Source of the DNA: an uncultured Spirochaetales bacterium
GTDB taxonomy: Bacteria; Spirochaetota; Spirochaetia; Sphaerochaetales; Sphaerochaetaceae
Direction: 5' to 3'
NCBI GenBank assembly: GCA_949297785.1
Contig: CASFTW010000001.1
Coordinates: forward strand, 124,001-188,000
Length of the DNA stretch: 64,000 nt
Positions 1-64,000 of this stretch are shown here, one piece after another. Both the position numbers and the translations under genes were made by a program. The notes under the pieces are model-generated. The model was not told the DNA's origin. It did not search any database and saw only the letters and a program-made list of their open reading frames with translations. Each line of letters opens with the position of its first letter. Positions within the stretch are counted from its first letter, which is position 1.

Positions 1-226
1 ATGCGTTGTCAACAGCTGGGATGAGTTCGAATTGGAACTCGTCAAGAAAAAAGTCAATGTCTGGAAGATAGTCAGGAGTTTTCCCGCCGATAATTTCTTT
101 GAACTCAGAAACATTCCGGTCGCAAAGAATGGCAGAATGCGCATCCGATGCTTTTCTCAGTGTTCATGCTGGTGCAGACAAAGGAAAGCGAAGAGCCGAA
201 AATAATACATTCGTATCAATAAGCAT
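1..226 (-). pseudogene. PIN-domain toxin gene, interrupted, running off the left edge
   Basis: Read on the minus strand from an ATG at 226, the translation begins MLIDTNVLFSALRF, the typical opening of a PIN-domain ribonuclease with its first acidic residue (D4). Codon 21 (166..164) is TGA. If it is ignored, the same frame continues without another stop to the window edge. It reads TLRKASDAHSAILCDRNVSE followed by a stretch with PDYL and DFFLDEF, which resembles the middle of PIN toxins of the putative-toxin/VapC type. A single nonsense mutation in an otherwise intact frame suggests recent inactivation or a sequencing error. A remnant of the partner antitoxin lies just upstream (233..325). 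The rest of the gene, including the later acidic residues, is outside the window. Confidence 0.6.
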
Positions 227-232
227 TCTCTC

Positions 233-325
233 TCACTTTTCACTCTTCCCTGCATAACAAACCGAATCAACTAGTATTTGAACATCATCCTCATCTTTGA
301 CGTCAAGTTTTTCAGCAAGTCCCTA
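233..325 (-). pseudogene. Antitoxin C-terminal remnant upstream of the PIN toxin
   Basis: On the minus strand an open stretch of 30 sense codons ends at a TGA (235..233), seven bases before the PIN toxin ATG. It reads GLAEKLDVKDEDDVQILVDS and then VCYAGKSEK, a charged tail of the kind found at the C-terminus of antitoxins encoded just upstream of PIN toxins. It is preceded in frame by a TAG at 325..323 and has no start codon, so only the tail survives. The assignment rests on position and resemblance only. Confidence 0.4.
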
Positions 326-341
326 GAAGTCTTTTCTTTTA

Positions 342-1409
342 TCAGTCAGGCTGTTCCTGACTGCTTTCATTCATTAAAGGCTGTTCTCCTGCTATCTTTG
401 CAGCCTTGTCCATCCTCCTGACAAAAACAACGAGCCCTCTGGCAGCAAGGAGCGCGATAAGGGTATACATATCCGGAGTGATTTCAGTTGTCTTTGTAAC
501 AGTCATGTACGGCAAGACACTGCCGGGCTGTATCACGAAATTCAAGACTTCACTTGCAAAAGCTGCCACCAGTGTAAGGATTGAGGAAAGCAGATTACTG
601 TCCGCGAAATTGACACCAAGATGGAAATTGTTGACCTCCAGATAATATGCTGCTGCGTATTCAGCAAGCACAAGAGGAATTGTCAGATATACTGCGATTC
701 CGGGCTTCTTCAGAATGAGGCCCATGATAACAATCAGAATCGTGAAGATAAGCATAATGTTGTCACTGAGATACAGCAGTGCGGACAGTCCTGCCTCTCC
801 GCCAGCCATGAAATCCGGCAAAACCGGAAGCAGACAGAGAATTATGTAGATGGCTGAAAGCACAACAGAGGGCATGCGAGGCTTTTCCAGCGCTGCTCTG
901 TGGCAGATGTAGAGCGGGATGCAAATGAATGCAATATGCAAAGCAGAAGGCATGACATCGATGAACTGATTGACCAGCCATGATAGAATGAAGCCTGAGA
1001 CCGTACAGATAATCATTGCCTGAATGTTTCCCAGAATGAAGATCATGGCAAATACAGCACAATAGACAAACTGGAAAAAGAGAGAAAGCCCGTAGTCCAT
1101 CGGGATGATGACAGATGCACAGATAAGGCATGCCACCATGCCAGAAGACCAGAAGCCAGAGACCTCAGGATGACGGAACCTGTTCACAAGAGCGGCAATC
1201 AGACATATCAGGGCTGTCAGTGCAAAACATACCAAAGCGGCCTGTGTCGAATACCTGTAGCCGACTATGGCTGCAATAACAGTCAGACCGAGAATACCGT
1301 AACCCGGACTTGCCGCGACTTTTGCATATGAGCTGAATCCGTCAGAATAGGATCCAAAAGCCGACTTTTTGTAAATGTTTCCCCATGAGTCCTTGTACAA
1401 TCTGGGCAT
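342..1409 (-). CDS. Multi-pass membrane protein of unknown function
   Basis: I do not recognise a family. The product of about 355 residues has a short cytoplasmic-looking start (MPRLYKDSWGNIYKK), then roughly nine or ten hydrophobic segments, and a polar, Glu/Gln-rich tail. I place the start at the ATG at 1409 rather than the in-frame ATG at 1424. A strong ribosome binding site (GGAGGGG) lies between the two, four bases before the second. An inverted repeat (GTCTA/TAGAC) sits just upstream at 1425..1438. The gene stands alone beside a decayed toxin-antitoxin pair and a gene remnant, so it belongs to an accessory patch. No transporter or enzyme motif was seen. Confidence 0.65.
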   Translation of the reverse strand: MPRLYKDSWGNIYKKSAFGSYSDGFSSYAKVAASPGYGILGLTVIAAIVGYRYSTQAALVCFALTALICLIAALVNRFRHPEVSGFWSSGMVACLICASVIIPMDYGLSLFFQFVYCAVFAMIFILGNIQAMIICTVSGFILSWLVNQFIDVMPSALHIAFICIPLYICHRAALEKPRMPSVVLSAIYIILCLLPVLPDFMAGGEAGLSALLYLSDNIMLIFTILIVIMGLILKKPGIAVYLTIPLVLAEYAAAYYLEVNNFHLGVNFADSNLLSSILTLVAAFASEVLNFVIQPGSVLPYMTVTKTTEITPDMYTLIALLAARGLVVFVRRMDKAAKIAGEQPLMNESSQEQPD

Positions 1410-1424
1410 ATTTCCCCTCCACAT

Positions 1425-1438
1425 GTCTAATTGTAGAC
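1425..1438. repeat. Short inverted repeat upstream of the membrane protein gene
   Basis: GTCTA and TAGAC are separated by ATTG, directly upstream of the ribosome binding site of the minus-strand membrane protein gene. It could be a small mRNA hairpin or an operator. Nothing else supports either reading. Confidence 0.3.
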
Positions 1439-1605
1439 TTAAAAGAAAGGATTAGCAACGCTTCGCAAAGAAGGTGGAAGACAGTTATCAGGCCTTGTGT
1501 TGTTATCTAAGTGGGATGGATCTGGAAACGGTTGAGAGATTCTATCTCTGGTCACGGATTATGGATGACGGATGCATCTACTTCTGAGCAGCATGAAAAT
1601 ACTAA

Positions 1606-1848
1606 AATAGCCACCAAACCGAAGAGAAACTGATAGCTTGTTATGCAGAAGGAACAAGTGTTAGGGCAACAAGTTCATTTGACACCACATTCCGCATCAA
1701 CCCAGACTGGGACCGTGAAGAATATGCAAGAGGATTCAGGAAATATGAGAATAACGGGCCGAATCTTCCTGAACCGATGGACATGCACATCATCCTTCCC
1801 ACGGAAGAGACCATCGGAAAGTTAGAGAATACGCTGGAAGGAAGATGA
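1606..1848 (+). pseudogene. Start-less gene remnant, family not recognised
   Basis: An open frame of 80 codons follows a TAA at 1603 and ends at TGA 1846..1848, with no usable start before an internal Met about 55 codons in. The translation includes EKLIACYAEGTSVRATSS and then DREEYARGFRKYENNGPN. This looks like real protein composition with a possible helix-turn-helix-like opening, but I cannot name a family. Upstream in the same frame, 1516..1584 reads MDLETVERFYLW and beyond, then hits three stops within 20 bases or so. The whole may be the decayed end of one gene. Confidence 0.3.
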
Positions 1849-2513
1849 TTCATGAAGACACCGGCATGCTTGGCTTTCCGTTTGGATTGCAAGAGACAAG
1901 ACGGAAGAGGAGAAGAAACGGCAGGGGATGGTTCATGAAGGCTTTTACAATAGAATTAAGGTCGCTAAAAGGATCGGTTATGGATACAGGGATGATTCCT
2001 GCTTATTTTCTCTGATTCAGTTAATCTCCATCCCTTCTGTCAGATCTGAATCTCTCAAGAAAACGTGAAGAGCCGAAATTTTTCGGGAAAATATCCTTAG
2101 GATTGGACGAATCTGTGTAGATGAACAGTGAATCCGGCCTTTTTGCATGGTTTCATATTGATGTATTTGTTCAATGGTATTGACTAAAATCGAATTTTAT
2201 GTCATTATATTTAATTACGTTTTTTGTCAAATCTGCTGTATTGTTTACAGCTTGTCGCCCGGTTGTTCATAAAAAGAGGAGAACATTGAATGAACATTGC
2301 AGGACAGATAACGACATTAATTCCGGTATTCAGCGGCAATTCCCGGCTAGTCATCAAGTGACAGTGTAAAGGATGGGGATCCTCAACAATCCCTGCAGAG
2401 ATCAATCATCGCATAGTCAGTAACACATGAAAAACAAACACATTTGTGTATTGTGCTCATGCAGTGTCTTCTGCTGCATGGCGGGATCCGGTTTGTTGTG
2501 TGGATACTTTTTT
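1849..2513. other. Intergenic stretch without a supported gene
   Basis: About 660 bases in which no frame on either strand gives a convincing protein. It contains AT-rich sequence around 2165..2230 with a promoter-like TTGACT followed 17 bases later by CATTAT (+ strand). This could serve the Lon-type protease gene about 350 bases downstream, but the long leader makes that uncertain. No terminator, tRNA or insertion-sequence ends were seen. Confidence 0.4.
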
Positions 2514-2528
2514 AAGGAGTAAAGGATA

Positions 2529-4271
2529 GTGTACGAATTTCTGCTTGAATCACTGATTGAATCACTTGAAGAGGGAATGAGCGCATCTGAGATCGAAGCA
2601 TTCAAATCCAGGGCTCTGGATTACATCAGCAGGGAAAAGGAATATGATTCATATATTCAGGACAGTCTGGATGAAGAAGATGCAGGAAGCAGGATACTCA
2701 GAAAGCTTGAATCATCCGCCTGTCAGATGAGCCGTATTACGGTGGAACGCATCAGGGCAATGTGGAACACTGTTATAAAGTCGGAAGGCTCAGATGACGA
2801 CGTGAATAAAAAGAGGCTTCAGATTCTGTCCCAATTTGCTGATATGAAAGCCGTCGCTTTCAAGGCCCCTGATATCTCCAGAGCCCAGAAGACAATGAAT
2901 GCATCACATTCCGGTATGGATAAGCTGAAGTCTTTCTTGCTTGATGAAATCGCATCATCGGCTGCAAACGGCAGAAGTCCTCATCCTCTTCTGCTTGTGG
3001 GAAGCCCCGGATGCGGTAAGACAAGCCTTGCACTCAGTCTTGCTTCCGCATTCCCTGAAAGAGGATCGGCACTCATAAGCATGAGCGGAAAATCAGCGGC
3101 ATTCGAACTGTGCGGTTCAGATCAGTCATGGCGTGCATCTGACTGCGGCCTTATAATCAAGGCATTCCTTCAGGCAGGTTCTCTTTCTCCTGTGATAGTT
3201 TTCGATGAACTCGACAAAGCCGGAACCAGTGATACACACTCGCGTGCAGACAGTGTTTTCCTTGAACTTCTTGAGAGAGAATCTGCGCGGCTGTTCACCG
3301 ACAATTTTCTCTCTCTTCCGGTGGATGTTTCAAACGGCTGGTTCATATTCACGGCGAACACGCTTGCAGGCATACCTGAACCACTGCTGGACAGGCTTTC
3401 CGTTTTCTTCATGGAACCGTACAGCTATGAAGAACTTCTCGGTATTGCCGGAAGCATCGTGACCCGGCTTAATAAAAGTGCGAAGTGTCCACTCCGTTTC
3501 CCCGATCCCGTCATAAGGAAACTTGTTCTCAGTTCGTTCGGAACAAGTTCATCTGTCCGTCCGCTTCAGCAGAACGTCGAGCGCATTTTCGCACTAAAGG
3601 CCAGAGAAGCTCTGGGCAGTAAAAGGAAAACAGTGCTGGAAGCCAGTGAAGAAGAAATAAATAAAATCCTTAATCGGAATGAATATCCGGATCTTGTAAA
3701 AGATTTCATATACTCCCCCGGGATTGTAAGCGGAATCGGAATTGCAGGGGACAGAGGTTTCATGCAGCCTGTGGAAGCCAGAAACATCAGGTCTTCATTC
3801 CGAGAGATAAAGGTGACCGGCATGGTGGAGAAGGTGATGAGCGAGAGTGCCGATATTGCATATGAACTTGCTGATGCCTATGCATCACAGCATCTTGGCA
3901 GAAGCCTGGAAGCAGTGACGGTAAACTATACATACAGCTTTCACAAAGGAGGGGACTCCGCATCTCTTGCAACCGCACTTGCCATCATATCTGATCTTCT
4001 TTCACTCTGTGCGGATAAATCCACTGCCGTAACCGGAGCTCTGTCTCTAAAGGGCATGGTGCTTCCTGTGGGCTGCATTCTTGCAAAGATCGCCGGTGCC
4101 GCGAATCAGGGGGCAGTGAAGATTATCCTTCCCGAAGGAAACAGAAAGGAAGTGGAAAGCGTTCCATCTCAGCTTCTTCCTTCTGCCGAACTTGTCTATG
4201 TGTCCACATTTGACGAAGCTGTTGAAGCTCTTCTTCATATTTCAGAACTTGAGGTGAGGAAAGGGGCATAG
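2529..4271 (+). CDS. AAA+ protease with LonB-type proteolytic domain
   Basis: An ATP-dependent protease of 580 residues. The helical N-terminus lacks the classical LonN substrate-binding domain. The AAA+ module has Walker A GSPGCGKT (residues 158-165) and Walker B VIVFDELDKA. The C-terminal Lon protease domain has the presumed catalytic Ser477 in GDSAS and Lys520 in VGCILAK, so the Ser-Lys dyad is complete and of LonB type (GDSAS rather than GPSAG). No transmembrane segment was seen, unlike archaeal LonB, so a soluble cytoplasmic enzyme is likely. The GTG start at 2529 is supported by AAGGAG nine bases upstream. It stands alone between decayed DNA and the ribonucleotide reductase operon. Naming it lonB or lon2 is open. 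Confidence 0.85.
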   Translation: MYEFLLESLIESLEEGMSASEIEAFKSRALDYISREKEYDSYIQDSLDEEDAGSRILRKLESSACQMSRITVERIRAMWNTVIKSEGSDDDVNKKRLQILSQFADMKAVAFKAPDISRAQKTMNASHSGMDKLKSFLLDEIASSAANGRSPHPLLLVGSPGCGKTSLALSLASAFPERGSALISMSGKSAAFELCGSDQSWRASDCGLIIKAFLQAGSLSPVIVFDELDKAGTSDTHSRADSVFLELLERESARLFTDNFLSLPVDVSNGWFIFTANTLAGIPEPLLDRLSVFFMEPYSYEELLGIAGSIVTRLNKSAKCPLRFPDPVIRKLVLSSFGTSSSVRPLQQNVERIFALKAREALGSKRKTVLEASEEEINKILNRNEYPDLVKDFIYSPGIVSGIGIAGDRGFMQPVEARNIRSSFREIKVTGMVEKVMSESADIAYELADAYASQHLGRSLEAVTVNYTYSFHKGGDSASLATALAIISDLLSLCADKSTAVTGALSLKGMVLPVGCILAKIAGAANQGAVKIILPEGNRKEVESVPSQLLPSAELVYVSTFDEAVEALLHISELEVRKGA

Positions 4272-4304
4272 TTTCCCATTCAGTGGAATATTCACAGATT
4301 TTCC

Positions 4305-4318
4305 TGAACATATGTTCA
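4305..4318. repeat. Perfect 14-bp palindrome between lon-like gene and nrdA
   Basis: TGAACATATGTTCA is an uninterrupted palindrome about 115 bases upstream of nrdA. It could be an operator for a dimeric regulator or part of a transcript-end structure. It is not followed by a T run. Confidence 0.35.
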
Positions 4319-4401
4319 TGAATCATTCCTGATCAAGCGTTAAAATTTTCAGGAGAAATTTGTCTCAGGTTACTTGTTTAAGAGTACATGTTCCGTTAAT
4401 C

Positions 4402-4421
4402 TTAATAAGAATTATTATTAA
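4402..4421. promoter_or_regulatory. Near-perfect 20-bp palindrome just upstream of nrdA
   Basis: TTAATAAGAATTATTATTAA matches its own reverse complement at 18 of 20 positions and ends two bases before the AAGG ribosome binding site of nrdA. The position, at the end of the nrdA leader, suits an operator or a translation-blocking structure. It does not look like the published NrdR box (ACACWATATATWGTGT), and the AT-rich character somewhat recalls Fur-type sites. The regulator is unknown. Confidence 0.4.
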
Positions 4422-4433
4422 TAAGGATATCCA

Positions 4434-6953
4434 ATGAATATAACAAAGAGAAACGGCAGAGTTGAGGCTTTCGACTCTGCCAAGATCAGGAATGCCATTT
4501 CAAAGGCTTTTCAGAGCTCATCGGTATTTCCTTCCGATGACAGACTCGATTCCATTGTCGCATCCGTCGTATCTCAGGCTGAGATGAAGGATGCAGTGTC
4601 TGTCGAGCAGATTCAGGACATCGTGGAAGAGAAGCTGATGGAAGCCGGTTATTACAAAACGGCAAAGGCATACATACTTTACCGTGAAGGCAGATCCAAT
4701 CTGAGAAGCGAGAGGAATGAGCTTATCTCGCTTATCGGGGATGAGGGACTTGAAAGCGTGCTTTCATCCATACAGAAGGATTATCCGGAAAGCGAGTATT
4801 CCCTTTCTGCGCTTAAGACAAAGGTCGTGGTGTTCATTAATCCCGGCATGAACAATGACGAGAAGCTTGAAGCCCTGACAAAGGGAGCCGTCGAGCTTGC
4901 CAGCGCACAGGAGCCGAAGTGGGAGTACATTGCCTCCCGTCTTCTTTACTATTCCTTCAGGAAGAAAGTGCTTGCCCAGATGGAGAGGCTCAACATCGCC
5001 ACATTCTATGACAAGCTGCGCTATCTGAATGATGAAGGGCTTTATTACAGCAGGATACTCAGTGCATACACAAAGGCAGAGATAGAGGAAGCTGCGTCAT
5101 TCATGGATGAGTCCAGAAACAATCTTTTCACATATTCAGGTCTTGATCTGCTTATCAAGCGCTATGTGATCAAGAGTCATCAGAACGTTGCACTTGAGCT
5201 TGTTCAGGAAATGTATCTTTCAATTTCCCTTTTTCTTGCAATTGATGAGAAGAAGGAAGAGAGGATGAGATATGTGAAGGAAATCTATGATGCGCTTTCC
5301 CTTCTTGAGATAAGTCTTGCAACACCGACACTCTCAAATGCCAGAAAGCCGTTCCATCAGCTTTCAAGCTGTTTCATCGATACGGTCCCCGACAGTCTTG
5401 ACGGAATCTACCGCTCACTTGACAACTTCGCCAAGGTATCAAAATTCGGCGGAGGCATGGGACTGTATTTCGGCAAGGTCAGGGCTGCCGGTTCCGCAAT
5501 CCGCGGCTTTGAAGGAGCTGCCGGTGGTATCATCAGATGGATAAGACTTGTCAACGACACAGCTGTCGCGGTTGACCAGCTCGGCGTGAGAAGCGGTGCC
5601 GTGGCTGTCTATCTTGATATCTGGCACAGGGATATTCCTGAATTCCTCAACCTGAGGACCAACAACGGTGATGACAGGATGAAGGCCCACGATGTCTTTC
5701 CTGCAATCTGCTATCCTGATTACTTCTGGAAACAGGTTGAGGAGAATATAAACGGCACATGGTACATGATGTGCCCTTATGAGATAAAGAAATTCAAGGG
5801 TTACGCACTTGAGGATTATTACGGAGACGAGTGGGAGCGCCGTTATCTTGAGTGCGTCTCAGACAGCCGCATCAAGAAGAGAAGCATGTGCATCAAGGAT
5901 CTTGTGCGCCTCATAATCAAGAGCGCCGTCGAGACAGGTACTCCTTTTGTCTTCAACCGTGATCATGTCAACAGAGCCAATCCGAACGGACATAAAGGCA
6001 TGATCTACTCATCCAACCTCTGTACCGAGATCGCACAGAACATGAGCGAGATAACAGTGAAAGATGTTTCGCTGAAGGACATAAACGGGGAGGAGTGTCT
6101 TGTGACCGTGACGCAGCCGGGGACTTTCGTAGTCTGCAATCTTGCATCCCTCGTGCTTGGCAACATCGACACTGACAGCAGGGCGGAGCTTGAAAGACTC
6201 ACGCGTCTTGCAGTCAGGATCCTGGACAATGTAATTGACCTCAATATGTATCCTCTTGAATATGCCCGCTATACGAACCGGCAGTACAGGGCTGTAGGTC
6301 TCGGTGTTTCAGGCTATCATCACATGCTTGCCAACAAAGGCATCAGATGGGAAAGCGAAGAGCATCTGAAGTATGTTGATTCTGTCTTCGAGACCATCAG
6401 CAAAGCCGCTGTGGAGGCTTCCAGCGATCTTGCCGCCGAGAGAGGCTCATATGATTTCTTTGAAGGTTCTGACTGGCACAGTGGTGCCTACTTCGACAAG
6501 CGTTCATACAACGATGAGGAATGGAACAGGATAAGGCGGAAGGTCGCACGTCAGGGTATGAGGAACGCCTATCTTCTTGCCATCGCTCCTACAAGCAGCA
6601 CCAGCATCATCACAAGCACATCTGCAGGTATCGACCCTGTGATGAAGCGTTTCTTCTACGAGGAGAAGAAGGGTGCCATGCTTCCGCGCATTGCGCCGAA
6701 TCTCAATCCCGATACTTGGTGGTATTACAAGAACGCTCATGAAATAGACCAGAGCTGGTCTGTCAGGGCTACAGGTGTGCGTACACGTCATATTGATCAG
6801 GCGCAGTCACTTAATCTTTACATAACAAATGATTACACAATGAGACAGGTCCTTGACCTTCTGCTGCTCGCATACAGGGAAGGTGTGAAAACCCTTTATT
6901 ATACACGCAGCAAGTCGCTTGAAGTCGAGGAATGCGAATCCTGTTCATCCTAG
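4434..6953 (+). CDS. nrdA: Ribonucleoside-diphosphate reductase class I, alpha subunit
   Basis: Catalytic subunit of class I ribonucleotide reductase, which reduces NDPs to dNDPs with the NrdB radical partner. The 839 residues begin with one ATP-cone allosteric domain (about 1-95). The catalytic barrel has the redox cysteine pair (SSCF and VVCNLAS) and the active-site cluster NLCTEI with Asn528, thiyl Cys530 and Glu532. Two tyrosines near the C-terminus (LYYTRSKSLEV) are the expected radical-transfer pair, and the tail ends CESCSS, the CxxC that re-reduces the active site. It is longer than E. coli NrdA (761) because of insertions. nrdB follows nine bases downstream. A palindrome lies in the leader. 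Confidence 0.95.
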   Translation: MNITKRNGRVEAFDSAKIRNAISKAFQSSSVFPSDDRLDSIVASVVSQAEMKDAVSVEQIQDIVEEKLMEAGYYKTAKAYILYREGRSNLRSERNELISLIGDEGLESVLSSIQKDYPESEYSLSALKTKVVVFINPGMNNDEKLEALTKGAVELASAQEPKWEYIASRLLYYSFRKKVLAQMERLNIATFYDKLRYLNDEGLYYSRILSAYTKAEIEEAASFMDESRNNLFTYSGLDLLIKRYVIKSHQNVALELVQEMYLSISLFLAIDEKKEERMRYVKEIYDALSLLEISLATPTLSNARKPFHQLSSCFIDTVPDSLDGIYRSLDNFAKVSKFGGGMGLYFGKVRAAGSAIRGFEGAAGGIIRWIRLVNDTAVAVDQLGVRSGAVAVYLDIWHRDIPEFLNLRTNNGDDRMKAHDVFPAICYPDYFWKQVEENINGTWYMMCPYEIKKFKGYALEDYYGDEWERRYLECVSDSRIKKRSMCIKDLVRLIIKSAVETGTPFVFNRDHVNRANPNGHKGMIYSSNLCTEIAQNMSEITVKDVSLKDINGEECLVTVTQPGTFVVCNLASLVLGNIDTDSRAELERLTRLAVRILDNVIDLNMYPLEYARYTNRQYRAVGLGVSGYHHMLANKGIRWESEEHLKYVDSVFETISKAAVEASSDLAAERGSYDFFEGSDWHSGAYFDKRSYNDEEWNRIRRKVARQGMRNAYLLAIAPTSSTSIITSTSAGIDPVMKRFFYEEKKGAMLPRIAPNLNPDTWWYYKNAHEIDQSWSVRATGVRTRHIDQAQSLNLYITNDYTMRQVLDLLLLAYREGVKTLYYTRSKSLEVEECESCSS

Positions 6954-6962
6954 GAGGTTTAT

Positions 6963-8009
6963 ATGAGTGAGATTCTCAAAGAGAAAATGCTTTTCAATCC
7001 AGACGGGGATATTGATCTCAACAAAAGACGTATGATCGGCGGCAACACCACCAATCTCAACGATTTCAACAACCTGCGCTACCCGTGGACAAGCGACTGG
7101 TACCGGCAGGCGATGAACAACTTCTGGATTCCGGAAGAGATCAATCTCTCCCAGGATCTGAAGGATTACCCGAATCTGAGTGAGGCGGAGAGAAGGGCTT
7201 ATGACAAGATTCTTTCCTTCCTTGTCTTCCTGGATTCCCTTCAGTCTGCCAATCTTCCCAACATAAGCAGTTATGTCACAGCAAACGAGGTGAATCTCTG
7301 CCTTCACATCCAGACATTCCAGGAATGCATCCACTCCCAGGCATATTCATATATGCTTGATACGATCTGCGCACCGGAGAAGAGGGATGAGATTCTGTAC
7401 GCATGGAAGACGGACGAGCACCTGCTGAGAAGAAACACGTTTATCGGCGACTGCTACAATGACTTCCTCTACAACAGGGATGCCGAGCATCTTATGAAAG
7501 TTCTTGTCGCCAACTACATCCTTGAAGGTATCTACTTCTATTCCGGTTTCATGTTCTTCTACAATCTTGCAAGAAACGGCAAGATGCCGGGTTCCAGCCA
7601 GGAGATCAGATACATCAACAGGGATGAGAACACCCATCTCTGGCTCTTCAGGAACATAATCCTCGAGCTGAAGAAGGAACGTCCCGAGCTTTTCACAGAC
7701 GATAAGGTGGAAGTCTACAGGCAGATGATTAAGACCGGCGTCGAGATGGAAATCGACTGGGGGCACTATGTCATCGGTGATGATATCGCAGGTCTCAGCA
7801 GGGAGCTTATCACAACGTATATCAAATATCTGGGCAACCTGCGCTGGACAAGCCTCGGCTTTGAGGTGCTGTATCCGGGCTATGAGGATGAGAGTGAGGA
7901 TCTCGCATGGGTCAGTCTCTACTCCAATGCCAATATGGTCAAGACGGATTTCTTTGAAGCAAGAAGCACTGCATATGCCAAGAGTACAGCCCTTGTGGAT
8001 GATCTATAA
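6963..8009 (+). CDS. nrdB: Ribonucleoside-diphosphate reductase class I, beta subunit
   Basis: Ferritin-like radical subunit of class I ribonucleotide reductase, 348 residues. Metal ligands expected for the family are visible: Asp91 in FLDSLQ, Glu121 and His124 in FQECIHSQAY, a Glu in YILEGIYFYSG, and Glu/His in RDENTHLWLF. Tyr128 has the same spacing from Glu121 and His124 as the radical Tyr122 in E. coli, so this is a tyrosyl-radical enzyme (class Ia/b) rather than a Tyr-less class Ic type. It has a good ribosome binding site (AGGAGG) and follows nrdA directly. A hairpin with a T-rich tail ends the operon at 8035..8069. Confidence 0.95.
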   Translation: MSEILKEKMLFNPDGDIDLNKRRMIGGNTTNLNDFNNLRYPWTSDWYRQAMNNFWIPEEINLSQDLKDYPNLSEAERRAYDKILSFLVFLDSLQSANLPNISSYVTANEVNLCLHIQTFQECIHSQAYSYMLDTICAPEKRDEILYAWKTDEHLLRRNTFIGDCYNDFLYNRDAEHLMKVLVANYILEGIYFYSGFMFFYNLARNGKMPGSSQEIRYINRDENTHLWLFRNIILELKKERPELFTDDKVEVYRQMIKTGVEMEIDWGHYVIGDDIAGLSRELITTYIKYLGNLRWTSLGFEVLYPGYEDESEDLAWVSLYSNANMVKTDFFEARSTAYAKSTALVDDL

Positions 8010-8034
8010 TCGTCAGCTTATCATCATTTTAATG

Positions 8035-8069
8035 CCTCTTCTGTCTTTGCGGCGGAAGAGGTTTCTTTT
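8035..8069 (+). terminator. Probable terminator after nrdB
   Basis: CCTCTTC (8035-8041) pairs with GAAGAGG (8055-8061) and is followed by TTTCTTTT. It ends 12 bases before the next start codon, so it may only partly insulate the kinase-like gene. Confidence 0.55.
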
Positions 8070-8080
8070 AAGATTACAGC

Positions 8081-8632
8081 ATGAGTGAAGAAATAAACGT
8101 ACTTCTTATAACCGGCGCATCGCATACCGGAAAGACGAATTTCAGCTGTCATCTGATGAATAAGCTGTCCATTCCGTATTTCTCGATCGACTGGCTCAAG
8201 ATGGGCCTGATCAGAAGTGGAGTATGTCCGTACAATGTCAGTGAGGATGAGCATCTTACGCAATACCTCTGGCCGGTTGTCAGAAGTATGATGATGACGG
8301 TTGTGGAAAACAGGCAGAAGCTGATCATCGAAGGCTGCTATGTTCCATCCGCCTGGCGCAATGATTTTGACAGCCGGTATCTCAGCCACATCCGGGGCAT
8401 CACCCTCATAATGAGTGAAGACTATATAAGAAGGCATGAAAGCCAGATCCATGAGTTCTCATCCTGCACTGAGAAGCGCATATGCGATGATGTTGATACA
8501 GACAGGCTCATTGAGGATAACCTCCGTCTTCTTGAGGAGGCAAAAAGGCTTTCAGCCCCGTATCTTCTGATAGATGATGAGTATCCTTCTGCCTCTCATA
8601 TGGCCCAGATATTCTGTGGAGATTTGATGTAA
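8081..8632 (+). CDS. Small P-loop kinase-like protein
   Basis: Protein of 183 residues opening with VLLITGASHTGKTNFSCHL. The Walker A GASHTGKT lies near residue 11. The fold suggested is that of adenylate-kinase-like small-molecule kinases (shikimate kinase, 2-phosphoglycerate kinase, zeta/AAA_33-type). A central segment KLIIEGCYVPSAW is typical of Walker-B-like strands in this group, and an Arg-rich lid region (YIRRHESQ) follows. The substrate cannot be told. It comes directly after the nrdAB terminator and has no clear ribosome binding site of its own, so weak read-through expression is possible. I see no zeta-toxin antitoxin partner. Confidence 0.65.
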   Translation: MSEEINVLLITGASHTGKTNFSCHLMNKLSIPYFSIDWLKMGLIRSGVCPYNVSEDEHLTQYLWPVVRSMMMTVVENRQKLIIEGCYVPSAWRNDFDSRYLSHIRGITLIMSEDYIRRHESQIHEFSSCTEKRICDDVDTDRLIEDNLRLLEEAKRLSAPYLLIDDEYPSASHMAQIFCGDLM

Positions 8633-8701
8633 TTTTTACGTTTAACAATTAAGTTCAACTGTTGAATAAAATTAAGGTAAAACAAAAAAGTTACTAAACA
8701 C

Positions 8702-8730
8702 TTGAAAAATGTATTATTCTGGATTATAGT
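8702..8730 (+). promoter_or_regulatory. Strong sigma70-like promoter for a candidate small RNA
   Basis: TTGAAA (8702-8707), a 17-base spacer and TATAGT (8725-8730) predict a start near 8737. No reading frame follows, but a terminator-like structure does (8784..8830), which is why the intervening segment is listed as a small RNA. Confidence 0.6.
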
Positions 8731-8736
8731 CACAGT

Positions 8737-8830
8737 ATCAAGAAAAAGAGAGATAACTCTCTGATTTAGAATTTGTCCCCTCTGTCCCATTACCTGGCTT
8801 CTCAATGAGCAGGTTTTGGGACTTTTTTTT
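8737..8830 (+). ncRNA. Candidate small RNA of about 94 nt
   Basis: Lies between the kinase-like gene and the convergent Ca2+-ATPase gene. It is bounded by a near-consensus promoter and a two-tier terminator with eight T's. Predicted structure: a first hairpin AGAGAG-ATAA-CTCTCT (8747-8762), a single-stranded stretch with two GTCCC motifs, then the terminator stem. I compared it by eye with 6S RNA, SRP RNA and tmRNA hallmarks and found none. A leader or untranslated end of another gene is unlikely because the next gene is on the other strand. Confidence 0.5.
8784..8830 (+). terminator. Two-tier terminator at the end of the small RNA
   Basis: An outer stem GTCCCA (8784-8789) pairs with TGGGAC (8817-8822), and an inner stem ACCTG (8792-8796) pairs with CAGGT (8810-8814). 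T8 follows at 8823-8830. Confidence 0.65.
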
Positions 8831-8853
8831 AGCTTGAGGAAGAGGGGTACATG

Positions 8854-8878
8854 AAAAAGCGGCAGGTTTCCCTGCCGC
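8854..8878 (-). terminator. Terminator of the Ca2+-ATPase gene
   Basis: On the minus strand GCGGCAGG and CCTGCCGC form a perfect 8-bp GC-rich stem (8878..8859) with a four-base loop, followed by five T's. It begins about 20 bases after the stop of the ATPase gene. Confidence 0.85.
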
Positions 8879-8898
8879 ATATCTGATGTGAAACGTCA

Positions 8899-11562
8899 TC
8901 AGTTCTTCTTTGCAATCTTTCTCTGGATGAATTTCTGAACTTCAACGATAGGAATGATCAGCACAGCCATAATGAGGGCGATTGCGAATTCCATCAGCGA
9001 GATGTGCTCGAAGCTGAACGCATCGCGGAGGAACGGAATGTAGAGAACACAGATCGTGAGCACGAATGCTCCCACAAGGGTGTAGAGCAGGTACTTGTTG
9101 TGTCCCTTTATTGAGAAGAGCGACTTGTCAAGACTTCTCATGTTGAATGAATGGAACAGCTCAGCCATTGAGAGGGTGAGGAATGCCATTGTCATGCCGT
9201 GTGTGCTGCTGACTATCTGCAGGTGACCGGTTTCCACGAAATCACCGATGAAATAGCTGACCAGCGTGATTATTGAAACGGCAACGCCCTGGATGAAGCA
9301 GTTGACACCGAGTCCTCCTGCGAAGATTCCTTCGTTCTTCGGTCTCGGCTGACGTGTCATGATATCGTCATCACCTTTTTCCATGCCGAGTCCGATTGCC
9401 GGGAAGCAGTCCGTGATGAGGTTGATCCACAGCAGATGGCTCGGGCGGAGGATTGTGAAGCCCATGACGGAAGCCACGAAAATCGAAATGACCTCTGCCA
9501 TGTTGCTTCCAAGCAGGAACTGGATGGCCTTTCTGATGTTGTCGTAGATCTTTCTTCCTTCAGCAACTGCAGTTACGATGGTTGCGAAGTTGTCATCCGC
9601 AAGAACCATGTCGGCAACATTCTTCGTGACATCGGTACCTGTTATTCCCATGCCGACTCCGATATCAGCATTCTTGATTGACGGAGCATCGTTGACACCG
9701 TCACCGGTCATTGCAGTGACCTTGCCGCGGGACTTCCATGCCTGGACGATTCTCACCTTGTGCTCAGGCTGTACACGGGCATATACAGAGTACTGCTCGA
9801 TCTTCGAATCAAGCTCCTCATCGCTCATCTTGTCGAGATCCGCGCCTGTGAGAGCCTCGGCTGCGGACTGGATGATGCCAAGTTCCTTTGCGATTGCGAC
9901 TGCGGTATCCTTGTGGTCGCCGGTTATCATGACGACGTGGATGCCTGCGCTCTTGCATTCCTCAACCGCGATCTTCACTTCTGGCCTTATAGGATCGATC
10001 ATGCCAACAAGACCGATGAAAGTGAGGTTGTCCTCAATGTATTTCGCATCATAGTTCACCGGTTCGACTTCCCAGTCCCTGTATGAAGCGGCAAGAACAC
10101 GCAGTGCCCTGTCGGCAAATGCCTTGTTCTGTGCAAGCACGTCTTCCCTGTCCTTGTCGGTCATGGCTACGACCTTGCCGTCCTTGAGAATTGAGGAGCA
10201 CTTCTTGAGAATCTCATCAGGAGCACCTTTTGTGAACTGGATGAAATCGTCTCCGCCGTTGTCGGTATGGACGGTGCTCATCATCTTTCTCGATGAGTCG
10301 AAAGGAGCCTCTCCGACACGTCTGTATGCGCCTTTCTCAAGTTCGTTCTTGTTTATGCCGAGTGTGTATGCATAGTTCACGAGAGCACATTCGGTGGGCT
10401 CTCCGATAGCCTGGTTGTTCTCATCAAGCTTGCTGTCGCAGCACAGAGCCATTGCCTTTGCGAGCAGCTCCTCATTGCTTGTCCACTTGTCGACGACTGT
10501 CATCTTGTTCTGGGTGAGGGTTCCTGTCTTATCCGAGCAGATCACCTGTGTACAGCCAAGAGTCTCCACGGCAGTGAGCTTTCTGATGATCGCCTTGTTG
10601 CGGCTCATCTTTGTCACGCCGATTGAAAGAACTATGGTGACGACCGCGGCAAGGCCTTCGGGAATTGCGGCAACCGCAAGTGAGATGGCTACCATGAAGG
10701 TGTCGAGAATTCCGTTGAAGGAGACTGTGCCGTTCACGATATACATTCTGATTATGTCGATTGCGAAGATGACGACACAGATGCCGAGGACGAGGTAGGT
10801 GAGTATCTTGCTCAGCTGATTGAGCTTGATCTGAAGCGGAGTGAGCTCTTCCTTAGCAGTCTGGATTGCACTTGCGATCTTGCCCATCTCTGTATTCATG
10901 CCTGTTGATGTGATCACGGCCTTTCCTCTTCCGTAAACGACGGTTGAACCCATGTAAACCATGTTCTTCCTGTCGCCGAGCGGAACTTCGCCGTCTGAGG
11001 ATGCGCTGAGAGCCTCAACCTGCTTGTCGACCGGCACTGATTCACCTGTGAGCGCGGCTTCCTCGATCTTCATTGAAGCACATTCGATGATTCTGCCGTC
11101 TGCCGGCACGGAATCTCCGGCTTCAAGTATCACGATATCGCCGGCTGCGAGATCTTCGGAGTGGACGCTTACCTGCCTTCCGTCCCTTATGACCTTGCTG
11201 GTCGCGGCGCTCATTTCCTGCAGTGCCTCGATTGCCTTTTCCGCCTTGCTTTCCTGAACGACACCGAGAATCGCATTGAGGAGAACGACGACGAGAATGA
11301 TGATGGCGTCGGTGAATTCGATCTCACCGGAAGCTGCGCTGGTGATGACTGAAAGCACGGCTGCGATCATCAGTATGATGAGCATCGGTTCCTTGAGTTC
11401 GTCAAAGAACTTCTTGAGCATTGAATCCTTCTTTGCTTCAGCGAGCTTGTTCTTGCCGTCCCTTTCAAGCCTTGATCTGACTTCGTTTTCACTCAGTCCC
11501 TTTTCGGCATTGACTTTCTGACTGTCAAGAACCTCCTGATAGCTGGAGAGGTATTCTTTCAT
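8899..11562 (-). CDS. P-type Ca2+-transporting ATPase (SERCA/PMCA type)
   Basis: An inner-membrane P2A-type ATPase of 887 residues that pumps Ca2+ out of the cytoplasm. It has an N-terminal cation ATPase domain, the actuator motif LTGES, phosphorylation site CSDKTGTLTQ, hinge GDGVNDAPSIK, and ten predicted membrane segments. Transport-site residues of calcium pumps are present: PEGL in M4, N and E in GSNMAEV (M5), and N, T and D in INLITDCFP (M6). These support Ca2+ rather than Na+/K+ or Mg2+ as substrate. The gene is monocistronic on the minus strand with its own terminator. A ribosome binding site (GGAGG) lies before the ATG at 11562, and the upstream region is shared with the divergent gene at 11785. 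Confidence 0.9.
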   Translation of the reverse strand: MKEYLSSYQEVLDSQKVNAEKGLSENEVRSRLERDGKNKLAEAKKDSMLKKFFDELKEPMLIILMIAAVLSVITSAASGEIEFTDAIIILVVVLLNAILGVVQESKAEKAIEALQEMSAATSKVIRDGRQVSVHSEDLAAGDIVILEAGDSVPADGRIIECASMKIEEAALTGESVPVDKQVEALSASSDGEVPLGDRKNMVYMGSTVVYGRGKAVITSTGMNTEMGKIASAIQTAKEELTPLQIKLNQLSKILTYLVLGICVVIFAIDIIRMYIVNGTVSFNGILDTFMVAISLAVAAIPEGLAAVVTIVLSIGVTKMSRNKAIIRKLTAVETLGCTQVICSDKTGTLTQNKMTVVDKWTSNEELLAKAMALCCDSKLDENNQAIGEPTECALVNYAYTLGINKNELEKGAYRRVGEAPFDSSRKMMSTVHTDNGGDDFIQFTKGAPDEILKKCSSILKDGKVVAMTDKDREDVLAQNKAFADRALRVLAASYRDWEVEPVNYDAKYIEDNLTFIGLVGMIDPIRPEVKIAVEECKSAGIHVVMITGDHKDTAVAIAKELGIIQSAAEALTGADLDKMSDEELDSKIEQYSVYARVQPEHKVRIVQAWKSRGKVTAMTGDGVNDAPSIKNADIGVGMGITGTDVTKNVADMVLADDNFATIVTAVAEGRKIYDNIRKAIQFLLGSNMAEVISIFVASVMGFTILRPSHLLWINLITDCFPAIGLGMEKGDDDIMTRQPRPKNEGIFAGGLGVNCFIQGVAVSIITLVSYFIGDFVETGHLQIVSSTHGMTMAFLTLSMAELFHSFNMRSLDKSLFSIKGHNKYLLYTLVGAFVLTICVLYIPFLRDAFSFEHISLMEFAIALIMAVLIIPIVEVQKFIQRKIAKKN

Positions 11563-11642
11563 GTTTTTTTCCTCCAGATGTTTTAGAAATAACCAGTATA
11601 AATTATTTTAAAAACCCGACTTTGAAAAGGTTATAGACGATT

Positions 11643-11648
11643 TATAAT
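11643..11648 (+). promoter_or_regulatory. Consensus -10 box (TATAAT) in the divergent region
   Basis: TATAAT reads toward the gene at 11785. A weak -35 (TTTGAA) lies 16 bases upstream. This would give a leader of roughly 130 bases, which contains a 6-bp hairpin (CGGATG 11714-11719 / CATCCG 11731-11736). Confidence 0.4.
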
Positions 11649-11784
11649 AAAAATTTCACATTTTTGATTGAATTGAAACATAAATGCCGCCTCTTGATTT
11701 TCATGCCGTAAATCGGATGAGGTGAGTTTCCATCCGCATCTCTGCATTTACACTGAGCTTTAAAAACAATAGAATTGCACCGTT

Positions 11785-12093
11785 ATGATTTTCGACGAAA
11801 CGGCAAATCTTGAAAAGTATTATCCGGTCTGTGAATCTCTGAGGAATCTGTCATGTGTGCTTTCATCTCCCGCTGAGGACATGGAGACTTTTGACGTGAA
11901 CAGGAAATACTGCACGCTTTTCGTGTGCGAGGAAGACGGAGGACGTGCGGCTGTGAGCTGGAGGGAGAACGGCATCACGAAAGATGTGCTTGCGGCACTC
12001 AGCCTCACAAAGGGAACTTTCGTTCTCTTCCTTCCGGGAGAGAGATTCATCTTCAAGGGCAGTGCCCGCGTCAGGAAATATGTTCTGGAGTAG
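11785..12093 (+). CDS. Short, degenerate YhcH/YjgK/YiaL (DUF386)-like protein
   Basis: A 102-residue protein whose start (MIFDETANLEKYY) and end (GTFVLFLPGERF then RVRKYVLE) match the first and last strands of the YhcH/YiaL cupin-like family, which is normally about 150 residues. The middle is shortened. The family's EAHRKYID-like motif reads DVNRKYCT, and the His of the final HxPG-like turn is replaced by Phe, so the usual metal-binding histidines are missing. It may therefore be a non-enzymatic or repurposed member. It lies three bases upstream of ispG and is probably cotranscribed. The ribosome binding site is weak. Confidence 0.55.
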   Translation: MIFDETANLEKYYPVCESLRNLSCVLSSPAEDMETFDVNRKYCTLFVCEEDGGRAAVSWRENGITKDVLAALSLTKGTFVLFLPGERFIFKGSARVRKYVLE

Positions 12094-12096
12094 AGT

Positions 12097-13137
12097 ATGT
12101 TCAGTGGAAAGGTTGCACAGGTAAGGGATATCTTCATAGGCGGTGATCATTCGGTTGCGGTTCAGACCATGTATGACAGCCAGATCGCATCATGCGATGT
12201 GGAAGAGGTGCTTCACAGACTGCGCGTCCTCAAGTCGATGGGCTGCGATCTGATACGTTTCTCCTATGTCTCATCAGATGACAGGGAAAATTTCGCCGCA
12301 ATCTGCAGCGGCAGTCCGATGCCGGTCGTTGCCGATATCCATTTCGACTATAAAATGGCGCTGGAAGCGATACAGGCGGGTGCCGACAAGATAAGGATCA
12401 ATCCCGGAAACATCGGAGCGAAATGGAAGACTGAGGAAGTCGTCAAAGCGGCCCTGGATCACGGCACAGCCATAAGGATAGGACTGAACAACGGGTCCCT
12501 GCCCAGGGGAAGGGAAGGTGACAAACCGGAAGACATAATGGTTGACAGTGCGCTTGAGTATCTTTCATGGTTTGCATCCTGGGGTTTTGACAACACAGTT
12601 GTCTCTCTCAAGTCCTCTGACATCGCGACGACGATAAGCGCGAACAGAAAGTTCAAGGCGGCATGTGACGTTCCTCTGCACATCGGTGTGACCGAAGCTG
12701 GAGGCGTTGTCTCTTCCTGCATCCGCTCGACATATGCCTTCACAAAGCTCTTTGAGGAAGGAATCGGTGACACAATGAGGGTATCGATCACCGGAAGCAT
12801 AGAGGACGAGGTGCATGCAGCCGTCGAGATCCTGCGTGCTCTGGGTTACTCAAAAGGCGGTGTGAGGATTGTCTCCTGTCCCCGCTGCGGCCGGCATTCC
12901 TTTGATTCCCAGGGATTCCTGAAACAGGTTGAGAACAGGCTTCTGACTGTCAACAAGGACATAACGGTTGCCATCATGGGCTGCCAGGTGAACGGTCCGG
13001 GAGAAGCGAAGAACGCCGACGTCGCGATAACCGGTATCGGAAACAAGGTTTTCCTCTACTGCCGCGGGCAGCTTTACAGGGATGTGGATGTCTCTTCGGC
13101 TGAGGACAGCCTTTTCGATCTTATAGATGAAATCTGA
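12097..13137 (+). CDS. ispG: 4-hydroxy-3-methylbut-2-enyl diphosphate synthase (IspG/GcpE)
   Basis: Penultimate enzyme of the MEP isoprenoid pathway, which converts MEcPP to HMBPP with a [4Fe-4S] cluster. The product is 346 residues, the compact bacterial form. An N-terminal TIM barrel ([18 protein letters not shown]) is followed by the cluster domain with Cys261 and Cys264 (CPRCGR), Cys296 ([10 protein letters not shown]) and Glu303. These four ligands have the same spacing as in E. coli IspG. It sits between the YhcH-like gene (3-base gap) and uvrA (5-base gap) in a continuous + strand operon. Confidence 0.95.
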
Positions 13138-13142
13138 ATACG

Positions 13143-15971
13143 ATGAATGACAGCATAGTTATAAAAGGTGCCAGGGAGCACAATCTCAAAAACATAGATG
13201 TGACGATTCCCAAGAACAGTCTTGTGGTGATATCGGGACTTTCCGGGTCGGGAAAGTCCTCTCTCGCCTTCGATACGATATTCGCTGAAGGTCAGAGACG
13301 TTATGTCGAGTCGCTTTCCGCCTATGCGCGCCAGTTCCTGGGGCGTTTGGAAAAGCCGGATGTGGATTCGATCGACGGACTTTCCCCGGCTATAGCAATA
13401 GAGCAGCGTTCGACGCAGAAGAATCCTCGTTCAACAGTCGGAACCGTGACGGAAATCTATGATTACTACCGTCTGCTTTATGCGAGGACAGGTCATGTGC
13501 ACTGTCCCGAATGCGGACGTGAGATATCCGAAATGTCGGTTGACCAGATTATAGACTCGATCTTCACCCATGAGGAGGAAGGCCGACTCATCATACTCTC
13601 ACCTCTGGCGATGGGAAGAAAGGGGGAATTCAAGAAGATATTCTCCGATGCGCTTGCCGCGGGCTATACCCGTGCGGTCGTAGATGGAAAGACATACATG
13701 CTTGAAGATGAGATTCCCGTTCTTGACAAGCAGTACAAGCATACCATCTCGATTGTCGTTGACCGTCTAATACTGCGCCGCAGCGACAGGGCGCGTCTTG
13801 CCGATTCGATCGAAAAGGCCTGCGAAATGAGCAGCGGCCTTGTCGAGGTTGAATACGTCAGTGAGGGAAAGAAGGATTTCTTCAGCGAGCGCAATTCCTG
13901 TCCTTTCTGCGGCATAACCGTTCCGGATCTTGAGCCGCGTCTTTTCTCATTCAACAATCCATACGGCGCCTGTCCCGACTGTAACGGGCTCGGTGTGAAA
14001 AGCGAATTCGACATCAACAAGATCATACCGGATCCAGAGAAAAGCTATAATGAAGGCGCAATAGTCACTCATAACCCCGATGCGAAAGTCAGCCATGCCT
14101 GGATCTGTGCCCTTGCAAAAGCCTATGGGTTCTCCCTTGACCTGCCGCTTGTGAAATGGCCGTCGGAGGCCAAGAAGGTCCTGCTGTACGGTGGCGGCAA
14201 GCTACTTGACGTGAAATATGAGAACAAGAAGGGGACCGCGGCATACACCAAGAAAGAACAGTATCCCGGCATACTGGTGGAACTTGAAAGGCGCTACATG
14301 GAAACACAGAGCTTTGCAATGAAGTGGATGTATGACCAGCTCCGCTATTCCCATGTGTGCAGCACCTGCCACGGTCAGAGACTGAGAAAGGAAGCTCTGA
14401 GTGTCAGGGTCGGCGGTCTGAATATATGGGAACTTTCGAATCTTTCCGTAAAGGACTCTGTTGCATTCTTTGAATCCCTTGAGCTTACGGACATGGAAAG
14501 GGACATTGCTCGCCAGATACTCAAGGAAATAAAGAGCCGTCTCAGCTTCCTCATGAATGTCGGACTTGGCTATCTTACGCTCAACCGCGCCAGCGCTACG
14601 CTCTCCGGCGGCGAAGCGCAGCGCATCAGGCTTGCAACCCAGATAGGTTCGGCTCTTTCCGGCGTGCTTTATGTTCTTGACGAACCTTCCATTGGTCTGC
14701 ATCAGAGGGACAACACTAAACTCATCAACACGCTGATCAACCTGAGGAACCTCGGCAACACAGTGATTGTCGTCGAGCATGACGAGGATACGATCAGAAG
14801 TGCGGATTACGTCATTGATCTCGGGCCGGGTGCCGGAGAGAAGGGCGGTCTCATCACGGCACAGGGAACTCCGGGGGAAATTGAGAAAAACCCCGCATCG
14901 ATCACAGGAGCGTTTCTTTCAGGACGTCTCAGCATTGATGTGCCGCAGCAGAGAAGGAAAGGCAACGGACACTTCATTGAGGTTCTGGGCTGTACGAAGA
15001 ACAACCTCAAGAACATCGATGTCAGGATTCCCCTGGGCAAGCTTGTCACGATAACAGGAGTCTCTGGCAGCGGAAAGTCCACGCTCCTCAATGAAATCCT
15101 CATACCTGCAGTCGAGGATGCGATCACAAGGAAGAAGAAAGTCGAACTTTCCGGTTACCGCGCTGTCCGCGGAATTGAAAATATCGACAAGATAATAAAC
15201 ATTGACCAGAGTCCCATCGGCAGGACTCCGCGCTCGAATCCTGCAACTTATGTTGGATTCTACACTCCGATCAGGGAGCTTTTCGCAAAGTTGCCCGAAT
15301 CGAAAGCCAGAGGCTATACCGCTTCCCGTTTCTCATTCAATGTGGTCGGAGGCCGGTGCGAGAACTGTCAGGGGGACGGAAATCTCAAAATCGAAATGCA
15401 CTTCCTGCCGGATGTGTATGTCACATGCGATGTCTGCCACGGCAAGCGTTTCAACAAGGAGACGCTTCAGGTTGAGTACAAGGGAAAGAACATCGCGGAT
15501 GTCCTTGACATGACGGTTGCGGAGGCTGTCGAGTTCTTCGCACCTGTTTCCTCCATAAGGACGAAGCTTGAAACACTCGTGAGCGTCGGTCTTGATTATA
15601 TACGTCTGGGTCAGAGTGCGCTGACTTTTTCCGGCGGCGAGGCACAGAGGATCAAACTGTCTCTGGAACTCAGCAAGAGACAGACCGGAAAGACACTTTA
15701 CGTGCTTGATGAACCGACGACAGGTCTTCACTTCGCCGATGTGAAGAAGCTGCTTGAAGTGCTCAACCGTCTTGTCGATCAGGGAAACAGCGTGATCCTC
15801 ATTGAACATAACCTTGATGTGATAAAGTCGTCAGACTACCTCATAGACCTCGGCCCGGAAGGGGGAGATGAAGGAGGACGGATCGTTGCAACCGGCACTC
15901 CCGAAGAGGTCAGCGACGTTAAGGAAAGCTATACAGGACAGTTCCTGAGGAGATATCTTGGCAGAGAATAG
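13143..15971 (+). CDS. uvrA: Excinuclease ABC subunit A
   Basis: DNA damage sensor of nucleotide excision repair, 942 residues, cytoplasmic, working with UvrB and UvrC (not in the window). It has two ABC ATPase modules (Walker [10 protein letters not shown] near residue 34 and GVSGSGKST in the second half; signatures LSGGEAQRI and FSGGEAQRI). The zinc modules show CPECGREI, the CPFC and CPDCNG pair, and the second-half pair CENCQGDG / CDVCHGKR. The UvrB-interaction region [19 protein letters not shown] is typical. The last 14 bases overlap the lptD gene. Confidence 0.97.
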
Positions 15972-18900
15972 AAAAGCTGTATTCATATTCTTCATCCTGA
16001 TTTTTTCCTGCCTTTTCCTGCATGCGGAAGGCGAGGTCGGCTATTTCATAGCCAATGCGGATGATGAGACCATACGGAATATGGCGGCGGTGAGGGGACT
16101 GGATACCTCGAAAAGCACGGCATCTCTGAGGAATACCCTGCTTGAAGGGGAAGGGGATTTTGAAAGCGGGACTGTCGATGAGACTGAAGGCTACAGTCTT
16201 GAAATCGTGAATGCAGAGAATATGGATGTCTCCCGTGACGGCCTCATCACTCTTTCCGGCAATGTCGAGGTGATCTTCACCCTTGAGGATGAGTCATCTG
16301 ACAAGACACTTTATGCCGATCATATGCTCCTTGACGGCGACAGCGGCCGTCTGACCGCCTATGGCAACGTACGCTACGAGGACAGCGCGGAAGACTCCTC
16401 TCTTGAAAACATCTCTGCCGATATCGTGACGTATCTTTATGACTCTGGAGACCTTCTCGTGTCAGGCGGCATGACAAGCAGCCAGAGAACCAACAATGAA
16501 GATGAACCGGTCACGTTCTACACGACGGGAAGCATTCTCAACTACAGGAGCAGTGACGGGGGAATGTTTTTCAGGGACGGCTATCTCACATCAAATCCCG
16601 ATACGGCATATTCTTCCATAACTGCAGAGAACATAGCCCTGCTTGAAGGCGGAGACATGTTCCTGACGAATGCCTATCTGTCAATTGGACGTGTTCCGAT
16701 AATCTATCTGCCGGCATTCTTCTTTCCCGGCAGCAGACTCAGCATGAATCCCGCTTTCGGCTTCAATTCAGATCGCGGCATGTTCGTGTCCACCACAACC
16801 GAGATTTTCGGCCGTTATCCGAATTTCGCTGATGCTGAGGAAAGCTCATTCGCCTCTCTCCTGAGGACTGAAGGTGATGAGGATATGGTCTCAAACGGGC
16901 TTTATTATGAGGCGGGAGAGGCAGAGGGAGCTGTGAGCCGGTGGGCACAGGAGAGTGAAAGCTATCTTGCTCTTCTTGCCGATGTCTACCAGAGAACGGG
17001 ATTCCTGCTCGGTTTCGACACACAGCTCAATTTCTTTGATGATGCCCTTTCAGCCGCAAGCGAGACATCCTTCATCCTGTCGCCTGAAGTGCCTTATCTT
17101 GATGGAAACTACCGTTTCTATTCCATCAATAGTGTTGATGTGTCTTCATCTTTCGCTGATGTGAGACTTTCCCTTCCGATGTACTCTGATCCCTATGTGC
17201 TGCGTCAGTACAGCAACCGTCTTACAAGTTTCTCGATTGACTCGATTCTGGGAGGCATCCAGGAATTCCCCGCGACGAGAACCAGCACGGTTTCGAATTA
17301 TGAAGCGCGCCTCTCAGGATCCATACGTCTTCCCTCCAGTCTCACAAATGATTACATCAAAACGCTGAGGATTTCCAATATAAGCGCGGATGCCGATTTT
17401 TCATGGTCGAGCACAGAGCACCGCTATGAGGTCAGTGACATAACCCTGCCGTCATTCACTTTGACGATGAGCGGGGATCTCTTCAATTTGTCATCAGGTG
17501 AGAAGAGGAAAGAAGATGATAAGAGTGAGGAATTCGACCTTACCGAGCAGTTTGTCATCGAGAATCCTCTGCTTTATGATCTGTACATTCTTGAGAAAGA
17601 GGAGGAGAGGAGCGTTTTTGAAAGCGTCAGCTACCTGCGTCTTTCCTACAATCTGAGCGAGCGTTTCTCCAATCAGTTTGAATACGATATGGACAGGAAA
17701 AGGGCGGAAGACAGAGAGACGGACTCAACTTCAAGCCTTGCCCTGACACTTGAAGGCGGCTTCAGTCAGATCCTCACATTCTCACAGCGTTTCACGCCGA
17801 GCTACAGCTATGAGTTCGACGAGGGTGATGATGAGATGAGGGAGCATGATTTCTCACTGCTTTCGGCAAGTACCGTATCGCTTCCTGTCATAGGCCTCAC
17901 ATATGATTTCAGCGCATACCTTTACCGCTTCAATCTTCAGGAGGATCTTGAAAGCCGGAAGGAAGAGGAAATCCTGTATGCATTTGACAAGGACAATGTC
18001 AGGGTGCACCGCCTGCGTTTTTCCAAGTCGTTCGGATCGAGGGACAACTACGGAGTCATAACTCCATCCCTCAGCTATACGCTTCCGCCTCTTGCAGCCG
18101 TCCTGACGCCTTCATTGAGCTACAGGCTGGGAGGCCTTTCTGCGGCATTCAGCTGGAGATTTGAAGAAGAAAGTGAGGAAAACGGCCGTCTCACAAGCGA
18201 TGACATCGATTTCTCTCTTTCACTGAACTATACTCATTTCACATTCAGCTATTCGATGAACTATGAGAGTGAGCTATTTGACAGAAGTGATCTTTTTTCT
18301 CCTCTTTCAATAAAAACTTCTGCTTCACTGAGAAGTGAGGACCGCCTCTGGTCCATAACCGAGACACTGGATTTCGATTTCGAGAACAGCGGAGAGAGGA
18401 ATGTGGTCAACGGCCTCAGGACATCTCTCTCCATTCCTTATTTCGACATCGTGTATAACATGGCGACAAGGGAAGGGCGGCTGCAGAGCGACTACCTCGA
18501 GATCAGGAGCGATGTCGACAATATAGAGCTGTATGCGTGGAAGAACAGGATATATCTGTCGGCAATACTGGATGCACGGCTGAGATACGACTTTATGAAT
18601 GCCTATTCCTCAAGCCTTTCCATCAAGGCGGGGCTTGAGTTCTCGATTGCCGAGTTCCTGTCGCTGGAGCTGTCATTCACAACGACGAACAACGGCTTCT
18701 ACCGCTATATGGAGAATGACAGGTTCTCATTTGATCTCATGCTGGACGATCTGTGGCGTTCATTCGATTTCTTCGGGGAGGGAAGGAGGAATACGCAGTT
18801 CAACCTCCAGAGTTTCGACATAGAACTTGTCCATTACATGCATGACTGGGATCTTCATCTGCGCTATACTGCCCAGCTTGAGGAGACGGGAAACAGCACA

Positions 18901-19032
18901 TACGGCTGGGTTCCCACATTTGCAATTTATCTCAGATGGGCTACAATGCCTGATCTGAAGGTGGATGAGACATACCATCAGACAGCTTCCGGATGGCAGA
19001 GGACGGGAAGCCTTTATTCAAATGAGGACTGA
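15958..19032 (+). CDS. lptD: LPS-assembly protein LptD/OstA-like outer-membrane protein
   Basis: A 1024-residue outer-membrane protein with a cleavable signal peptide (hydrophobic run FIFFILIFSCLFL, then HAEGE). An OstA/LptA-like beta-taco region (residues about 75-175, repeats such as ITLSGNVEV and GRLTAYGNVRY) precedes a domain with VPIIYLPAFFFPG, characteristic of LptD, and a long beta-barrel-like C-terminus rich in alternating aromatic strands. It resembles spirochaetal LptD/OstA proteins, which exist even in species without classical LPS, so the cargo is unclear. The TTG start at 15958 is supported by GAGGAG just upstream and by the signal peptide. It overlaps uvrA by 14 bases, and phoH follows 11 bases later. 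Confidence 0.85.
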   Translation: MAENRKAVFIFFILIFSCLFLHAEGEVGYFIANADDETIRNMAAVRGLDTSKSTASLRNTLLEGEGDFESGTVDETEGYSLEIVNAENMDVSRDGLITLSGNVEVIFTLEDESSDKTLYADHMLLDGDSGRLTAYGNVRYEDSAEDSSLENISADIVTYLYDSGDLLVSGGMTSSQRTNNEDEPVTFYTTGSILNYRSSDGGMFFRDGYLTSNPDTAYSSITAENIALLEGGDMFLTNAYLSIGRVPIIYLPAFFFPGSRLSMNPAFGFNSDRGMFVSTTTEIFGRYPNFADAEESSFASLLRTEGDEDMVSNGLYYEAGEAEGAVSRWAQESESYLALLADVYQRTGFLLGFDTQLNFFDDALSAASETSFILSPEVPYLDGNYRFYSINSVDVSSSFADVRLSLPMYSDPYVLRQYSNRLTSFSIDSILGGIQEFPATRTSTVSNYEARLSGSIRLPSSLTNDYIKTLRISNISADADFSWSSTEHRYEVSDITLPSFTLTMSGDLFNLSSGEKRKEDDKSEEFDLTEQFVIENPLLYDLYILEKEEERSVFESVSYLRLSYNLSERFSNQFEYDMDRKRAEDRETDSTSSLALTLEGGFSQILTFSQRFTPSYSYEFDEGDDEMREHDFSLLSASTVSLPVIGLTYDFSAYLYRFNLQEDLESRKEEEILYAFDKDNVRVHRLRFSKSFGSRDNYGVITPSLSYTLPPLAAVLTPSLSYRLGGLSAAFSWRFEEESEENGRLTSDDIDFSLSLNYTHFTFSYSMNYESELFDRSDLFSPLSIKTSASLRSEDRLWSITETLDFDFENSGERNVVNGLRTSLSIPYFDIVYNMATREGRLQSDYLEIRSDVDNIELYAWKNRIYLSAILDARLRYDFMNAYSSSLSIKAGLEFSIAEFLSLELSFTTTNNGFYRYMENDRFSFDLMLDDLWRSFDFFGEGRRNTQFNLQSFDIELVHYMHDWDLHLRYTAQLEETGNSTYGWVPTFAIYLRWATMPDLKVDETYHQTASGWQRTGSLYSNED

Positions 19033-19043
19033 AGCGGAGGATT

Positions 19044-19973
19044 ATGACAATATATTTCAATGATTCAAACGAAATGGAAAAGATACTTGGAATAAACGAT
19101 TCCAATCTTGCCTATCTTGAATTTCTTCTCTCCGGTCAGATAACGACCAGGGGCAACCAGATGACGTTTTCTCCTGATAACGGGAAATTCTCATCGTACA
19201 TAGAGCGTCTCATCAAGCTTTCGCATCTCAGGAATGAGAGCTTTGCCGAGAATGAGCTTTACATGGAATGGCTTGCCGAAGGAAACGGTGAGAAGGAGAA
19301 GATAAATACATATGATCTTTCCGTGAACGGGCGCAGCATCTGGCCGAAGACCACTGTGCAGAAGAAATATGTAGCATCACTTTTCGAGAACCAGATATGC
19401 TTTGCCGTTGGGCCTGCCGGTACCGGAAAGACTTTCCTTGCTATCGCATATGCCCTCAGCCAGGTGCTGAGCGGAAAAAAACAGAAAATAGTTCTCACCC
19501 GTCCTGTCGTGGAGGCGGGGGAAAGTCTCGGCTTTCTGCCCGGGGACCTTTCGCAGAAACTCAATCCTTATCTTAAACCTCTTTATGATGCAATGGAATA
19601 TTTCATTCCTCCCGTTCAGATAAGGAAGATGGAGGAAAGCGGGATGATAGAAATCTCACCGCTTGCATATATGAGAGGCCGTTCCCTCAACAGGAGCATA
19701 ATAATCCTTGACGAGGCCCAGAATACAACGAAGGGGCAGATGAAGATGTTCCTCACCAGGCTGGGGGAGGACAGCAAGGCCGTGATCACAGGAGACATCA
19801 CACAGATCGACCTGCCGCGCAGGAATCAGAGCGGTCTTTTGCATGCTCTCTCGATTATCCATGACATTGAGGGCCTGTCTGTGATAGAATTCCATCGTGA
19901 TGATATTATCCGCTCAAGACTGGTCAAGGCGATCATAGCCTGTTATCAGGAGAATGAGGAGGAAGGGTACTGA
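19044..19973 (+). CDS. phoH: PhoH-family ATPase
   Basis: P-loop ATPase of the PhoH/YbeZ family, 309 residues, with Walker A GPAGTGKTFLA near residue 130 and Walker B IIILDEAQNTT. YbeZ-type proteins act with the endoribonuclease YbeY in 16S rRNA maturation and quality control. Here ybeY lies only one gene downstream, the conserved bacterial arrangement phoH-pgpH-ybeY. A ribosome binding site (CGGAGGA) precedes the ATG. Confidence 0.93.
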   Translation: MTIYFNDSNEMEKILGINDSNLAYLEFLLSGQITTRGNQMTFSPDNGKFSSYIERLIKLSHLRNESFAENELYMEWLAEGNGEKEKINTYDLSVNGRSIWPKTTVQKKYVASLFENQICFAVGPAGTGKTFLAIAYALSQVLSGKKQKIVLTRPVVEAGESLGFLPGDLSQKLNPYLKPLYDAMEYFIPPVQIRKMEESGMIEISPLAYMRGRSLNRSIIILDEAQNTTKGQMKMFLTRLGEDSKAVITGDITQIDLPRRNQSGLLHALSIIHDIEGLSVIEFHRDDIIRSRLVKAIIACYQENEEEGY

Positions 19974-19974
19974 G

Positions 19975-22194
19975 ATGGTTCTGAAAAACAGTCCGCTGCT
20001 TACGAATGGAGATGAGAAATACAGCCTGCGTTCAGTTGTGTTCCTTGCCGTATGCTTCATTTTCATTGTGCTGCTCGGTGTGACAATACCCATCCTCATT
20101 CAGTCCAATTCGCTTTACAGTGTTGAGCTGCTTTACGATTACCAGCCGGGAGAACTGGCCAATGAGGATGTCATAGCTCCGTATGACTTTTCCTTTGATG
20201 ATCAGATCGCAACTGAAAAGCTCAGGGAGGAAAATGCGGCATCCGTCATTCCGCGTTTCACTTTCTCAATGGTACAGACCCAGCATGTGAAGGCGAAACA
20301 GGAGAGGCTTGATGAGATTCTCAGGGGAGAGCAGTCACAGCAGAATGCCCTGCTCAAGGATGAGTTCAATGCGGATGAAGCCTCAATGATCACAAGGTGG
20401 AACCTTATCAGCGAGGCGGACAGGAACACCGTGCTGCTGCTTTTTGCCGATGCCGTGGAGAATTTCCTTTACAAGGGCATTTTCTCATCTGCCGATATCG
20501 CAAACGTGAATCACGAGGGATACGACCTGATATACAGTGAGCTTCCCTCCAATGCCGAATACAATCTCCACCAGACACTGGTCTATACTGACAATCTCAT
20601 AACCGAGAAGAACATTTCCGATTCTCTTCTTGATTTCCTTGAGTCGTATAATGTCAGTCTGTCTCCTGCTGCTTTTTCAATTCTCTTCAATCTGCTTTCC
20701 CTTGCCGTCGAACCGAATGTGCATTACGACGCGCTTGAGACCCAGAGACTGAGGGATGATGCACGTGCGAATACGGAAGTTGTCACAGCCGAGATCCACA
20801 GGGGTGATTACATCCTGCGTTATGACACCATTGTCACAGAGCAGGCTCTGCAGACAATACAGATGATCAACGGCATAACAGTCGATGTCTCAATCATACA
20901 GATAATAAGCCAGATCATTTTCCTTTCGGTAATACTTTATGTATCGCTGTATTTCATGAAGGATTTCATCGAACGCAAGTACAGGGTTCTGCTTTACACC
21001 AATATATATCTCATAACACTTGCACTCATACTGATTGCCACCTATGTCGCTGTATTCCTGTTCCAGAGTGTGTCCCAGGCAAGGGACCAGTTAATTCCCT
21101 TCCTCTTCCTTCCTGTCCTCATGTGCCAGCTTACCAGCAAGAAGAGGATCGGCTTCCTTGCCGGAGCTGTCTATTCCTGTTTCATAATTTTCTTCCCTAC
21201 AACGTCGATAATGACATTCTTCTACCTTATCTTCAGCATTGAGATATCATTGCTGCTGATGAAGTTCTCCGTCACCCGTCTTGATACGGTATACCAGACA
21301 TTCTATACGGCTCTTGCCAATGTCTGCATAACAGCAGTCTTTCATTTCATACAGGGCAGGGAGCTTATATACCTTTTCAGCGAAATCGTCGCCATCACAC
21401 TGAATGTCACCGTGACATATATAATCATTTCGATACTTCTGCCGCTCATGGAGCATTTCCTCAATATTCCGACTGTTTTCCGCCTGCATGAGCTCAGCTC
21501 CACCGACAGTCCTATTCTCATCAGGCTCAGGACACAGGCGATCGGAACATACAACCATGTGCTCAATGTTTCCAACATGGCCTACAATGCCGCAAAGGAA
21601 ATAGGGGCGAATGCCGAGCTTGCCCGTGTAGGGGCTCTTTATCATGACATCGGAAAGGCCGAACACCCGGAATACTTCATCGAGAACCAGGGCGGAGGAC
21701 CGAACGTTCATGACGATATGAAATACACGCTTTCGGCTGCCGTCATAAAGTCTCATGTCAAGCTGGGTGTCGAGAAAGGAAAGGAGATAGGCCTTCCCCA
21801 GGAGGTTCTGGACATCATTGACCAGCATCACGGCAATGACATCATATTCTATTTCTACAACAAAGCCCTTGAGGAAGCAAAGGAAAGCAAGACTCCCATT
21901 CAGGTCAACGAGGAGGACTTCAGATACACCTCTGATATTCCCCAGTCCAAGGAAGCCGGTATCGTGATGCTTGCCGACTGCTTCGAGGCGGCTACGCGTT
22001 CGCTCAAGAAACCGACGACTCTGCGTTATGAGAAGGCTTTCACATCAATACTTGTCGGCAAGATGAATGCAAGCCAGCTTGATGACTGCAGGCTTTCAAT
22101 GTCCGAGATTGAGAAGATAAAGAAAGTATTTGTCCATCAGGTGTTCGGCCGTGACCACAACAGAATCCAGTATACGAAGGAAGAAAATGACTGA
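19975..22194 (+). CDS. pgpH: 7TM-HD family phosphohydrolase (PgpH-type, probable c-di-AMP hydrolase)
   Basis: Integral membrane HD phosphohydrolase, about 739 residues from the ATG at 19975. One N-terminal membrane segment is followed by a 7TMR-HDED extracytoplasmic domain (containing VIAPYDFSFDD and IHRGDYILR), seven membrane helices (about 300-480), then a cytoplasmic HD domain with the metal site HDIGKAEHPEYF (His557-Asp558) and QHHGNDI. In Listeria, PgpH hydrolyses c-di-AMP, and the same role is inferred here. I chose 19975 over the in-frame ATG at 19954 because AGGAGGA lies 11 bases upstream of it and the shorter form does not overlap phoH. It overlaps ybeY by 8 bases. Confidence 0.9.
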   Translation: MVLKNSPLLTNGDEKYSLRSVVFLAVCFIFIVLLGVTIPILIQSNSLYSVELLYDYQPGELANEDVIAPYDFSFDDQIATEKLREENAASVIPRFTFSMVQTQHVKAKQERLDEILRGEQSQQNALLKDEFNADEASMITRWNLISEADRNTVLLLFADAVENFLYKGIFSSADIANVNHEGYDLIYSELPSNAEYNLHQTLVYTDNLITEKNISDSLLDFLESYNVSLSPAAFSILFNLLSLAVEPNVHYDALETQRLRDDARANTEVVTAEIHRGDYILRYDTIVTEQALQTIQMINGITVDVSIIQIISQIIFLSVILYVSLYFMKDFIERKYRVLLYTNIYLITLALILIATYVAVFLFQSVSQARDQLIPFLFLPVLMCQLTSKKRIGFLAGAVYSCFIIFFPTTSIMTFFYLIFSIEISLLLMKFSVTRLDTVYQTFYTALANVCITAVFHFIQGRELIYLFSEIVAITLNVTVTYIIISILLPLMEHFLNIPTVFRLHELSSTDSPILIRLRTQAIGTYNHVLNVSNMAYNAAKEIGANAELARVGALYHDIGKAEHPEYFIENQGGGPNVHDDMKYTLSAAVIKSHVKLGVEKGKEIGLPQEVLDIIDQHHGNDIIFYFYNKALEEAKESKTPIQVNEEDFRYTSDIPQSKEAGIVMLADCFEAATRSLKKPTTLRYEKAFTSILVGKMNASQLDDCRLSMSEIEKIKKVFVHQVFGRDHNRIQYTKEEND

Positions 22195-22645
22195 TTTCGA
22201 TGTTTTCTATGAAAATGAGGAGTACGAGAAGGATGCTCCTCCTTCCCTTGTGAACAAGGCGCTTGAGATCGCAGCGGGAGAGATCCTGAAAGAAGGAACA
22301 TTCTCGCTGAGTTTTGTCAGTGAGAAGACAATTCAGGATGAGAACAGGGAATACCGCGGTATTGATGCCGTGACTGATATCCTCACATTCGTTCTTGATG
22401 ACGGGGATGACTTTTTCCCTGTTCTCGATGAGGAGAAAGAGTGGGGCGATATCCTCATATGCACGGCGAAGATGAAGGAAAACGCGGCACAGTTCAATGT
22501 TTCAGAGGAAGAGGAGCTCCTGCGTCTTCTCATTCACGGATTGTTGCATCTCTGCGGTCTTGACCATGCGACAAATGATTTTTCAACTGAACCGATGCTG
22601 AAAAATCAGGAAAACATATTACAAAATCTCAAAAAAATGCTATAA
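22187..22645 (+). CDS. ybeY: Endoribonuclease YbeY
   Basis: Metal-dependent RNase for 16S rRNA 3' maturation and ribosome quality control, 152 residues. The signature zinc site HGLLHLCGLDH (three His) lies near the C-terminus, preceded by YRGIDAVTDILTF, typical of the family. The start at 22187 (MTDFDVFYE) has AAGGAAG upstream and overlaps the end of pgpH by 8 bases. A longer frame upstream would be inside pgpH and is rejected. Confidence 0.95.
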   Translation: MTDFDVFYENEEYEKDAPPSLVNKALEIAAGEILKEGTFSLSFVSEKTIQDENREYRGIDAVTDILTFVLDDGDDFFPVLDEEKEWGDILICTAKMKENAAQFNVSEEEELLRLLIHGLLHLCGLDHATNDFSTEPMLKNQENILQNLKKML

Positions 22646-22652
22646 GGTCCTC

Positions 22653-23528
22653 ATGACTATCGAAGAATTGAAAGAAGAAAAGCCCTGGATCAAGCGGGGT
22701 ACTGTTGTTTTTATGTCTGATTTCGGTACTGTAGACGGTGCAGTGAGTGCAATGCACGGTGTTGCAGATGAAGTCGATCACTCTCTCAGACTTGAAGATC
22801 TGACACATGAGATTCCACAGTTCAATATCTGGGAAGCAAGCTACCGCCTCATCCAGGCGATGACATACTGGGCTCCCGGTACGGTGTTTGTTTCCGTTGT
22901 TGATCCCGGGGTGGGGTCCGACAGGGCTTCCGTCGCCGTTCTCACAAAAAGCGGACACATTGTCGTGACTCCTGACAACGGAACACTGACTCATCTTGCA
23001 AAGCAGATCGGCATTCTTGAGGTGAGAAGGATATCCGAAGCCGAGAACAGGCTGAAGAACAGCCAGAGAAGCTATACATTCCACGGCCGTGACGTTTATG
23101 CATATACAGGCGCACGTCTTGCTGCCGGAATAATCACATTTGATGAAGTCGGACCGCTTCTGGGCAGGGAGACAGTCTCGCTGCACATGCAGGATCCTGT
23201 GATCAGGGATAATGCGATATACGGTTCAATCGATATCCTCGACACACGTTACGGATCGCTCTGGACGAACATTCAGGACACAATGCTCACAGAGTTCGGT
23301 GTCAAATACGGCGATATGCTCCGTGTCACACTGGCATATGAGGAGAGAATCGTATACAGTTATGTCCTGCGTTTCTGCAAGAACTTCACGGAAGTGGAGA
23401 AGGGCGATGCGCTTGTATATATCAACAGCCTGCTCTGTGTGGGCATCGCGATCAACCAGGGATCCTTTGCAGCCGAATACCGTATCGGCACAGGGGAAGG
23501 ATGGCTGATTAAGCTTGAGAAAATCTAA
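22653..23528 (+). CDS. SAM hydrolase / SAM hydroxide adenosyltransferase family (DUF62)
   Basis: Enzyme of the DUF62 family, 291 residues. Members split S-adenosylmethionine into adenosine and methionine using water; halide-using relatives are fluorinase and chlorinase. Family features visible are the N-terminal SDFGTVDG, SVVDPGVGSDR, TPDNGTLT and FHGRDVYAYTGA, which supply the Asp-Arg-His water-activating set seen in hydrolases. The C-terminal beta domain follows (DTRYGSLWTNI). It is placed 23 bases upstream of an ECF transporter S component, and with the ECF AAT gene forms a likely transport and salvage operon. Substrate of the pair is not known from sequence. Confidence 0.88.
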   Translation: MTIEELKEEKPWIKRGTVVFMSDFGTVDGAVSAMHGVADEVDHSLRLEDLTHEIPQFNIWEASYRLIQAMTYWAPGTVFVSVVDPGVGSDRASVAVLTKSGHIVVTPDNGTLTHLAKQIGILEVRRISEAENRLKNSQRSYTFHGRDVYAYTGARLAAGIITFDEVGPLLGRETVSLHMQDPVIRDNAIYGSIDILDTRYGSLWTNIQDTMLTEFGVKYGDMLRVTLAYEERIVYSYVLRFCKNFTEVEKGDALVYINSLLCVGIAINQGSFAAEYRIGTGEGWLIKLEKI

Positions 23529-23551
23529 GCCTAATTCAGGAGGATGAAAAT

Positions 23552-24112
23552 ATGGCAAAAAAGAATATTAACTACGTAAAGACCGTAGTTATCATCGCAA
23601 TCGGTGCAGCTCTGTATGGATTCGGAGGTCTTCTCTCAATCCCTGTATTCACAAACACCTACCTTAAGCCGGCAATGGCAATTCTCGGTCTCTTTGCAGC
23701 TCTCTGGGGACCTGTTGTAGGTATTCTCGTGGGTTTCATCGGCCACTGCATCACTGACCTCGTATACGGCCAGATCTGGTTCAGCTGGGCTCTCGGTTCA
23801 GCAATCGTCGGCGGTCTCATGGGTCTGTATCCCTACATCACAAAGAAGAATCTTGAGCAAGGTGTTTTCGGCGGCAAGCAGGTTGCAATCTTCACTGTAA
23901 TGTCTCTGATTGCAAACTTTGTCGGTTACGGCATTTCTGTTGTATTCGACGTTGTCGCATACGGCGAACCGTTCCTCAAGTCTCTTACACAGCAGCAGAT
24001 CACAACTGTGTCCAACACAGTCGTCATGGGTATCATCGGCAGTGCGCTCATGCTTCTTGTTGCAAAGAAGTTCTCTTCAAGTATCAGCCTGAGTGAGGAT
24101 TCCAACGTATAA
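23552..24112 (+). CDS. ECF transporter substrate-binding S component
   Basis: A 186-residue integral membrane protein with about six hydrophobic helices, opening MAKKNINYVKTVVIIAIGAA. Such proteins bind a vitamin or related small molecule and dock onto an ECF AAT module. Loops with YGFGGLLSIPVF and GHCITDLVYG resemble the DUF3816/riboflavin-like S group, but I cannot assign a substrate. It has a strong ribosome binding site (AGGAGG) and lies between the SAM hydrolase gene and the fused ECF AAT gene (2-base gap), so it is very probably the dedicated S subunit of that transporter. Confidence 0.85.
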   Translation: MAKKNINYVKTVVIIAIGAALYGFGGLLSIPVFTNTYLKPAMAILGLFAALWGPVVGILVGFIGHCITDLVYGQIWFSWALGSAIVGGLMGLYPYITKKNLEQGVFGGKQVAIFTVMSLIANFVGYGISVVFDVVAYGEPFLKSLTQQQITTVSNTVVMGIIGSALMLLVAKKFSSSISLSEDSNV

Positions 24113-24114
24113 CC

Positions 24115-26730
24115 ATGATTGAGTTCTCTACCTTTTCCTTTCAGTATAAGTCTCAGACGAAACCGACCCTTCATGAGATAAATCTCAGGATAAGGGATGG
24201 GGAGAAAATCCTGATTGCCGGTGCATCGGGCTCCGGCAAGTCAACTCTCGGCAGTTGCATAAACGGACTGATTCCCCATTCGCTTGGCGGACATATTGAA
24301 GGAAGTCTCAGGATTAACGGGGTAGAAACCAAAGAAAGTGATATATACGAAATAAGCAGGGAAGTCGGCACTGTCCTTCAGGATACTGACAGCCAGTTCG
24401 TAGGGCTGACAGTAGGAGAGGACATTGCCTTTTCCCTTGAGAATCAGTGCATTGACAAAGAGAAGATGCATGAGACTGTGATGAAGAGTGCATCTCTCGT
24501 GTCAATGCAGGATTTTCTCGACAACAGTCCTGAAGACCTCTCCGGAGGTCAGAAACAGAGAGTGGCGCTTTCCGGCGTGCTTGTGGATGATGTTTCCATC
24601 CTGCTTTTTGACGAGCCCCTTGCCGCACTTGATCCTGCGACAGGAGAACTCGCCATCGAGCTTATCGATGATCTGCACAAGCAGACCGGAAAGACAGTTA
24701 TAATAATCGAGCACAGAATTGAAGACGTCCTGCACAGGGACATCGACAGGATCGTTCTTGTCGATGAGGGCAGAATCGTCATGGATGACACACCGGCCAG
24801 GGTGCTTCAGTCCGGCATTCTTGTTGACAAGGGTATAAGAGAGCCATTGTATGTGGCTGCGATGAAGAATGCAGGCTGCGATGTGTCAGGAGAAGAGAAT
24901 CTTGACAGCATTGAGCGCATGGACATTTCTCCGTACAGGGACAATCTGCTGAAATGGTTCAGCGCAAAACGCAGAAAGCTTGAGCAGAAAGACACTCCTG
25001 CCGCGCTTTCTTTCAGAAACGTATCCTTTTCATATGACGGCAGACGCAATGCGCTCAACAATATTTCATTTGATGTGCACCGCGGTGAGATGATCTCGAT
25101 TCTCGGCAAGAACGGTGCCGGAAAATCCACGCTTGCCTCCATTCTTACGGGAATATACTCACCCGACAGCGGCCAGATATTCATAGACGGAAAGGATGCC
25201 AGCATGGAAAGCATCGCTGAAAGATCCCGGAAAATAGGGTATGTGATGCAGAACCCGAATCATATGATCAGCAATTCCATGATCTATGATGAAGTGGCTT
25301 TCGGCCTCCGTCTCAGAGGCGTGGATGAAGATACTGTCAGAGAGAAGGTGATGGATGTGCTCCGGCTCTGCTCGCTGGCCCAGTATCATAAGTGGCCGGT
25401 CAGCGCACTGAGCTATGGACAGAAGAAAAGAGTCACAATTGCATCAATTCTGGTCATGGAACCGGAAATCCTCATCCTTGATGAACCTACTGCCGGACAG
25501 GATTACAGACGCTACAGTGCGATGATGTCATTCCTCTCCAGAGTGAACAGGGAAACCGGAATCACCATTCTTTTCGTGACTCATGATCTTCATCTTGCAC
25601 TTGAATACACACCGCGTTCAATCGTGCTTGCTGACGGTCAGCTTTTGTGCGACGCTCCGATCAGCACCATATTCTCTGATGAGGATCTCCTCAGAAGTGC
25701 GAACCTCAAGGTGACATCTCTTTTCACTCTTGCCCGCAAGCTCGGTCTGGAAGGAAGCGATGTCGCATCTTTCATTGAAACTTTCATTGTTGAGGAAAAA
25801 CACAGGAGAGGCGAGGCCGAAGCCGTGGTTGATGAAAAGGTCACACAGAAAGACAAACCTGTTGTCAGAAAGAAGGAAGAAGGGGAGGCAAAGCGCAAAC
25901 AGCTCAAATTCGACGTCGAGTATTTCCCCGCCGACAGCTGGGTTCACCGTCTCAACGGAGTGACGAAGTTCGGACTTCTCATCACCTGGCTGCTTGTGAG
26001 CCTCATGACATTTGATGTGAGGGTTTTGTCGGTCACTCTTGCCGCAGGACTGCTTACACTTGCCACATGTCATGTTCCGATAAGGAAATACAGGCCGATT
26101 CTCATATTTGTTTTCCTCTCTGTGCTGCTCAACGCGCTCTTCATATACCTTTTCTCGCCGCAGCAGGGACCTGAATACATGGGAAGCAGGACGATTCTCT
26201 TCAATCTTCCTGATACACATTACACACCCACGGCGGAGACGCTCTGGTATCTGCTGATTGTCGTGATGAAGTATTTCTCTATCTCCCCGATTGCGATCAC
26301 GTTCATCTACTGTACCCAGCCAAGTGAATTCGCATCTTCCCTCAACAGGCTCGGGATAAGCTACAAGATTTCCTATGCTGTAAGTCTTGCCTTCAGATAT
26401 ATTCCGGTAATCATGAAGGATTATACGAATATAAGAGACAGTCAGGCATGTCGCGGTGTCGAGATTTCGAGAAAGGCAAAGCTCAGCCAGAGGATCAGCG
26501 GAACGACAAAGACACTTGCCCCTCTCATCCTTTCCTCGATTGACAAGATCGACATCATAACGAATGCCATGATCCTTCGCGGTTTCGGCAAGAACCGGAA
26601 GAGAACCTGGTACCGTGCCGATTCTCTCAAGACGGCGGACTGGATTCTTATTGCCTTCATGGCTGCGCTTATAGCACTGACTGTATATCTGCGCTTCGGC
26701 ACCGGAGTCAAATTCTTCTACCCGTTCTGA
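24115..26730 (+). CDS. ECF transporter with both ATPases and the T subunit in one chain
   Basis: An 871-residue fusion of three normally separate subunits. ATPase 1 has Walker A GASGSGKST at 36-44 and signature LSGGQKQR. ATPase 2 has Walker A GKNGAGKST at 331-339 and a deviant signature LSYGQKKR. A charged linker around 560-600 (KDKPVVRKKEEGEAKRKQ) leads to a C-terminal EcfT transmembrane domain (about 605-871) with the two coupling motifs containing Ala/Leu-Arg-Gly (ACRGVE and LRGFGK). The S component is encoded two bases upstream, so the complex would be one AAT polypeptide plus S. Double ATPase fusions occur in YkoD-like proteins. The extra T fusion is less usual. The operon appears to end before the gap promoter. 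Confidence 0.92.
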   Translation: MIEFSTFSFQYKSQTKPTLHEINLRIRDGEKILIAGASGSGKSTLGSCINGLIPHSLGGHIEGSLRINGVETKESDIYEISREVGTVLQDTDSQFVGLTVGEDIAFSLENQCIDKEKMHETVMKSASLVSMQDFLDNSPEDLSGGQKQRVALSGVLVDDVSILLFDEPLAALDPATGELAIELIDDLHKQTGKTVIIIEHRIEDVLHRDIDRIVLVDEGRIVMDDTPARVLQSGILVDKGIREPLYVAAMKNAGCDVSGEENLDSIERMDISPYRDNLLKWFSAKRRKLEQKDTPAALSFRNVSFSYDGRRNALNNISFDVHRGEMISILGKNGAGKSTLASILTGIYSPDSGQIFIDGKDASMESIAERSRKIGYVMQNPNHMISNSMIYDEVAFGLRLRGVDEDTVREKVMDVLRLCSLAQYHKWPVSALSYGQKKRVTIASILVMEPEILILDEPTAGQDYRRYSAMMSFLSRVNRETGITILFVTHDLHLALEYTPRSIVLADGQLLCDAPISTIFSDEDLLRSANLKVTSLFTLARKLGLEGSDVASFIETFIVEEKHRRGEAEAVVDEKVTQKDKPVVRKKEEGEAKRKQLKFDVEYFPADSWVHRLNGVTKFGLLITWLLVSLMTFDVRVLSVTLAAGLLTLATCHVPIRKYRPILIFVFLSVLLNALFIYLFSPQQGPEYMGSRTILFNLPDTHYTPTAETLWYLLIVVMKYFSISPIAITFIYCTQPSEFASSLNRLGISYKISYAVSLAFRYIPVIMKDYTNIRDSQACRGVEISRKAKLSQRISGTTKTLAPLILSSIDKIDIITNAMILRGFGKNRKRTWYRADSLKTADWILIAFMAALIALTVYLRFGTGVKFFYPF

Positions 26731-26927
26731 TTAGTTGGTTTTTCTTTCAGCAGCAAGCCTGACATTGTCTGTTCAGGATGATCAGGAATCAGGATAAGCA
26801 AGGCAGGATAATTGCAGAGATATCAGTACGGCTGCGGATTTGTTTTCACTGCAGGAGAATATTTCCTATCCATATGTATGTAAAAATGCGAAAAGGGTGA
26901 AAAAACGCGCTCTCAAATCTCTTTTCG
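26731..26927. other. Intergenic stretch between the ECF operon and gap
   Basis: No gene is seen here. There is no clear terminator after the ECF gene. A short CCTGA/TCAGG pairing around 26759-26780 lacks a T run. The downstream part carries the gap promoter, listed separately. Confidence 0.5.
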
Positions 26928-26956
26928 TTGACGGAATATTTCTGATTCGCTATATT
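26928..26956 (+). promoter_or_regulatory. Strong promoter of the glycolytic operon
   Basis: TTGACG (26928-26933), a 17-base spacer and TATATT (26951-26956) predict a start near 26963, about 39 bases before the gap ATG. AAAGGAG at 26984-26990 is the ribosome binding site. The match to consensus and the biased codon use of gap and pgk fit high expression. Confidence 0.8.
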
Positions 26957-26995
26957 ATTGATGATTAAACTGAATTCTAATGCAAAGGAGAATAG

Positions 26996-28009
<1,014 letters not shown>

Positions 28010-28012
28010 TTT

Positions 28013-28037
28013 AAGCCGAAAACAGAAGATCCGGCTT
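28013..28037 (+). other. mRNA hairpin just after the gap stop codon
   Basis: AAGCCG (28013-28018) pairs with CGGCTT (28032-28037). It begins three bases after the gap stop and lies upstream of the terminator-like stem at 28056. It may stabilise the gap transcript's 3' end. Confidence 0.45.
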
Positions 28038-28055
28038 AATGCCCGGGTAAAATTG

Positions 28056-28086
28056 GGCCTGCCGACAATGGCGGGCCTTTATTTTT
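28056..28086 (+). terminator. Terminator or attenuator between gap and pgk
   Basis: GGCCTGCC (28056-28063) pairs with GGCGGGCC (28070-28077) with one G-U pair, and TTTATTTTT follows. It ends 13 bases before the pgk start codon. Because pgk has no separate strong promoter in the gap, partial termination giving more gap than pgk mRNA is likely. Confidence 0.7.
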
Positions 28087-28099
28087 AAGAGGTGAAAAT

Positions 28100-29278
28100 A
28101 TGCAGCTTAATACAATCAAAGAAGCCGATTTGAAGGGTAAGAGAGTTCTTATCCGTGTTGATTTCAACGTTCCTCTCAAGAACGGTGTTGTAACAGACAA
28201 TACAAGAATCAAGGCAGCTCTGCCGACAGTACAGTACATCCTCGAGCAGGGTGCTTCTCTTGTCGTCATGAGCCACTTCGGACGCCCTAAAGGACAGAAG
28301 AATCCTGATTTCTCAATGGCTCCTATCGCAAAGGAATTCGAGAAGCTTCTCGGCAAGCCTGTCAAGCTCGCTTCTGACGTGATCGGTCCTGAAGTGGAGG
28401 CCGAGGTCAAGGCTCTCCAGCCTGGTGAGGTTCTTCTCCTTGAGAACGTAAGATTCTATAAGGAAGAAGAGGCAAATGACCCTGAGTTTGCAAAGACTCT
28501 TGCTTCTTACGGCGACATCTACTGCAATGATGCTTTCGGTACAGCGCACAGAGCCCATGCCTCAACAGAAGGTGTTTCACACTACCTTCCGAGCTATGCA
28601 GGTTTCCTCATTGAGAAGGAAGTCAAGTTCATGGCTCCGCTTCTTGAGAATCCTGAGAAGCCGTTTGTCGCAATCATCGGCGGTTCAAAGGTATCAAGCA
28701 AGATCACCGTTCTCGAGTCACTTGTCAAGACTTGCGACACCATCGTCATCGGCGGCGGTATGGCATATACATTCCTTTCAGTTCTCGGCAACAAGATCGG
28801 AAAGTCTCTATTTGAGCCTGACTATGTAGATACCGCAAAGGCATTCCTTGAGAAGGCAAAGGAGAAGGGTGTCAAGGTCATTCTTCCTGTTGATAATGTA
28901 TGTGCAAAGGAATTCAGCGAGAATGCTGAGCCGATCCTTGTTGAAAGCGATAATATCAGCGATGACCTCATGGGTATGGACATCGGTCCCAAGACAGTCG
29001 CTCTCATCACTGATTCTCTCAAAGATGCAAAGTCAGTTGTATGGAACGGTCCGATGGGCGTTTTCGAATTCGACGCATTCGCAAAGGGAACAGAAGCAGT
29101 TGCCAAGGCTCTTGCAGCAAGCAATGCAACAACAGTTGTAGGCGGCGGCGACTCTGTGGCTGCTATCAACAAGTTCGGTCTTGCAAGCAAGATTTCCCAC
29201 GTTTCAACAGGCGGCGGTGCTTCTCTCGAGTTCCTCGAAGGAAAGACACTTCCCGGCATCAAGGCTCTTGAGAAATAA
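28100..29278 (+). CDS. pgk: Phosphoglycerate kinase
   Basis: Glycolytic kinase that makes ATP from 1,3-bisphosphoglycerate, 392 residues, monomeric and cytoplasmic. Visible family motifs are [11 protein letters not shown] near the N-terminus, SHFGRPKG, and the nucleotide-binding C-domain with NGPMGVFEF and GGGDSVAAI. The ribosome binding site is GAGGTG. The upstream gap-pgk spacer carries an attenuator-like hairpin. Strongly biased codons, as in gap. Confidence 0.97.
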
Positions 29279-29300
29279 CAGGGGCGGAAAATCTTAATAT

Positions 29301-29321
29301 GGCAGGATAACATGTCCTGCC
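29301..29321 (+). other. Hairpin between pgk and tpiA
   Basis: GGCAGGA (29301-29307) and TCCTGCC (29315-29321) form a perfect 7-bp stem with a 7-base loop, not followed by a T run. It is better explained as an mRNA processing or stability element than a terminator. Confidence 0.5.
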
Positions 29322-29344
29322 ATTGTAATGTAAGGATGGAAATA

Positions 29345-30103
29345 ATGAGAAAGGCATATATCGCAGGAAACTGGAAGATGAACATGACGCCGAGTAAGGG
29401 CGCTGCATTCGCTTGTGAACTTGCAAAGGCTGCAAAGGAAGCAGGAGCTGATGTGAAAATCATGGTTGCTCCTCCTTTCGTGACAATCCCTGCAGTAGCT
29501 GAGGCCCTCAAGGGCTCAGACATCATCGTCGCGGCTCAGAACATGAATGATCACAAGAGCGGTGCATATACAGGTGAAGTTGCTCCTGAGATGCTCAAGG
29601 ATCTTGGTGTCAGCACAGTCATCCTCGGCCACAGCGAGAGACGAAGCTACTATGGCGAAAGCGATGAGTTCATCAACAAGAAAGTCCTCCTGGCCATTGA
29701 AGAAGGCATGGATGTTGTTCTGTGTGTAGGTGAGACCCTTGAGGAAAGAGAAGCCGGAAAGCTTGAGGACGTTCTCTCAACACAGCTCAGCGGAGATCTC
29801 AAAGATGTGAGTGCCGAGGCAATGAGCCACATCACGATCGCATATGAGCCGGTATGGGCAATCGGAACAGGAAAGACAGCAACTCCTGAAGATGCAGACA
29901 GTGCACATGCATTTATCCGCTCTTTTGTTGCAAAATTGTACTCTTCTGATATTGCAGAAAACTTGATTATACAGTATGGTGGTTCTGTTAATGCTTCGAA
30001 TGTCAAAGCATTGATGGCAAAGGAAAATATCGACGGAGCCCTGGTCGGCGGTGCATCACTTTCCGTTGAGAAGTTCCTGCCGATCATTACATACAATAAG
30101 TAA
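29345..30103 (+). CDS. tpiA: Triosephosphate isomerase
   Basis: TIM-barrel isomerase interconverting dihydroxyacetone phosphate and glyceraldehyde-3-phosphate, 252 residues. Catalytic Lys in GNWKMN, His in LGHSERR and Glu in AYEPVWAIGTG are present, along with phosphate-binding GGSVNASN. The start at 29345 (MRKAYIAGNW) is chosen over an in-frame ATG 33 bases earlier because AAGGATGG lies at the right distance and the protein begins as the family does. It is followed 15 bases later by secG, a common bacterial order. Confidence 0.97.
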   Translation: MRKAYIAGNWKMNMTPSKGAAFACELAKAAKEAGADVKIMVAPPFVTIPAVAEALKGSDIIVAAQNMNDHKSGAYTGEVAPEMLKDLGVSTVILGHSERRSYYGESDEFINKKVLLAIEEGMDVVLCVGETLEEREAGKLEDVLSTQLSGDLKDVSAEAMSHITIAYEPVWAIGTGKTATPEDADSAHAFIRSFVAKLYSSDIAENLIIQYGGSVNASNVKALMAKENIDGALVGGASLSVEKFLPIITYNK

Positions 30104-30118
30104 GCGGAGAAAAATAAA

Positions 30119-30442
30119 ATGGGAGTACTTAGCATTATCCTTCTCGTTCTGTTCGTGATTTCAGCACTTGTTCTCATTTTCCTTGTTGCTGTACAGGATG
30201 AGAAATCACAGGGCCTGGGCGGAATCTTCGGCGGTTCATCTGATTCCACATTCGGAACAGGTTCCTCAAAGTTCCTCACAAAGGTCACTTCAATTATGGC
30301 AATTGCGTTTGTCGTGCTGGCTCTTCTTGTAGGCGTTACAAGCAGATCCAATACTTCAGATTCTATTGTCGAAGCTGCTGCATCACAGAGCAGTGCATGG
30401 TATGACTCAGGTTCAGCTTCCAGCGCTGAGGTAACTGAGTAA
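30119..30442 (+). CDS. secG: Preprotein translocase subunit SecG
   Basis: Small accessory membrane subunit of the SecYEG channel, 107 residues. Two membrane segments (about 5-25 and 55-75) flank the conserved loop VAVQDEKSQGLGGIFGGSS. The C-terminal Ser/Ala tail is variable in the family. The gene is last in the gap-pgk-tpiA-secG operon, and a terminator follows at 30466..30497. Confidence 0.93.
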   Translation: MGVLSIILLVLFVISALVLIFLVAVQDEKSQGLGGIFGGSSDSTFGTGSSKFLTKVTSIMAIAFVVLALLVGVTSRSNTSDSIVEAAASQSSAWYDSGSASSAEVTE

Positions 30443-30465
30443 AAAAGGACAATGCAATCATTAAT

Positions 30466-30497
30466 GCCGGCTCATTTACAGGGTCGGCTATTTTTTT
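30466..30497 (+). terminator. Terminator after secG
   Basis: GCCGGC (30466-30471) pairs with GTCGGC (30483-30488), including one G-U pair, and is followed by a T-rich run including T7 (30491-30497). The next gene starts 13 bases later, with its ribosome binding site just after the T run. Confidence 0.75.
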
Positions 30498-30509
30498 CGG
30501 AGGTAGATA

Positions 30510-30935
30510 ATGCAGGTTTGTTGTGTTTATGCGGGAAAGGACAGGGATGACAGAAATCTTGCCGACATCTGCAGGAATTTTGCCAAGGGCCTGGAATCAC
30601 AGGGGCATAATGTTGACATTGTGAATATCAACACGGATCCCGATACCAAGCTTTCCTTCTATGATTACATAATTGTCGGAACGGTTGCAAAAACCGCTTT
30701 CGGCGGTTCAATCCCCGAGTCTATTGTGAAATATCTGGCGAGAGCAGGTCAGGTAAGCGGAAAAAGGTGCCTTGCATTCGTAACTAAAGCTGGTCTAAGA
30801 AGCCAGAAAACATTATCTTTATTGATGAAAGCTATGGAAGGAGAAGGTATGTATCTCAAATATTCGGAGGTCATAAAGAAGCCTGATACTGCCTTAGCTT
30901 TAGGGAAAAGATTAAACGTAGAAAGGAATTTATAG
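30510..30935 (+). CDS. Flavodoxin-like protein lacking the usual phosphate loop
   Basis: A 141-residue alpha/beta protein that reads like a flavodoxin fold: first strand VCCVYAGKDRDDRNLA, a central IIVGTVAKTAFGGSIPESI and RCLAFVTKAGL. The N-terminal flavin-phosphate loop of flavodoxins (T/S-x-T-G-x-T) is not there; the loop reads AGKDRDDR. It may therefore bind flavin differently or have lost it. It has a strong ribosome binding site (CGGAGGT) right after the secG terminator, and the PPIase gene follows four bases later, so they are probably cotranscribed. Function unknown. Confidence 0.6.
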   Translation: MQVCCVYAGKDRDDRNLADICRNFAKGLESQGHNVDIVNINTDPDTKLSFYDYIIVGTVAKTAFGGSIPESIVKYLARAGQVSGKRCLAFVTKAGLRSQKTLSLLMKAMEGEGMYLKYSEVIKKPDTALALGKRLNVERNL

Positions 30936-30939
30936 GATT

Positions 30940-31962
30940 ATGAGAAAAGTTGTTTCAACAATTTTGGTATTCGCACTCGCACTCACATCACTGTTTGCCG
31001 TTCCGGTAAATTCTTCACCTGCCGCAACTGTGAACCTGATCAGGAACACTGTGATCACAAATGCTGATCTTGCCGCACAGGTTGAGGCTCTCGGTGCAAC
31101 TGACGAGCAGGCTCTCGAGGTTCTCGATATCATGATCAATGACGAGGTGTTCCTGCAGGGAGCGGAGAGAGACGGAATCACGGTAAGCAATACACAGCGC
31201 GATGCTCTCTATACACAGCAGAAGGCCAGCATCGAAGCCCAGCTTGGAATGAGCCTTTCTGAAGATGAATTCGAACAGATCGTTCTTCAGTCCTATCCAT
31301 CAGTGGATGAGTACAAGGAAGCTCTCAAGAATCAGTATGTCCTTCAGACTTATCTGATGCAGGAGAAGGGGGAAGAGCTCCAGAACGGAAACTATGCTCC
31401 TTCTTCAAGTCAGGTTGAGACATTCTACAAGAGAAACGCAACAGCTTTCACTCAGGCTGAAAACGTGAAGTTCTTCCAGATCTACATGGCAAAGACTGAT
31501 AATGCTGATGAGAATGCAAAAAAGCTTTCAACCATGCAGGATGTCGCAGAGAAAATCCACAAGGGATCCCTCACATTCGAAGCTGCAGTAAATCAGTATA
31601 CAGAGGATGAGGAAAGCAAGGCCAACGGTGGTGAGATGGGATGGCTCAGCAGCGACAACACTACTGTGCGTCAGCTGTGGGGCGATGACTTTGTCGACAC
31701 TGTTCTCGCTCTGCCTCTCGGCCAGGTTTCCGATGTCATCGAATCAAATACCGGTTATCATATTGTACGTGTGACTGTTCACAATGATGCAAGACTTCTT
31801 GGTATCGATGACAGAATCCAGCCGGATGTCGACTATACCGTACGCGACTACATCTCAGAGATTCTTGCAAACCAGAACATGCAGGTTGCAACCAACAATG
31901 CACTCAATGAAATGGTGGACGCGCTCAGAAGCGAAGCAAGAGTCAGAATCCTTTATAAATAA
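30940..31962 (+). CDS. Exported parvulin-type peptidyl-prolyl isomerase (SurA-like)
   Basis: A 340-residue periplasmic foldase with an N-terminal signal peptide (MRKVVSTILVFALALTSLFA). A SurA_N-like helical chaperone region runs from about 30 to 150 (ITNADLAAQVEALGATDEQA), followed by one parvulin domain (about 165-270) with VKFFQIYMAK, TEDEESKANGGEMGWLS, LGQVSDVIESNTGYHIVRV. It probably escorts outer-membrane proteins to the BAM complex encoded later in the window. It is cotranscribed with the flavodoxin-like gene and nusB (6-base gap). Confidence 0.85.
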   Translation: MRKVVSTILVFALALTSLFAVPVNSSPAATVNLIRNTVITNADLAAQVEALGATDEQALEVLDIMINDEVFLQGAERDGITVSNTQRDALYTQQKASIEAQLGMSLSEDEFEQIVLQSYPSVDEYKEALKNQYVLQTYLMQEKGEELQNGNYAPSSSQVETFYKRNATAFTQAENVKFFQIYMAKTDNADENAKKLSTMQDVAEKIHKGSLTFEAAVNQYTEDEESKANGGEMGWLSSDNTTVRQLWGDDFVDTVLALPLGQVSDVIESNTGYHIVRVTVHNDARLLGIDDRIQPDVDYTVRDYISEILANQNMQVATNNALNEMVDALRSEARVRILYK

Positions 31963-31968
31963 GTTTTT

Positions 31969-32406
31969 ATGAGCGATAAACATATAGAAAAACATGAAGC
32001 ACGTCTTCTGGCTGTTGAGACGCTTTATGCACTTGATTTCAACAAACAGCTTCAGGAAGATGTTGATCTGACTCTCCTCCCCGGTAAAAGCGAGGAGGAG
32101 ATGCTTGCTTTCCCCGAGGAGACACTTTTTTATGCACGTTTCCTGATTCATGGAACACTCGATCATCTCGAGGAAGTGGATTCCGTGATTTCCAGGTATT
32201 CCATCAACAGACCGATCGAAAGAATCAATCTGGTGGACAGGAACATACTGCGTATTTCGGTTTTCTCCCTGCTGTACTGCAAGGATCTGCATCCATCAAT
32301 CGTCATTGACGAAGCCGTAAAGCTGTCACAGGCCCTCAGCACAGATGTGACATACAAGTTCATCAACGGTGTGCTTGATGCCGTGAGAAAAAATCAAGAG
32401 AAGTGA
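31969..32406 (+). CDS. nusB: Transcription antitermination factor NusB
   Basis: All-helical RNA-binding protein, 145 residues, that joins NusE, NusA and NusG at boxA sites to prevent premature termination in rRNA operons. Family features include the N-terminal KHEARLLAVETLYALDF and the conserved NLVDRNILRISVFSLLY, then INGVLDAVRK at the end. It is closely followed by map (2-base gap) and preceded by the foldase gene. Confidence 0.92.
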   Translation: MSDKHIEKHEARLLAVETLYALDFNKQLQEDVDLTLLPGKSEEEMLAFPEETLFYARFLIHGTLDHLEEVDSVISRYSINRPIERINLVDRNILRISVFSLLYCKDLHPSIVIDEAVKLSQALSTDVTYKFINGVLDAVRKNQEK

Positions 32407-32407
32407 A

Positions 32408-33166
32408 ATGATCCAGCTCAAGAATGACAGAGAAATTGATATGATCCGTAAGAGCGGGAAGGTGCTTGCAGAGTGCCTTCTTTCTCTTGATGAAGTTATA
32501 AGTGAAGGTATTTCCACATATGATATCGACAGAATAGCCCATGAATTCATCGTGAAGCATCACGGCTATCCTTCCTGTCTCGGTTATTGCGGATATCCTA
32601 ATGCGACATGCACTTCTGTCAATGAAGTCGTGATCCACGGTATTCCGTCAAAGAAGAAGATTCTCAAGAACGGAGATATCATATCCGTCGATATCTGCGT
32701 GACGCTTGACGGATATGTCTCTGATTCAACCAGAACTTATGAAGTGGGCAAGGTGAGTGATGAGGTTCACAAGCTCAATGTCGTGACAAGGGAATGTCTT
32801 TACAAGGGCATTGATGCGGCAAGACAGCCTCATGCAAGACTCAGTGAAATCAGCAAGGCTGTATTCAAGCATGCCTTCACTGATAACGGCTATGGTGTTG
32901 TCAGGGACTATACCGGACACGGGGTTGGTTTTGATCTTCATGAAGATCCTGAAGTTGCCAATTTCGTCAGTCCGATGCTGCCTAATCCCCGTCTCAAACC
33001 CGGCATGGTTCTGGCAATTGAGCCCATGATCAACATGGGAACATGGAAAATCATCGATCTCAAGGATGGCTGGACAGTTGTCACTGCTGACGGCAAGCCG
33101 GCATGTCACTGGGAACATACGGTTGCGGTTACCGAAAAGGGAATCGAGATCCTTACGGAACTCTGA
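32408..33166 (+). CDS. map: Methionine aminopeptidase, type I
   Basis: Removes initiator Met from nascent proteins; 252 residues, pita-bread fold. The metal ligands are visible: two Asp (SVDICVTLDGYVSDST), His (GHGVGFDLHEDP) and two Glu (LAIEPMI and the later HWEHTVAV), with the substrate His in CTSVNEVVIHGIP. The start overlaps nothing and lies two bases after nusB. A strong terminator follows. Confidence 0.95.
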   Translation: MIQLKNDREIDMIRKSGKVLAECLLSLDEVISEGISTYDIDRIAHEFIVKHHGYPSCLGYCGYPNATCTSVNEVVIHGIPSKKKILKNGDIISVDICVTLDGYVSDSTRTYEVGKVSDEVHKLNVVTRECLYKGIDAARQPHARLSEISKAVFKHAFTDNGYGVVRDYTGHGVGFDLHEDPEVANFVSPMLPNPRLKPGMVLAIEPMINMGTWKIIDLKDGWTVVTADGKPACHWEHTVAVTEKGIEILTEL

Positions 33167-33179
33167 TCGATAAGACAAC

Positions 33180-33205
33180 CGGCCGGTATTCCGGCCGAAA
33201 TTTTT
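33180..33205 (+). terminator. Terminator after map
   Basis: CGGCCGG (33180-33186) and CCGGCCG (33191-33197) form a perfect stem with a TATT loop. AAA and then T5 follow. Confidence 0.8.
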
Positions 33206-33262
33206 CAAATCATATTTTCATTTTCCTTTTTTTGTATTAAGACTTTCGCATAGACGGGAGGA

Positions 33263-34642
33263 ATGATGAAAATACATCAGACAGACTTTTCAAATCAGAG
33301 CGTTACAAAGTCTATCATGTATTCATCCTTTCCCCTCATAGTCGCAGAGCTTGTGAATCTTCTTTACAGTCAGGTTGACAGAATCTATATTTCCCACATG
33401 GAAGGTGTGGGGGCACTTGCCCTGACGGGAGTAGGACTGTGTCTGCCGATCATTTCCCTCATTTCCGCTTTTGCACGTCTGTATGGATCAAACGGAGGCG
33501 GTCCTCTTTGTGCGATAGAACTGGGAAGGGGAAACAATGAGGAGGCAGAGAAGTATCTTTCCGCATCCTTCTCCCTTACGCTCATTACTGGGATTATTAT
33601 AACAATTGCCGCGCTTGTCTTCTGCGAGCCGATCCTTTATCTTTTCGGTGCAAGTGATCAGACATTCCCGTATGCTGAGTCATATCTCATGATATATGCA
33701 CTTGGATCCGTTCCCGTGCTGGTGTCTCTTACGCTGACACCTTTCATTAACGCACTCGGCTATTCTTCCATAGGCATGATAGGTGTTGTAATCGGTGCCG
33801 GTGCCAACATCATTCTTGACCCTGTATTCATCTTCCTTCTTGATTTCGGTGTCAGGGGCGCGGCAATAGCAACAGTAATAAGCCAGGTGCTTTCCGCCGT
33901 GTTCGCCGTTGGTTTTCTCAGGAGCAGGAATCTTCCCATAAAGCTGTGCTTCTCGCGTCTTGAAGGCAGACGGATATCCCGAATATGTCTGCTTGGCACC
34001 AGCGGCTTTACGATGGGGGCAACGAATTCAATAGTTCAGCTGGTATGCAATAAATGTGCCGCCATCTGGGGCTGTGATCTTTATGTCGGCGTGATGACAA
34101 TCCTCAACTCGATAAGGGAAATTTTCTCAACCCCTATAAATGGCTTCTCCGGCGGTGCAAGCCCTGTCATGAGTTTCAACTATGGAAGGGGAGACGGAAA
34201 GAGGGTTCTCCAGTCAAGCAATGTGCTGCTTGTGATGATGCTTGTCTATACCGGTGCGATATGGGCACTTCTTTATCTTTTTCCGCTACCATTCATTCAT
34301 CTCTTTACAAGTGATGTTACGCTGATGAATGCAACACGGCATGCCCTGCAGGTTTATTTCTTCGGCTTCATTTTCATGTCATTCCACATGACAGGACAGC
34401 AGACATTTGTTGCGCTGGGTTATGCAAAGCAGGCTGTATTCTTCTCTCTCTTCAGAAAAGTCATCATCGTCGTGCCTCTCACCATCATACTGCCTTACTT
34501 CATCGGTGTTGACGGTGTTGTCATGGCTGAGCCGATCAGCAATGTGATCGGAGGCATAGCAACCTATACGGCAGTCAGAATGGTTGTTTTCAGACGTCTG
34601 AAGAAGGAAATAAGCTTGCAAAAGCATCAAGTCATATCTTAG
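33263..34642 (+). CDS. MATE family efflux transporter
   Basis: A 459-residue inner-membrane exporter with about twelve hydrophobic helices in two related halves, each beginning like MATE proteins (KSIMYSSFPLIVAELVNLLYSQVDRIYI; ATNSIVQLVCNKCAAIWG). It probably exports cationic drugs or metabolites with Na+ or H+. A second Met at 33266 is equally placed relative to the ribosome binding site GGGAGG. It opens the operon that continues with a phosphoribosyltransferase and a TetR regulator. Confidence 0.88.
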   Translation: MMKIHQTDFSNQSVTKSIMYSSFPLIVAELVNLLYSQVDRIYISHMEGVGALALTGVGLCLPIISLISAFARLYGSNGGGPLCAIELGRGNNEEAEKYLSASFSLTLITGIIITIAALVFCEPILYLFGASDQTFPYAESYLMIYALGSVPVLVSLTLTPFINALGYSSIGMIGVVIGAGANIILDPVFIFLLDFGVRGAAIATVISQVLSAVFAVGFLRSRNLPIKLCFSRLEGRRISRICLLGTSGFTMGATNSIVQLVCNKCAAIWGCDLYVGVMTILNSIREIFSTPINGFSGGASPVMSFNYGRGDGKRVLQSSNVLLVMMLVYTGAIWALLYLFPLPFIHLFTSDVTLMNATRHALQVYFFGFIFMSFHMTGQQTFVALGYAKQAVFFSLFRKVIIVVPLTIILPYFIGVDGVVMAEPISNVIGGIATYTAVRMVVFRRLKKEISLQKHQVIS

Positions 34643-34663
34643 AATTTTCACAAGAGGTTAACT

Positions 34664-35281
34664 ATGTCAAAAGAATTTATCACATGCGACATGATCCGCG
34701 ATGCGGCACTTAAGCTTGTATACAGGATGTACAAGGAAGACGGTTTCGTACCTGATGTGATTTATGATTCTCTCAGAGGCGGAGCTTATATGGCAAACGT
34801 GATGAGCGAGTTTTACAAGCTTATTGCACTCAAGCAGGGCAAGACCCCGGTCTTCTATGCCGCTGTTGTTGCCAGAAGCTACAATCTGGTGAAGGATCAT
34901 GCTGGACATGTCGATATTGACGGATGGACATGGTCACCGAAGAATCTCAGAAAAGGGCAGAAGGTTCTCATCGTTGATGATATTTTCGATACCGGCATGA
35001 CAGTCAATGCACTTGTAAACACCGTGATGCAGTCAGGCATCCCGAGAGAGGATATAAAGGTGGCGGTATATGATTACAAAGTACCCGTATTTAAGCATGA
35101 GGAACCGCTTCCGATTCAGCCTGACTATTACTGCAGAAAGCATGTGCTTGAAAAGCCGGAAGATGAGAGGTGGATTCACTATACCTGTCATGAATTCATA
35201 GGACTGACCCATGATGAAATCGAGGAAGTCTATCATGATGAGGAAGTTCGTACCATCCTCCATGATATTCTGGAGCATTGA
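34664..35281 (+). CDS. Phosphoribosyltransferase domain protein
   Basis: A 205-residue type I phosphoribosyltransferase. The PRPP-binding loop is VLIVDDIFDTGMT (about residues 107-119), preceded by the first substrate loop region DSLRGGAYMANVMSEF. It resembles hypoxanthine/xanthine-type or gpt-like enzymes, but the C-terminal hood differs and is Asp/Glu/His-rich, so the base is unassigned. It is flanked by the MATE and TetR genes with short gaps, so it may be cotranscribed with them. Confidence 0.8.
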   Translation: MSKEFITCDMIRDAALKLVYRMYKEDGFVPDVIYDSLRGGAYMANVMSEFYKLIALKQGKTPVFYAAVVARSYNLVKDHAGHVDIDGWTWSPKNLRKGQKVLIVDDIFDTGMTVNALVNTVMQSGIPREDIKVAVYDYKVPVFKHEEPLPIQPDYYCRKHVLEKPEDERWIHYTCHEFIGLTHDEIEEVYHDEEVRTILHDILEH

Positions 35282-35283
35282 GT

Positions 35284-35907
35284 ATGCCGAAAGGGTCAGA
35301 CGCGCTTGTTGCAAAGCGAAGGAATGAAATCATAGACGCTTGTGAGTCGTTATATGAGAAGATGAGTTTCAAGGAAGTGACAATCCAGAAAATAGGGGAG
35401 GTCACTTCCTTCACAAGAACATCCATCTACAACTATTTCCAGACCAAAGAGGAAATTTTCATTGCCCTTCTCGGAAGGGAGTATCAGAAACTCAGCAGAT
35501 GCATAAAGGAAATAAGGGATGACAATGACGGACTTTCTGCTGAAGAGTTCGCATCCCTTATTGCCCACACGCTTGAGAAAAGGCCAAATCTTCTGAAACT
35601 TGTCTCAATGAATCATTTTGAGATTGAGGAGAACAGCCGTCTTGAAGCCCTTGTCGAATTCAAGAAACTCTATGCACAGGCCATAAATGAAGTGAGATTG
35701 AGCGTGCATAAATTCTTTCCCTCAATGACGGCAGATGATATTGAGTCTTTCATCTATTCTTTCTTCCCGTTCCTCTTCGGTATTTATCCGTATACAGCTG
35801 TAACTGACAAGCAGAAGAGGGCAATGGATCTTGCCGGTTTTGATTACCCGCAACTGTCTGTCTATGATATTACATACCAGGAAGTTGTAAGGCTTCTGAG
35901 AAGCTGA
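35284..35907 (+). CDS. TetR/AcrR family transcriptional regulator
   Basis: A 207-residue DNA-binding repressor with an N-terminal helix-turn-helix (VTIQKIGEVTSFTRTSIYNY, about residues 33-52) and a divergent ligand-binding C-terminus. I use the ATG at 35284 with GGAG eight bases upstream rather than an in-frame TTG at 35278. It probably controls its own operon with the MATE gene, and possibly the divergent or convergent neighbours. No palindromic operator was recognised. Confidence 0.85.
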   Translation: MPKGSDALVAKRRNEIIDACESLYEKMSFKEVTIQKIGEVTSFTRTSIYNYFQTKEEIFIALLGREYQKLSRCIKEIRDDNDGLSAEEFASLIAHTLEKRPNLLKLVSMNHFEIEENSRLEALVEFKKLYAQAINEVRLSVHKFFPSMTADDIESFIYSFFPFLFGIYPYTAVTDKQKRAMDLAGFDYPQLSVYDITYQEVVRLLRS

Positions 35908-35941
35908 AAAAAATGGAGAATATGAAGTGCTCATATTCTCC
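35907..35941 (-). terminator. Terminator of the lipoprotein gene
   Basis: GGAGAATATGA (35915-35925) and TCATATTCTCC (35931-35941) form a perfect 11-bp stem with a 5-base loop. On the minus strand, T7 (35913..35907) follows, so it ends the reverse-strand transcript 30 bases after the lipoprotein stop. Confidence 0.85.
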
Positions 35942-35970
35942 ACAGAGTGAAAGCTTGATTATCAGTTAAT

Positions 35971-37146
35971 TCAGATTCTTCTCAGATCCGGTACAGGTGT
36001 TACTGTTGTATCACTTATCTTGAAAACACCTTTGTCCTTAGTCAGCATATAAACATCATTAGGATTGTTTGTAATTGTAAAGAATGCTTCTGCATTCAAT
36101 CCTGCAATGCTGGTTTCGTGAGAACGTCTGGTTCCTTCAATATTATCAAGATTGACAACATACAGATCAGAAGAATTTGATGAGCCATTATACTTCACGA
36201 AAATAAGCTTCTGTTCACTATTTATATCACCGATGATTATGGATTGTGTTACATAAGGAAGGTCTTCATATATGATACCTTTCTGCTTTAGTTCGATATT
36301 ACCAGATGTAGATGGATCACCCATATAGACAATGACAGTATCATCATCGGAATAACGGAGTACAACCATTGTATCAGATGTCACGGCAACTGATTTGATC
36401 TGATTACCGCCATCATAGTCATCATCACCACCATCACTCACATGGAATGGAACTTCTTTACCATTATTGTCTTTAAAAACTACGTCTTTATTCATGTATT
36501 TGAATTTGTTTGTAAAGTTATCCTCAGCATCTTTATCTTTATACCAGATCAGACCGTTCAGTTCATCATCAAAGTATGGTATTGAACTTCCTACTGTTTC
36601 TAATAATAAAGTTTCTCCATTCAAAGTTGGTTTATATAATTGCACATTGTCAAAATTGTCATCACTTGCAATGAGCATTTGTTCTCCTGAGTTGTTTACA
36701 AATGTATTGATTATTCCATCAATATCTGAATTGAATACAGGCTGAGGATTCATTGCTGTTAATGAGCCCGATGTAAGATCATAAATATAATAGCGTTGTT
36801 GATTGTTATTACGTCCATCTACAGTATCATCAATGTAGACAATCTTGTTATCAGCAGTAATCCATGCAATATCAGGTGAATTGCTTATAAAGATGTTGTT
36901 TGAATTGATAATACTCTCACTATTTGAGCTTTCATTTTCAGGATCAAACTGTGCAAGACCGTCAACTGTAACATAGTACAGAAGTTCTTTACTGTCTTTT
37001 TTTCCTACACCAATATAGTTCCTGGCTTTGTCATCTCTTGGATATCTGAACTGTCCTCTCCAGAGAATGCCTTCATTGTCAAGATTGCATGAGACGAAGG
37101 ATATAAGCATTAAAAATGTAAGAACTGGAATGAATATTTTTTTCAT
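35971..37146 (-). CDS. Lipoprotein of unknown function, AT-rich
   Basis: A 391-residue exported lipoprotein with a signal peptide ending in the lipobox FVSC (acylation Cys20 or so). The mature part repeats short motifs such as YIDDTVDG, YYIYDLTSG and LYVVNLDN, which suggest a beta-propeller, but I recognise no family. Asp/Asn-rich loops (DGGDDDYDGGN) may bind calcium. It is visibly more AT-rich than the surrounding housekeeping genes. It is cotranscribed behind the barrel-like gene (37166..37777) across a 19-base gap that contains G8. A terminator lies downstream. Confidence 0.65.
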   Translation of the reverse strand: MKKIFIPVLTFLMLISFVSCNLDNEGILWRGQFRYPRDDKARNYIGVGKKDSKELLYYVTVDGLAQFDPENESSNSESIINSNNIFISNSPDIAWITADNKIVYIDDTVDGRNNNQQRYYIYDLTSGSLTAMNPQPVFNSDIDGIINTFVNNSGEQMLIASDDNFDNVQLYKPTLNGETLLLETVGSSIPYFDDELNGLIWYKDKDAEDNFTNKFKYMNKDVVFKDNNGKEVPFHVSDGGDDDYDGGNQIKSVAVTSDTMVVLRYSDDDTVIVYMGDPSTSGNIELKQKGIIYEDLPYVTQSIIIGDINSEQKLIFVKYNGSSNSSDLYVVNLDNIEGTRRSHETSIAGLNAEAFFTITNNPNDVYMLTKDKGVFKISDTTVTPVPDLRRI

Positions 37147-37155
37147 TTCTGTTTA

Positions 37156-37163
37156 CCCCCCCC
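37156..37163 (-). repeat. Run of eight G before the lipoprotein start codon
   Basis: On the coding (minus) strand eight consecutive G's lie 10-17 bases upstream of the lipoprotein ATG at 37146, directly after the stop of the preceding gene. The run is at the position of the ribosome binding site and may serve as one. Homopolymer length changes could alter translation. Confidence 0.6.
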
Positions 37164-37165
37164 AT

Positions 37166-37777
37166 TTATTGTCTGTATGTCACTGAAAGTGTCAGCGGAA
37201 TGAATGTCTGAAGTGCATTCTGGTATGACTTGCTGCTGTCAAAATAAAGTTCAGGGACCACCCATAAGCCTGATTTTATACCGATACCCCAGTTATCAGT
37301 GATGTACCAGTCAAGACCTGTCTCAAATGAAAAGAAGAAGGGCAGGTATGCGCCGCCGTCTGAGACAGACATATATGAGAAACCTGCACCGAGTGAAATA
37401 GGAATCTCTATTGTTCCCTGAAGCGGAATGAATGATACCTTGAACTGCATCGGAACATTGGTAAGCAGGGCATCATCAATATAGTAATTGAATCCGTATC
37501 CGATTTCACCGCCGAGTGCAAAATATGGATTAACAAACATCTGGTATGTCAGAGAGCCATATCCACCTAATAAAGTGAACTTGGTCTTATCAAAATCAAA
37601 TCCATATCCGATTAATGTCCGTTCATCTTCAAACAGCGTGGTTGAAATAGGGAAGTTCACACCAGCTGTTATAGTGAAACGCTGACTGCCGTTGTCATAA
37701 TACGTTGCACTGAATGCAGGCATGCATGACAGTATGGCAAGAAGCACTAATGTGATAATCATTGTTCTCTTTTTCAT
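37166..37777 (-). CDS. Outer-membrane beta-barrel-like protein
   Basis: A protein of about 203 residues with a signal peptide (MKKRTMIITLVLLAILSCMPAFS, cleavage after AFSA). The mature sequence has alternating hydrophobic/aromatic strands such as FTITAGVNFPI, FALGGEIGYGFNYYI, FFFSFETGLDWYI, and ends in a Tyr-Arg-Gln, suggesting a small 8-stranded barrel. I use the ATG at 37777; an in-frame ATG at 37804 would add nine residues before the basic start of the signal peptide. The ribosome binding site is weak for both. Probably cotranscribed with the downstream lipoprotein. Family not recognised beyond this. Confidence 0.65.
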   Translation of the reverse strand: MKKRTMIITLVLLAILSCMPAFSATYYDNGSQRFTITAGVNFPISTTLFEDERTLIGYGFDFDKTKFTLLGGYGSLTYQMFVNPYFALGGEIGYGFNYYIDDALLTNVPMQFKVSFIPLQGTIEIPISLGAGFSYMSVSDGGAYLPFFFSFETGLDWYITDNWGIGIKSGLWVVPELYFDSSKSYQNALQTFIPLTLSVTYRQ

Positions 37778-37974
37778 AAGACAGAATATAACCGAAAAGC
37801 ACATAAAAGTCTAAAGAATAGTCGGCTTTCCGCTTCAATTGCACATAAATTACACACTGCAAATGCAGGGTTAATTTATTATTTCATTATATTATTTGTT
37901 TTTACAAATTATTAATTGTTTTGTTCTTCAATCCATGAATTGTAAATTTCCTGATTTTTCAATATAAAGGTGAC

Positions 37975-38859
37975 ATGGCAGTAAGAATAAACGGAAAGGA
38001 AGTCGCTGAATTCTACCGACAGCGCATCAAAGCGGAAACAAGCAGATTCTACACATATTCGGGAAAGAAACCCTGTCTTGCTGTTGTTCTGGTCGGCAAT
38101 GATCCTGCAAGCATAAGCTATGTGAGCAGCAAGAAAACCGCATGCGAGGAGATGGGCTTTGATCATCTGGATTATACTCTGGATGAGAATACAAGTGAGG
38201 AAGAACTGTTGTCCCTTGTCGATAAGCTGAACAGGGATGAAAGAGTTGACGGGATTCTTGTCCAGTTCCCGACCCCCGATCAGATTGATGATGACAAGGT
38301 CATGCAGTCGATTAATCCGGCCAAGGATGTTGACGGTCTCAATCCGGTCAATGCAGGGCTGACGCTTATGGGGAAGGAAAGCTTTGTCTCCTGTACTCCC
38401 AAGGGGATACTTGCATTGCTTGACTACTACAAGATTCCGACGGACGGAAAGAAAGTCTGTGTGATAGGAAGAAGCAATCTTGTAGGAAAGCCTGTTGCGA
38501 GCCTCCTGATGCAGAAAGGAAGGGATGCAACCGTAACCGTATGCAACACCCATACACAGAATCTTAAGGAAATAACGCTTTCAAGCGACATCATCATAGT
38601 GGCTGCAGGACATGTCCGCACACTGACATCTGACATGGTTTCACCCGGTGCCGTTGTAGTCGATGTCGGTACCAACCGCGTAGAGGACAGGACAAGAGAG
38701 AGGGGATGGAGACTTGTCGGCGACTGTGATTATTCCGCCATAAAAGAGATCGCATCATACATAACACCGGTTCCCGGCGGCGTCGGACCTATGACGATCA
38801 CCATGCTTATGGATAACACTCTTATTGCCGCCGAGAGAAGATTTGAGGTTGAAAAGTGA
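37975..38859 (+). CDS. folD: Bifunctional methylene-THF dehydrogenase/cyclohydrolase
   Basis: FolD interconverts methylene-, methenyl- and formyl-tetrahydrofolate, 294 residues. The catalytic Lys lies in SYVSSKKTACEEMG and the NADP-binding site in VIGRSNLVGKPVASLL; later DVGTNRV and TPVPGGVGPMT are canonical. The ATG at 37975 has AAAGGTG just upstream. It begins a three-gene run folD-miaB-sir2 with overlapping ends. Confidence 0.96.
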   Translation: MAVRINGKEVAEFYRQRIKAETSRFYTYSGKKPCLAVVLVGNDPASISYVSSKKTACEEMGFDHLDYTLDENTSEEELLSLVDKLNRDERVDGILVQFPTPDQIDDDKVMQSINPAKDVDGLNPVNAGLTLMGKESFVSCTPKGILALLDYYKIPTDGKKVCVIGRSNLVGKPVASLLMQKGRDATVTVCNTHTQNLKEITLSSDIIIVAAGHVRTLTSDMVSPGAVVVDVGTNRVEDRTRERGWRLVGDCDYSAIKEIASYITPVPGGVGPMTITMLMDNTLIAAERRFEVEK

Positions 38860-40139
38860 AAAACTATATTCTGGAATCATACGGTTGCCAGCTCAACATG
38901 GCAGAAGGAAATGCCCTGGACATCCTGCTTAAGGGGGCAGGTTTCACAAAAACAGAGGATTCAGCAATTGCAGATGCCGTCATTCTCAATACCTGTTCTG
39001 TCAGGAAGAGCGCCGAGAACAGGATCTGGGGCCGTCTTTCTTTCTATCATCACATAAAGAAAGATGTTCATCCTCTTACGATAATAGTCACCGGATGCAT
39101 GGCCGAGCGGCTTAAGGATGAGCTGCTTGCTGAGGCTCCGTATGTTGATGCTGTGATCGGAACAAATGAGAAAATGAATATCGTGACATACCTTCAGGGA
39201 AACGGACTTGAAAGTGAAGAGAAATACCGCTTTATGTCAAGCTATTACAACGAAGGAGATTTCTCAAGTTATGTCCCGATAATGAACGGCTGCAACAATT
39301 TCTGTTCATACTGTATCGTGCCTTATGTGAGAGGCAGGGAGATTTCCCGCCCGGTAGATGAGATTGTCTCTGAGGTGAGGGCTCTTGATGCGAAGGGCGT
39401 CAAGGAGATCACACTGCTTGGTCAGAATGTGAATTCATACAATTACAGCGGAACTGTTTTCCCTCAGCTGCTTACAGAGATCTGCCGCAATCTTGACAAT
39501 ATCGAGTTCGTGCGCTTTGACTCTCCGCATCCCAAAGATTTCTCGCCGGAGCTTATAGATGTCATAGCCCGTGAGGAGAGGGTGTGCAAGCACATCCATC
39601 TTCCCATGCAGTCGGGAAATACGAGAATACTTCAGCTCATGAACAGAAAGACGACAAGAGAGAAGTTTTTCTCTCTTGTGGACAGCATGAGGGAGAAGAT
39701 TGATGGTCTCACTTTCTCAACTGATGTCATGGTTGGTTTTCCCAGTGAGAGTGAAAAAGAATACGAGGACACGCTTTCAGCAATGGAATATCTTTCTCCC
39801 ATAGAGGCCTTCATGTACTACTACAATGTCAGGGAAGGCACACCTGCCGCTTCGATGAGCGAGCAGCTCAGCGATGAAGAGAAAGTCGCACGTCTTGAAC
39901 GTCTTATCGGCGAGCAGCTTAAAAGAGCCTCTGATCTGAAGACAAAGAGAGTCGGCATGATCAGCCGTGCCGTTGTGACCGGTGTCACTCGTGATGACAA
40001 ATCACTTTTCCTTGCCAGAAATGCACACAATGAGATGATTACATTCAATCCGGGTGACACAGGAATAAAAACCGGTGATATAGTTACTCTCAGAACAAAC
40101 AGGCTAAAAGGCAATACCTATATTGGAGAAATGGTGTAA
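38856..40139 (+). CDS. miaB: tRNA 2-methylthio-N6-isopentenyladenosine synthase MiaB
   Basis: Radical-SAM methylthiotransferase acting on A37 of tRNA, 427 residues. Three Cys for the auxiliary cluster are in the N-terminal domain (ESYGCQLN, NTCSVRKSA, VTGCMAE). The radical-SAM CxxxCxxC is CNNFCSYC. A TRAM RNA-binding domain closes the protein (AVVTGVTRDDKSLFL). The GTG start at 38856 overlaps the folD stop as GTGA. The sir2 gene overlaps the stop codon by one base. Confidence 0.95.
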   Translation: MKNYILESYGCQLNMAEGNALDILLKGAGFTKTEDSAIADAVILNTCSVRKSAENRIWGRLSFYHHIKKDVHPLTIIVTGCMAERLKDELLAEAPYVDAVIGTNEKMNIVTYLQGNGLESEEKYRFMSSYYNEGDFSSYVPIMNGCNNFCSYCIVPYVRGREISRPVDEIVSEVRALDAKGVKEITLLGQNVNSYNYSGTVFPQLLTEICRNLDNIEFVRFDSPHPKDFSPELIDVIAREERVCKHIHLPMQSGNTRILQLMNRKTTREKFFSLVDSMREKIDGLTFSTDVMVGFPSESEKEYEDTLSAMEYLSPIEAFMYYYNVREGTPAASMSEQLSDEEKVARLERLIGEQLKRASDLKTKRVGMISRAVVTGVTRDDKSLFLARNAHNEMITFNPGDTGIKTGDIVTLRTNRLKGNTYIGEMV

Positions 40140-40930
40140 TGAAAGGTGAATATCGGGAATCAGATGAGGTATTTGAAAGGAAATTCAGTGAATTCGTTAA
40201 AATACTGGATTCATCGAAAAAGACAGCTGTGTTTACAGGTGCCGGTGTGTCAACACTTTCAGGCATCCCCGATTTCCGTGGCAAGGGAGGTGTCTACACT
40301 CATGATTATGACGGAATGAGCGTGGAGGAAATTCTTTCAATAGATTACTTCTATTCACATCCCGATATCTTCTACCGCTGGGCGGAAAGCGTCTGGTATC
40401 ATCTTGAGGATCATGAACCGAACATTGTCCATTATACTCTTGCGAAGATGGAAGAGAAGGGTATGCTGCCGGGCGGAGTGTTCACGCAGAACATAGATTT
40501 CATGCACCAGAGGGCCGGCAGCAGAAAAGTATATGAACTGCACGGCTCTGCCAGAAGCGCATACTGCACAAACTGCAATGCATATTATACATATGAACAG
40601 ATCGCACCGGTAGTCAGAAGCGGTGAAGTACCGCGGTGCAGATCCTGTGGCGGTCTGATCAAGCCTGATATAGTCTTCTACGGCGAAAGTCTTTCATCTG
40701 ATGTGCTCAAGCGTGCCGAGATAACATTCTCCCAGGCGGACCTGACTCTTGTACTGGGATCCTCCCTTACAGTATATCCTGCTGCGGCTTTCCCTCAGCT
40801 TACACGATACAGCGGGGGAAAGATCGTGATCGTGAATGCACAGCCGACAAGTCAGGACAGGGATGCCGTACTGACATTCACCGATCTTGAACAGTTCTTC
40901 ACGGCCCTTGATCATCATATAAGTGATTAA
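40139..40930 (+). CDS. Sir2-family NAD-dependent protein deacylase
   Basis: A 263-residue sirtuin. Visible are the NAD-binding GAGVSTLSGIPDFRG, TQNIDFMHQRAGS, the catalytic His in LHGSARSAYC, and the structural zinc pairs CTNC and CRSC. It is a canonical deacylase in a housekeeping operon, not the Sir2 module of a defence system. The ATG overlaps the last base of the miaB stop. A bidirectional terminator follows. Confidence 0.92.
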   Translation: MKGEYRESDEVFERKFSEFVKILDSSKKTAVFTGAGVSTLSGIPDFRGKGGVYTHDYDGMSVEEILSIDYFYSHPDIFYRWAESVWYHLEDHEPNIVHYTLAKMEEKGMLPGGVFTQNIDFMHQRAGSRKVYELHGSARSAYCTNCNAYYTYEQIAPVVRSGEVPRCRSCGGLIKPDIVFYGESLSSDVLKRAEITFSQADLTLVLGSSLTVYPAAAFPQLTRYSGGKIVIVNAQPTSQDRDAVLTFTDLEQFFTALDHHISD

Positions 40931-40946
40931 TATCCACATGATACAG

Positions 40947-40986
40947 AAAAGCCTCATTCCGGATTTTGTTGGAAATGAGGCTTTTT
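40947..40986. terminator. Bidirectional terminator between sir2 and the tmRNA gene
   Basis: GCCTCATTCC (40951-40960) pairs with GGAAATGAGGC (40971-40981) with a one-base bulge. It is flanked by AAAA upstream and T5 downstream, so it can end the sir2 transcript on the + strand and sit behind the tmRNA on the - strand. Confidence 0.75.
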
Positions 40987-40988
40987 AA

Positions 40989-41363
40989 TGGAGGTGAGGA
41001 GACTCGCACTCCTGTCCTGCCGGGACATCCTGAAACGTCTACAGAGCTTAGCCGCATTTTGGTTTTTCCCGTTCAGATAGCGTAATGCTGCCAACGCACC
41101 TGTACGGTATTTGCCTTAGAGTCCCTCAGCCCCGGCAACTGGGAAGAGGCAAGACCCTGTTGGTGTCGGACAGTCTCGGGTTAGGATCAGTACCTTCAAC
41201 GCCGTGCTCTAAAAACACTGCTTAGGCAGCGAGAGCGAGTGCTTCGTCAGAGACGTATTCGTCTTCTTTCTTTGCATTTAATTTTTGGTGATAGTTTTAC
41301 AAGTTGTCGCTTGGCCTGCAGTCTCAAGCCTGCTCTGCCGGCAGTCGAAACTGGAACACCCCC
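40989..41363 (-). ncRNA. ssrA: Transfer-messenger RNA (tmRNA)
   Basis: About 375 nt on the minus strand. The tRNA-like ends pair: 5' GGGGGTG (41363..41357) with 3' CACCTCC (40996..40990), followed by discriminator A at 40989. CCA is not encoded. The T arm is AGGAG / TGCGAGT / CTCCT. The tag reading frame 41275..41222 gives AKKEDEYVSDEALALAA and stop TAA, ending in the usual LAA-type degradation signal. The resume codon is taken as GCA at 41275..41273, which is inferred. A -10 box (GATAAT) lies six bases upstream of the 5' end with TTGTTA further up. Partner SmpB is encoded 0.7 kb away. Confidence 0.95.
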
Positions 41364-41472
41364 GTTTCATTATCCTGAAAGCAAAATAAATTTAACAAAA
41401 TGTTCGTTTAAAGGCAAGTACAGATTGCAAACACTTGTCTCTTGGAGTAGTCTAAGAAGCTGAGGCAGCTGA

Positions 41473-42066
41473 ATGAAAGAAAGCGGTAAGCAGAAAAGCG
41501 GAACAAAGAAGGACGCCAGAGTTGTAAGGACAATCGACAAACTCAAGAAGACAATGCTCGATCTTCTCAAGGAACATTCATATGACGAGATAAAGATCAC
41601 CGAGCTGTGCGAGGCTGCAGGTGTCAACCGCAATACATTCTATGCCCATTATAATGAACCGGCAGACATACTGAAGGAAATAGAGGATGATCTTCTTGCA
41701 AAGATATGGCAGCCTCTTGCCCAGATGAGTACGGATGTGTCAAGGACAAGGGATTTCGTGCATTCAATACTTGCCACTATACTGGATAACAGTGAAATCT
41801 GTTCGATCATTCTTGCCAGACGCAGCGGCAGTCATTTCATTGATCAGATAATAGAAGCCCTGCATGACAGTATCATAAACACATCCATATCCAGAGGGCT
41901 GAGCGGCATGGAAGCCGAGATTTCATATCATTACAGCGCAGCCGGTGCCCTCGGTGTGATTGAGTACTGGGTCAGGGACGGTTACAGGATAAGCGTCAGC
42001 AAACTGACCGACATAATGTGCTCATTGCTTGAGAACGGCCAGATACACGCACCTCTGTTTCTTTAG
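41473..42066 (+). CDS. TetR family transcriptional regulator
   Basis: A 197-residue TetR-type regulator with a Lys/Arg-rich start, an N-terminal helix-turn-helix (IKITELCEAAGVNRNTFYAHY, about residues 37-57) and a C-terminal domain like those of short TetR regulators (SILATILDNSEICSIIL). It lies between the divergent tmRNA promoter and the convergent smpB gene, which overlaps its end by 4 bases. Target unknown. Confidence 0.8.
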   Translation: MKESGKQKSGTKKDARVVRTIDKLKKTMLDLLKEHSYDEIKITELCEAAGVNRNTFYAHYNEPADILKEIEDDLLAKIWQPLAQMSTDVSRTRDFVHSILATILDNSEICSIILARRSGSHFIDQIIEALHDSIINTSISRGLSGMEAEISYHYSAAGALGVIEYWVRDGYRISVSKLTDIMCSLLENGQIHAPLFL

Positions 42067-42536
42067 TATCCGGAATTTCTGAGTTCCCGTCTCTGTTCTC
42101 TCTGAAGATCGCGGGCCTTGATGGCTTCCTTCTTGTCGTAGACAGCCTTACCCCGTGCCAGAGCGATTTTCATTTTGACGAGGTTGTTCTTTATGTAAAT
42201 CTCAAGCGGAACGATTGTCATCCCCTTTGCCTCGACCTTTCTCCTGAACTTTTTTATCTCCTGCTTATGTGCAAGCAGAATCTTCACTCTGTCGCTTTTG
42301 TGGTTGAAAACCTTGCCGCCGTGGGAATAGGGCTGGATGAGAAAACCGATCAGCTGAAGCTCGCCGTCCTTGATCTGCACATAACTGTCGGAGAATGAGC
42401 ATCGTCCTTCCCTGACACTCTTGACTTCTGTGCCGACAAGAGCCATGCCGCATTCAAGTTCCTCTATGATCTCATAGTTGAACCAGGCTTTCTTGTTTTT
42501 CTGTATTAATTTGAAGTTTTCTTGATCTTTGCTCAT
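42063..42536 (-). CDS. smpB: SsrA-binding protein SmpB
   Basis: Binds the tRNA-like domain of tmRNA and delivers it to stalled ribosomes, 157 residues. Core motifs are NKKAWFNYEI, ELECGMALVGTEVKSVREG and KVEAKGMTIVPLEIYI, with the basic tail ALARGKAVYDKKEAIKARD required for ribosome binding. It shares a 4-base overlap (ATGA) with the upstream FGE-domain gene, and its convergent neighbour is a TetR gene. Confidence 0.96.
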   Translation of the reverse strand: MSKDQENFKLIQKNKKAWFNYEIIEELECGMALVGTEVKSVREGRCSFSDSYVQIKDGELQLIGFLIQPYSHGGKVFNHKSDRVKILLAHKQEIKKFRRKVEAKGMTIVPLEIYIKNNLVKMKIALARGKAVYDKKEAIKARDLQREQRRELRNSGY

Positions 42537-43951
42537 ATGTTTTCTCTTACAAGACGGAGTCCTGTGTAATCGCTGCAGACTTCTCTTCTCATGACACCCA
42601 CAGTCTCCCTGGAAATATCTGACGGGTCATTGATATAGCTTCCGCCTTTCACGATTATATCGCTCTGTGAAAGATCTCCGGCATCATATGTCATGCCGTC
42701 AATCCTTGAAAGCGGGACATAGGCGCTTGATGTGAATTCCCACAGACCTCCGAGCATTGAAAGGGGAGATGTGTGAGAACCGTTGTCAAGACTCAGTATG
42801 CTTGATGCATACGCTCTGCCTTCTGCACTTGACGCTGCCTGATACCACTCGGCCTCGCTTGGCATCCTGTATTCCGTTCCCGTTTTCTCACTAAGCCATC
42901 TGCAGTACGCATCGGCTGCATACCAGCTGATGTTCCTTACCGGCAGGTTTGAGACATAGGCTGTTGAAAGTGTTATACCGGCAAGGTAGTACTCATCTGC
43001 CATGCCGTCAGCGATAAGTGTTTCAAGATTGTCTTTCGCCCAGTATGGATTCTCTTTTGTGAAAAGCGCATATTCATACTCGGTCACATAGAATTGCGCA
43101 AGGTCGAAATCAGAAGTAATGACAGTGATGGGAAGAGTGTTCATAGTTTCTATGGAAACTTTTCCGTTCACTCCCATCGTGAAAGACTCTCCGCTGTATG
43201 AATAGAAACCGTCAGATGTGTAATGAGCATTGCCGGAAGGGGAAAGCAGAGTGCAGTCAGTGTTCTCTCCGTTTCCGCTGATGAGCGAATCAAGAACAGT
43301 GAGGTCAGCTGTTGAATACTTTATGCCGTTCTCATCAAGAATTGCGGCTGCCGCCTTCAGATCATCAAGCATTTCCCCAGTCGTCACGAAAGATGAGAGA
43401 AGATGGAAGTCGCTGCTCACATCCCTGATGCCAATGGCGGACACATCCCTGGCATAAGATGTGTAAAGCGGAGGGTAGTTGTAAGTCTCATCATATGACA
43501 GAACTGCTGAATAGCTGACAACACCTTCAAGCGTACTGTCAAAAATACTTTCATAAAGACCTTCCACCTGTGCGGGAACAATGTCGACAGTCTGTGTGCG
43601 GCGGATGAAAAGCGTTGCAAAGACCGGGTGGTCGATTTCAAGTGTCTCTTTTCCGATTGTGATTCCGTTCTTTATGTATTCAGCCTCATGACTTCCAGAT
43701 TCGATGAAATAATTGCTTCCGCTTGTCGAGCCGGTATATTCCCCGTCGATGATGACACCGACACTGCTCATGCTGCTTGTGAATGTGACATAGCGTCCTC
43801 CTTTCACGATTCCGGGCAGGAAAAAGAGGAGAAATACTGCAAGCAGAATGACAGTGATCAGAAATATCAGTATATATTTGCCGGGTCTGAGCGGGCCGAA
43901 TGAAGGTAATCTGACAGGCTCGACATCAACCAGTTTTCCGTCTTTTTTCAT
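42533..43951 (-). CDS. Membrane-anchored PEGA/FGE-sulfatase domain protein
   Basis: A 472-residue protein with one membrane segment (about 27-49), a PEGA-like small beta domain (VGVIIDGEYTGSTSG, about 60-115), a less defined middle, and a C-terminal formylglycine-generating-enzyme-like (SUMF1) domain from about 290 (YVTEYEYALFTKENPYW, PVRNISWYAADAYCRWLSE, YRMPSEAEWYQAA, GGLWEFTSS, GGSYIN, GLRLVRE). Most FGE-like proteins of this sort are not sulfatase activators; the catalytic Cys pair of true FGE is not evident. The overlap with smpB makes one transcript. Role unknown, possibly envelope. Confidence 0.75.
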   Translation of the reverse strand: MKKDGKLVDVEPVRLPSFGPLRPGKYILIFLITVILLAVFLLFFLPGIVKGGRYVTFTSSMSSVGVIIDGEYTGSTSGSNYFIESGSHEAEYIKNGITIGKETLEIDHPVFATLFIRRTQTVDIVPAQVEGLYESIFDSTLEGVVSYSAVLSYDETYNYPPLYTSYARDVSAIGIRDVSSDFHLLSSFVTTGEMLDDLKAAAAILDENGIKYSTADLTVLDSLISGNGENTDCTLLSPSGNAHYTSDGFYSYSGESFTMGVNGKVSIETMNTLPITVITSDFDLAQFYVTEYEYALFTKENPYWAKDNLETLIADGMADEYYLAGITLSTAYVSNLPVRNISWYAADAYCRWLSEKTGTEYRMPSEAEWYQAASSAEGRAYASSILSLDNGSHTSPLSMLGGLWEFTSSAYVPLSRIDGMTYDAGDLSQSDIIVKGGSYINDPSDISRETVGVMRREVCSDYTGLRLVRENI

Positions 43952-44018
43952 AACGCACTAAGGGTAATTAAACATGTCTCTATTGTCAACAAATATGACA
44001 TTATGTTATTTTTCCCGC

Positions 44019-45008
44019 ATGGATAAAGTTTACGCATTCCTGGAGAAAAAGACCGAAAAATACCTTACATACCGCAAAAGGGTCAGGGAAACCGAGAAAC
44101 GCAGGAAAAAGACCGTGAAGGGGGAAATCTTCTCATGGGTCGATGCTTTTGTTTTCGCCATAATAGCGGTTCTCCTGATCAACCAGTATCTCTTCCAGCT
44201 GTTCGTCATTCCTTCTCCTTCAATGGTTGATACGATTGAAGTCGGAGACAGGGTTGTCGTGAGCAAGATGAGTTACGGAACAGAGCTTTATCCTGCCGGC
44301 AGCAAGGTCTTCGATTCAGTGAAGCATGTAAGCCGTGATGACATCATCACTTTCTACAACCCCGAATATGATTCGAAAGGTCCTGTTTTCGATGTGCTGT
44401 CCCAGATTGTCTACATGGGAACGCTTTCACTTGTGAATATTGACAGAAATGAAGACGGCACGCCTGCCGAGCGTCTTTTCGTGAAGAGGGCTGCCGGTAT
44501 GGGCGGGGACAGTGTGAAATTCGAGAACGGAGATGTCCTGATAAAACCAGCCGGTTATTCCGAGTATGTTGATGAGAAGACATTCAGGGCCGGAAACGGA
44601 CTTTCAGATGCACCGCAGCGGCTGATCGGAGAGGATTATTATCCCGGTCTTCAGGCATTCGGACGCCTGTATGCGCTTCAGGAGGCCGGCATCACCAGTG
44701 CCCCGAATCATCTTCTGAGTGCATACCAGACGATTGCTGACAGTCAGTATATCCTTGATTCATATGAATTCTCCAAGGAACAGACTCTCTATGCTTCGCT
44801 CATCGATCCCAGTGATATGAATGCAAGAAGCGCAAATGCCCGCTACAATGCAGGCATCTATGTGCCTGAAGGTTATGTGCTGCCTCTTGGTGACAACAGG
44901 GACAATTCCAGGGACGGCCGTTACTTCGGTCCCGTCAGTGAAAGCGATATCAACGGTAAGGTACTTTTCCGTTTCTGGCCGGTGAACAGAATCGGTTCCC
45001 TTGACTGA
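44019..45008 (+). CDS. lepB: Signal peptidase I
   Basis: Inner-membrane serine protease that removes signal peptides, about 329 residues. After a basic, coiled N-terminal stretch (about 1-40) comes one membrane helix, then catalytic Ser68 in IPSPSMVDT and Lys156 in LFVKRAAGMGGD, and the signature GDNRDNSRDGRYFG. A long insert between Lys and the signature makes it larger than the typical 200-320 residue form. I use the ATG at 44019; an ATG at 43974 would add 15 residues upstream of the basic part. A promoter-like TTGTCA at 43983 with 17-base spacing to TTATTT lies directly before the chosen start. Confidence 0.92.
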   Translation: MDKVYAFLEKKTEKYLTYRKRVRETEKRRKKTVKGEIFSWVDAFVFAIIAVLLINQYLFQLFVIPSPSMVDTIEVGDRVVVSKMSYGTELYPAGSKVFDSVKHVSRDDIITFYNPEYDSKGPVFDVLSQIVYMGTLSLVNIDRNEDGTPAERLFVKRAAGMGGDSVKFENGDVLIKPAGYSEYVDEKTFRAGNGLSDAPQRLIGEDYYPGLQAFGRLYALQEAGITSAPNHLLSAYQTIADSQYILDSYEFSKEQTLYASLIDPSDMNARSANARYNAGIYVPEGYVLPLGDNRDNSRDGRYFGPVSESDINGKVLFRFWPVNRIGSLD

Positions 45009-45017
45009 GCGTGCCCG

Positions 45018-46157
45018 ATGAAAGAATACCTTGATCCGCAGAAAGATGTTTCCCTGTATCTTCACATTCCATTCTGCACAACGAAATGTGATTACTGTGC
45101 TTTCTATTCTCTTCCTCTCTCAAAAAGAAATGACACCTGTATTGTAGATCGCTTCTATGATGTGCTGGTAAAGGAAGTTGCCAGTGTGGTTGAGGAACTG
45201 AAGAGACCTTTCAGGACTGTTTTCATCGGAGGAGGGAATCCCGGACTTCTCGGAGCCTCCCGGATAAGGAATCTTCTCGATATCGCCTATGAATACGGAA
45301 AAAGCGTCGAGACAACGATGGAGATCAATCCTGAAACGCTGGATGAGTCTTTCGCATCTCTTCTCTCACATGTCAGCCGTATTTCCATCGGTATCCAGTC
45401 CTTCAATGATGCACATCTTTCAACACTCGGCCGCAATGCGGACAGGAATGCCAATATAAGGGCCCTGAGGTTTCTTGAGTCATTCAAGGCGGAAAGCGGT
45501 CTCAAGATAAACGGAGATCTCATAACGAACATTCCTCGCCAGAGCATAGATGAAGCCGTTGAGGACATTGAAACCCTTTCGTCCTTCAACATAGACCATC
45601 TCTCTCTTTATTCCCTCACATTCGAGGAAGGAGCAAAGCTCGTGGAAAGGGAAAAGCCGCTTGATGAGGATGAGGAGGCCGACAATCTCTGCACGCTGTG
45701 GGACAGGCTTGCTTCCCTCGGCTTCGAGCAGTATGAAGTCAGTGCCTTCGCAAGAGGGGGAAACTACTGTGCCCACAATCTTGTTTACTGGAATCTCGGC
45801 CAGTATATAGGGCTCGGACCTTCAGCGGAATCCTCGCTCGGCTATTCTTCCCTTGTCTCAATGCGGCAGAACGAGGATGTGGAGTCTTTCATCTCATCTC
45901 CGTCATTTGATGTCTTCCCGCTTTCAAAAACCGAGGCAGTTGAGGAGTATCTCCTTACCACACTGAGAACTAAATGGGGTGTGAACAAAAAGGAATTCTC
46001 TCTCCGCTTTGGTGAAGATTTTGATGAATTGTTCTCTTCAAAAATAAGCAGACTGAATGCAAATTACTATTCAGACTCCGAAGATGTCTTTACATTGAAA
46101 AGAGATGGGGTACTTGTCATGAACCAGATCATCCTTGCGATGCTGATGGATCTTTAG
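45018..46157 (+). CDS. HemW-like radical SAM protein
   Basis: A 379-residue radical-SAM enzyme of the HemN/HemW family, with the cluster motif CTTKCDYC near residue 20 and following FYSLP, then FIGGGNPGLL, EINPETLDESF, RISIGIQSF. HemW is a heme chaperone, not a coproporphyrinogen oxidase. No other heme gene is in the window, so the role here is uncertain. It begins nine bases after lepB, probably cotranscribed with it. Confidence 0.85.
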   Translation: MKEYLDPQKDVSLYLHIPFCTTKCDYCAFYSLPLSKRNDTCIVDRFYDVLVKEVASVVEELKRPFRTVFIGGGNPGLLGASRIRNLLDIAYEYGKSVETTMEINPETLDESFASLLSHVSRISIGIQSFNDAHLSTLGRNADRNANIRALRFLESFKAESGLKINGDLITNIPRQSIDEAVEDIETLSSFNIDHLSLYSLTFEEGAKLVEREKPLDEDEEADNLCTLWDRLASLGFEQYEVSAFARGGNYCAHNLVYWNLGQYIGLGPSAESSLGYSSLVSMRQNEDVESFISSPSFDVFPLSKTEAVEEYLLTTLRTKWGVNKKEFSLRFGEDFDELFSSKISRLNANYYSDSEDVFTLKRDGVLVMNQIILAMLMDL

Positions 46158-46158
46158 G

Positions 46159-46188
46159 TTGACAGTCTTTTTTTCTTTGTGGTAGCTT
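46159..46188 (+). promoter_or_regulatory. Promoter of the yebC-ruvCAB-queA operon
   Basis: TTGACA (46159-46164), an 18-base spacer and TAGCTT (46183-46188). It begins two bases after the HemW-like stop. Confidence 0.55.
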
Positions 46189-46237
46189 ATTTAGCGTTCA
46201 AAATATTGAAGTAAACTTTTCAGATAAAGAGGTTATT

Positions 46238-46978
46238 ATGTCAGGCCATAGTAAGTGGGCAACAATCAAACACAAGAAAGGTCTTGCGGATGCCAAGCGC
46301 GGTCAGAAGTTCACCAAGCTTATCAAGGAAATCACGGTAGCTGCCAAGATGGGCGGCGCAGATCCGGATTCAAATGCAAGACTTCGTACAGCAGTTCTCA
46401 AGGCAAGAGCCGAGAACATGCCTAAGGACAATATCGAAAGAGCAATCAAAAAGGCAAGCGGCGAAGATGCCAACACAACCTTCTATGAGCTTACCTACGA
46501 AGGATATGCTCCGGGCGGAGTTGCCATCATCATCGACACACTTACGGACAACAAGAACAGGACTGCCGCAGATGTGAGAAGCACTCTCACAAAGCTCGGC
46601 GGTTCTCTCGGTGCCACAGGCTGTGTTTCATACATGTTCCAGACAAAGGGTGTCATCACCTACGATGCTTCCAAGTATACAGAGGAGCAGATCTTCGAAG
46701 CTGCACTCGAAAACGGAGCAGAGGACGTGAGCACTGAAGACGGTGTGATTGAAGTCACAACTTCCGCATCGGACTTCGCCAGCGTGCTTGAGGCCATGCA
46801 GAATGCCGGTTTCGAGCAGGATTCAGCCGATGTCAACAAGATTGCCGACACAACAGTCACACTTGACAAGGAGAAGGCCAACAAGGTTCTCAAGATCGTC
46901 GAGCGTCTTGAAGACCTCGAGGATGTACAGCAGGTTTCCACAAACCTCGATCTTCCTGATGACTTTGAAGAGGAATGA
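46238..46978 (+). CDS. yebC: YebC/PmpR family protein
   Basis: A 246-residue TACO1/YebC-type protein, opening MSGHSKWATIKHKK with the family's KRGQKFTKLIKEI and PKDNIERAIKK. It acts in translation of hard-to-translate stretches and/or as a DNA-binding regulator. It leads ruvC-ruvA-ruvB-queA, a conserved bacterial order. The ribosome binding site is AAAGAGG. A promoter-like TTGACA is located 79 bases upstream. Confidence 0.93.
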   Translation: MSGHSKWATIKHKKGLADAKRGQKFTKLIKEITVAAKMGGADPDSNARLRTAVLKARAENMPKDNIERAIKKASGEDANTTFYELTYEGYAPGGVAIIIDTLTDNKNRTAADVRSTLTKLGGSLGATGCVSYMFQTKGVITYDASKYTEEQIFEAALENGAEDVSTEDGVIEVTTSASDFASVLEAMQNAGFEQDSADVNKIADTTVTLDKEKANKVLKIVERLEDLEDVQQVSTNLDLPDDFEEE

Positions 46979-46981
46979 CAA

Positions 46982-47482
46982 TTGATAATCCTTGGAGTTG
47001 ATCCGGGACTGGCTAATACGGGCTGGGGTGTTGTCGAGTATAACAATCAACGCTACCAGCCTGTTTCTTTTGGCGTCATAAAGACAACAACGGAATTCAG
47101 CCTGGAGGACAGAATATATTCTATTGCATCCAGAATAGGGGAGCTTGCAGACACATATCATGTTGATGCCGTCTCCATTGAGGATATTTTCTTCGCTCAG
47201 AACATCTCCTCATCAATCTCCGTCGCGAAGGTGATAGGAGCTGTCACGCAGGAGATGAAGAGAAGGGGACTGGATGTGCAGTATTTCACTCCGCTCCAGA
47301 TAAAAATGGCGATAACAGGAGTCGGCCGTGCGGACAAGAACCAGATTCAGCAGATGGTGATGCTTCTTCTGAAGCTTTCCAGGCCGCCAAAGCCCGATCA
47401 TGCTGCGGATGCGCTTGCGGACTGCATCACATATGCGGTGATGAACAGCTCAAGAGAGAGAATGGGAGGCCGGATTAAATAA
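46982..47482 (+). CDS. ruvC: Holliday junction resolvase RuvC
   Basis: Endonuclease of the RuvABC complex, 166 residues. Active-site acids are visible: Asp in LGVDPGLANTGW, Glu in VSIEDIFFAQN, and the C-terminal Asp pair in KPDHAADALADC. The start is TTG at 46982, three bases after the yebC stop, supported by GAGGAA and the family's usual opening. Confidence 0.95.
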   Translation: MIILGVDPGLANTGWGVVEYNNQRYQPVSFGVIKTTTEFSLEDRIYSIASRIGELADTYHVDAVSIEDIFFAQNISSSISVAKVIGAVTQEMKRRGLDVQYFTPLQIKMAITGVGRADKNQIQQMVMLLLKLSRPPKPDHAADALADCITYAVMNSSRERMGGRIK

Positions 47483-48109
47483 ATGATCAATGCGCTTAAC
47501 GGTGTCATAACACAGACAAGTGAGAACAATGTCATCGTGAATGTCTCGGGAGTTGAATACATCCTTGAGACAAGTTCGAAATGCTCAGCCTATTATTCCC
47601 GTTTCACGGGAGGTGAGCCTGTCAGGGTCCTCACCGTCTTTGTTGTAAGGGAAGATGCAATGATTCTCTACGGCTTCATCGACAATGCCGAGCGGGAATG
47701 TTTCAACCAGCTTCTCAAGGTTCCCGGAATTGCAGGAAAAGGCGCATTGAAAATCCTTTCCGCAATAAGTGTGGGTGAGCTCATAGCTGCGCTTGACCGC
47801 AGGGATCTGTCAACTCTCTCGAGAATACCGGGCATCGGCAACAAGACGGCGCAGAAACTCATTCTGCAGCTCCGTGATACGCTGGTCTATGTCGATGATT
47901 CGCCTAGCGGTGTTGAAAACGCACATGTCACCTCATCCAAAGATTACGAAGATGTGATAGAATCCTTCACCGAGATGGGCTTTGACAAGAAGCTTGTCGT
48001 CAGGACTCTTGATAAACTCCTTGAAAAGGAAAAGGATAATGTCAGGAGCATGAATAAAGAGCAGGCCGAGAATTATCTCTTCCCGCTTCTCTTAAGGAGC
48101 TTGACTTGA
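47483..48109 (+). CDS. ruvA: Holliday junction branch-migration protein RuvA
   Basis: DNA-binding subunit of the RuvAB motor, 208 residues. The N-terminal OB fold ([11 protein letters not shown]) is followed by two helix-hairpin-helix motifs ([31 protein letters not shown]), then the RuvB-binding C-terminal domain ([20 protein letters not shown]). Starts at the base after ruvC ends; its stop overlaps the ruvB start. Confidence 0.95.
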
Positions 48110-49167
48110 AGCAGGAATTCAATGATTTCAATCCGGAAGAAGACAGCCCGGTGGCAGTCACATTCCAGAGAGCTGATGAAAAAACGGAAAACGTGCTGCG
48201 CCCTCAGTATCTTGAAGATTTTCAGGGGCAGGCACAGCTTAAGGAAAACCTTTCGGTGTTCATCAAGGCTGCACGCGAGAGGGGCGAGGCACTTGACCAT
48301 ACTTTTCTCATAGGTCCTCCGGGACTTGGAAAGACAACTCTTGCCTCAATCATCGCAAATGAGATGCACTCCGAACTGAGGATGACAAGCGCGCCTGCAC
48401 TGGACAAGCCGAAGGATCTTGCCGGCATCCTGACGAATGTCACGGAAAATTCTATCTTCTTCATCGATGAGATCCACCGTCTCAAGCCGGCGCTTGAGGA
48501 AATGCTTTACATTGCGATGGAGGACTTCGAGATCGACTGGGTCATCGGACAGGGACCGAGTGCCAGGACGATGAGAATACCTCTTCCGCGTTTCACACTC
48601 ATCGGTGCCACGACAAAGGCCGGATCCGTTTCGACGCCTCTTTCCGAGAGATTCGGAATAACAGGTCATCTTGAATATTATAATGACGAGGAACTCAAGA
48701 AGATCGTCCTGCGTTCTGCCGACATACTCAGCTGCAGGATCGATGACGAGGCGGCATCGCTTCTGGCACACTGTTCCAGAGGCACACCCAGAATCGCGAA
48801 CAGACTGCTCAAGAGGCTGAGGGACTTTGCCGATGTCATGAAAGGCGGCTGCATCGATACTGATATCGTAAGATACGGCCTCGACAAGCTAGGCATAGAC
48901 TCAAACGGTCTTGAGAAACAGGACAGGGCGATACTGAGAACCATAATCCAGTTCTATCAGGGAGGTCCCGTGGGCGCCGATACGCTTTCCATTTCGGTCG
49001 GCGAGGCTGTCGAGACACTTGAGGATTTTTATGAACCGTATCTCATCCAGCAGGGATACCTGAAGAGAACACCCAGAGGAAGAATGGTCACGAGAAAAGC
49101 CTATGACCTTCTGGACATTGAATACAACGGAGGCAGCACCGATGCTGACCAGGGATTATTATTTTGA
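48106..49167 (+). CDS. ruvB: Holliday junction branch-migration ATPase RuvB
   Basis: AAA+ motor of the RuvAB complex, 353 residues. Walker [12 protein letters not shown], Walker [11 protein letters not shown], sensor GATTKAG and the C-terminal winged helix (RTPRGRMVT) are present. The start is TTG at 48106, overlapping the ruvA stop, with AAGGAG upstream. Its end overlaps queA by 26 bases. Confidence 0.96.
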
Positions 49168-50179
49168 CCTTCCGGAGAACCTGATCGCACAGGTTCCGGT
49201 TGAGCACCGCGGGGATGAGAAACTCATGTACCTCAACAAGAGAAGCGGTGAATACAAAGATCTGACGATGAAGGATATAGTATCTCTTCTCGACAGCAGC
49301 TGTGTGATGGTTGTCAACAATTCAAAGGTCCGCAAGGCCCGCTGCTACGGCATGAGCGATACAGGTGCCCGGGTGGAGTTTCTCTTTCTTGATGAGAATG
49401 AGGACCATACCTGGACGGCAATGACCTCAAAAGCCCGCAAGCAGAAGAAGGGAAAATCCTATTCATTCTTCGACAGGGACGGAAATTTTGTCAGGAAGGC
49501 TGTTATCACAGGTGAAAATGAAGACGGTACGCGCACTGTGGATTTCGGCAGTGTCCTCAGCGAGGATTTCTTCACCCTTTGCGGCCATGTGCCTCTTCCT
49601 CCATACATAAAGAGGGAAGATACATTTTCCGATGAAAGCCGCTATCAGACTGTGTATGCGTCACAGGAAGGATCCGTTGCGGCACCTACTGCAGGGCTTC
49701 ATTTCACCAAGGAAATTCTTGATGAGATAAAGGCCAGAGGCGTGAAGATTCTTGAGGTAACGCTTCATGTGGGAGCCGGAACATTCCTTCCGGTCAGAAG
49801 CGACAATATTGAAGACCATCACATGCACTATGAACGCTATACGATAAACGGGGAGACTGCTGAACAGTTCAATGAAGCAAAAAGAAGCGGGAAGAAGATC
49901 GTTGCGGTGGGTACAACAAGCGTGAGAACTCTTGAAAGCGCAAGTGATGAGAACGGATTCATCAAGGCCGGAACTCAGAGGACCAACATCTTCATATATC
50001 CCGGATACCGTTTCAGGACAGTCGACAGTCTGCTCACGAATTTCCATACTCCGGAGTCAACGCTTCTTATGCTGGTAAGCGCGCTTGCCGGCAAGGATAA
50101 TATATTCAATGCGTATCATCATGCCGTAGAGAAAGGCTACCGCTTCTTCAGCTACGGCGATGCGATGTTCATAGACTGA
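49142..50179 (+). CDS. queA: S-adenosylmethionine:tRNA ribosyltransferase-isomerase QueA
   Basis: Makes epoxyqueuosine in tRNA using SAM as ribosyl donor, 345 residues. Family signatures are [47 protein letters not shown] and [15 protein letters not shown]. The start at 49142 overlaps ruvB by 26 bases and is preferred over an upstream in-frame ATG because GGAGG precedes it and the family begins there. Convergent with tmk (11-base overlap). Confidence 0.95.
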
Positions 50180-50777
50180 CGAAAGCTGCTATCTTTTCTC
50201 TCTGTTCTTCAATGGATGCGCTTCCGTCGACATGAAGGAAACGGACTTCAGGGGGCAGGGAGGTGAAGATGCTGTCAAAGGATGCTTTGACTTTCTTCAG
50301 GAACTCAGTCCTGTCGAAAAGCTCCTTTCCTTCTCCTCTGCTTGTTATTCTTGCCATGCAGAGATCCACAGGCGTGTCGATGTAGATCACATATTCAGGA
50401 TGGGGATATGCATTGATCGTCCTGATGTAGCCGACATCGGCTGTGTTTCCCTGATAGGCGATGGAAGAATAGAAATATCTGTCGCTGATGACAATCCTGC
50501 CGTCATTTATGTTTCTGACTATGCCGTCTTCCTCATTGTACAGATGGTGGTTGCGGTCCGCCGCATAGAGCAGGGCAAGCGCACAGGGAGTCGTGCTGAT
50601 TTCATGACGCAGCACCTGACGTATCAGACGTCCGATCGCACCGTCTGTCGGCTCGGCCGTAAGGAATGTCTTCCTTCCTCTTTTTTCCAGTTCTGAAGCA
50701 AGCAGACCTGCCTGCGTGCTCTTCCCGCTGCCGTCAAGACCTTCAAAGCATATGAAGGATGAAAGAATATCTGACAT
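50169..50777 (-). CDS. tmk: Thymidylate kinase
   Basis: Phosphorylates dTMP to dTDP, 202 residues. P-loop FEGLDGSGKSTQ near residue 12, DRYFYSSIAYQG substrate/DR(Y/H) motif, and a lid region are visible. It is the only minus-strand gene in this part, convergent with queA and divergent from tamB. Confidence 0.94.
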   Translation of the reverse strand: MSDILSSFICFEGLDGSGKSTQAGLLASELEKRGRKTFLTAEPTDGAIGRLIRQVLRHEISTTPCALALLYAADRNHHLYNEEDGIVRNINDGRIVISDRYFYSSIAYQGNTADVGYIRTINAYPHPEYVIYIDTPVDLCMARITSRGEGKELFDRTEFLKKVKASFDSIFTSLPPEVRFLHVDGSASIEEQREKIAAFVSL

Positions 50778-50838
50778 AAAAATTTTTCCTTGCCCACCAG
50801 AATGAGTTTTTTCTATTCTTTAAATAGGATTTTTCCCA

Positions 50839-50844
50839 TATAAT
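50839..50844 (+). promoter_or_regulatory. -10 box (TATAAT) of tamB
   Basis: Consensus TATAAT lies only 13 bases before the tamB ATG, with a weak TTCTTT 17 bases upstream. The predicted start would leave a 5' leader of fewer than ten bases, which implies a nearly leaderless mRNA if real. Confidence 0.4.
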
Positions 50845-50857
50845 AACGTAACTAGAG

Positions 50858-53800
50858 ATGAAGTACCATACTACTTTTTCGACAATTGTGATATCACTGC
50901 TGGTCCTGCTGACATTCCTGGCTGCAGTGCTTTTCTGTATCTTCTCTCTGAACATAGACTCACCGGGACTTCTGCTTGTCAACCAGCTGGCAGGATATGT
51001 CAGCAATGACAGCGGTTTCACTTTCTCATACTCCTCGATTGACAGGAATCTCTCACAGAAGATAAAGATCAATGACATAAGCATAGAATATATGGATGAG
51101 GAGACTGTCCATATTGACAGCCTCACGTTATACCAGAATCCGTTCTCTCTCATCTATTCTGTAATAACCGGAAAAGGAAATATGAATGTCGATGTGGACG
51201 GCCTTACGGTCACGCTTGAGAATCTCATGAATGATGACGGGGATGGTGAATCTGCACAGGAGGGAGAATCCCGGCTGAGCATAGACGACGTGAACCGCTT
51301 CATCAATTCGATAGATGAGAGGCGGCAGTCATTGAACGGAACATTTTTCTATGATTTCACATATTCAGTGAATATCGAGAACTTCGATCTCAGGCTTGGT
51401 GAATCGATGTCTTTCGAGGATTTCAGGATGAATCTGAGACTCGGCCGGGGCCTCCAGCCGGAAAGCTTCGTATTCAACGCTCCGTACATAGATGTTGCCC
51501 TCCGGGAGCTGGGCTTCAGCTCATCCAATCTTTCACTCAATCTCGACTATGACGGAAGCTACAGGATCAGCCTTTCCCTGGACAGCACGGAAGGCTATTA
51601 CGGCAGCATGAATGCATCCTTTGACGATCTTGCGCTCATCCTCGATTTTGAAAGCCTTGAGACTCTTGATGTAAGACATCTCCCCCTGACGGTTTCAGCC
51701 CGCAGCGGAAAGCTTGCATACGGTTCTTACAATGCATCCCTCACGGGTATTTCCGCATATACCGGTTCAAACGGCTTTGATCTGGTCCTTCTTTCATCCG
51801 CGCTGGAAGGAGATGGTGCTTCTGTATCCCTCGGGCGGATGGATGCACGCATAGATCTTGATGAAGATGAGGCTTCCCTGAGTGTCCGTAGTGCAGATGG
51901 TGTCAGTGTTTCATATGGTGATGTCTCTCTCAGCGTGAAGGAAATCGACGGCAGTGCCAGAGCCGCTTCATCCAGTCTGTCATTTGATCTCTCAACAGGT
52001 GAGATAAACGCAGATGGTACAGGCGGCCTGACTGACGATGTCGTGACAGCGGCATACAGCAGAGGCATAACGGTTTCAGGCCAGATGAACGAGAACAGCA
52101 TCTACGTTGAAGGATCTGCCGGAGTGAAGGCATCATCTGATGTGAACTTCCTTGACGGCAGTGAGCTTGACGTTTTAGCTTCCGCGATTTTCTCCGGTTC
52201 AAAAGTGAATGATTTCACAATCAGCATGAACAGACTGAGATTCATGCCTCTTGATGATGATTTCACGGCATACCTGACATACAATGATTCCGGACTTTCC
52301 GGAAACCTGTCCTACGGAGATGTCATACAGCTTGTGTACACTGGCGGTGCAAGACATGATCTGAGGCTCAGCGTCAACTCGTTCTCCCTGAACAGCCTCA
52401 GCCTGCTTTTCGAACAGTATGTTCCTTCTATAAGCGCATACATCGATGATGCAACAACTCTTTCAGGATCACTTGGAATGAATTTCAACCTGAGTGATGC
52501 TTCCCGTCCCGTGGGAAAGGTCATAAGCTCATTCGCATTCAACAACATCAATTTCAACGGCCGCGATTTCGGTCTTGCTTCCAGTCTTGATGCCGGTATG
52601 GATGATGATGCGATAATAATCAACAGCTTCACGATCACGTCGCAGTGGATACGTCTCCTGTACAGCGGCAGCATTTCATATGAAAGCCTGCTGCCTGAAG
52701 GAAACCTCTCGATCGAGATGACGGAAAGCGGAACAAAAGCCGTCAACATAGACTTCCTCCTTGACAGCACTGATGAATACTACATCGATGTTTCGACTCC
52801 GTTCTTTGAGAACAGCTATCTCAGAGGTGCGATAAACTGGGCGAGGGAAGGTGTGGTGAGTTCAAACGGTGAGCTGAAGAGCGGCATTACCGTCTATCCG
52901 TTTGATCTTTCCGTTGACTTCAACAATTCCAGGGCGGATCTCATCTCTGCGGGTCTGGTGGCATCTCTTGATTATTCTCAGAACATCATGCTTTCCCTCT
53001 CGTTCTCCGACTTCCGTCTTCCGACCCTCAATCCGTACAACAAGGAGCAGTCCACTCTGGACGGCAGCTTCTCATATTACTTCGATGTTGCCGCCCAGTC
53101 CTATTACGGCAGTACCGGGAAATTCGTAATAAGCTCGCTCGGCTTCATCCAGTCCCGTCCCGATGTCAGCTTCTCGCTTACAATTGATCCTGAGAGGATA
53201 ACTTTCAGTGAAATAAGGTTTTCCGATGTTTACGGCACTTATACGGGAGAGGCTGTCTATGTGCATGAGGGAAGACGTTTTGCAATGACGCTTGGAAATA
53301 CGGATGAGAGAATCAACCTTTCACTTCTTCTGAGAAGAGGGGATTATTCCGGAATTCTCACGGCAGAGAATGTCTCTCTTGACAGGCTCGGCCTGGCCGA
53401 CTCGATCCTCGACACATATCTTATCGGAAGAGGGGAAAACGGTTCGGACTTCTCATTCTCCGGAAATCTGTACCTGCATTCGAGCGACGAGAACATCACA
53501 AGCTATGCACTGCGGGCAGCTGTCATACTCGACAACACCGGTTTTGTCGCCAACGATGTCTCTTATACAACTGACAACATGACGCTTTCAAGCGATCTTA
53601 TCTCATTCGGTATCCAGAGCGGGCACTTCAGCACAACAATCGCCATGCATTACGACAAAGTCAATGTGGACAGGGTTTACCCTGTGGATGCCGTCCTGAC
53701 GCTTACACTCGATTACCAGCCTTATGACGGTCTTTTCGAACTGGTGAGCGAGACAATAAGGAACATCGATGAGATCAGCTTTGACTCGCAGCTCAGCATA

Positions 53801-55492
53801 GACAGCCTGATCATTGACGGCAGATCACTGCTTGAGAACCGGTTCGTCGATCTTCACTATTACGGCGGCCATGTCGGATTTGACGGAAACTTTGTCACGG
53901 GTTATGTCGACGTTCCGTCTTTGACGGCTGATCTGGAGATACTTGAAAACGATGTGCTGTACGGAGCCCTAGAGGGAAGTTTCGACCTCGAGGACATCAA
54001 TCTTGAACTGAAAGGAATCAACTTTGACCTCTCTGTCCTCAACTGGCTCTACCGTGTCCCTCTTGTCACGTTTGAAAATCCTGCATGGGTATACGGCGAC
54101 TTCCTGCTGTACGGAACGCTGGATGATACCCATCTGTACGGAGACGGAGGCTCACATGGTTTCGACATGCGCGTCTGGTGGCTTGAGAATGCAAGGATAA
54201 GGGTGGGCAACACACAGGTTTCCGTTGTTGACAACCATGCGACAACAAACAGGACGCAGGTTGTAGTCATCGATGATGACAACGGCGATCTTCACAGAGG
54301 CTTTGCCGTCGCACAGGCAATGCTCAGCAATGCCGACATAATAGACTACTATGATGTCGAGGTATGGGTTCCCGAGGGTGATACTGTTTTTGTCCGTGTT
54401 CCTGTATACAGCAAAGGCATACAGATAAAAGGTGACGTTGACGGCTATTTCAGGATATATTCCGACCTTGACAAGATTTATCTCAGCGGAGATCTGAATC
54501 TTCACAACGCTGTGTTCTCCATGGGAATGGATCCTCTGCCGGCCTGGTGGTACGCCAGCGGACGTCTTGTCAGGAACGAGTATGATGTGACACTGAAGGA
54601 AAACTGCTCGTTCGTCATGCCGCTTCAGGGCGATCCGATCATAAGAGCTTACTTCAATGAGGACAACAGCTTCCACTTCCTCTATGACAACGAGAGCGCG
54701 GAAATCGGACTTGTGGGCGAGCTTTCCTTCCGCTCAGGTGAGATCTATTATTTCCAGAAGAATTTCTTCATAACGGAAGGAAACTTCAATTTCCTCGACA
54801 GCAGGACAGGGGAACTCACGCCGCTGATCAACCTCAGGGCAAGACTGCGTGACTACGACAGTGACGGAGAAAGAGTTGATATCTATCTTGTGCTCAACAA
54901 TGCGTCCCTTGACAATTTCTCCCCGGTATTTGAAAGCACTCCGCAGCTTTCAATCGAGGAGATCATGTCGATTCTCGGCAATTCAATCCTTCCGTCCACC
55001 GCATATGGCAGCAGCGATATAGGGTCCATCGCTTCCCTTGTCACATCCGGTGTCGATGTGCTTAGCAGAATGGGGCTCATCAACACTGGAAACGGCGGCA
55101 ATCTCGTCAACATCATCAGGGAAAGCCTTCATGTCGATATCTTCTCGCTGAGGACGAATATTATTGAAAACTTCCTTCTCACCACGATTTTCCCCGATGC
55201 CGTACATGCCTACAGCCCGCTGGCGGCGTATCTTAACAACACTTCGATCTATCTTGGTAAATACCTTTCCGACAACCTGTATTTCCAGATCATGTTCTAC
55301 CTTCAGGCAATGGACAACAGTATCAATGACGCAAGCTTCCTCACAGAAGATCTTTCCCTTGATCTTGAAATCTCTTTCGAATGGGAGAATCCGCTGGGCA
55401 CATTCACGATCTTCTCGACTCCGGACTATCTGTCGCTGCCGAGCATCATGGACAACTTCGGCATCAGATATACCAAGACGATTGATTTCTGA
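50858..55492 (+). CDS. tamB: TamB-family translocation/lipid-transport protein
   Basis: A 1544-residue protein anchored by an N-terminal membrane helix (about residues 7-30). It has a long, repetitive beta-rich body of AsmA/DUF490 type and a C-terminal DUF490 domain (residues about 1290-1540, including SFRSGEIYYFQKNFFITEGN, LTPLINLRARLRDYD, LSIEEIMSILGNSIL). TamB-like proteins form hydrophobic-groove bridges across the periplasm for phospholipid transport and help barrel assembly. Placed immediately upstream of bamA, a common pairing. Length is typical of large spirochaetal/proteobacterial TamB. Confidence 0.88.
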   Translation: MKYHTTFSTIVISLLVLLTFLAAVLFCIFSLNIDSPGLLLVNQLAGYVSNDSGFTFSYSSIDRNLSQKIKINDISIEYMDEETVHIDSLTLYQNPFSLIYSVITGKGNMNVDVDGLTVTLENLMNDDGDGESAQEGESRLSIDDVNRFINSIDERRQSLNGTFFYDFTYSVNIENFDLRLGESMSFEDFRMNLRLGRGLQPESFVFNAPYIDVALRELGFSSSNLSLNLDYDGSYRISLSLDSTEGYYGSMNASFDDLALILDFESLETLDVRHLPLTVSARSGKLAYGSYNASLTGISAYTGSNGFDLVLLSSALEGDGASVSLGRMDARIDLDEDEASLSVRSADGVSVSYGDVSLSVKEIDGSARAASSSLSFDLSTGEINADGTGGLTDDVVTAAYSRGITVSGQMNENSIYVEGSAGVKASSDVNFLDGSELDVLASAIFSGSKVNDFTISMNRLRFMPLDDDFTAYLTYNDSGLSGNLSYGDVIQLVYTGGARHDLRLSVNSFSLNSLSLLFEQYVPSISAYIDDATTLSGSLGMNFNLSDASRPVGKVISSFAFNNINFNGRDFGLASSLDAGMDDDAIIINSFTITSQWIRLLYSGSISYESLLPEGNLSIEMTESGTKAVNIDFLLDSTDEYYIDVSTPFFENSYLRGAINWAREGVVSSNGELKSGITVYPFDLSVDFNNSRADLISAGLVASLDYSQNIMLSLSFSDFRLPTLNPYNKEQSTLDGSFSYYFDVAAQSYYGSTGKFVISSLGFIQSRPDVSFSLTIDPERITFSEIRFSDVYGTYTGEAVYVHEGRRFAMTLGNTDERINLSLLLRRGDYSGILTAENVSLDRLGLADSILDTYLIGRGENGSDFSFSGNLYLHSSDENITSYALRAAVILDNTGFVANDVSYTTDNMTLSSDLISFGIQSGHFSTTIAMHYDKVNVDRVYPVDAVLTLTLDYQPYDGLFELVSETIRNIDEISFDSQLSIDSLIIDGRSLLENRFVDLHYYGGHVGFDGNFVTGYVDVPSLTADLEILENDVLYGALEGSFDLEDINLELKGINFDLSVLNWLYRVPLVTFENPAWVYGDFLLYGTLDDTHLYGDGGSHGFDMRVWWLENARIRVGNTQVSVVDNHATTNRTQVVVIDDDNGDLHRGFAVAQAMLSNADIIDYYDVEVWVPEGDTVFVRVPVYSKGIQIKGDVDGYFRIYSDLDKIYLSGDLNLHNAVFSMGMDPLPAWWYASGRLVRNEYDVTLKENCSFVMPLQGDPIIRAYFNEDNSFHFLYDNESAEIGLVGELSFRSGEIYYFQKNFFITEGNFNFLDSRTGELTPLINLRARLRDYDSDGERVDIYLVLNNASLDNFSPVFESTPQLSIEEIMSILGNSILPSTAYGSSDIGSIASLVTSGVDVLSRMGLINTGNGGNLVNIIRESLHVDIFSLRTNIIENFLLTTIFPDAVHAYSPLAAYLNNTSIYLGKYLSDNLYFQIMFYLQAMDNSINDASFLTEDLSLDLEISFEWENPLGTFTIFSTPDYLSLPSIMDNFGIRYTKTIDF

Positions 55493-55543
55493 TCATTATG
55501 TGAAGATTGCGTATAGAAAAACGGCGTGGAAAGTAACTAATGT

Positions 55544-55572
55544 TTGAGTTTTATTGTTTTTTTGGATATATT
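55544..55572 (+). promoter_or_regulatory. Promoter of bamA
   Basis: TTGAGT (55544-55549), a 17-base spacer and TATATT (55567-55572). AGGAG at 55580-55584 is the ribosome binding site. bamA can therefore be expressed independently of tamB. Confidence 0.65.
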
Positions 55573-55591
55573 TCCTCACAGGAGAAATTAA

Positions 55592-58081
55592 ATGGTTAAG
55601 AAAATCGCTTTTCTGGCTTTAGCGATTCTGTCTGCTTTTGTTCCTCTTTATGCGGCAGATGGTCAAAGTGAAGAATTGACAGGCACATGGTGGTATGACA
55701 GGAATATTGCCTCATTTACATATCAGGGTCTGCAGAATGTCAGCGCAAGGACAGTCAACGGCTTGCTCAGGGATTTCATAGGACAGCCTTTCACGAGTGA
55801 AGCGGAAGGAGAGATCAATAATATAATGTATTCCCAGCCGTGGCTTGAATACATTGAAAGCTATGAAATGAGCCCTGCAGAAGACGGCTCGTCCATAAAT
55901 ATCAATATGGTCATCCATGAAATACCGATGATCGATGAGATAGTGTTCGACGGCAATGAAGATATACGTGCCCGTGTCCTTGAAGGTGAGCAGAATCTCA
56001 AGGAAGGAGACTTCCATTCTCCCGGTCTTCTCAGGGCAAATGCGGCTCTTGTCGAGGATTACTACCGCTCACGCGGCTATGCGGATGCGTCAGTTGATGT
56101 TTACAGTGAAATTGACGAGGCTGACAATACCGTCAGGATCGTCTATACGGTTGATGAAGGCCAGCAGTATAAGATTGCCAACATAAACTTCATAGGCAAC
56201 AATTCCTTTCCTGCGAAGGACCTCAAGAAGGAGATGAGTCTCAAGGAAAGGAATTTCTTCCGTTCGGGAAACTATGTTGCCTCGACTCTCCAGAGTGATC
56301 TCCAGAGCCTTATCCTTTTCTACAATGACAACGGTTATGTGGATGCCGGCATTGTGAACTATGAGGTTGTCGACTCCCCTGAAACTCACGAGCGCTATCA
56401 TATGGTTGACATCAATATCGAGATCAGCGAAGGCGATCAGTGGCTTATCGGAAAATTCTCCTTTGAAGGCAACAGCGTCATCTCCACAGAAGAGCTTGAG
56501 AATGCCGTTTATCTCAGGGAAGGTGCGGTGAACAACTACAGCGAGGTCATGGCGCAGATTCAGGCTCTTGCCTCACTGTATTACAATGAAGGATATATCC
56601 AGACACAGATCAATCCGCAGCTTACGCAGAATGAGGATACGCATACAATCGACTATCATCTCATTATTCAGGAAAGCGGACAGTCAATAGTTGAGAAGAT
56701 CGTGATCACAGGTCTTACAAAGACCAAGCCTTATGTTCTTGAAAGGGAGCTTGAGCTTCATGTAGGCGATGTTTTCAGCCAGGAGGCGCTTCAGGCTTCG
56801 GGAAGGAACATTCTCAACACCGGTATCATCACAGATATCTCCACGGGACTCTATCAGGGCGAGAGTGAGAACGGCGTCATCCTTGAGATTGCAGTTGAGG
56901 AAGGCAACCAGATGCAGCTTCAGTTCGGAGCGACCTTCGGCGGCAATGTCGGCGGTTTCCCAGTCTCCGGCTTCCTCCAGTGGTCTGACAGAAACCTCTT
57001 CGGAACCGGACGCGATTTCGCAATCACGACAAACCTTTCCCCCGACAACCAGCAGATTTCACTGTCCCTATCTGATGACTGGGTAGGCAATGCCCGCTGG
57101 TCAAACGGTGTCTCACTCGGATTTGAGAGAAATGTTGTGGACAACGTACTCCAGCGCGGTTCAAACTCTGATTATTTCAACGGCCGTGATGAAGAGGGTA
57201 CAAACCCGAGTGACGACCGTATGAATTATGATTTCTACACGATCTCTCTCGGATATTCGACAGGTTACACATTCACATTCCGTCCGGGCAACCTCACGCT
57301 TTCCGGCGGTGTGTCGGTAGGTTTGTCCCACGCGGTCTATGATGACAATTATGATCCCTATGAGCTTCTTATAAAGAAATATCATGACAAGTGGCAGTTC
57401 TCCAACAAGCTGAATCTCTCACTCACATGGGATGGAAGGGATCTCATCGAGAACACCACAAAGGGCTATGTCCTCTCACTCGGCTACACATATGCCGGCG
57501 GTATCCTCGGCGGTCTTTCCAACTACAACAGGATCAATGCTTCAGCCGCAGGTTACGTACCGCTCTTCACATATACGAATGAGGAAGGGGAGTCAAGAAG
57601 TCTCGTACTTTCCGGTACTACAAGTGTCAGCGTAATGCTCCCGCAGTACTGGAACAGCAGGGAGGAGCACGGATGGGACTGGTATGAATCAAAGCTCGGC
57701 ACAACCCGTTATGAGAGAATCTATCTTGACGGCATGAACACAGCAAGAGGCTTCTCTCCGGTTCTTGACCTCGGCTTCCTGTGGCACAACCAGATTGAGC
57801 TTTCCTATCCTCTGGTGAGGAATGTCCTCAACTTAGAAGGTTTTGTATCTGCTGATGGAACGACACTTGAAGGCGGTGAGATTTCCGACCTTCACGGCAT
57901 AAGCGATCTCCAGTGGTATTTCGCAGGCGGCTTCGGCATCAAGCTGAGGATACCGGGCTTCCCGCTCGGTTTATACTGGGTGAAGAACGCAACGCTCAAC
58001 GAGACGGACGGCTTCGACTTCGTGGACGGTTCCATTTTCGGCGGCAGCATCGTTCTTGCAATCACGACATCCATTTATTAA
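55592..58081 (+). CDS. bamA: Outer-membrane protein assembly factor BamA
   Basis: Central Omp85 insertase of the BAM complex, 829 residues. A signal peptide (MVKKIAFLALAILSAFVPLYA) is followed by about five POTRA domains (for example IDEIVFDGNEDI, IANINFIGNNSF, GKFSFEGNSVI, VEKIVITGLTKTKP), then a C-terminal 16-strand barrel from about residue 450 with the family motif GTRYERIYLDGMNTARGF-like region and the ending VLAITTSIY. mutS follows 13 bases later. Confidence 0.95.
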   Translation: MVKKIAFLALAILSAFVPLYAADGQSEELTGTWWYDRNIASFTYQGLQNVSARTVNGLLRDFIGQPFTSEAEGEINNIMYSQPWLEYIESYEMSPAEDGSSININMVIHEIPMIDEIVFDGNEDIRARVLEGEQNLKEGDFHSPGLLRANAALVEDYYRSRGYADASVDVYSEIDEADNTVRIVYTVDEGQQYKIANINFIGNNSFPAKDLKKEMSLKERNFFRSGNYVASTLQSDLQSLILFYNDNGYVDAGIVNYEVVDSPETHERYHMVDINIEISEGDQWLIGKFSFEGNSVISTEELENAVYLREGAVNNYSEVMAQIQALASLYYNEGYIQTQINPQLTQNEDTHTIDYHLIIQESGQSIVEKIVITGLTKTKPYVLERELELHVGDVFSQEALQASGRNILNTGIITDISTGLYQGESENGVILEIAVEEGNQMQLQFGATFGGNVGGFPVSGFLQWSDRNLFGTGRDFAITTNLSPDNQQISLSLSDDWVGNARWSNGVSLGFERNVVDNVLQRGSNSDYFNGRDEEGTNPSDDRMNYDFYTISLGYSTGYTFTFRPGNLTLSGGVSVGLSHAVYDDNYDPYELLIKKYHDKWQFSNKLNLSLTWDGRDLIENTTKGYVLSLGYTYAGGILGGLSNYNRINASAAGYVPLFTYTNEEGESRSLVLSGTTSVSVMLPQYWNSREEHGWDWYESKLGTTRYERIYLDGMNTARGFSPVLDLGFLWHNQIELSYPLVRNVLNLEGFVSADGTTLEGGEISDLHGISDLQWYFAGGFGIKLRIPGFPLGLYWVKNATLNETDGFDFVDGSIFGGSIVLAITTSIY

Positions 58082-58094
58082 AATACGCGTTTAA

Positions 58095-60683
58095 ATGGCT
58101 GATAAGAATGAACTGACTCCGATGATGAGACAGTATCAGGAGATAAAGAAAGAGCATCCTGATGAAATACTGTTCTTCCGTCTGGGCGACTTTTATGAAA
58201 TGTTCGACGAGGATGCAATTGAAGTATCCCGTCTTCTGAATCTCACACTCACGCACAGGGGCAGTGCCCCTATGTGCGGGATTCCGTATCATGCAGCAGT
58301 CAACTATCTCAAAAGACTGCTGGATGAGGGTAAGAAAGTCGCTGTATGCGAGCAGCTCAGTCTTCCTGAGAATTCCAGGGAACTTGCAAAAAGGGAAGTC
58401 ATTCAGGTCTATACACCGGGAACGGTTGTAGAGGATGAGTACCTTGATTCATTCTCCGACAACTTCGTCCTGGCTGTCGATCTTGTGAAAGGCGAGATCT
58501 ATACCGCTCTGTGTGATATTTCAAGCGGAAAATTCTATGCCAAGCATCTTGCAAAGGATTCCCGTTTCTCAACGCTTTCAGCCTTCATCAGCTCATTCAG
58601 CATCAGCGAAATTCTCATAAACGAGGATCTCTATTTCACAAACAAGGATCTCAGAAATGTCCTTGACATGCAGGGCAGGATCATAACCAAACTTCCCCCA
58701 TGGTATTTCACGCTTAAGGAAGGACGTGCCCAGATCAGGGAAAATCTGGGTGTATCCGGTCTTTCTCCCTTCGGTCTTGGTGAGAAAGATACTCTTTTAA
58801 GTCCCATAGGCGCGCTTTTCCATTATGTCAGGGACATGTCGAAAAGTGACCTGAGACAGATTGAGAACATTCAGGTCCTCACAGATGAAGGATTCCTTCT
58901 TCTGGATGAGGCGACGGAGAAGAACCTTGAGATCGTCAGATCGCTTCAGAGCGGAGGAAGCGCATTCACGCTTTTCTCGGCTGTGAACAAAACCCGCACG
59001 GCAGCCGGAAGCAGGCTGCTCAAGGACACTCTGCTTCACCCGCTGTGTGACAAGGATAAGATAAATGAGCGTCTTTCATGGACTGAAAAGCTCGTTGATG
59101 ATATTGACGAGAGGAGGAGAATAAGAAACCTTCTTTCATCCTCTGCCGATCTGATCCGCCTTTCGACGAAGCTTGAGATGAATCGCTCCGTCGTAAGGGA
59201 TCTCATTGCAATAAAGGAAAGTCTTTTCTCTTTCTTCCGTCTGGTCGGAGAGAGACAGGAGTATCTGAAGCTGCTGAAGGCGAATCTTGAAAACCCTGAT
59301 GAGCTTCTCTCCCTTGCTTCTGAAATCGACAATGCAATCAATCCTGAATGCACGAATGCAACTCACAGCGGTACAATCATTAAGGAGGGATACGACGGGA
59401 AGCTTGATGAACTTCGTAAAATACACCTGACCGGCTCATCCCTTCTTGATGAATATCTTGAGAAAGTTAAGGCCGAGACCGGCATCACGATAATGAAGTG
59501 CGGAGAGAACAGGATCATAGGAATGTATCTTGAAGTTCCCAAAGGCCAGCTTTCAAAAGTTCCCGGGTATTTCACCAGACGTCAGACCCTTGTGGGAGGT
59601 GAGAGATTCACAACCAGCGAGCTTTCCGCAATTGAAGAAAAGATCAACAGTGCTGAGAGTGACTTCAACACAAGGGAGAGAGAACTTTACAACAGCATTG
59701 TCTCTGCCGCCGTAAAGCATTCCCGCGATCTTTTCTCGATCGGCAACATGTTTGCCGAGCTGGATGTCTATCAGAGCTTTGCCGAAGTTGCATCCCTTTA
59801 CAATTATGTCAGGCCTGAGCTAACGGACGGCGGACAGCTTGAAATAGCTGAAGGACGTCATCCTGTTGTCGAGCAGTATATCGAGCACAACAGTTTTGTG
59901 AAAAACAGTTTCAGCACATGTGAAAGCCGCTTTGCTCTTATCACGGGACCAAATATGGCCGGTAAGTCCACATTCCTGCGCCAGAATGCCCTTATCGTCC
60001 TGCTTGCCCATTGCGGATCTTTCGTTCCGGCTTCAAGTGCCCGTATCCCGCTTACTGACAGAATATTCTGCCGTGTGGGTGCGAGCGACAATCTTGCAAG
60101 AGGTGAGTCGACATTTCTTGTCGAGATGCAGGAGGCAAGCTTCATTCTCCGCAATGCAACTGAAAGAAGCTTTGTCATCATGGATGAAATCGGAAGGGGA
60201 ACCTCCACTCAGGACGGTATGAGCATCGCCTATGCTATCATGATGTATCTTCTGGATCTTGGATGCATCACTCTCTTTGCCACACATTATCATGAACTGA
60301 CCATGATAGACACATCAAAAATGCAGCTTCTGACTCTTGAAGTGTCTCAGGACAGGAACAACATCATTTTCCTGAGAAAAGCAGTCAGGGGCGTTGCTGA
60401 AAGCAGCTACGGTCTTCATGTCGCAAAACTTGCCGGAATTCCATCATCTGTAATCCGCACGGCTTCTAATTTCCAGAAGAAGCATTTCGCCGACTACAAG
60501 ATGAATATAAATGAAAGCCAGCTGGATCTTTTTGTCGATACCAATAATGTCTCTTCTTCCGATAAGGATCATCTCATCGACGAGATTTCCGATTTCGACA
60601 TCTCGAATTCCACTCCGCTTGATGCTCTCTTGCTTGTTCAGAAGCTTCAAAGTGAAATAAAGGAAATTACAAGGAAAAAGTAA
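58095..60683 (+). CDS. mutS: DNA mismatch repair protein MutS
   Basis: Mismatch-recognition ATPase, 862 residues. The N-terminal domain carries the mismatch-binding RLGDFYEMF (Phe-x-Glu; F then E). The ABC ATPase has Walker A GPNMAGKSTFLRQ, signature ESTFLVEMQE and Walker B VIMDEIGRGTS. A tail with coiled features follows. Length and motifs are those of MutS1. No mutL nearby. Confidence 0.97.
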   Translation: MADKNELTPMMRQYQEIKKEHPDEILFFRLGDFYEMFDEDAIEVSRLLNLTLTHRGSAPMCGIPYHAAVNYLKRLLDEGKKVAVCEQLSLPENSRELAKREVIQVYTPGTVVEDEYLDSFSDNFVLAVDLVKGEIYTALCDISSGKFYAKHLAKDSRFSTLSAFISSFSISEILINEDLYFTNKDLRNVLDMQGRIITKLPPWYFTLKEGRAQIRENLGVSGLSPFGLGEKDTLLSPIGALFHYVRDMSKSDLRQIENIQVLTDEGFLLLDEATEKNLEIVRSLQSGGSAFTLFSAVNKTRTAAGSRLLKDTLLHPLCDKDKINERLSWTEKLVDDIDERRRIRNLLSSSADLIRLSTKLEMNRSVVRDLIAIKESLFSFFRLVGERQEYLKLLKANLENPDELLSLASEIDNAINPECTNATHSGTIIKEGYDGKLDELRKIHLTGSSLLDEYLEKVKAETGITIMKCGENRIIGMYLEVPKGQLSKVPGYFTRRQTLVGGERFTTSELSAIEEKINSAESDFNTRERELYNSIVSAAVKHSRDLFSIGNMFAELDVYQSFAEVASLYNYVRPELTDGGQLEIAEGRHPVVEQYIEHNSFVKNSFSTCESRFALITGPNMAGKSTFLRQNALIVLLAHCGSFVPASSARIPLTDRIFCRVGASDNLARGESTFLVEMQEASFILRNATERSFVIMDEIGRGTSTQDGMSIAYAIMMYLLDLGCITLFATHYHELTMIDTSKMQLLTLEVSQDRNNIIFLRKAVRGVAESSYGLHVAKLAGIPSSVIRTASNFQKKHFADYKMNINESQLDLFVDTNNVSSSDKDHLIDEISDFDISNSTPLDALLLVQKLQSEIKEITRKK

Positions 60684-60750
60684 AATTTCTGTAAAAGTCC
60701 GGAAAAATTAAAAACACGACACACAATGAGTCAAATTTTCATTTCTCACA

Positions 60751-60762
60751 TATGTCATAAGT
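60751..60762. promoter_or_regulatory. 12-bp motif, copy 1
   Basis: TATGTCATAAGT, first of three copies upstream of the exported protein gene, about 100 bases before its -35 box. Confidence 0.5.
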
Positions 60763-60789
60763 GGTAAAATTCACACAAAATATTGTTCC

Positions 60790-60801
60790 TATGTCATAAG
60801 T
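60790..60801. promoter_or_regulatory. 12-bp motif, copy 2
   Basis: A second identical TATGTCATAAGT in the same direction, 39 bases after the start of copy 1. Confidence 0.5.
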
Positions 60802-60847
60802 ACTTGCAATTTTATAACAAAATAACTCGAATTAGGTGTCAAAACCG

Positions 60848-60876
60848 TTGACTAGTGAAAACTTATGACATAAGAT
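60848..60876 (+). promoter_or_regulatory. Promoter of the 61 kb exported protein, overlapping motif copy 3
   Basis: TTGACT (60848-60853), a 17-base spacer and TAAGAT (60871-60876). The third copy of the 12-bp motif lies inverted (ACTTATGACATA, 60861-60872) across the spacer and -10 region, within a palindrome CTTATG-A-CATAAG. A protein bound there would block RNA polymerase. Confidence 0.65.
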
Positions 60877-60928
60877 ACTTGTCAGAAGGAAAACTTAAAA
60901 CATTTATTTAAACAGGGGAAAATTTAAA

Positions 60929-61510
60929 ATGAAAAAAGTATTGACAATTGGTCTGATGCTGCTTGTATGTGCAGGATTTGTGTTTGCTGCTGATGATGAG
61001 GATAAGACAGATACTCTAACAGTTCAAATTAAAATTGAGCCTTATACGCAAGCAGAATGGTTTGAAACTGTTCCGGAGAATAATGATTGGACCAATAACG
61101 GAGATATTGTTGATGAATTAACCTCGGATCAGATTAAAAATGGTGTGACATATTTTGCTGCTGTAAGAACAAATAACAGTACATTGGATACAATTACAAT
61201 TGATGCTGCTCCTCTGAAAATCACGACTACTGATCCAATGTATACAGATAATACTAACGAATATATAAAATATAGCGTTAGGCCACATACAGATTCTGAT
61301 AATGATAACAAAGATGTTACTGGTAGTGATTCTTTGTCGACAATAACAGATACCCAGAAAACTGTTGCAGTGTATAAGGCAGCTAGCTCTGTTACTGGTG
61401 CAAGATTTATGTATGCTAAAATAGATGTACAAGTTGACAGTACATCTTATGCAAATGCTTCTGCTGGTACATATAAAGCTTCTCTGATAATGACTTTAAG
61501 TGCTCAATAA
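60929..61510 (+). CDS. Small exported protein of unknown function, AT-rich
   Basis: A 193-residue secreted protein with a signal peptide (MKKVLTIGLMLLVCAGFVFA, then ADDE). The mature part is Asp/Thr/Ser-rich and beta-like (TLTVQIKIEPYTQAEWFE), ending GTYKASLIMTLSAQ. That ending is typical of small surface beta-sandwich or fimbria-like proteins, but I cannot name a family. It is clearly more AT-rich than its neighbours. It has its own promoter with three putative operators upstream, a CAGGGG ribosome binding site, and its own terminator, so it is a single regulated gene inserted between mutS and the rimP operon. Confidence 0.75.
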   Translation: MKKVLTIGLMLLVCAGFVFAADDEDKTDTLTVQIKIEPYTQAEWFETVPENNDWTNNGDIVDELTSDQIKNGVTYFAAVRTNNSTLDTITIDAAPLKITTTDPMYTDNTNEYIKYSVRPHTDSDNDNKDVTGSDSLSTITDTQKTVAVYKAASSVTGARFMYAKIDVQVDSTSYANASAGTYKASLIMTLSAQ

Positions 61511-61596
61511 TAATGTAAGCGAGATTTGATCTTGTTACGTGCTATTGACAATATCAACAAGAAAACACTATTCTTAGGATAGTTCAATTTTCTAGT

Positions 61597-61630
61597 GAAA
61601 AGGAACCCAATTACTGGTGTTCCTTTTTTT
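61597..61630 (+). terminator. Terminator after the exported protein gene
   Basis: AAAAGGAAC (61598-61606) pairs with GTTCCTTTT (61619-61627), and the T run continues to 61630. It lies about 90 bases after the stop and just before rimP. Confidence 0.75.
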
Positions 61631-61641
61631 ATGGATTAAGG

Positions 61642-62133
61642 ATGTTAAGAAACGAGATAAAGGAAAATTCATTGTTCACACAGGTGCAGGATCTGATCGC
61701 ACCTATGGGTTACAAAGTGGTGGATGTGCAGAAGAGGGAGACTCCGGGAGGAGTGGAACTCTATCTCACAGTCTTTCTTGCAGACAGGGATGTGACTACG
61801 GATGATCTTGCAGAGGTCTACAATATCGTGTACCCACGCTATCAGGTGATCTTCGGAAGAAGGGATCTCACACTTGAAGTCTCAAGTCCTGGAATGCAGA
61901 GGAATTTCAAGGATGTGTATGAATTCACGCTTTTCAAGGGAAAGCTTGTAAAAGTCTATTCTTCCACATACTCATCCAATATTGAGGGAATAATCAGCGA
62001 TGCTGATGACAACGGAGTCACGCTGACATCGGCAGTCGTGCAGGATACGGGGGAGAGTTTTGAGACTCTTTCCCTTTCATATGATGAAATACAGAAAGCG
62101 AAACTGACATACCGCTGGGAGGAAAAGAAGTAA
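61642..62133 (+). CDS. rimP: Ribosome maturation factor RimP
   Basis: 30S subunit maturation factor, up to 163 residues. The N-terminal alpha/beta domain (LIAPMGYKVVDVQKRE, DRDVTTDDLAEVYNIV, LTLEVSSPGMQRNF) and C-terminal SH3-like domain are visible. The ATG at 61642 follows AAGG too closely. An in-frame TTG at 61672 has AAAGGA seven bases upstream and would give a more typical 152-residue protein, so the true start may be there. Heads the conserved rimP-nusA-infB operon. Confidence 0.9.
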   Translation: MLRNEIKENSLFTQVQDLIAPMGYKVVDVQKRETPGGVELYLTVFLADRDVTTDDLAEVYNIVYPRYQVIFGRRDLTLEVSSPGMQRNFKDVYEFTLFKGKLVKVYSSTYSSNIEGIISDADDNGVTLTSAVVQDTGESFETLSLSYDEIQKAKLTYRWEEKK

Positions 62134-62134
62134 C

Positions 62135-63631
62135 ATGAGTACTGATTTGAGAGATGCTATAAGAAGCATGATAGAAGAGAAGAACTATACCCGTGATATG
62201 GTTCTCGAGACTGTCAGAGAATTCGTCAAGGCAGCATACAAGAGAAGATACGGCACAGATTCCAATGTCGAGATCTCATTCTCCGATGATGACGAGCTCA
62301 CTGTCTGCTCAAGAAAAATCGTTGTAGACGAGGACAATTATTACAACGAGGTTACTGAAATTCCTCTCGACGAAGCCTTGGAACTCAGTGAGGATGCAGA
62401 GATCGGAGATGAGCTTCTCATACCGATTGATCTCTCCACATTCGACAGAGGTGCTGTACAGTCTGCAAAGCAGAGGGCACAGCAGACATTCAAGGAAGTC
62501 CAGAACAACAGAACATACAAGGAATTCAAGGCAAAGGAAGGCGAGATCATTCTCTGTATTGTCAACTCAATACTTCCCAACGGTGATATAAGACTGAATG
62601 TCGGAGGAGGAGTTGAAGGTCTTCTTCCTTATAAGAACCAGTCACCGAGAGAGACTTATGATCAGGGTACTGAAGTCAAGTGCTATCTTGAGAAAGTCGA
62701 GAATGCTGACAGTGCCAAGGATCCTGCCGTGAACCAGAAGGGCAGAAAGCAGAAGAAGGATGTCAGGATCATCCTCTCCCGTACTTCCCCGAAGCTCATC
62801 GAGAAGCTTCTCTCAATCCAGGTTCCTGAGATTTACGACAGGGAAGTCGAGATCGTTAAGATTGTGAGAACTGCAGGTCAGAGAACAAAGGTTGCCGTTA
62901 AGAGCAACAGCCGCGATATCGACCCGGTGGGAGCTACAGTCGGTCTCAAGGGAAACAGAATCCAGAGCATCATCACTGAAATCGAAGGCGAGAAGATCGA
63001 TGTCATTCCATATGATGAGAATCCTATCAACTTCATCGCATCCGCACTGACTCCGGCTCATGTCGAGAAGGTCTACCTTATCGACTTCACCACAAAAAGG
63101 GCAGTCGCTATCGTTAACCAGAAGGATGTAGGCCTTGCAATCGGCCCGAAGGGTGTCAACGTAAACCTCGCGAACAGTCTCTGTGACTGGATGATCGAGG
63201 TGATGACACAGGAGCAGTTCGATGCTCTCGATATTTCACAGGAGACAAGGGAAAAGGCTGAGGCCATCTTCACAAACGGCATTCCTCTTGATGAGAATAT
63301 GGAAGTGGCTGCAGACAAGCCGCTTACAGCTCAGGAGCTCGGAATCGATGAAAATGAGACCCTGCTTTCAGAACTCAGCATCTCTCCCGAGCTTGTCCAG
63401 AAGCTCAACTTCCGTGATATCTACACAGTTGAGGAATATGCAAACCTCACTGACGAGGAGCTTGACGACATCGGACTTTCTCAGGAGGAAAGAGATTCCA
63501 TCAATGAGTACATCTCTGTCGAAGAAGAAGTTGAAGAGGAGTTTGAGTGTCCCAACTGCGGTCACAGCGTCAAGGTCGGGACAACTGTATGCCCCAACTG
63601 CGGCGTAGAGTTCGAATTTGAAGAAGAGTAA
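62135..63631 (+). CDS. nusA: Transcription factor NusA with a C-terminal zinc ribbon
   Basis: Elongation/termination factor, 498 residues. The N-terminal domain binding RNA polymerase, an S1 domain (EGEIILCIVNSILPNGDIRL), KH1 (GATVGLKGNRIQSI) and KH2 (GLAIGPKGVNVNLA) are present. A helix-hairpin-helix-like segment (LTDEELDDIGLSQEERDSI) follows, and then a zinc ribbon with two CxxC pairs (CPNCG at about 471 and CPNCG at about 487) in an acidic tail. The last module is not part of the standard NusA layout. It is two bases after rimP, and infB follows. Confidence 0.93.
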   Translation: MSTDLRDAIRSMIEEKNYTRDMVLETVREFVKAAYKRRYGTDSNVEISFSDDDELTVCSRKIVVDEDNYYNEVTEIPLDEALELSEDAEIGDELLIPIDLSTFDRGAVQSAKQRAQQTFKEVQNNRTYKEFKAKEGEIILCIVNSILPNGDIRLNVGGGVEGLLPYKNQSPRETYDQGTEVKCYLEKVENADSAKDPAVNQKGRKQKKDVRIILSRTSPKLIEKLLSIQVPEIYDREVEIVKIVRTAGQRTKVAVKSNSRDIDPVGATVGLKGNRIQSIITEIEGEKIDVIPYDENPINFIASALTPAHVEKVYLIDFTTKRAVAIVNQKDVGLAIGPKGVNVNLANSLCDWMIEVMTQEQFDALDISQETREKAEAIFTNGIPLDENMEVAADKPLTAQELGIDENETLLSELSISPELVQKLNFRDIYTVEEYANLTDEELDDIGLSQEERDSINEYISVEEEVEEEFECPNCGHSVKVGTTVCPNCGVEFEFEEE

Positions 63632-63647
63632 TTGAATAAGGGTGAGT

Positions 63648-64000
63648 ATGAGCGAAGAAAAGACGAAAATCAGAGTTATTAAGAAGAGCCAGACTCCGGC
63701 GCAGAGCGCACCTGTGCAGAGTGCACAGCAGTCTGCCGCATCTTCAAATCCTGAGAAGAAGGTCGTTGTCATCAAGAAGAAAATCGTGACAGTGAAGGCC
63801 AAGGTAAAGGATGAGAAGAAGGAGGAAACTGCATCAGCTCCCGTTCAGCAGAGCGTACAGACAAAACCGGAAGTCAGGAACACCCTTGTGCAGCCTTCTG
63901 TGTCCCCGCAGATAAAACAGGCTTCTTCAAGCGGTAACAGCCGTCTTTCTCCGACCATTCCGGCAGCAAACAGAAATCTTGTCGGAGGAGAGAGGGTAAA
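63648..64000 (+). CDS. infB: Translation initiation factor IF-2, N-terminal part (cut by the window)
   Basis: Begins MSEEKTKIRVIKKSQ with AAGGGTG upstream, followed by a low-complexity, Lys/Ala/Gln/Ser-rich region (VVVIKKKIVTVKAKVKDEKK) typical of the variable N-terminal extension of bacterial IF-2. The GTPase domain lies outside the window. Assignment rests on this composition and on the rimP-nusA-infB order. Confidence 0.85.
   Translation, partial: MSEEKTKIRVIKKSQTPAQSAPVQSAQQSAASSNPEKKVVVIKKKIVTVKAKVKDEKKEETASAPVQQSVQTKPEVRNTLVQPSVSPQIKQASSSGNSRLSPTIPAANRNLVGGERV

Follow-up and report, generated by a model that had tools for sequence, protein, structure and literature searches.

A short intergenic interval in the window (the whole 64,000-nucleotide stretch of spirochaetal DNA analysed here) raises the question of whether it holds a gene for a small RNA (sRNA) and, if so, what such an RNA would do. 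The initial annotation had described a promoter, a perfect AGAGAG/CTCTCT hairpin, a two-tier stem and a run of eight T, and all of these are present at 8702–8830 of the forward strand. The sigma-70-type promoter-like pair, TTGAAA-17-TATAGT (8702–8730, +), consists of a −35-like hexamer at 8702–8707, a 17-nt spacer and a −10-like hexamer at 8725–8730. It is followed by the 5′ hairpin, predicted to fold as AGAGAG-AUAA-CUCUCU (8747–8762, +), and by a two-tier intrinsic terminator (8784–8830, +), whose outer (GUCCCA/UGGGAC) and inner (ACCUG/CAGGU) tiers occupy 8784–8822, with T8 at 8823–8830. Placing the start 7 nt past the −10 box and the end within the T run gives a predicted sRNA of about 92 nt (8737–8830, +); the folding energy of the 93-nt RNA is −28.6 kcal/mol, compared with a mean of −18.9 kcal/mol for shuffled sequences (z = −2.9). 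The 21 nt between the two hairpins (8762 to 8784) are mostly unpaired in the predicted fold and include the core GAAUUUGUCCCCUCUG (8769–8784, +; GAATTTGTCCCCTCTG in DNA letters), a putative target-pairing seed. Both GTCCC motifs that had been pointed out are there, at 8775–8779 and 8784–8788, but they are not equivalent, the first lying in the unpaired core and the second being the 5′ arm of the terminator. As had been annotated, the element contains no plausible open reading frame (ORF); a short TTG frame of 10–11 codons in the core was rejected, since it has no ribosome-binding site and its continuation differs in the most distant copy, G009 (see below).

In the window genome alone, the promoter match is no more than the chance expectation, with 2 promoter-like matches in 2.5 kb against 3.3 expected in shuffled sequences. 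In an interval this long, chance alone would be expected to yield such a match, and the evidence from a single genome is therefore moderate only. The neighbouring genes had been described as facing away or converging, which is incorrect: the gene for a Ca-type P-ATPase (8899–11562, −) converges on the element, but a kinase-like ORF of 183 amino acids (8081–8632, +) is co-directional, and its stop is 69 nt upstream of the −35 box. Because of this orientation, and because no terminator-like site is listed between the stop and 8784, the terminator could also serve the kinase-like gene, so that, judged from the window genome by itself, the statement that it cannot belong to a neighbour does not hold. 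The whole element could then be the 3′ untranslated region (UTR) and terminator of the kinase-like gene, or of an nrdAB-kinase run, with or without processing to a 3′-UTR-derived sRNA, and the promoter-like pair would be fortuitous. The label "kinase-like" comes only from inspection of an ITGASHTGKT motif; the ORF has no match in Pfam or NCBIfam, and is present in only 4 of the 41 genomes searched, its own included.

Comparison between species shows a conserved element with conserved promoter hexamers, a conserved core that is predicted to be unpaired, and a terminator helix that has changed on both sides of some of its pairs. Four species of the genus Candidatus Aphodenecus (Spirochaetales) have it next to their Ca-ATPase gene: that of the window and three others, G001, G010 and G009. 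A search of 61 genomes returned strong matches in G001 (95%) and G010 (87%), both with the gene order of the window, nrdA-nrdB-kinase-RNA-ATPase, while the copy in G009 was seen by looking downstream of the Ca-ATPase gene in other congeners. The position just downstream of nrdAB, given in the initial annotation, thus applies to the window, G001 and G010, but the constant neighbour is the Ca-ATPase gene, and nrdAB does not adjoin the element in the examined stretch of G009. Between the window and G010, core and terminator (8768–8822) are identical at 55 of 55 positions, compared with 56/69 in the upstream spacer, 10/16 in the 5′ leader and 15/25 in the 25 bases past the terminator; flanks, leader and spacer are about 60–80% identical. 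Relative to the window, the promoter hexamers are identical at 12 of 12 positions in G001 and at 11 of 12 in G010, where the single change (TATAGT to TATAAT) is towards the consensus, and the 17-nt promoter spacer of G010 retains 11 identities. Conservation of the stems in close relatives, on which the original proposal had been made to depend, is therefore seen for the 3′ stem, together with the core and the hexamers. The 5′ hairpin is kept in G001 with a different loop and has lost one pair in G010, and other hairpins are found in G009.

The G009 copy keeps GAATTTGTCCCCTCTG, directly followed by a two-tier hairpin and then a T-rich tail, but the stem letters and loops of this terminator differ from those of the window (GGCCC...GGGCC). 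The core is identical in the four species, with the letters GUCCCCUCU invariant among known copies, and in G009 it is the only primary sequence kept besides stem bases. We estimate the chance of a perfect 16-mer at the syntenic place at about 1e-7 in a 300-bp spacer. In helix 1 of the terminator, comparison of the window with G009 shows two-sided changes in 3 of the 9 pairs, with pairing intact throughout. A shuffle control on terminator pairing gave 63/500, a weak result as there are only three distinct sequences, but the slid controls all pair far worse (33–64% of cells vs 94%). G009 has a promoter-like pair of its own, TTGCAT-17-TATATT, and a longer 5′ part, giving an RNA of about 220 nt if this pair is used; a DNA search of 138 family genomes returned no relatives of this long 5′ part. 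Since the upstream gene is divergent, with no co-directional gene, and the promoter-like pair is its own, the predicted RNA in G009 must be free-standing and cannot be a neighbouring gene's tail.

These comparisons also bear on the 3′ UTR alternative, which we consider unlikely. Core and terminator are retained in G009, even though there is no co-directional gene from which a 3′ UTR could extend; the kinase-like ORF is frameshifted in G010 (possibly by assembly error), yet core and terminator are unchanged there; and drift in the promoter spacer has left the hexamers on either side of it in place.

A covariance search of related genomes for the stem pattern and synteny, which the initial annotation had suggested, recovered four copies, all beside the Ca-ATPase gene. 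The model of core plus terminator detects them at E values of no more than 3e-11. Among the other 135 of the 139 family genomes, the 12 remaining congeners included, there was no credible match, most of the genomes compared being draft metagenome-assembled, so that some absences may reflect incompleteness. With only four species holding the element, independent comparisons are few. The weak matches elsewhere resemble ordinary terminators; the best of them (G000 C11:36673–36727; 25.5 bits, E = 0.04) comprises GAATTTTTCACTCCTTGTCCTC and a terminator, and was set aside as probably an ordinary terminator. The ATPase tree places G009 with G015 and separates it from the G000/G001/G010 clade, which suggests that the common ancestor probably already had the element, and that in several species it has since disappeared, changed place or diverged; transfer between species may be an alternative.

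No Rfam family fits the element, none worth keeping was found nearby at a relaxed threshold, and none falls on the homologous loci. The expectation that the RNA is not 6S, SRP or RNase P RNA is borne out, as no Rfam match for these was obtained at the element, and 6S RNA (RF00013) gave none anywhere in 16 genomes. Conservation in close relatives, the G009 copy and the lack of a fitting Rfam family favour the proposed undescribed, free-standing regulatory RNA. The element is intergenic, has its own predicted promoter and terminator, and is conserved as RNA beyond close strains (four species, one genus), as is generally expected of sRNA genes; it is best regarded as a putative new family of sRNA, of a kind already known and, on present evidence, confined to one genus. 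Other origins were considered and rejected. For a phage or mobile origin, the 39-nt terminator string had no match in viral contigs, where the core had two near-identical matches whose flanks lack the architecture of the element. For a repeat or REP element, a pattern search allowing two mismatches found core and terminator only in the four congeners, the other matches being isolated words in unrelated context. A Planctomycete match of the 19-letter core was attributed to chance, about two being expected.

We consider it highly probable that there is a real RNA at the element, either stand-alone or derived from a 3′ end. With more reserve, we favour the complete statement that it is a stand-alone sRNA gene of about 92 nt, with its own promoter and terminator, whose C-rich seed pairs with ribosome-binding regions elsewhere, independently of Hfq. 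In this mechanism, a sigma-70 promoter and an intrinsic terminator, both belonging to the sRNA gene itself, would set the limits of the transcript, and the two hairpins would keep the C-rich stretch GAAUUUGUCCCCUCUG open as a seed. The partners of this seed would be the G-rich, AGAGGGG-like ribosome-binding regions of mRNAs from other loci, and pairing would block translation or expose the mRNA to RNases, without Hfq. We infer in this way that the element is transcribed, that the core acts as a seed, that the regulation is negative, and what the targets are; the weakest step is the pairing of the seed with ribosome-binding sites. In all four RNAs the core is predicted to be mostly unpaired, with a mean unpaired probability of 0.70–0.85; it is rich in C, and read as its reverse complement, AGAGGGGAC, it looks like a strong ribosome-binding site. 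Hfq was not found in 16 congeners, while positive-control genomes gave matches. UCCC motifs take part in target pairing in LhrC, RsaE, SprD, RNAIII and FsrA (PMC4132741), the C-rich regions of RoxS pair with targets, with Hfq not needed at least for ppnKB (PMC8464778), and Hfq-independent action is reported for both RoxS and FsrA (PMC8464778, PMC4132741). A trans-acting, Hfq-independent repressor of translation is most likely because the core is unpaired, C-rich and complementary to Shine-Dalgarno (SD) sequences, because such UCCC or C-rich sRNAs are documented, and because no Hfq was found.

A conserved RNA acting by binding a protein, through titration or as a decoy, and not by pairing with mRNA, would look alike in having a short invariant core amid variable hairpins, and a protein-binding motif was raised as an alternative for Yfr1 by its authors (PMC2190773). 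However, the core is rich in C and complementary to sequences of the SD type, and inspection of the RNA shows no exposed GGA motif such as CsrA binds, so that we regard this mode of action as quite unlikely. That the locus has no RNA function at all, being ordinary intergenic terminator DNA, a DNA-binding site or the remnant of a repeat or mobile element, is very unlikely: intrinsic terminators are common between convergent genes, but a terminator alone leaves unexplained the invariant single-stranded core of 15–16 nt outside the stem, in species whose flanks have nothing else in common, and as an intergenic element with terminator the motif occurs in a single copy per genome. The two copies of GUCCC in the window, G001 and G010 would fit a switch, or regulated terminator, in which either copy could pair with the 3′ arm GGGAC in competition with the other. 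This is extremely improbable: in G009 the arm is GGCCC/GGGCC, the first copy, GUCCC, can no longer form all its pairs with the 3′ side, and the two-sided changes preserve the true helix.

The sRNA proposed here, which would pair with mRNA, is closest in layout to Yfr1, a cyanobacterial sRNA of 54–69 nt with an unpaired section of 16–20 nt between two hairpins and the core ACUCCUCACAC (PMC2190773). In both, the stretch between two hairpins, the 3′ one being the intrinsic terminator, is unpaired and C/U-rich; its core is perfectly conserved, and the loops of the hairpins are not. The 21-nt spacing found here is one above the published range, the core is GAAUUUGUCCCCUCUG instead of ACUCCUCACAC, the phylum is a different one, the RNA is longer (about 92 nt) and restricted to one genus, and the 5′ part is much longer in the G009 copy; the likeness appears to be one of layout, with no evidence of common descent. 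The Firmicutes sRNAs RoxS/RsaE, FsrA and LhrC (PMC8464778, PMC4132741) also expose C-rich UCCC stretches, and pairing with ribosome-binding sites is shown or proposed there and predicted here; in contrast, no such Rfam covariance-model family was reported for the element, giving no sequence homology by Rfam, and it has one C-rich region where they have several. Like 3′-UTR-derived sRNAs, the element is downstream of a co-directional gene and shares the only visible terminator of that gene, but it has its own conserved promoter-like hexamers, and G009 has no upstream co-directional gene. It resembles 6S RNA in being a free-standing small RNA, but is about half its length, without the long closing stem and central bubble and without an Rfam match.

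The annotated sRNAs of Spirochaetes are few (PMC9029176 tabulates 6 distinct ones), and control by sRNAs that block ribosome-binding sites, although of a known kind, is little charted there. A conserved sRNA with an unpaired C-rich seed would open post-transcriptional control to study in an uncultured gut lineage, and the C-rich, SD-pairing style of sRNA known from Firmicutes would then reach into another phylum. A pattern search for AGAGGGGA-(2–9)-ATG gave 13–27 sites in the four species with the RNA and 5–16 in the twelve without it, or 8.3 and 5.1 per Mb, respectively (one-sided Mann-Whitney p = 0.085, three of the four species being close relatives). G009 and the G000 clade have no predicted target in common. 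A galactokinase-like gene and a thymidine-kinase-like gene are preceded by sites retained in G000, G001 and G010, but neither gene is in the G009 list, and these candidate targets are leads only. A tentative and rather doubtful extension is that the RNA serves as a master sRNA specific to this genus of gut spirochaetes without Hfq. Its 16-nt C-rich seed would control a set of mRNAs through their ribosome-binding sites (with these two genes among the candidates), and its 5′ domain could be exchanged from species to species, the seed and terminator remaining fixed.

Some further observations concern the surroundings. Directly past the sRNA terminator, AGAGGGG at 8843–8849 (+) is complementary to the sRNA core and is followed by an ATG; this is probably chance, since it is absent from G001. 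In another congener, G011 (L084 near 1501–1531, −), TAATTTGTCCCATTTTTGTGGGACTTTTTTT stands directly before a ribosome-binding site and ATG, and is a possible attenuator. A terminator-like hairpin at 8034–8062 (+), between nrdB and the kinase-like ORF, suggests that nrdAB ends before this ORF, and upstream of nrdA there is an ORF of 580 amino acids for a Lon-like AAA protease (2529–4271, +). The sole gathering-level Rfam match in the window is a tmRNA gene at 40986–41363 (−).

Follow-up and report, generated by a model that had tools for sequence, protein, structure and literature searches.

We describe a three-gene array at 22653-26730 (+) of a 64,000-nucleotide stretch of spirochaete DNA (the window) that combines a DUF62 SAM hydrolase (SAMH), an ECF S component of the PF07155/PRK13661 family and a single chain carrying two ATPases and EcfT, as read from the ORF list and from Pfam and NCBIfam profiles. 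Hydrolase and transporter are linked across genera and in two phyla, Bacillota and Spirochaetota. We favor, at a probability of roughly 45%, the explanation that the operon serves to scavenge methionine: a dedicated importer of ECF group I would take up SAM or a SAM-like compound for the partner enzyme.

Layout of the array and its single-chain motor

The sequence-only reading had described three closely spaced genes, and this arrangement stands: open reading frames of 291, 186 and 871 aa follow one another on the same strand with gaps of 23 bases (SAMH to S component) and 2 bases (S component to ATPase-ATPase-EcfT (AAT) fusion), and their domains were recognized by Pfam and NCBIfam (Table 1). 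Absent from that reading was the YbeY gene, which ends only 7 bases upstream of SAMH, so that the transcription unit may begin further upstream; YbeY is probably on the same transcript while lying outside the system proper. The source organism is a gut spirochaete, in which a SAM-splitting enzyme stands beside a dedicated importer of vitamin type. A second PF07155 copy in its genome (L087) belongs to a different ECF transporter, the ATPases of which match those of the locus at 28-30%.

Table 1. Positions of genes, domains and motifs in the window
Feature	Position	Strand	Evidence and remarks
YbeY rRNA-maturation RNase	22130..22645	+	PF02130 99.6 bits, TIGR00043 106.8 bits
SAM hydroxide adenosyltransferase (SAMH), 291 aa	22653..23528	+	SAM_HAT_N + SAM_HAT_C; closest solved chains 2zbu, 2f4n
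ECF S component, PF07155/PRK13661 (UPF0397) family, 186 aa	23552..24112	+	Pfam, NCBIfam, AlphaFold model
AAT fusion, 871 aa	24115..26730	+	ABC_tran (two stretches), DUF3744 68.1 bits, CbiQ 90.3 bits; NCBIfam ECF_ATPase_1, ECF_ATPase_2
First ATPase half, residues 1-235	24115..24819	+	Walker A GASGSGKST, signature LSGGQ, Walker B ILLFDEP
DUF3744 linker joining the ATPase halves, residues 234-305	24814..25029	+	PF12558 68.1 bits
Second ATPase half, residues 298-520	25006..25674	+	Walker A GKNGAGKST, Walker B ILILDEP
Variant ABC signature LSYGQ, second half	25408..25422	+	Y/F/H at that place family-wide
Charged AA-to-T linker, residues 567-602, poorly conserved	25813..25920	+	Alignment; pLDDT <50, predicted disordered
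EcfT (CbiQ) domain, residues 601-871	25915..26730	+	PF02361 90.3 bits; ACRG, LRGF motifs

SAMH matches SAM_HAT_N with 161.5 bits (cut-off 26.3) and SAM_HAT_C with 69.6 bits (cut-off 25.5). It contains the motifs DPGVGSDR (pattern DPGVGxxR) and FHGRD, the latter recurring in all scanned relatives except one. On these motifs we take Asp84, Arg91 and His144 to be the putative catalytic triad, placed by motif and residue numbering rather than by structure alignment. With this putative triad the enzyme would be of hydrolase type; a His-Arg-Asp triad separates hydrolases from halogenases (PMC10491745, in excerpt). In NCBIfam, SAMH does not reach the cut-offs set for the equivalogs named (R)-SAM hydrolase, scoring 124 of 350 bits.

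A, A' and EcfT do share one polypeptide, as had been proposed: a single open frame encodes all of these Pfam domains. The fusion is no assembly error, since A1, A2 and T lie in one frame at 14 distinct loci (in L025 the contig ends inside T). It is a lineage-specific variant that only a few genera of Spirochaetota have; in close relatives that carry the same hydrolase, AA and T are separate chains whose genes overlap in the ATGA manner, and the joining of both ATPases in one AA chain is already known (PMC6828968, in excerpt). The deviant second signature, previously taken as a sign of unequal ATP sites, turned out not to be special to the fusion, because Y, F or H occupies that position across the family: LSYGQ, LSFGQ or LSHGQ appeared wherever the pattern matched, and Bacillota, Fusobacteriota and Vibrio have it in proteins that are not fused, with several rows giving no second signature by pattern. 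The first half retains a canonical signature, which had gone unmentioned. A structure model of the fusion was too weak to guide domain packing (mean pLDDT 68.8, EcfT mostly <50 from residue 747 on). As its subunit ratio is fixed, the single chain could become a handy reagent for ECF biochemistry.

Linkage of hydrolase and transporter across genomes

Among 35 loci examined, 22 spirochaete clusters, each in its own genome, were defined as PF07155 loci with a DUF3744-type ATPase neighbor, PF07155 matches without a locus falling outside the count. SAMH is encoded anywhere in 12 of these 22 genomes, and in all 12 it lies within the cluster, at most 4.6 kb from the ECF genes start to start. The co-occurrence (P 0.0026, relatedness ignored) is weak on its own. 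Of 16 genomes in the source genus, 12 encode the AA(T) protein, and SAMH is present in precisely those 12. Gene orders vary: SAMH may open the cluster, close it or lie between T and S, and the order SAMH-S-AA-T is also found on two Enterococcus plasmids. Distant SAMH loci (27-34% identity; L110, L112-L121) were left out of further analysis. The link between hydrolase and transporter is thus conserved in both phyla, and relatives retain the gene order, the loss of which would have spoken against the sequence-only reading. No paper joining an ECF transporter with a SAM hydrolase was found in the literature searched, which did not include the key 2009 S-component survey.

The two parts also occur separately: 10 of the 22 S-AA-T clusters lie in genomes without SAMH, and Listeria, Aeromonas and E. 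coli carry SAMH without such a transporter beside it. These cases would fit SAMH and ECF being operon neighbors with no functional link; the clustering in 12/12 genomes, the varied gene orders and the recurrence in Bacillota and Spirochaetota nevertheless make mere neighborhood quite improbable.

Where SAMH lies away from this ECF transporter in other Spirochaetia, it adjoins polar-amino-acid ABC importer genes of the SBP_bac_3/HEQRo type in five of eight genomes (L102, L103, L104, L107, L109) and has no identified importer in the other three (L105, L106, L108). Locus L108 carries a divergent two-domain ABC ATPase. An adenosine/MTA deaminase was considered next to SAMH in L104 and rejected, the amidohydrolase there being NagA-like. 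Within the source genus the hydrolase keeps to one family-level clade (support 100/99), while the S components are of two types, the union of which was rejected (AU p 1.35e-6, in an S tree of 35 chosen loci). The SAMH tree covered 29 of 53 distinct matches, and an earlier S tree covered 15 of 38; the filter removed the rows of the source locus itself, identical rows being stored under other ids.

Methionine context and the imported ligand

Relatives suggest that the SAMH-importer pair belongs to methionine supply. On the Enterococcus faecium plasmids, SAMH-S-AA-T is preceded by a T-box with AUG (methionine) in the specifier position; one plasmid has a neighboring mmuM/permease operon with its own AUG T-box, and the lone Listeria SAMH likewise stands behind an AUG T-box. 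In G293, a genome without SAMH, metK precedes the S-AA-T genes with a gap of 18 bases, and in three further genomes (G003, G006, G011) it is convergent, 22-28 bases from EcfT. These metK events are few, two being independent and one of these only convergent. All 16 genomes of the genus encode MetQ, the lipoprotein with which the classical methionine importer binds its substrate, and methionine synthase was not found in the genus (PF01717 0/16; PF02574 1/16, in a 62% complete genome); a second importer is therefore more likely to bring in something other than methionine itself.

Under the scavenging explanation, the S component would capture its ligand on the outer side of the membrane: SAM, the inactive (R,S) epimer, or a sulfonium/amino-acid compound closely resembling SAM. 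The AAT chain, as motor, would drive toppling of the S component and ligand release inside, and the DUF62 hydrolase would then cleave the imported compound into L-methionine and adenosine. The tight SAMH-ECF linkage, the methionine T-boxes, the transporter swap, the metK neighbors and the missing methionine synthase alongside MetQ all point this way. Against it count the 10/22 clusters in which the importer works without the enzyme, the SAMH genes without such a transporter (Listeria, Aeromonas, E. coli, L105, L106, L108) and the small number of metK events. In addition, a methionine T-box is a response to shortage and does not identify a ligand, and if the hydrolase acted on the cell's own SAM, it would waste an expensive cofactor. 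The more specific proposal of a dedicated high-affinity importer for SAM, perhaps in its inactive R form, which would feed a hydrolase yielding methionine and adenosine, with SAM as nutrient, is doubtful.

Several of these observations would also suit an importer of methionine or a methionine precursor, with SAMH as a separate regulon member for damage repair, regaining methionine from (R,S)-SAM, so that regulation rather than a ligand would be shared. The T-box on the lone Listeria SAMH, metK adjoining S-AA-T in a genome without SAMH, and the amino-acid-type importers that serve as alternative SAMH partners agree with this possibility. So does the group I transporter ECF MtsTUV from the methionine regulon of lactobacilli, reportedly named for 'methionine precursors' in the comparative survey of Rodionov 2009; neither a hydrolase link nor an AAT fusion is known to be described there. 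StDUF62, moreover, favors (R,S)-SAM (PMC12120602, in excerpt). The same source, as excerpted, questions whether cells make use of (R,S)-SAM hydrolysis at all and suspects that DUF62 has a different function; the cellular role of these enzymes is disputed there, and the importer operon may bear on the question. As MetQ is already universal in the genus and SAMH accompanies three importer types, a tighter association than shared regulation requires, we regard import of methionine or a precursor as possible but unlikely.

Database names suggest a vitamin importer, for riboflavin or for B6 as in HmpT/PdxU2, with the hydrolase link secondary, e.g., as cofactor supply for methionine metabolism. The S component scores 115.3 bits with ECF-ribofla_trS PF07155 (cut-off 26.7) and 170 bits with PRK13661 (cut-off 99), and its AlphaFold model (pLDDT 82.4) has the S-component fold, with a match to TmRibU at E 6.6e-5 and S components at structural ranks 1-23 (Z 17.0 to 10.1). 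HmpT (4hzu_S) heads the structural matches, level with ThiT (Z 17.0 and 16.7); as a guide to the ligand these matches do not discriminate, since HmpT, ThiT, FolT, RibU and PanT fall within Z 17.0 to 14.8. PdxU and PdxU2/HmpT, assigned to PF07155 (PMC9997740, in excerpt), are the only members characterized in the literature searched, and mass spectrometry of HmpT revealed pyridoxamine (PMC4860826, in excerpt). The sequence-only reading would have given way to a well-characterized vitamin family; PF07155 does include B6 transporters, yet the S component is not close to HmpT. The profile comparison with 4hzu_S falls short of significance (E 7.2); in this weak alignment Met42 and Ser83 take the places of HmpT Glu41 and His84; SaRibU 3p5n matches at E 0.013. 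Support for the riboflavin name was not found in this analysis, and RibU is COG3601 (PMC4418817, in excerpt). No riboswitch was detected at the locus or in the window (six matches, E 1.3 to 6.3, none reaching its cut-off), nor any FMN, TPP or other riboswitch in 20 relative loci scanned, an absence that does not exclude riboflavin as ligand. Together with the methionine regulation in Bacillota, these points make a vitamin importer improbable.

The ligand had earlier been tentatively related to SAM, adenosine or a cofactor; the T-boxes, metK neighbors and importer swap favor methionine or SAM over a classical vitamin, and from them we infer the ligand itself. Were SAM import true, the orphan UPF0397 ECF family would gain a ligand and the DUF62 enzymes a role in physiology, with a bearing on the feeding of gut methionine auxotrophs. 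A conserved operon, methionine T-boxes and importers that swap around a constant enzyme lead to one testable question: does the importer supply the substrate of the hydrolase?

Comparison with known systems

The locus shares with group I ECF transporters an S component encoded in one operon with two complete ABC ATPases and EcfT, the S-component fold, and an AXXXA motif within the first helix of the S component, the role of which is treated in PMC11109136 (in excerpt). The motif spans residues 16-20; Ala16 and Ala20 are invariant in alignment set A2, and Gly replaces the first position in more distant members (set A1). The locus differs from those transporters in its single 871-residue ATPase-ATPase-EcfT chain and in the DUF62 enzyme in the operon. 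With HmpT/PdxU2 (4HZU) the S component has the PF07155 family and the structural match in common, whereas the non-significant profile, the two residues not retained in that weak alignment, the dedicated module and the hydrolase neighbor set it apart. SAMH, finally, resembles StDUF62, PH0463 and MJ1651 in having both domains and a putative Asp-Arg-His triad, and differs from them in its coupling to an importer and in scoring below the (R)-SAM hydrolase equivalog cut-offs.

The three-gene unit and its fused ATPase-EcfT chain

ORF and domain searches bore out the sequence-only reading that genes for a DUF62 SAM hydrolase (SAMH), an ECF S component (S) and an ATPase-ATPase-EcfT fusion (AAT) lie in series. 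The host genome (G000, with the window at C1:124001-188000; 2.2 Mb, 95% complete) has uncultured Spirochaetales MAGs, 'Candidatus Aphodenecus' and 'Candidatus Ornithospirochaeta' as nearest named records. With YbeY ending 7 bases before SAMH and about 270 bases separating the unit from the start of a downstream GAPDH-like gene, transcription probably starts upstream of SAMH.

Coordinates of features in the window and in compared spirochaete and E. coli loci (L numbers)
Locus	Position	Strand	Feature
Window	22653-23528	+	SAMH
Window	23552-24112	+	S component
Window	24115-26730	+	AAT fusion
Window	40986-41363	-	tmRNA gene
L087	G000:C4:12729-13193		Second PF07155 S component in G000; different ECF module, without SAMH
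L080	4060-4950, 7555-8406		Paired unlike SAMH genes
L090	2718-4487		Paired unlike SAMH genes
L090	4484-5956		Sapep/PepV-type M20 dipeptidase gene between EcfT and two SAMH (G290)
L102	8193-9880		Paired unlike SAMH genes
L082	6154-8095		ABC permease and ATPase genes resembling SaoP/SaoA (sulfonate or taurine type), preceding S-AA-T (G245 type)
L067	8001-8819		E. coli SAMH gene between yigE and uvrD

A single open frame encodes both ATPases and EcfT in 14 distinct loci (nine genomes of the window's genus, G017, L024, L025, and L031 and L032, which are also G248 and G280). The double ATPase (AA) and EcfT (T) are separate in G003, G006 and G011 of the genus, in other Spirochaetia and in Enterococcus, Lactobacillus, Cetobacterium and Vibrio. 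Separate genes mostly overlap by a few bases (4 in Vibrio, whose S component, at 51% identity, is nearest to the fused type), and the AA-to-T linker (residues 567-602) is variable in the alignment and predicted to be disordered. AA as a single chain is a textbook arrangement in the available text of PMC6828968; the accessible portions of the literature searched showed no report of AAT as one chain. The proposed single chain stands for these loci; other relatives keep AA and T apart. We read the fusion as having arisen recently, by read-through of an overlap of this sort: unusual, but no new mechanism. The LSYGQ signature proved no special mark of it: wherever the pattern matched, the second ATPase half carries LSYGQ, LSFGQ or LSHGQ, including in unfused proteins of other phyla, and unequal ATP sites may be a trait of the whole family.

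Linkage of the hydrolase to importers

PF07155 (S) and PF01887 (SAMH) were searched independently across 295 spirochaete genomes, 22 of which have a PF07155 gene adjoining a DUF3744-type ATPase. Twelve of these have SAMH anywhere in the genome, and each time its distance to the S gene is only 0.9-4.5 kb. The gene neighbourhood is conserved, though SAMH may head it, follow T or stand between T and S. Three ECF loci carry two SAMH (L080, L084 with its partner in L047, and L090). Within the genus, 12 of 16 genomes have both AA(T) and SAMH, and the other four have neither. Genome co-occurrence is modest (12 observed versus 5.7 expected over 295 genomes, P 0.0026, relatedness ignored); adjacency is the strong part of the case.

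In eight other Spirochaetia SAMH does not adjoin this type of ECF. Polar amino acid-type importer genes adjoin it in five, as SBP-permease-ATPase-SAMH (L104), SBP-permease-SAMH (L103), permease-SAMH (L107, L109) or two SAMH divergent from SBP-permease-ATPase (L102); no importer was identified near SAMH in L105, L106 and L108. A second swap, within the genus, is seen in sequence comparisons of G003, G006 and G011: their SAMH (66-68% identical to the window's) groups with the family (tree support 100/99), their S components share 31-35% identity with the window's, and joining these with the fused S type is rejected (AU p 1.35e-6). Because SAMH changes importers repeatedly yet still adjoins one, the imported compound is suggested to matter to it.

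Hydrolase and S component

The 291-aa window SAMH has both SAM_HAT domains (Pfam). Pattern scans found DPGVGxxR in all relatives scanned and FHGRD in all except L010, a single pattern miss; in the window protein these motifs fit the His-Arg-Asp triad (putatively Asp84, Arg91 and His144, numbered from the sequence), which, according to the accessible part of the review PMC10491745, DUF62 hydrolases keep without exception and the halogenases lack. Since it scores under the NCBIfam cut-offs of named (R)-SAM hydrolases, we assign no stereo-preference. The paired unlike SAMH genes, in or beside one transporter operon, are about 51-55% and 41-43% identical to window SAMH, a pattern that would fit the handling of two epimers or of two substrates. 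The E. coli gene, found in 2374/5426 complete genomes by megablast, adjoins no ECF.

The 186-aa S protein matches PRK13661 (170 bits; NCBIfam cut-off 99). Its AlphaFold model (pLDDT 82.4, 13 input sequences) has solved S components as structural neighbours (Foldseek, VIA-align), and because HmpT (Z 17.0) and ThiT (Z 16.7) tie among them, the modelled fold marks an S component and does not name its ligand. A profile from 22 relatives matched RibU with an E value of 0.013; for HmpT the E value was 7.2. The 'riboflavin' of the family's database name is unsupported by any of our results, since RibU sits in COG3601 (riboflavin-transporter survey PMC4418817) and PF07155/COG4720 holds PdxU and PdxU2/HmpT, assigned to vitamin B6 (PMC9997740), in the available text of each. 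Our guess is that a sulfonium cation could sit against Trp76 and Trp79, the two tryptophans invariant across the S family.

Methionine context and the imported compound

Two E. faecium plasmid records place a T-box (110.5 bits) before SAMH-S-AA-T, its specifier position reading AUG by eye in the cmscan alignment; one has a nearby mmuM/permease unit with its own AUG T-box. Listeria has a lone SAMH behind an AUG T-box; from the order fdh-SAMH-mdrT we take this gene to be lmo2587. In Table 2 of a 2008 T-box survey (PMC2494555), lmo2587 is entered as 'Met related cytosolic hypothetical'. G293, a genome without SAMH, has metK 18 bases in front of S-AA-T; in G003, G006 and G011 metK is convergent with EcfT at a distance of 22-28 bases, measured between matched stretches. 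Within the genus, metK occurs in 14/16 genomes and MetQ, the binding lipoprotein of the classical methionine importer, in 16/16; of the methionine synthase profiles, PF01717 was found in none of the 16 and PF02574 in G013 alone (62% complete). By gene content these bacteria look unable to make methionine; with the classical importer gene already there as well, some other compound that yields methionine is the better explanation for the second importer.

We give the operon roughly three chances in four of belonging to methionine/SAM metabolism. We hold more tentatively, at slightly under even odds, that what comes in is SAM or a SAM-like compound and serves as SAMH's substrate; against this, importers occur without SAMH, and SAMH without importers. 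The SAM-related ligand first hinted at by the DUF62 neighbour gains a methionine/SAM setting from T-boxes, metK and swaps, but is itself inferred. An ECF system 'MtsTUV, methionine precursor' has reportedly been named, and the link may already have been partly foreseen in that work.
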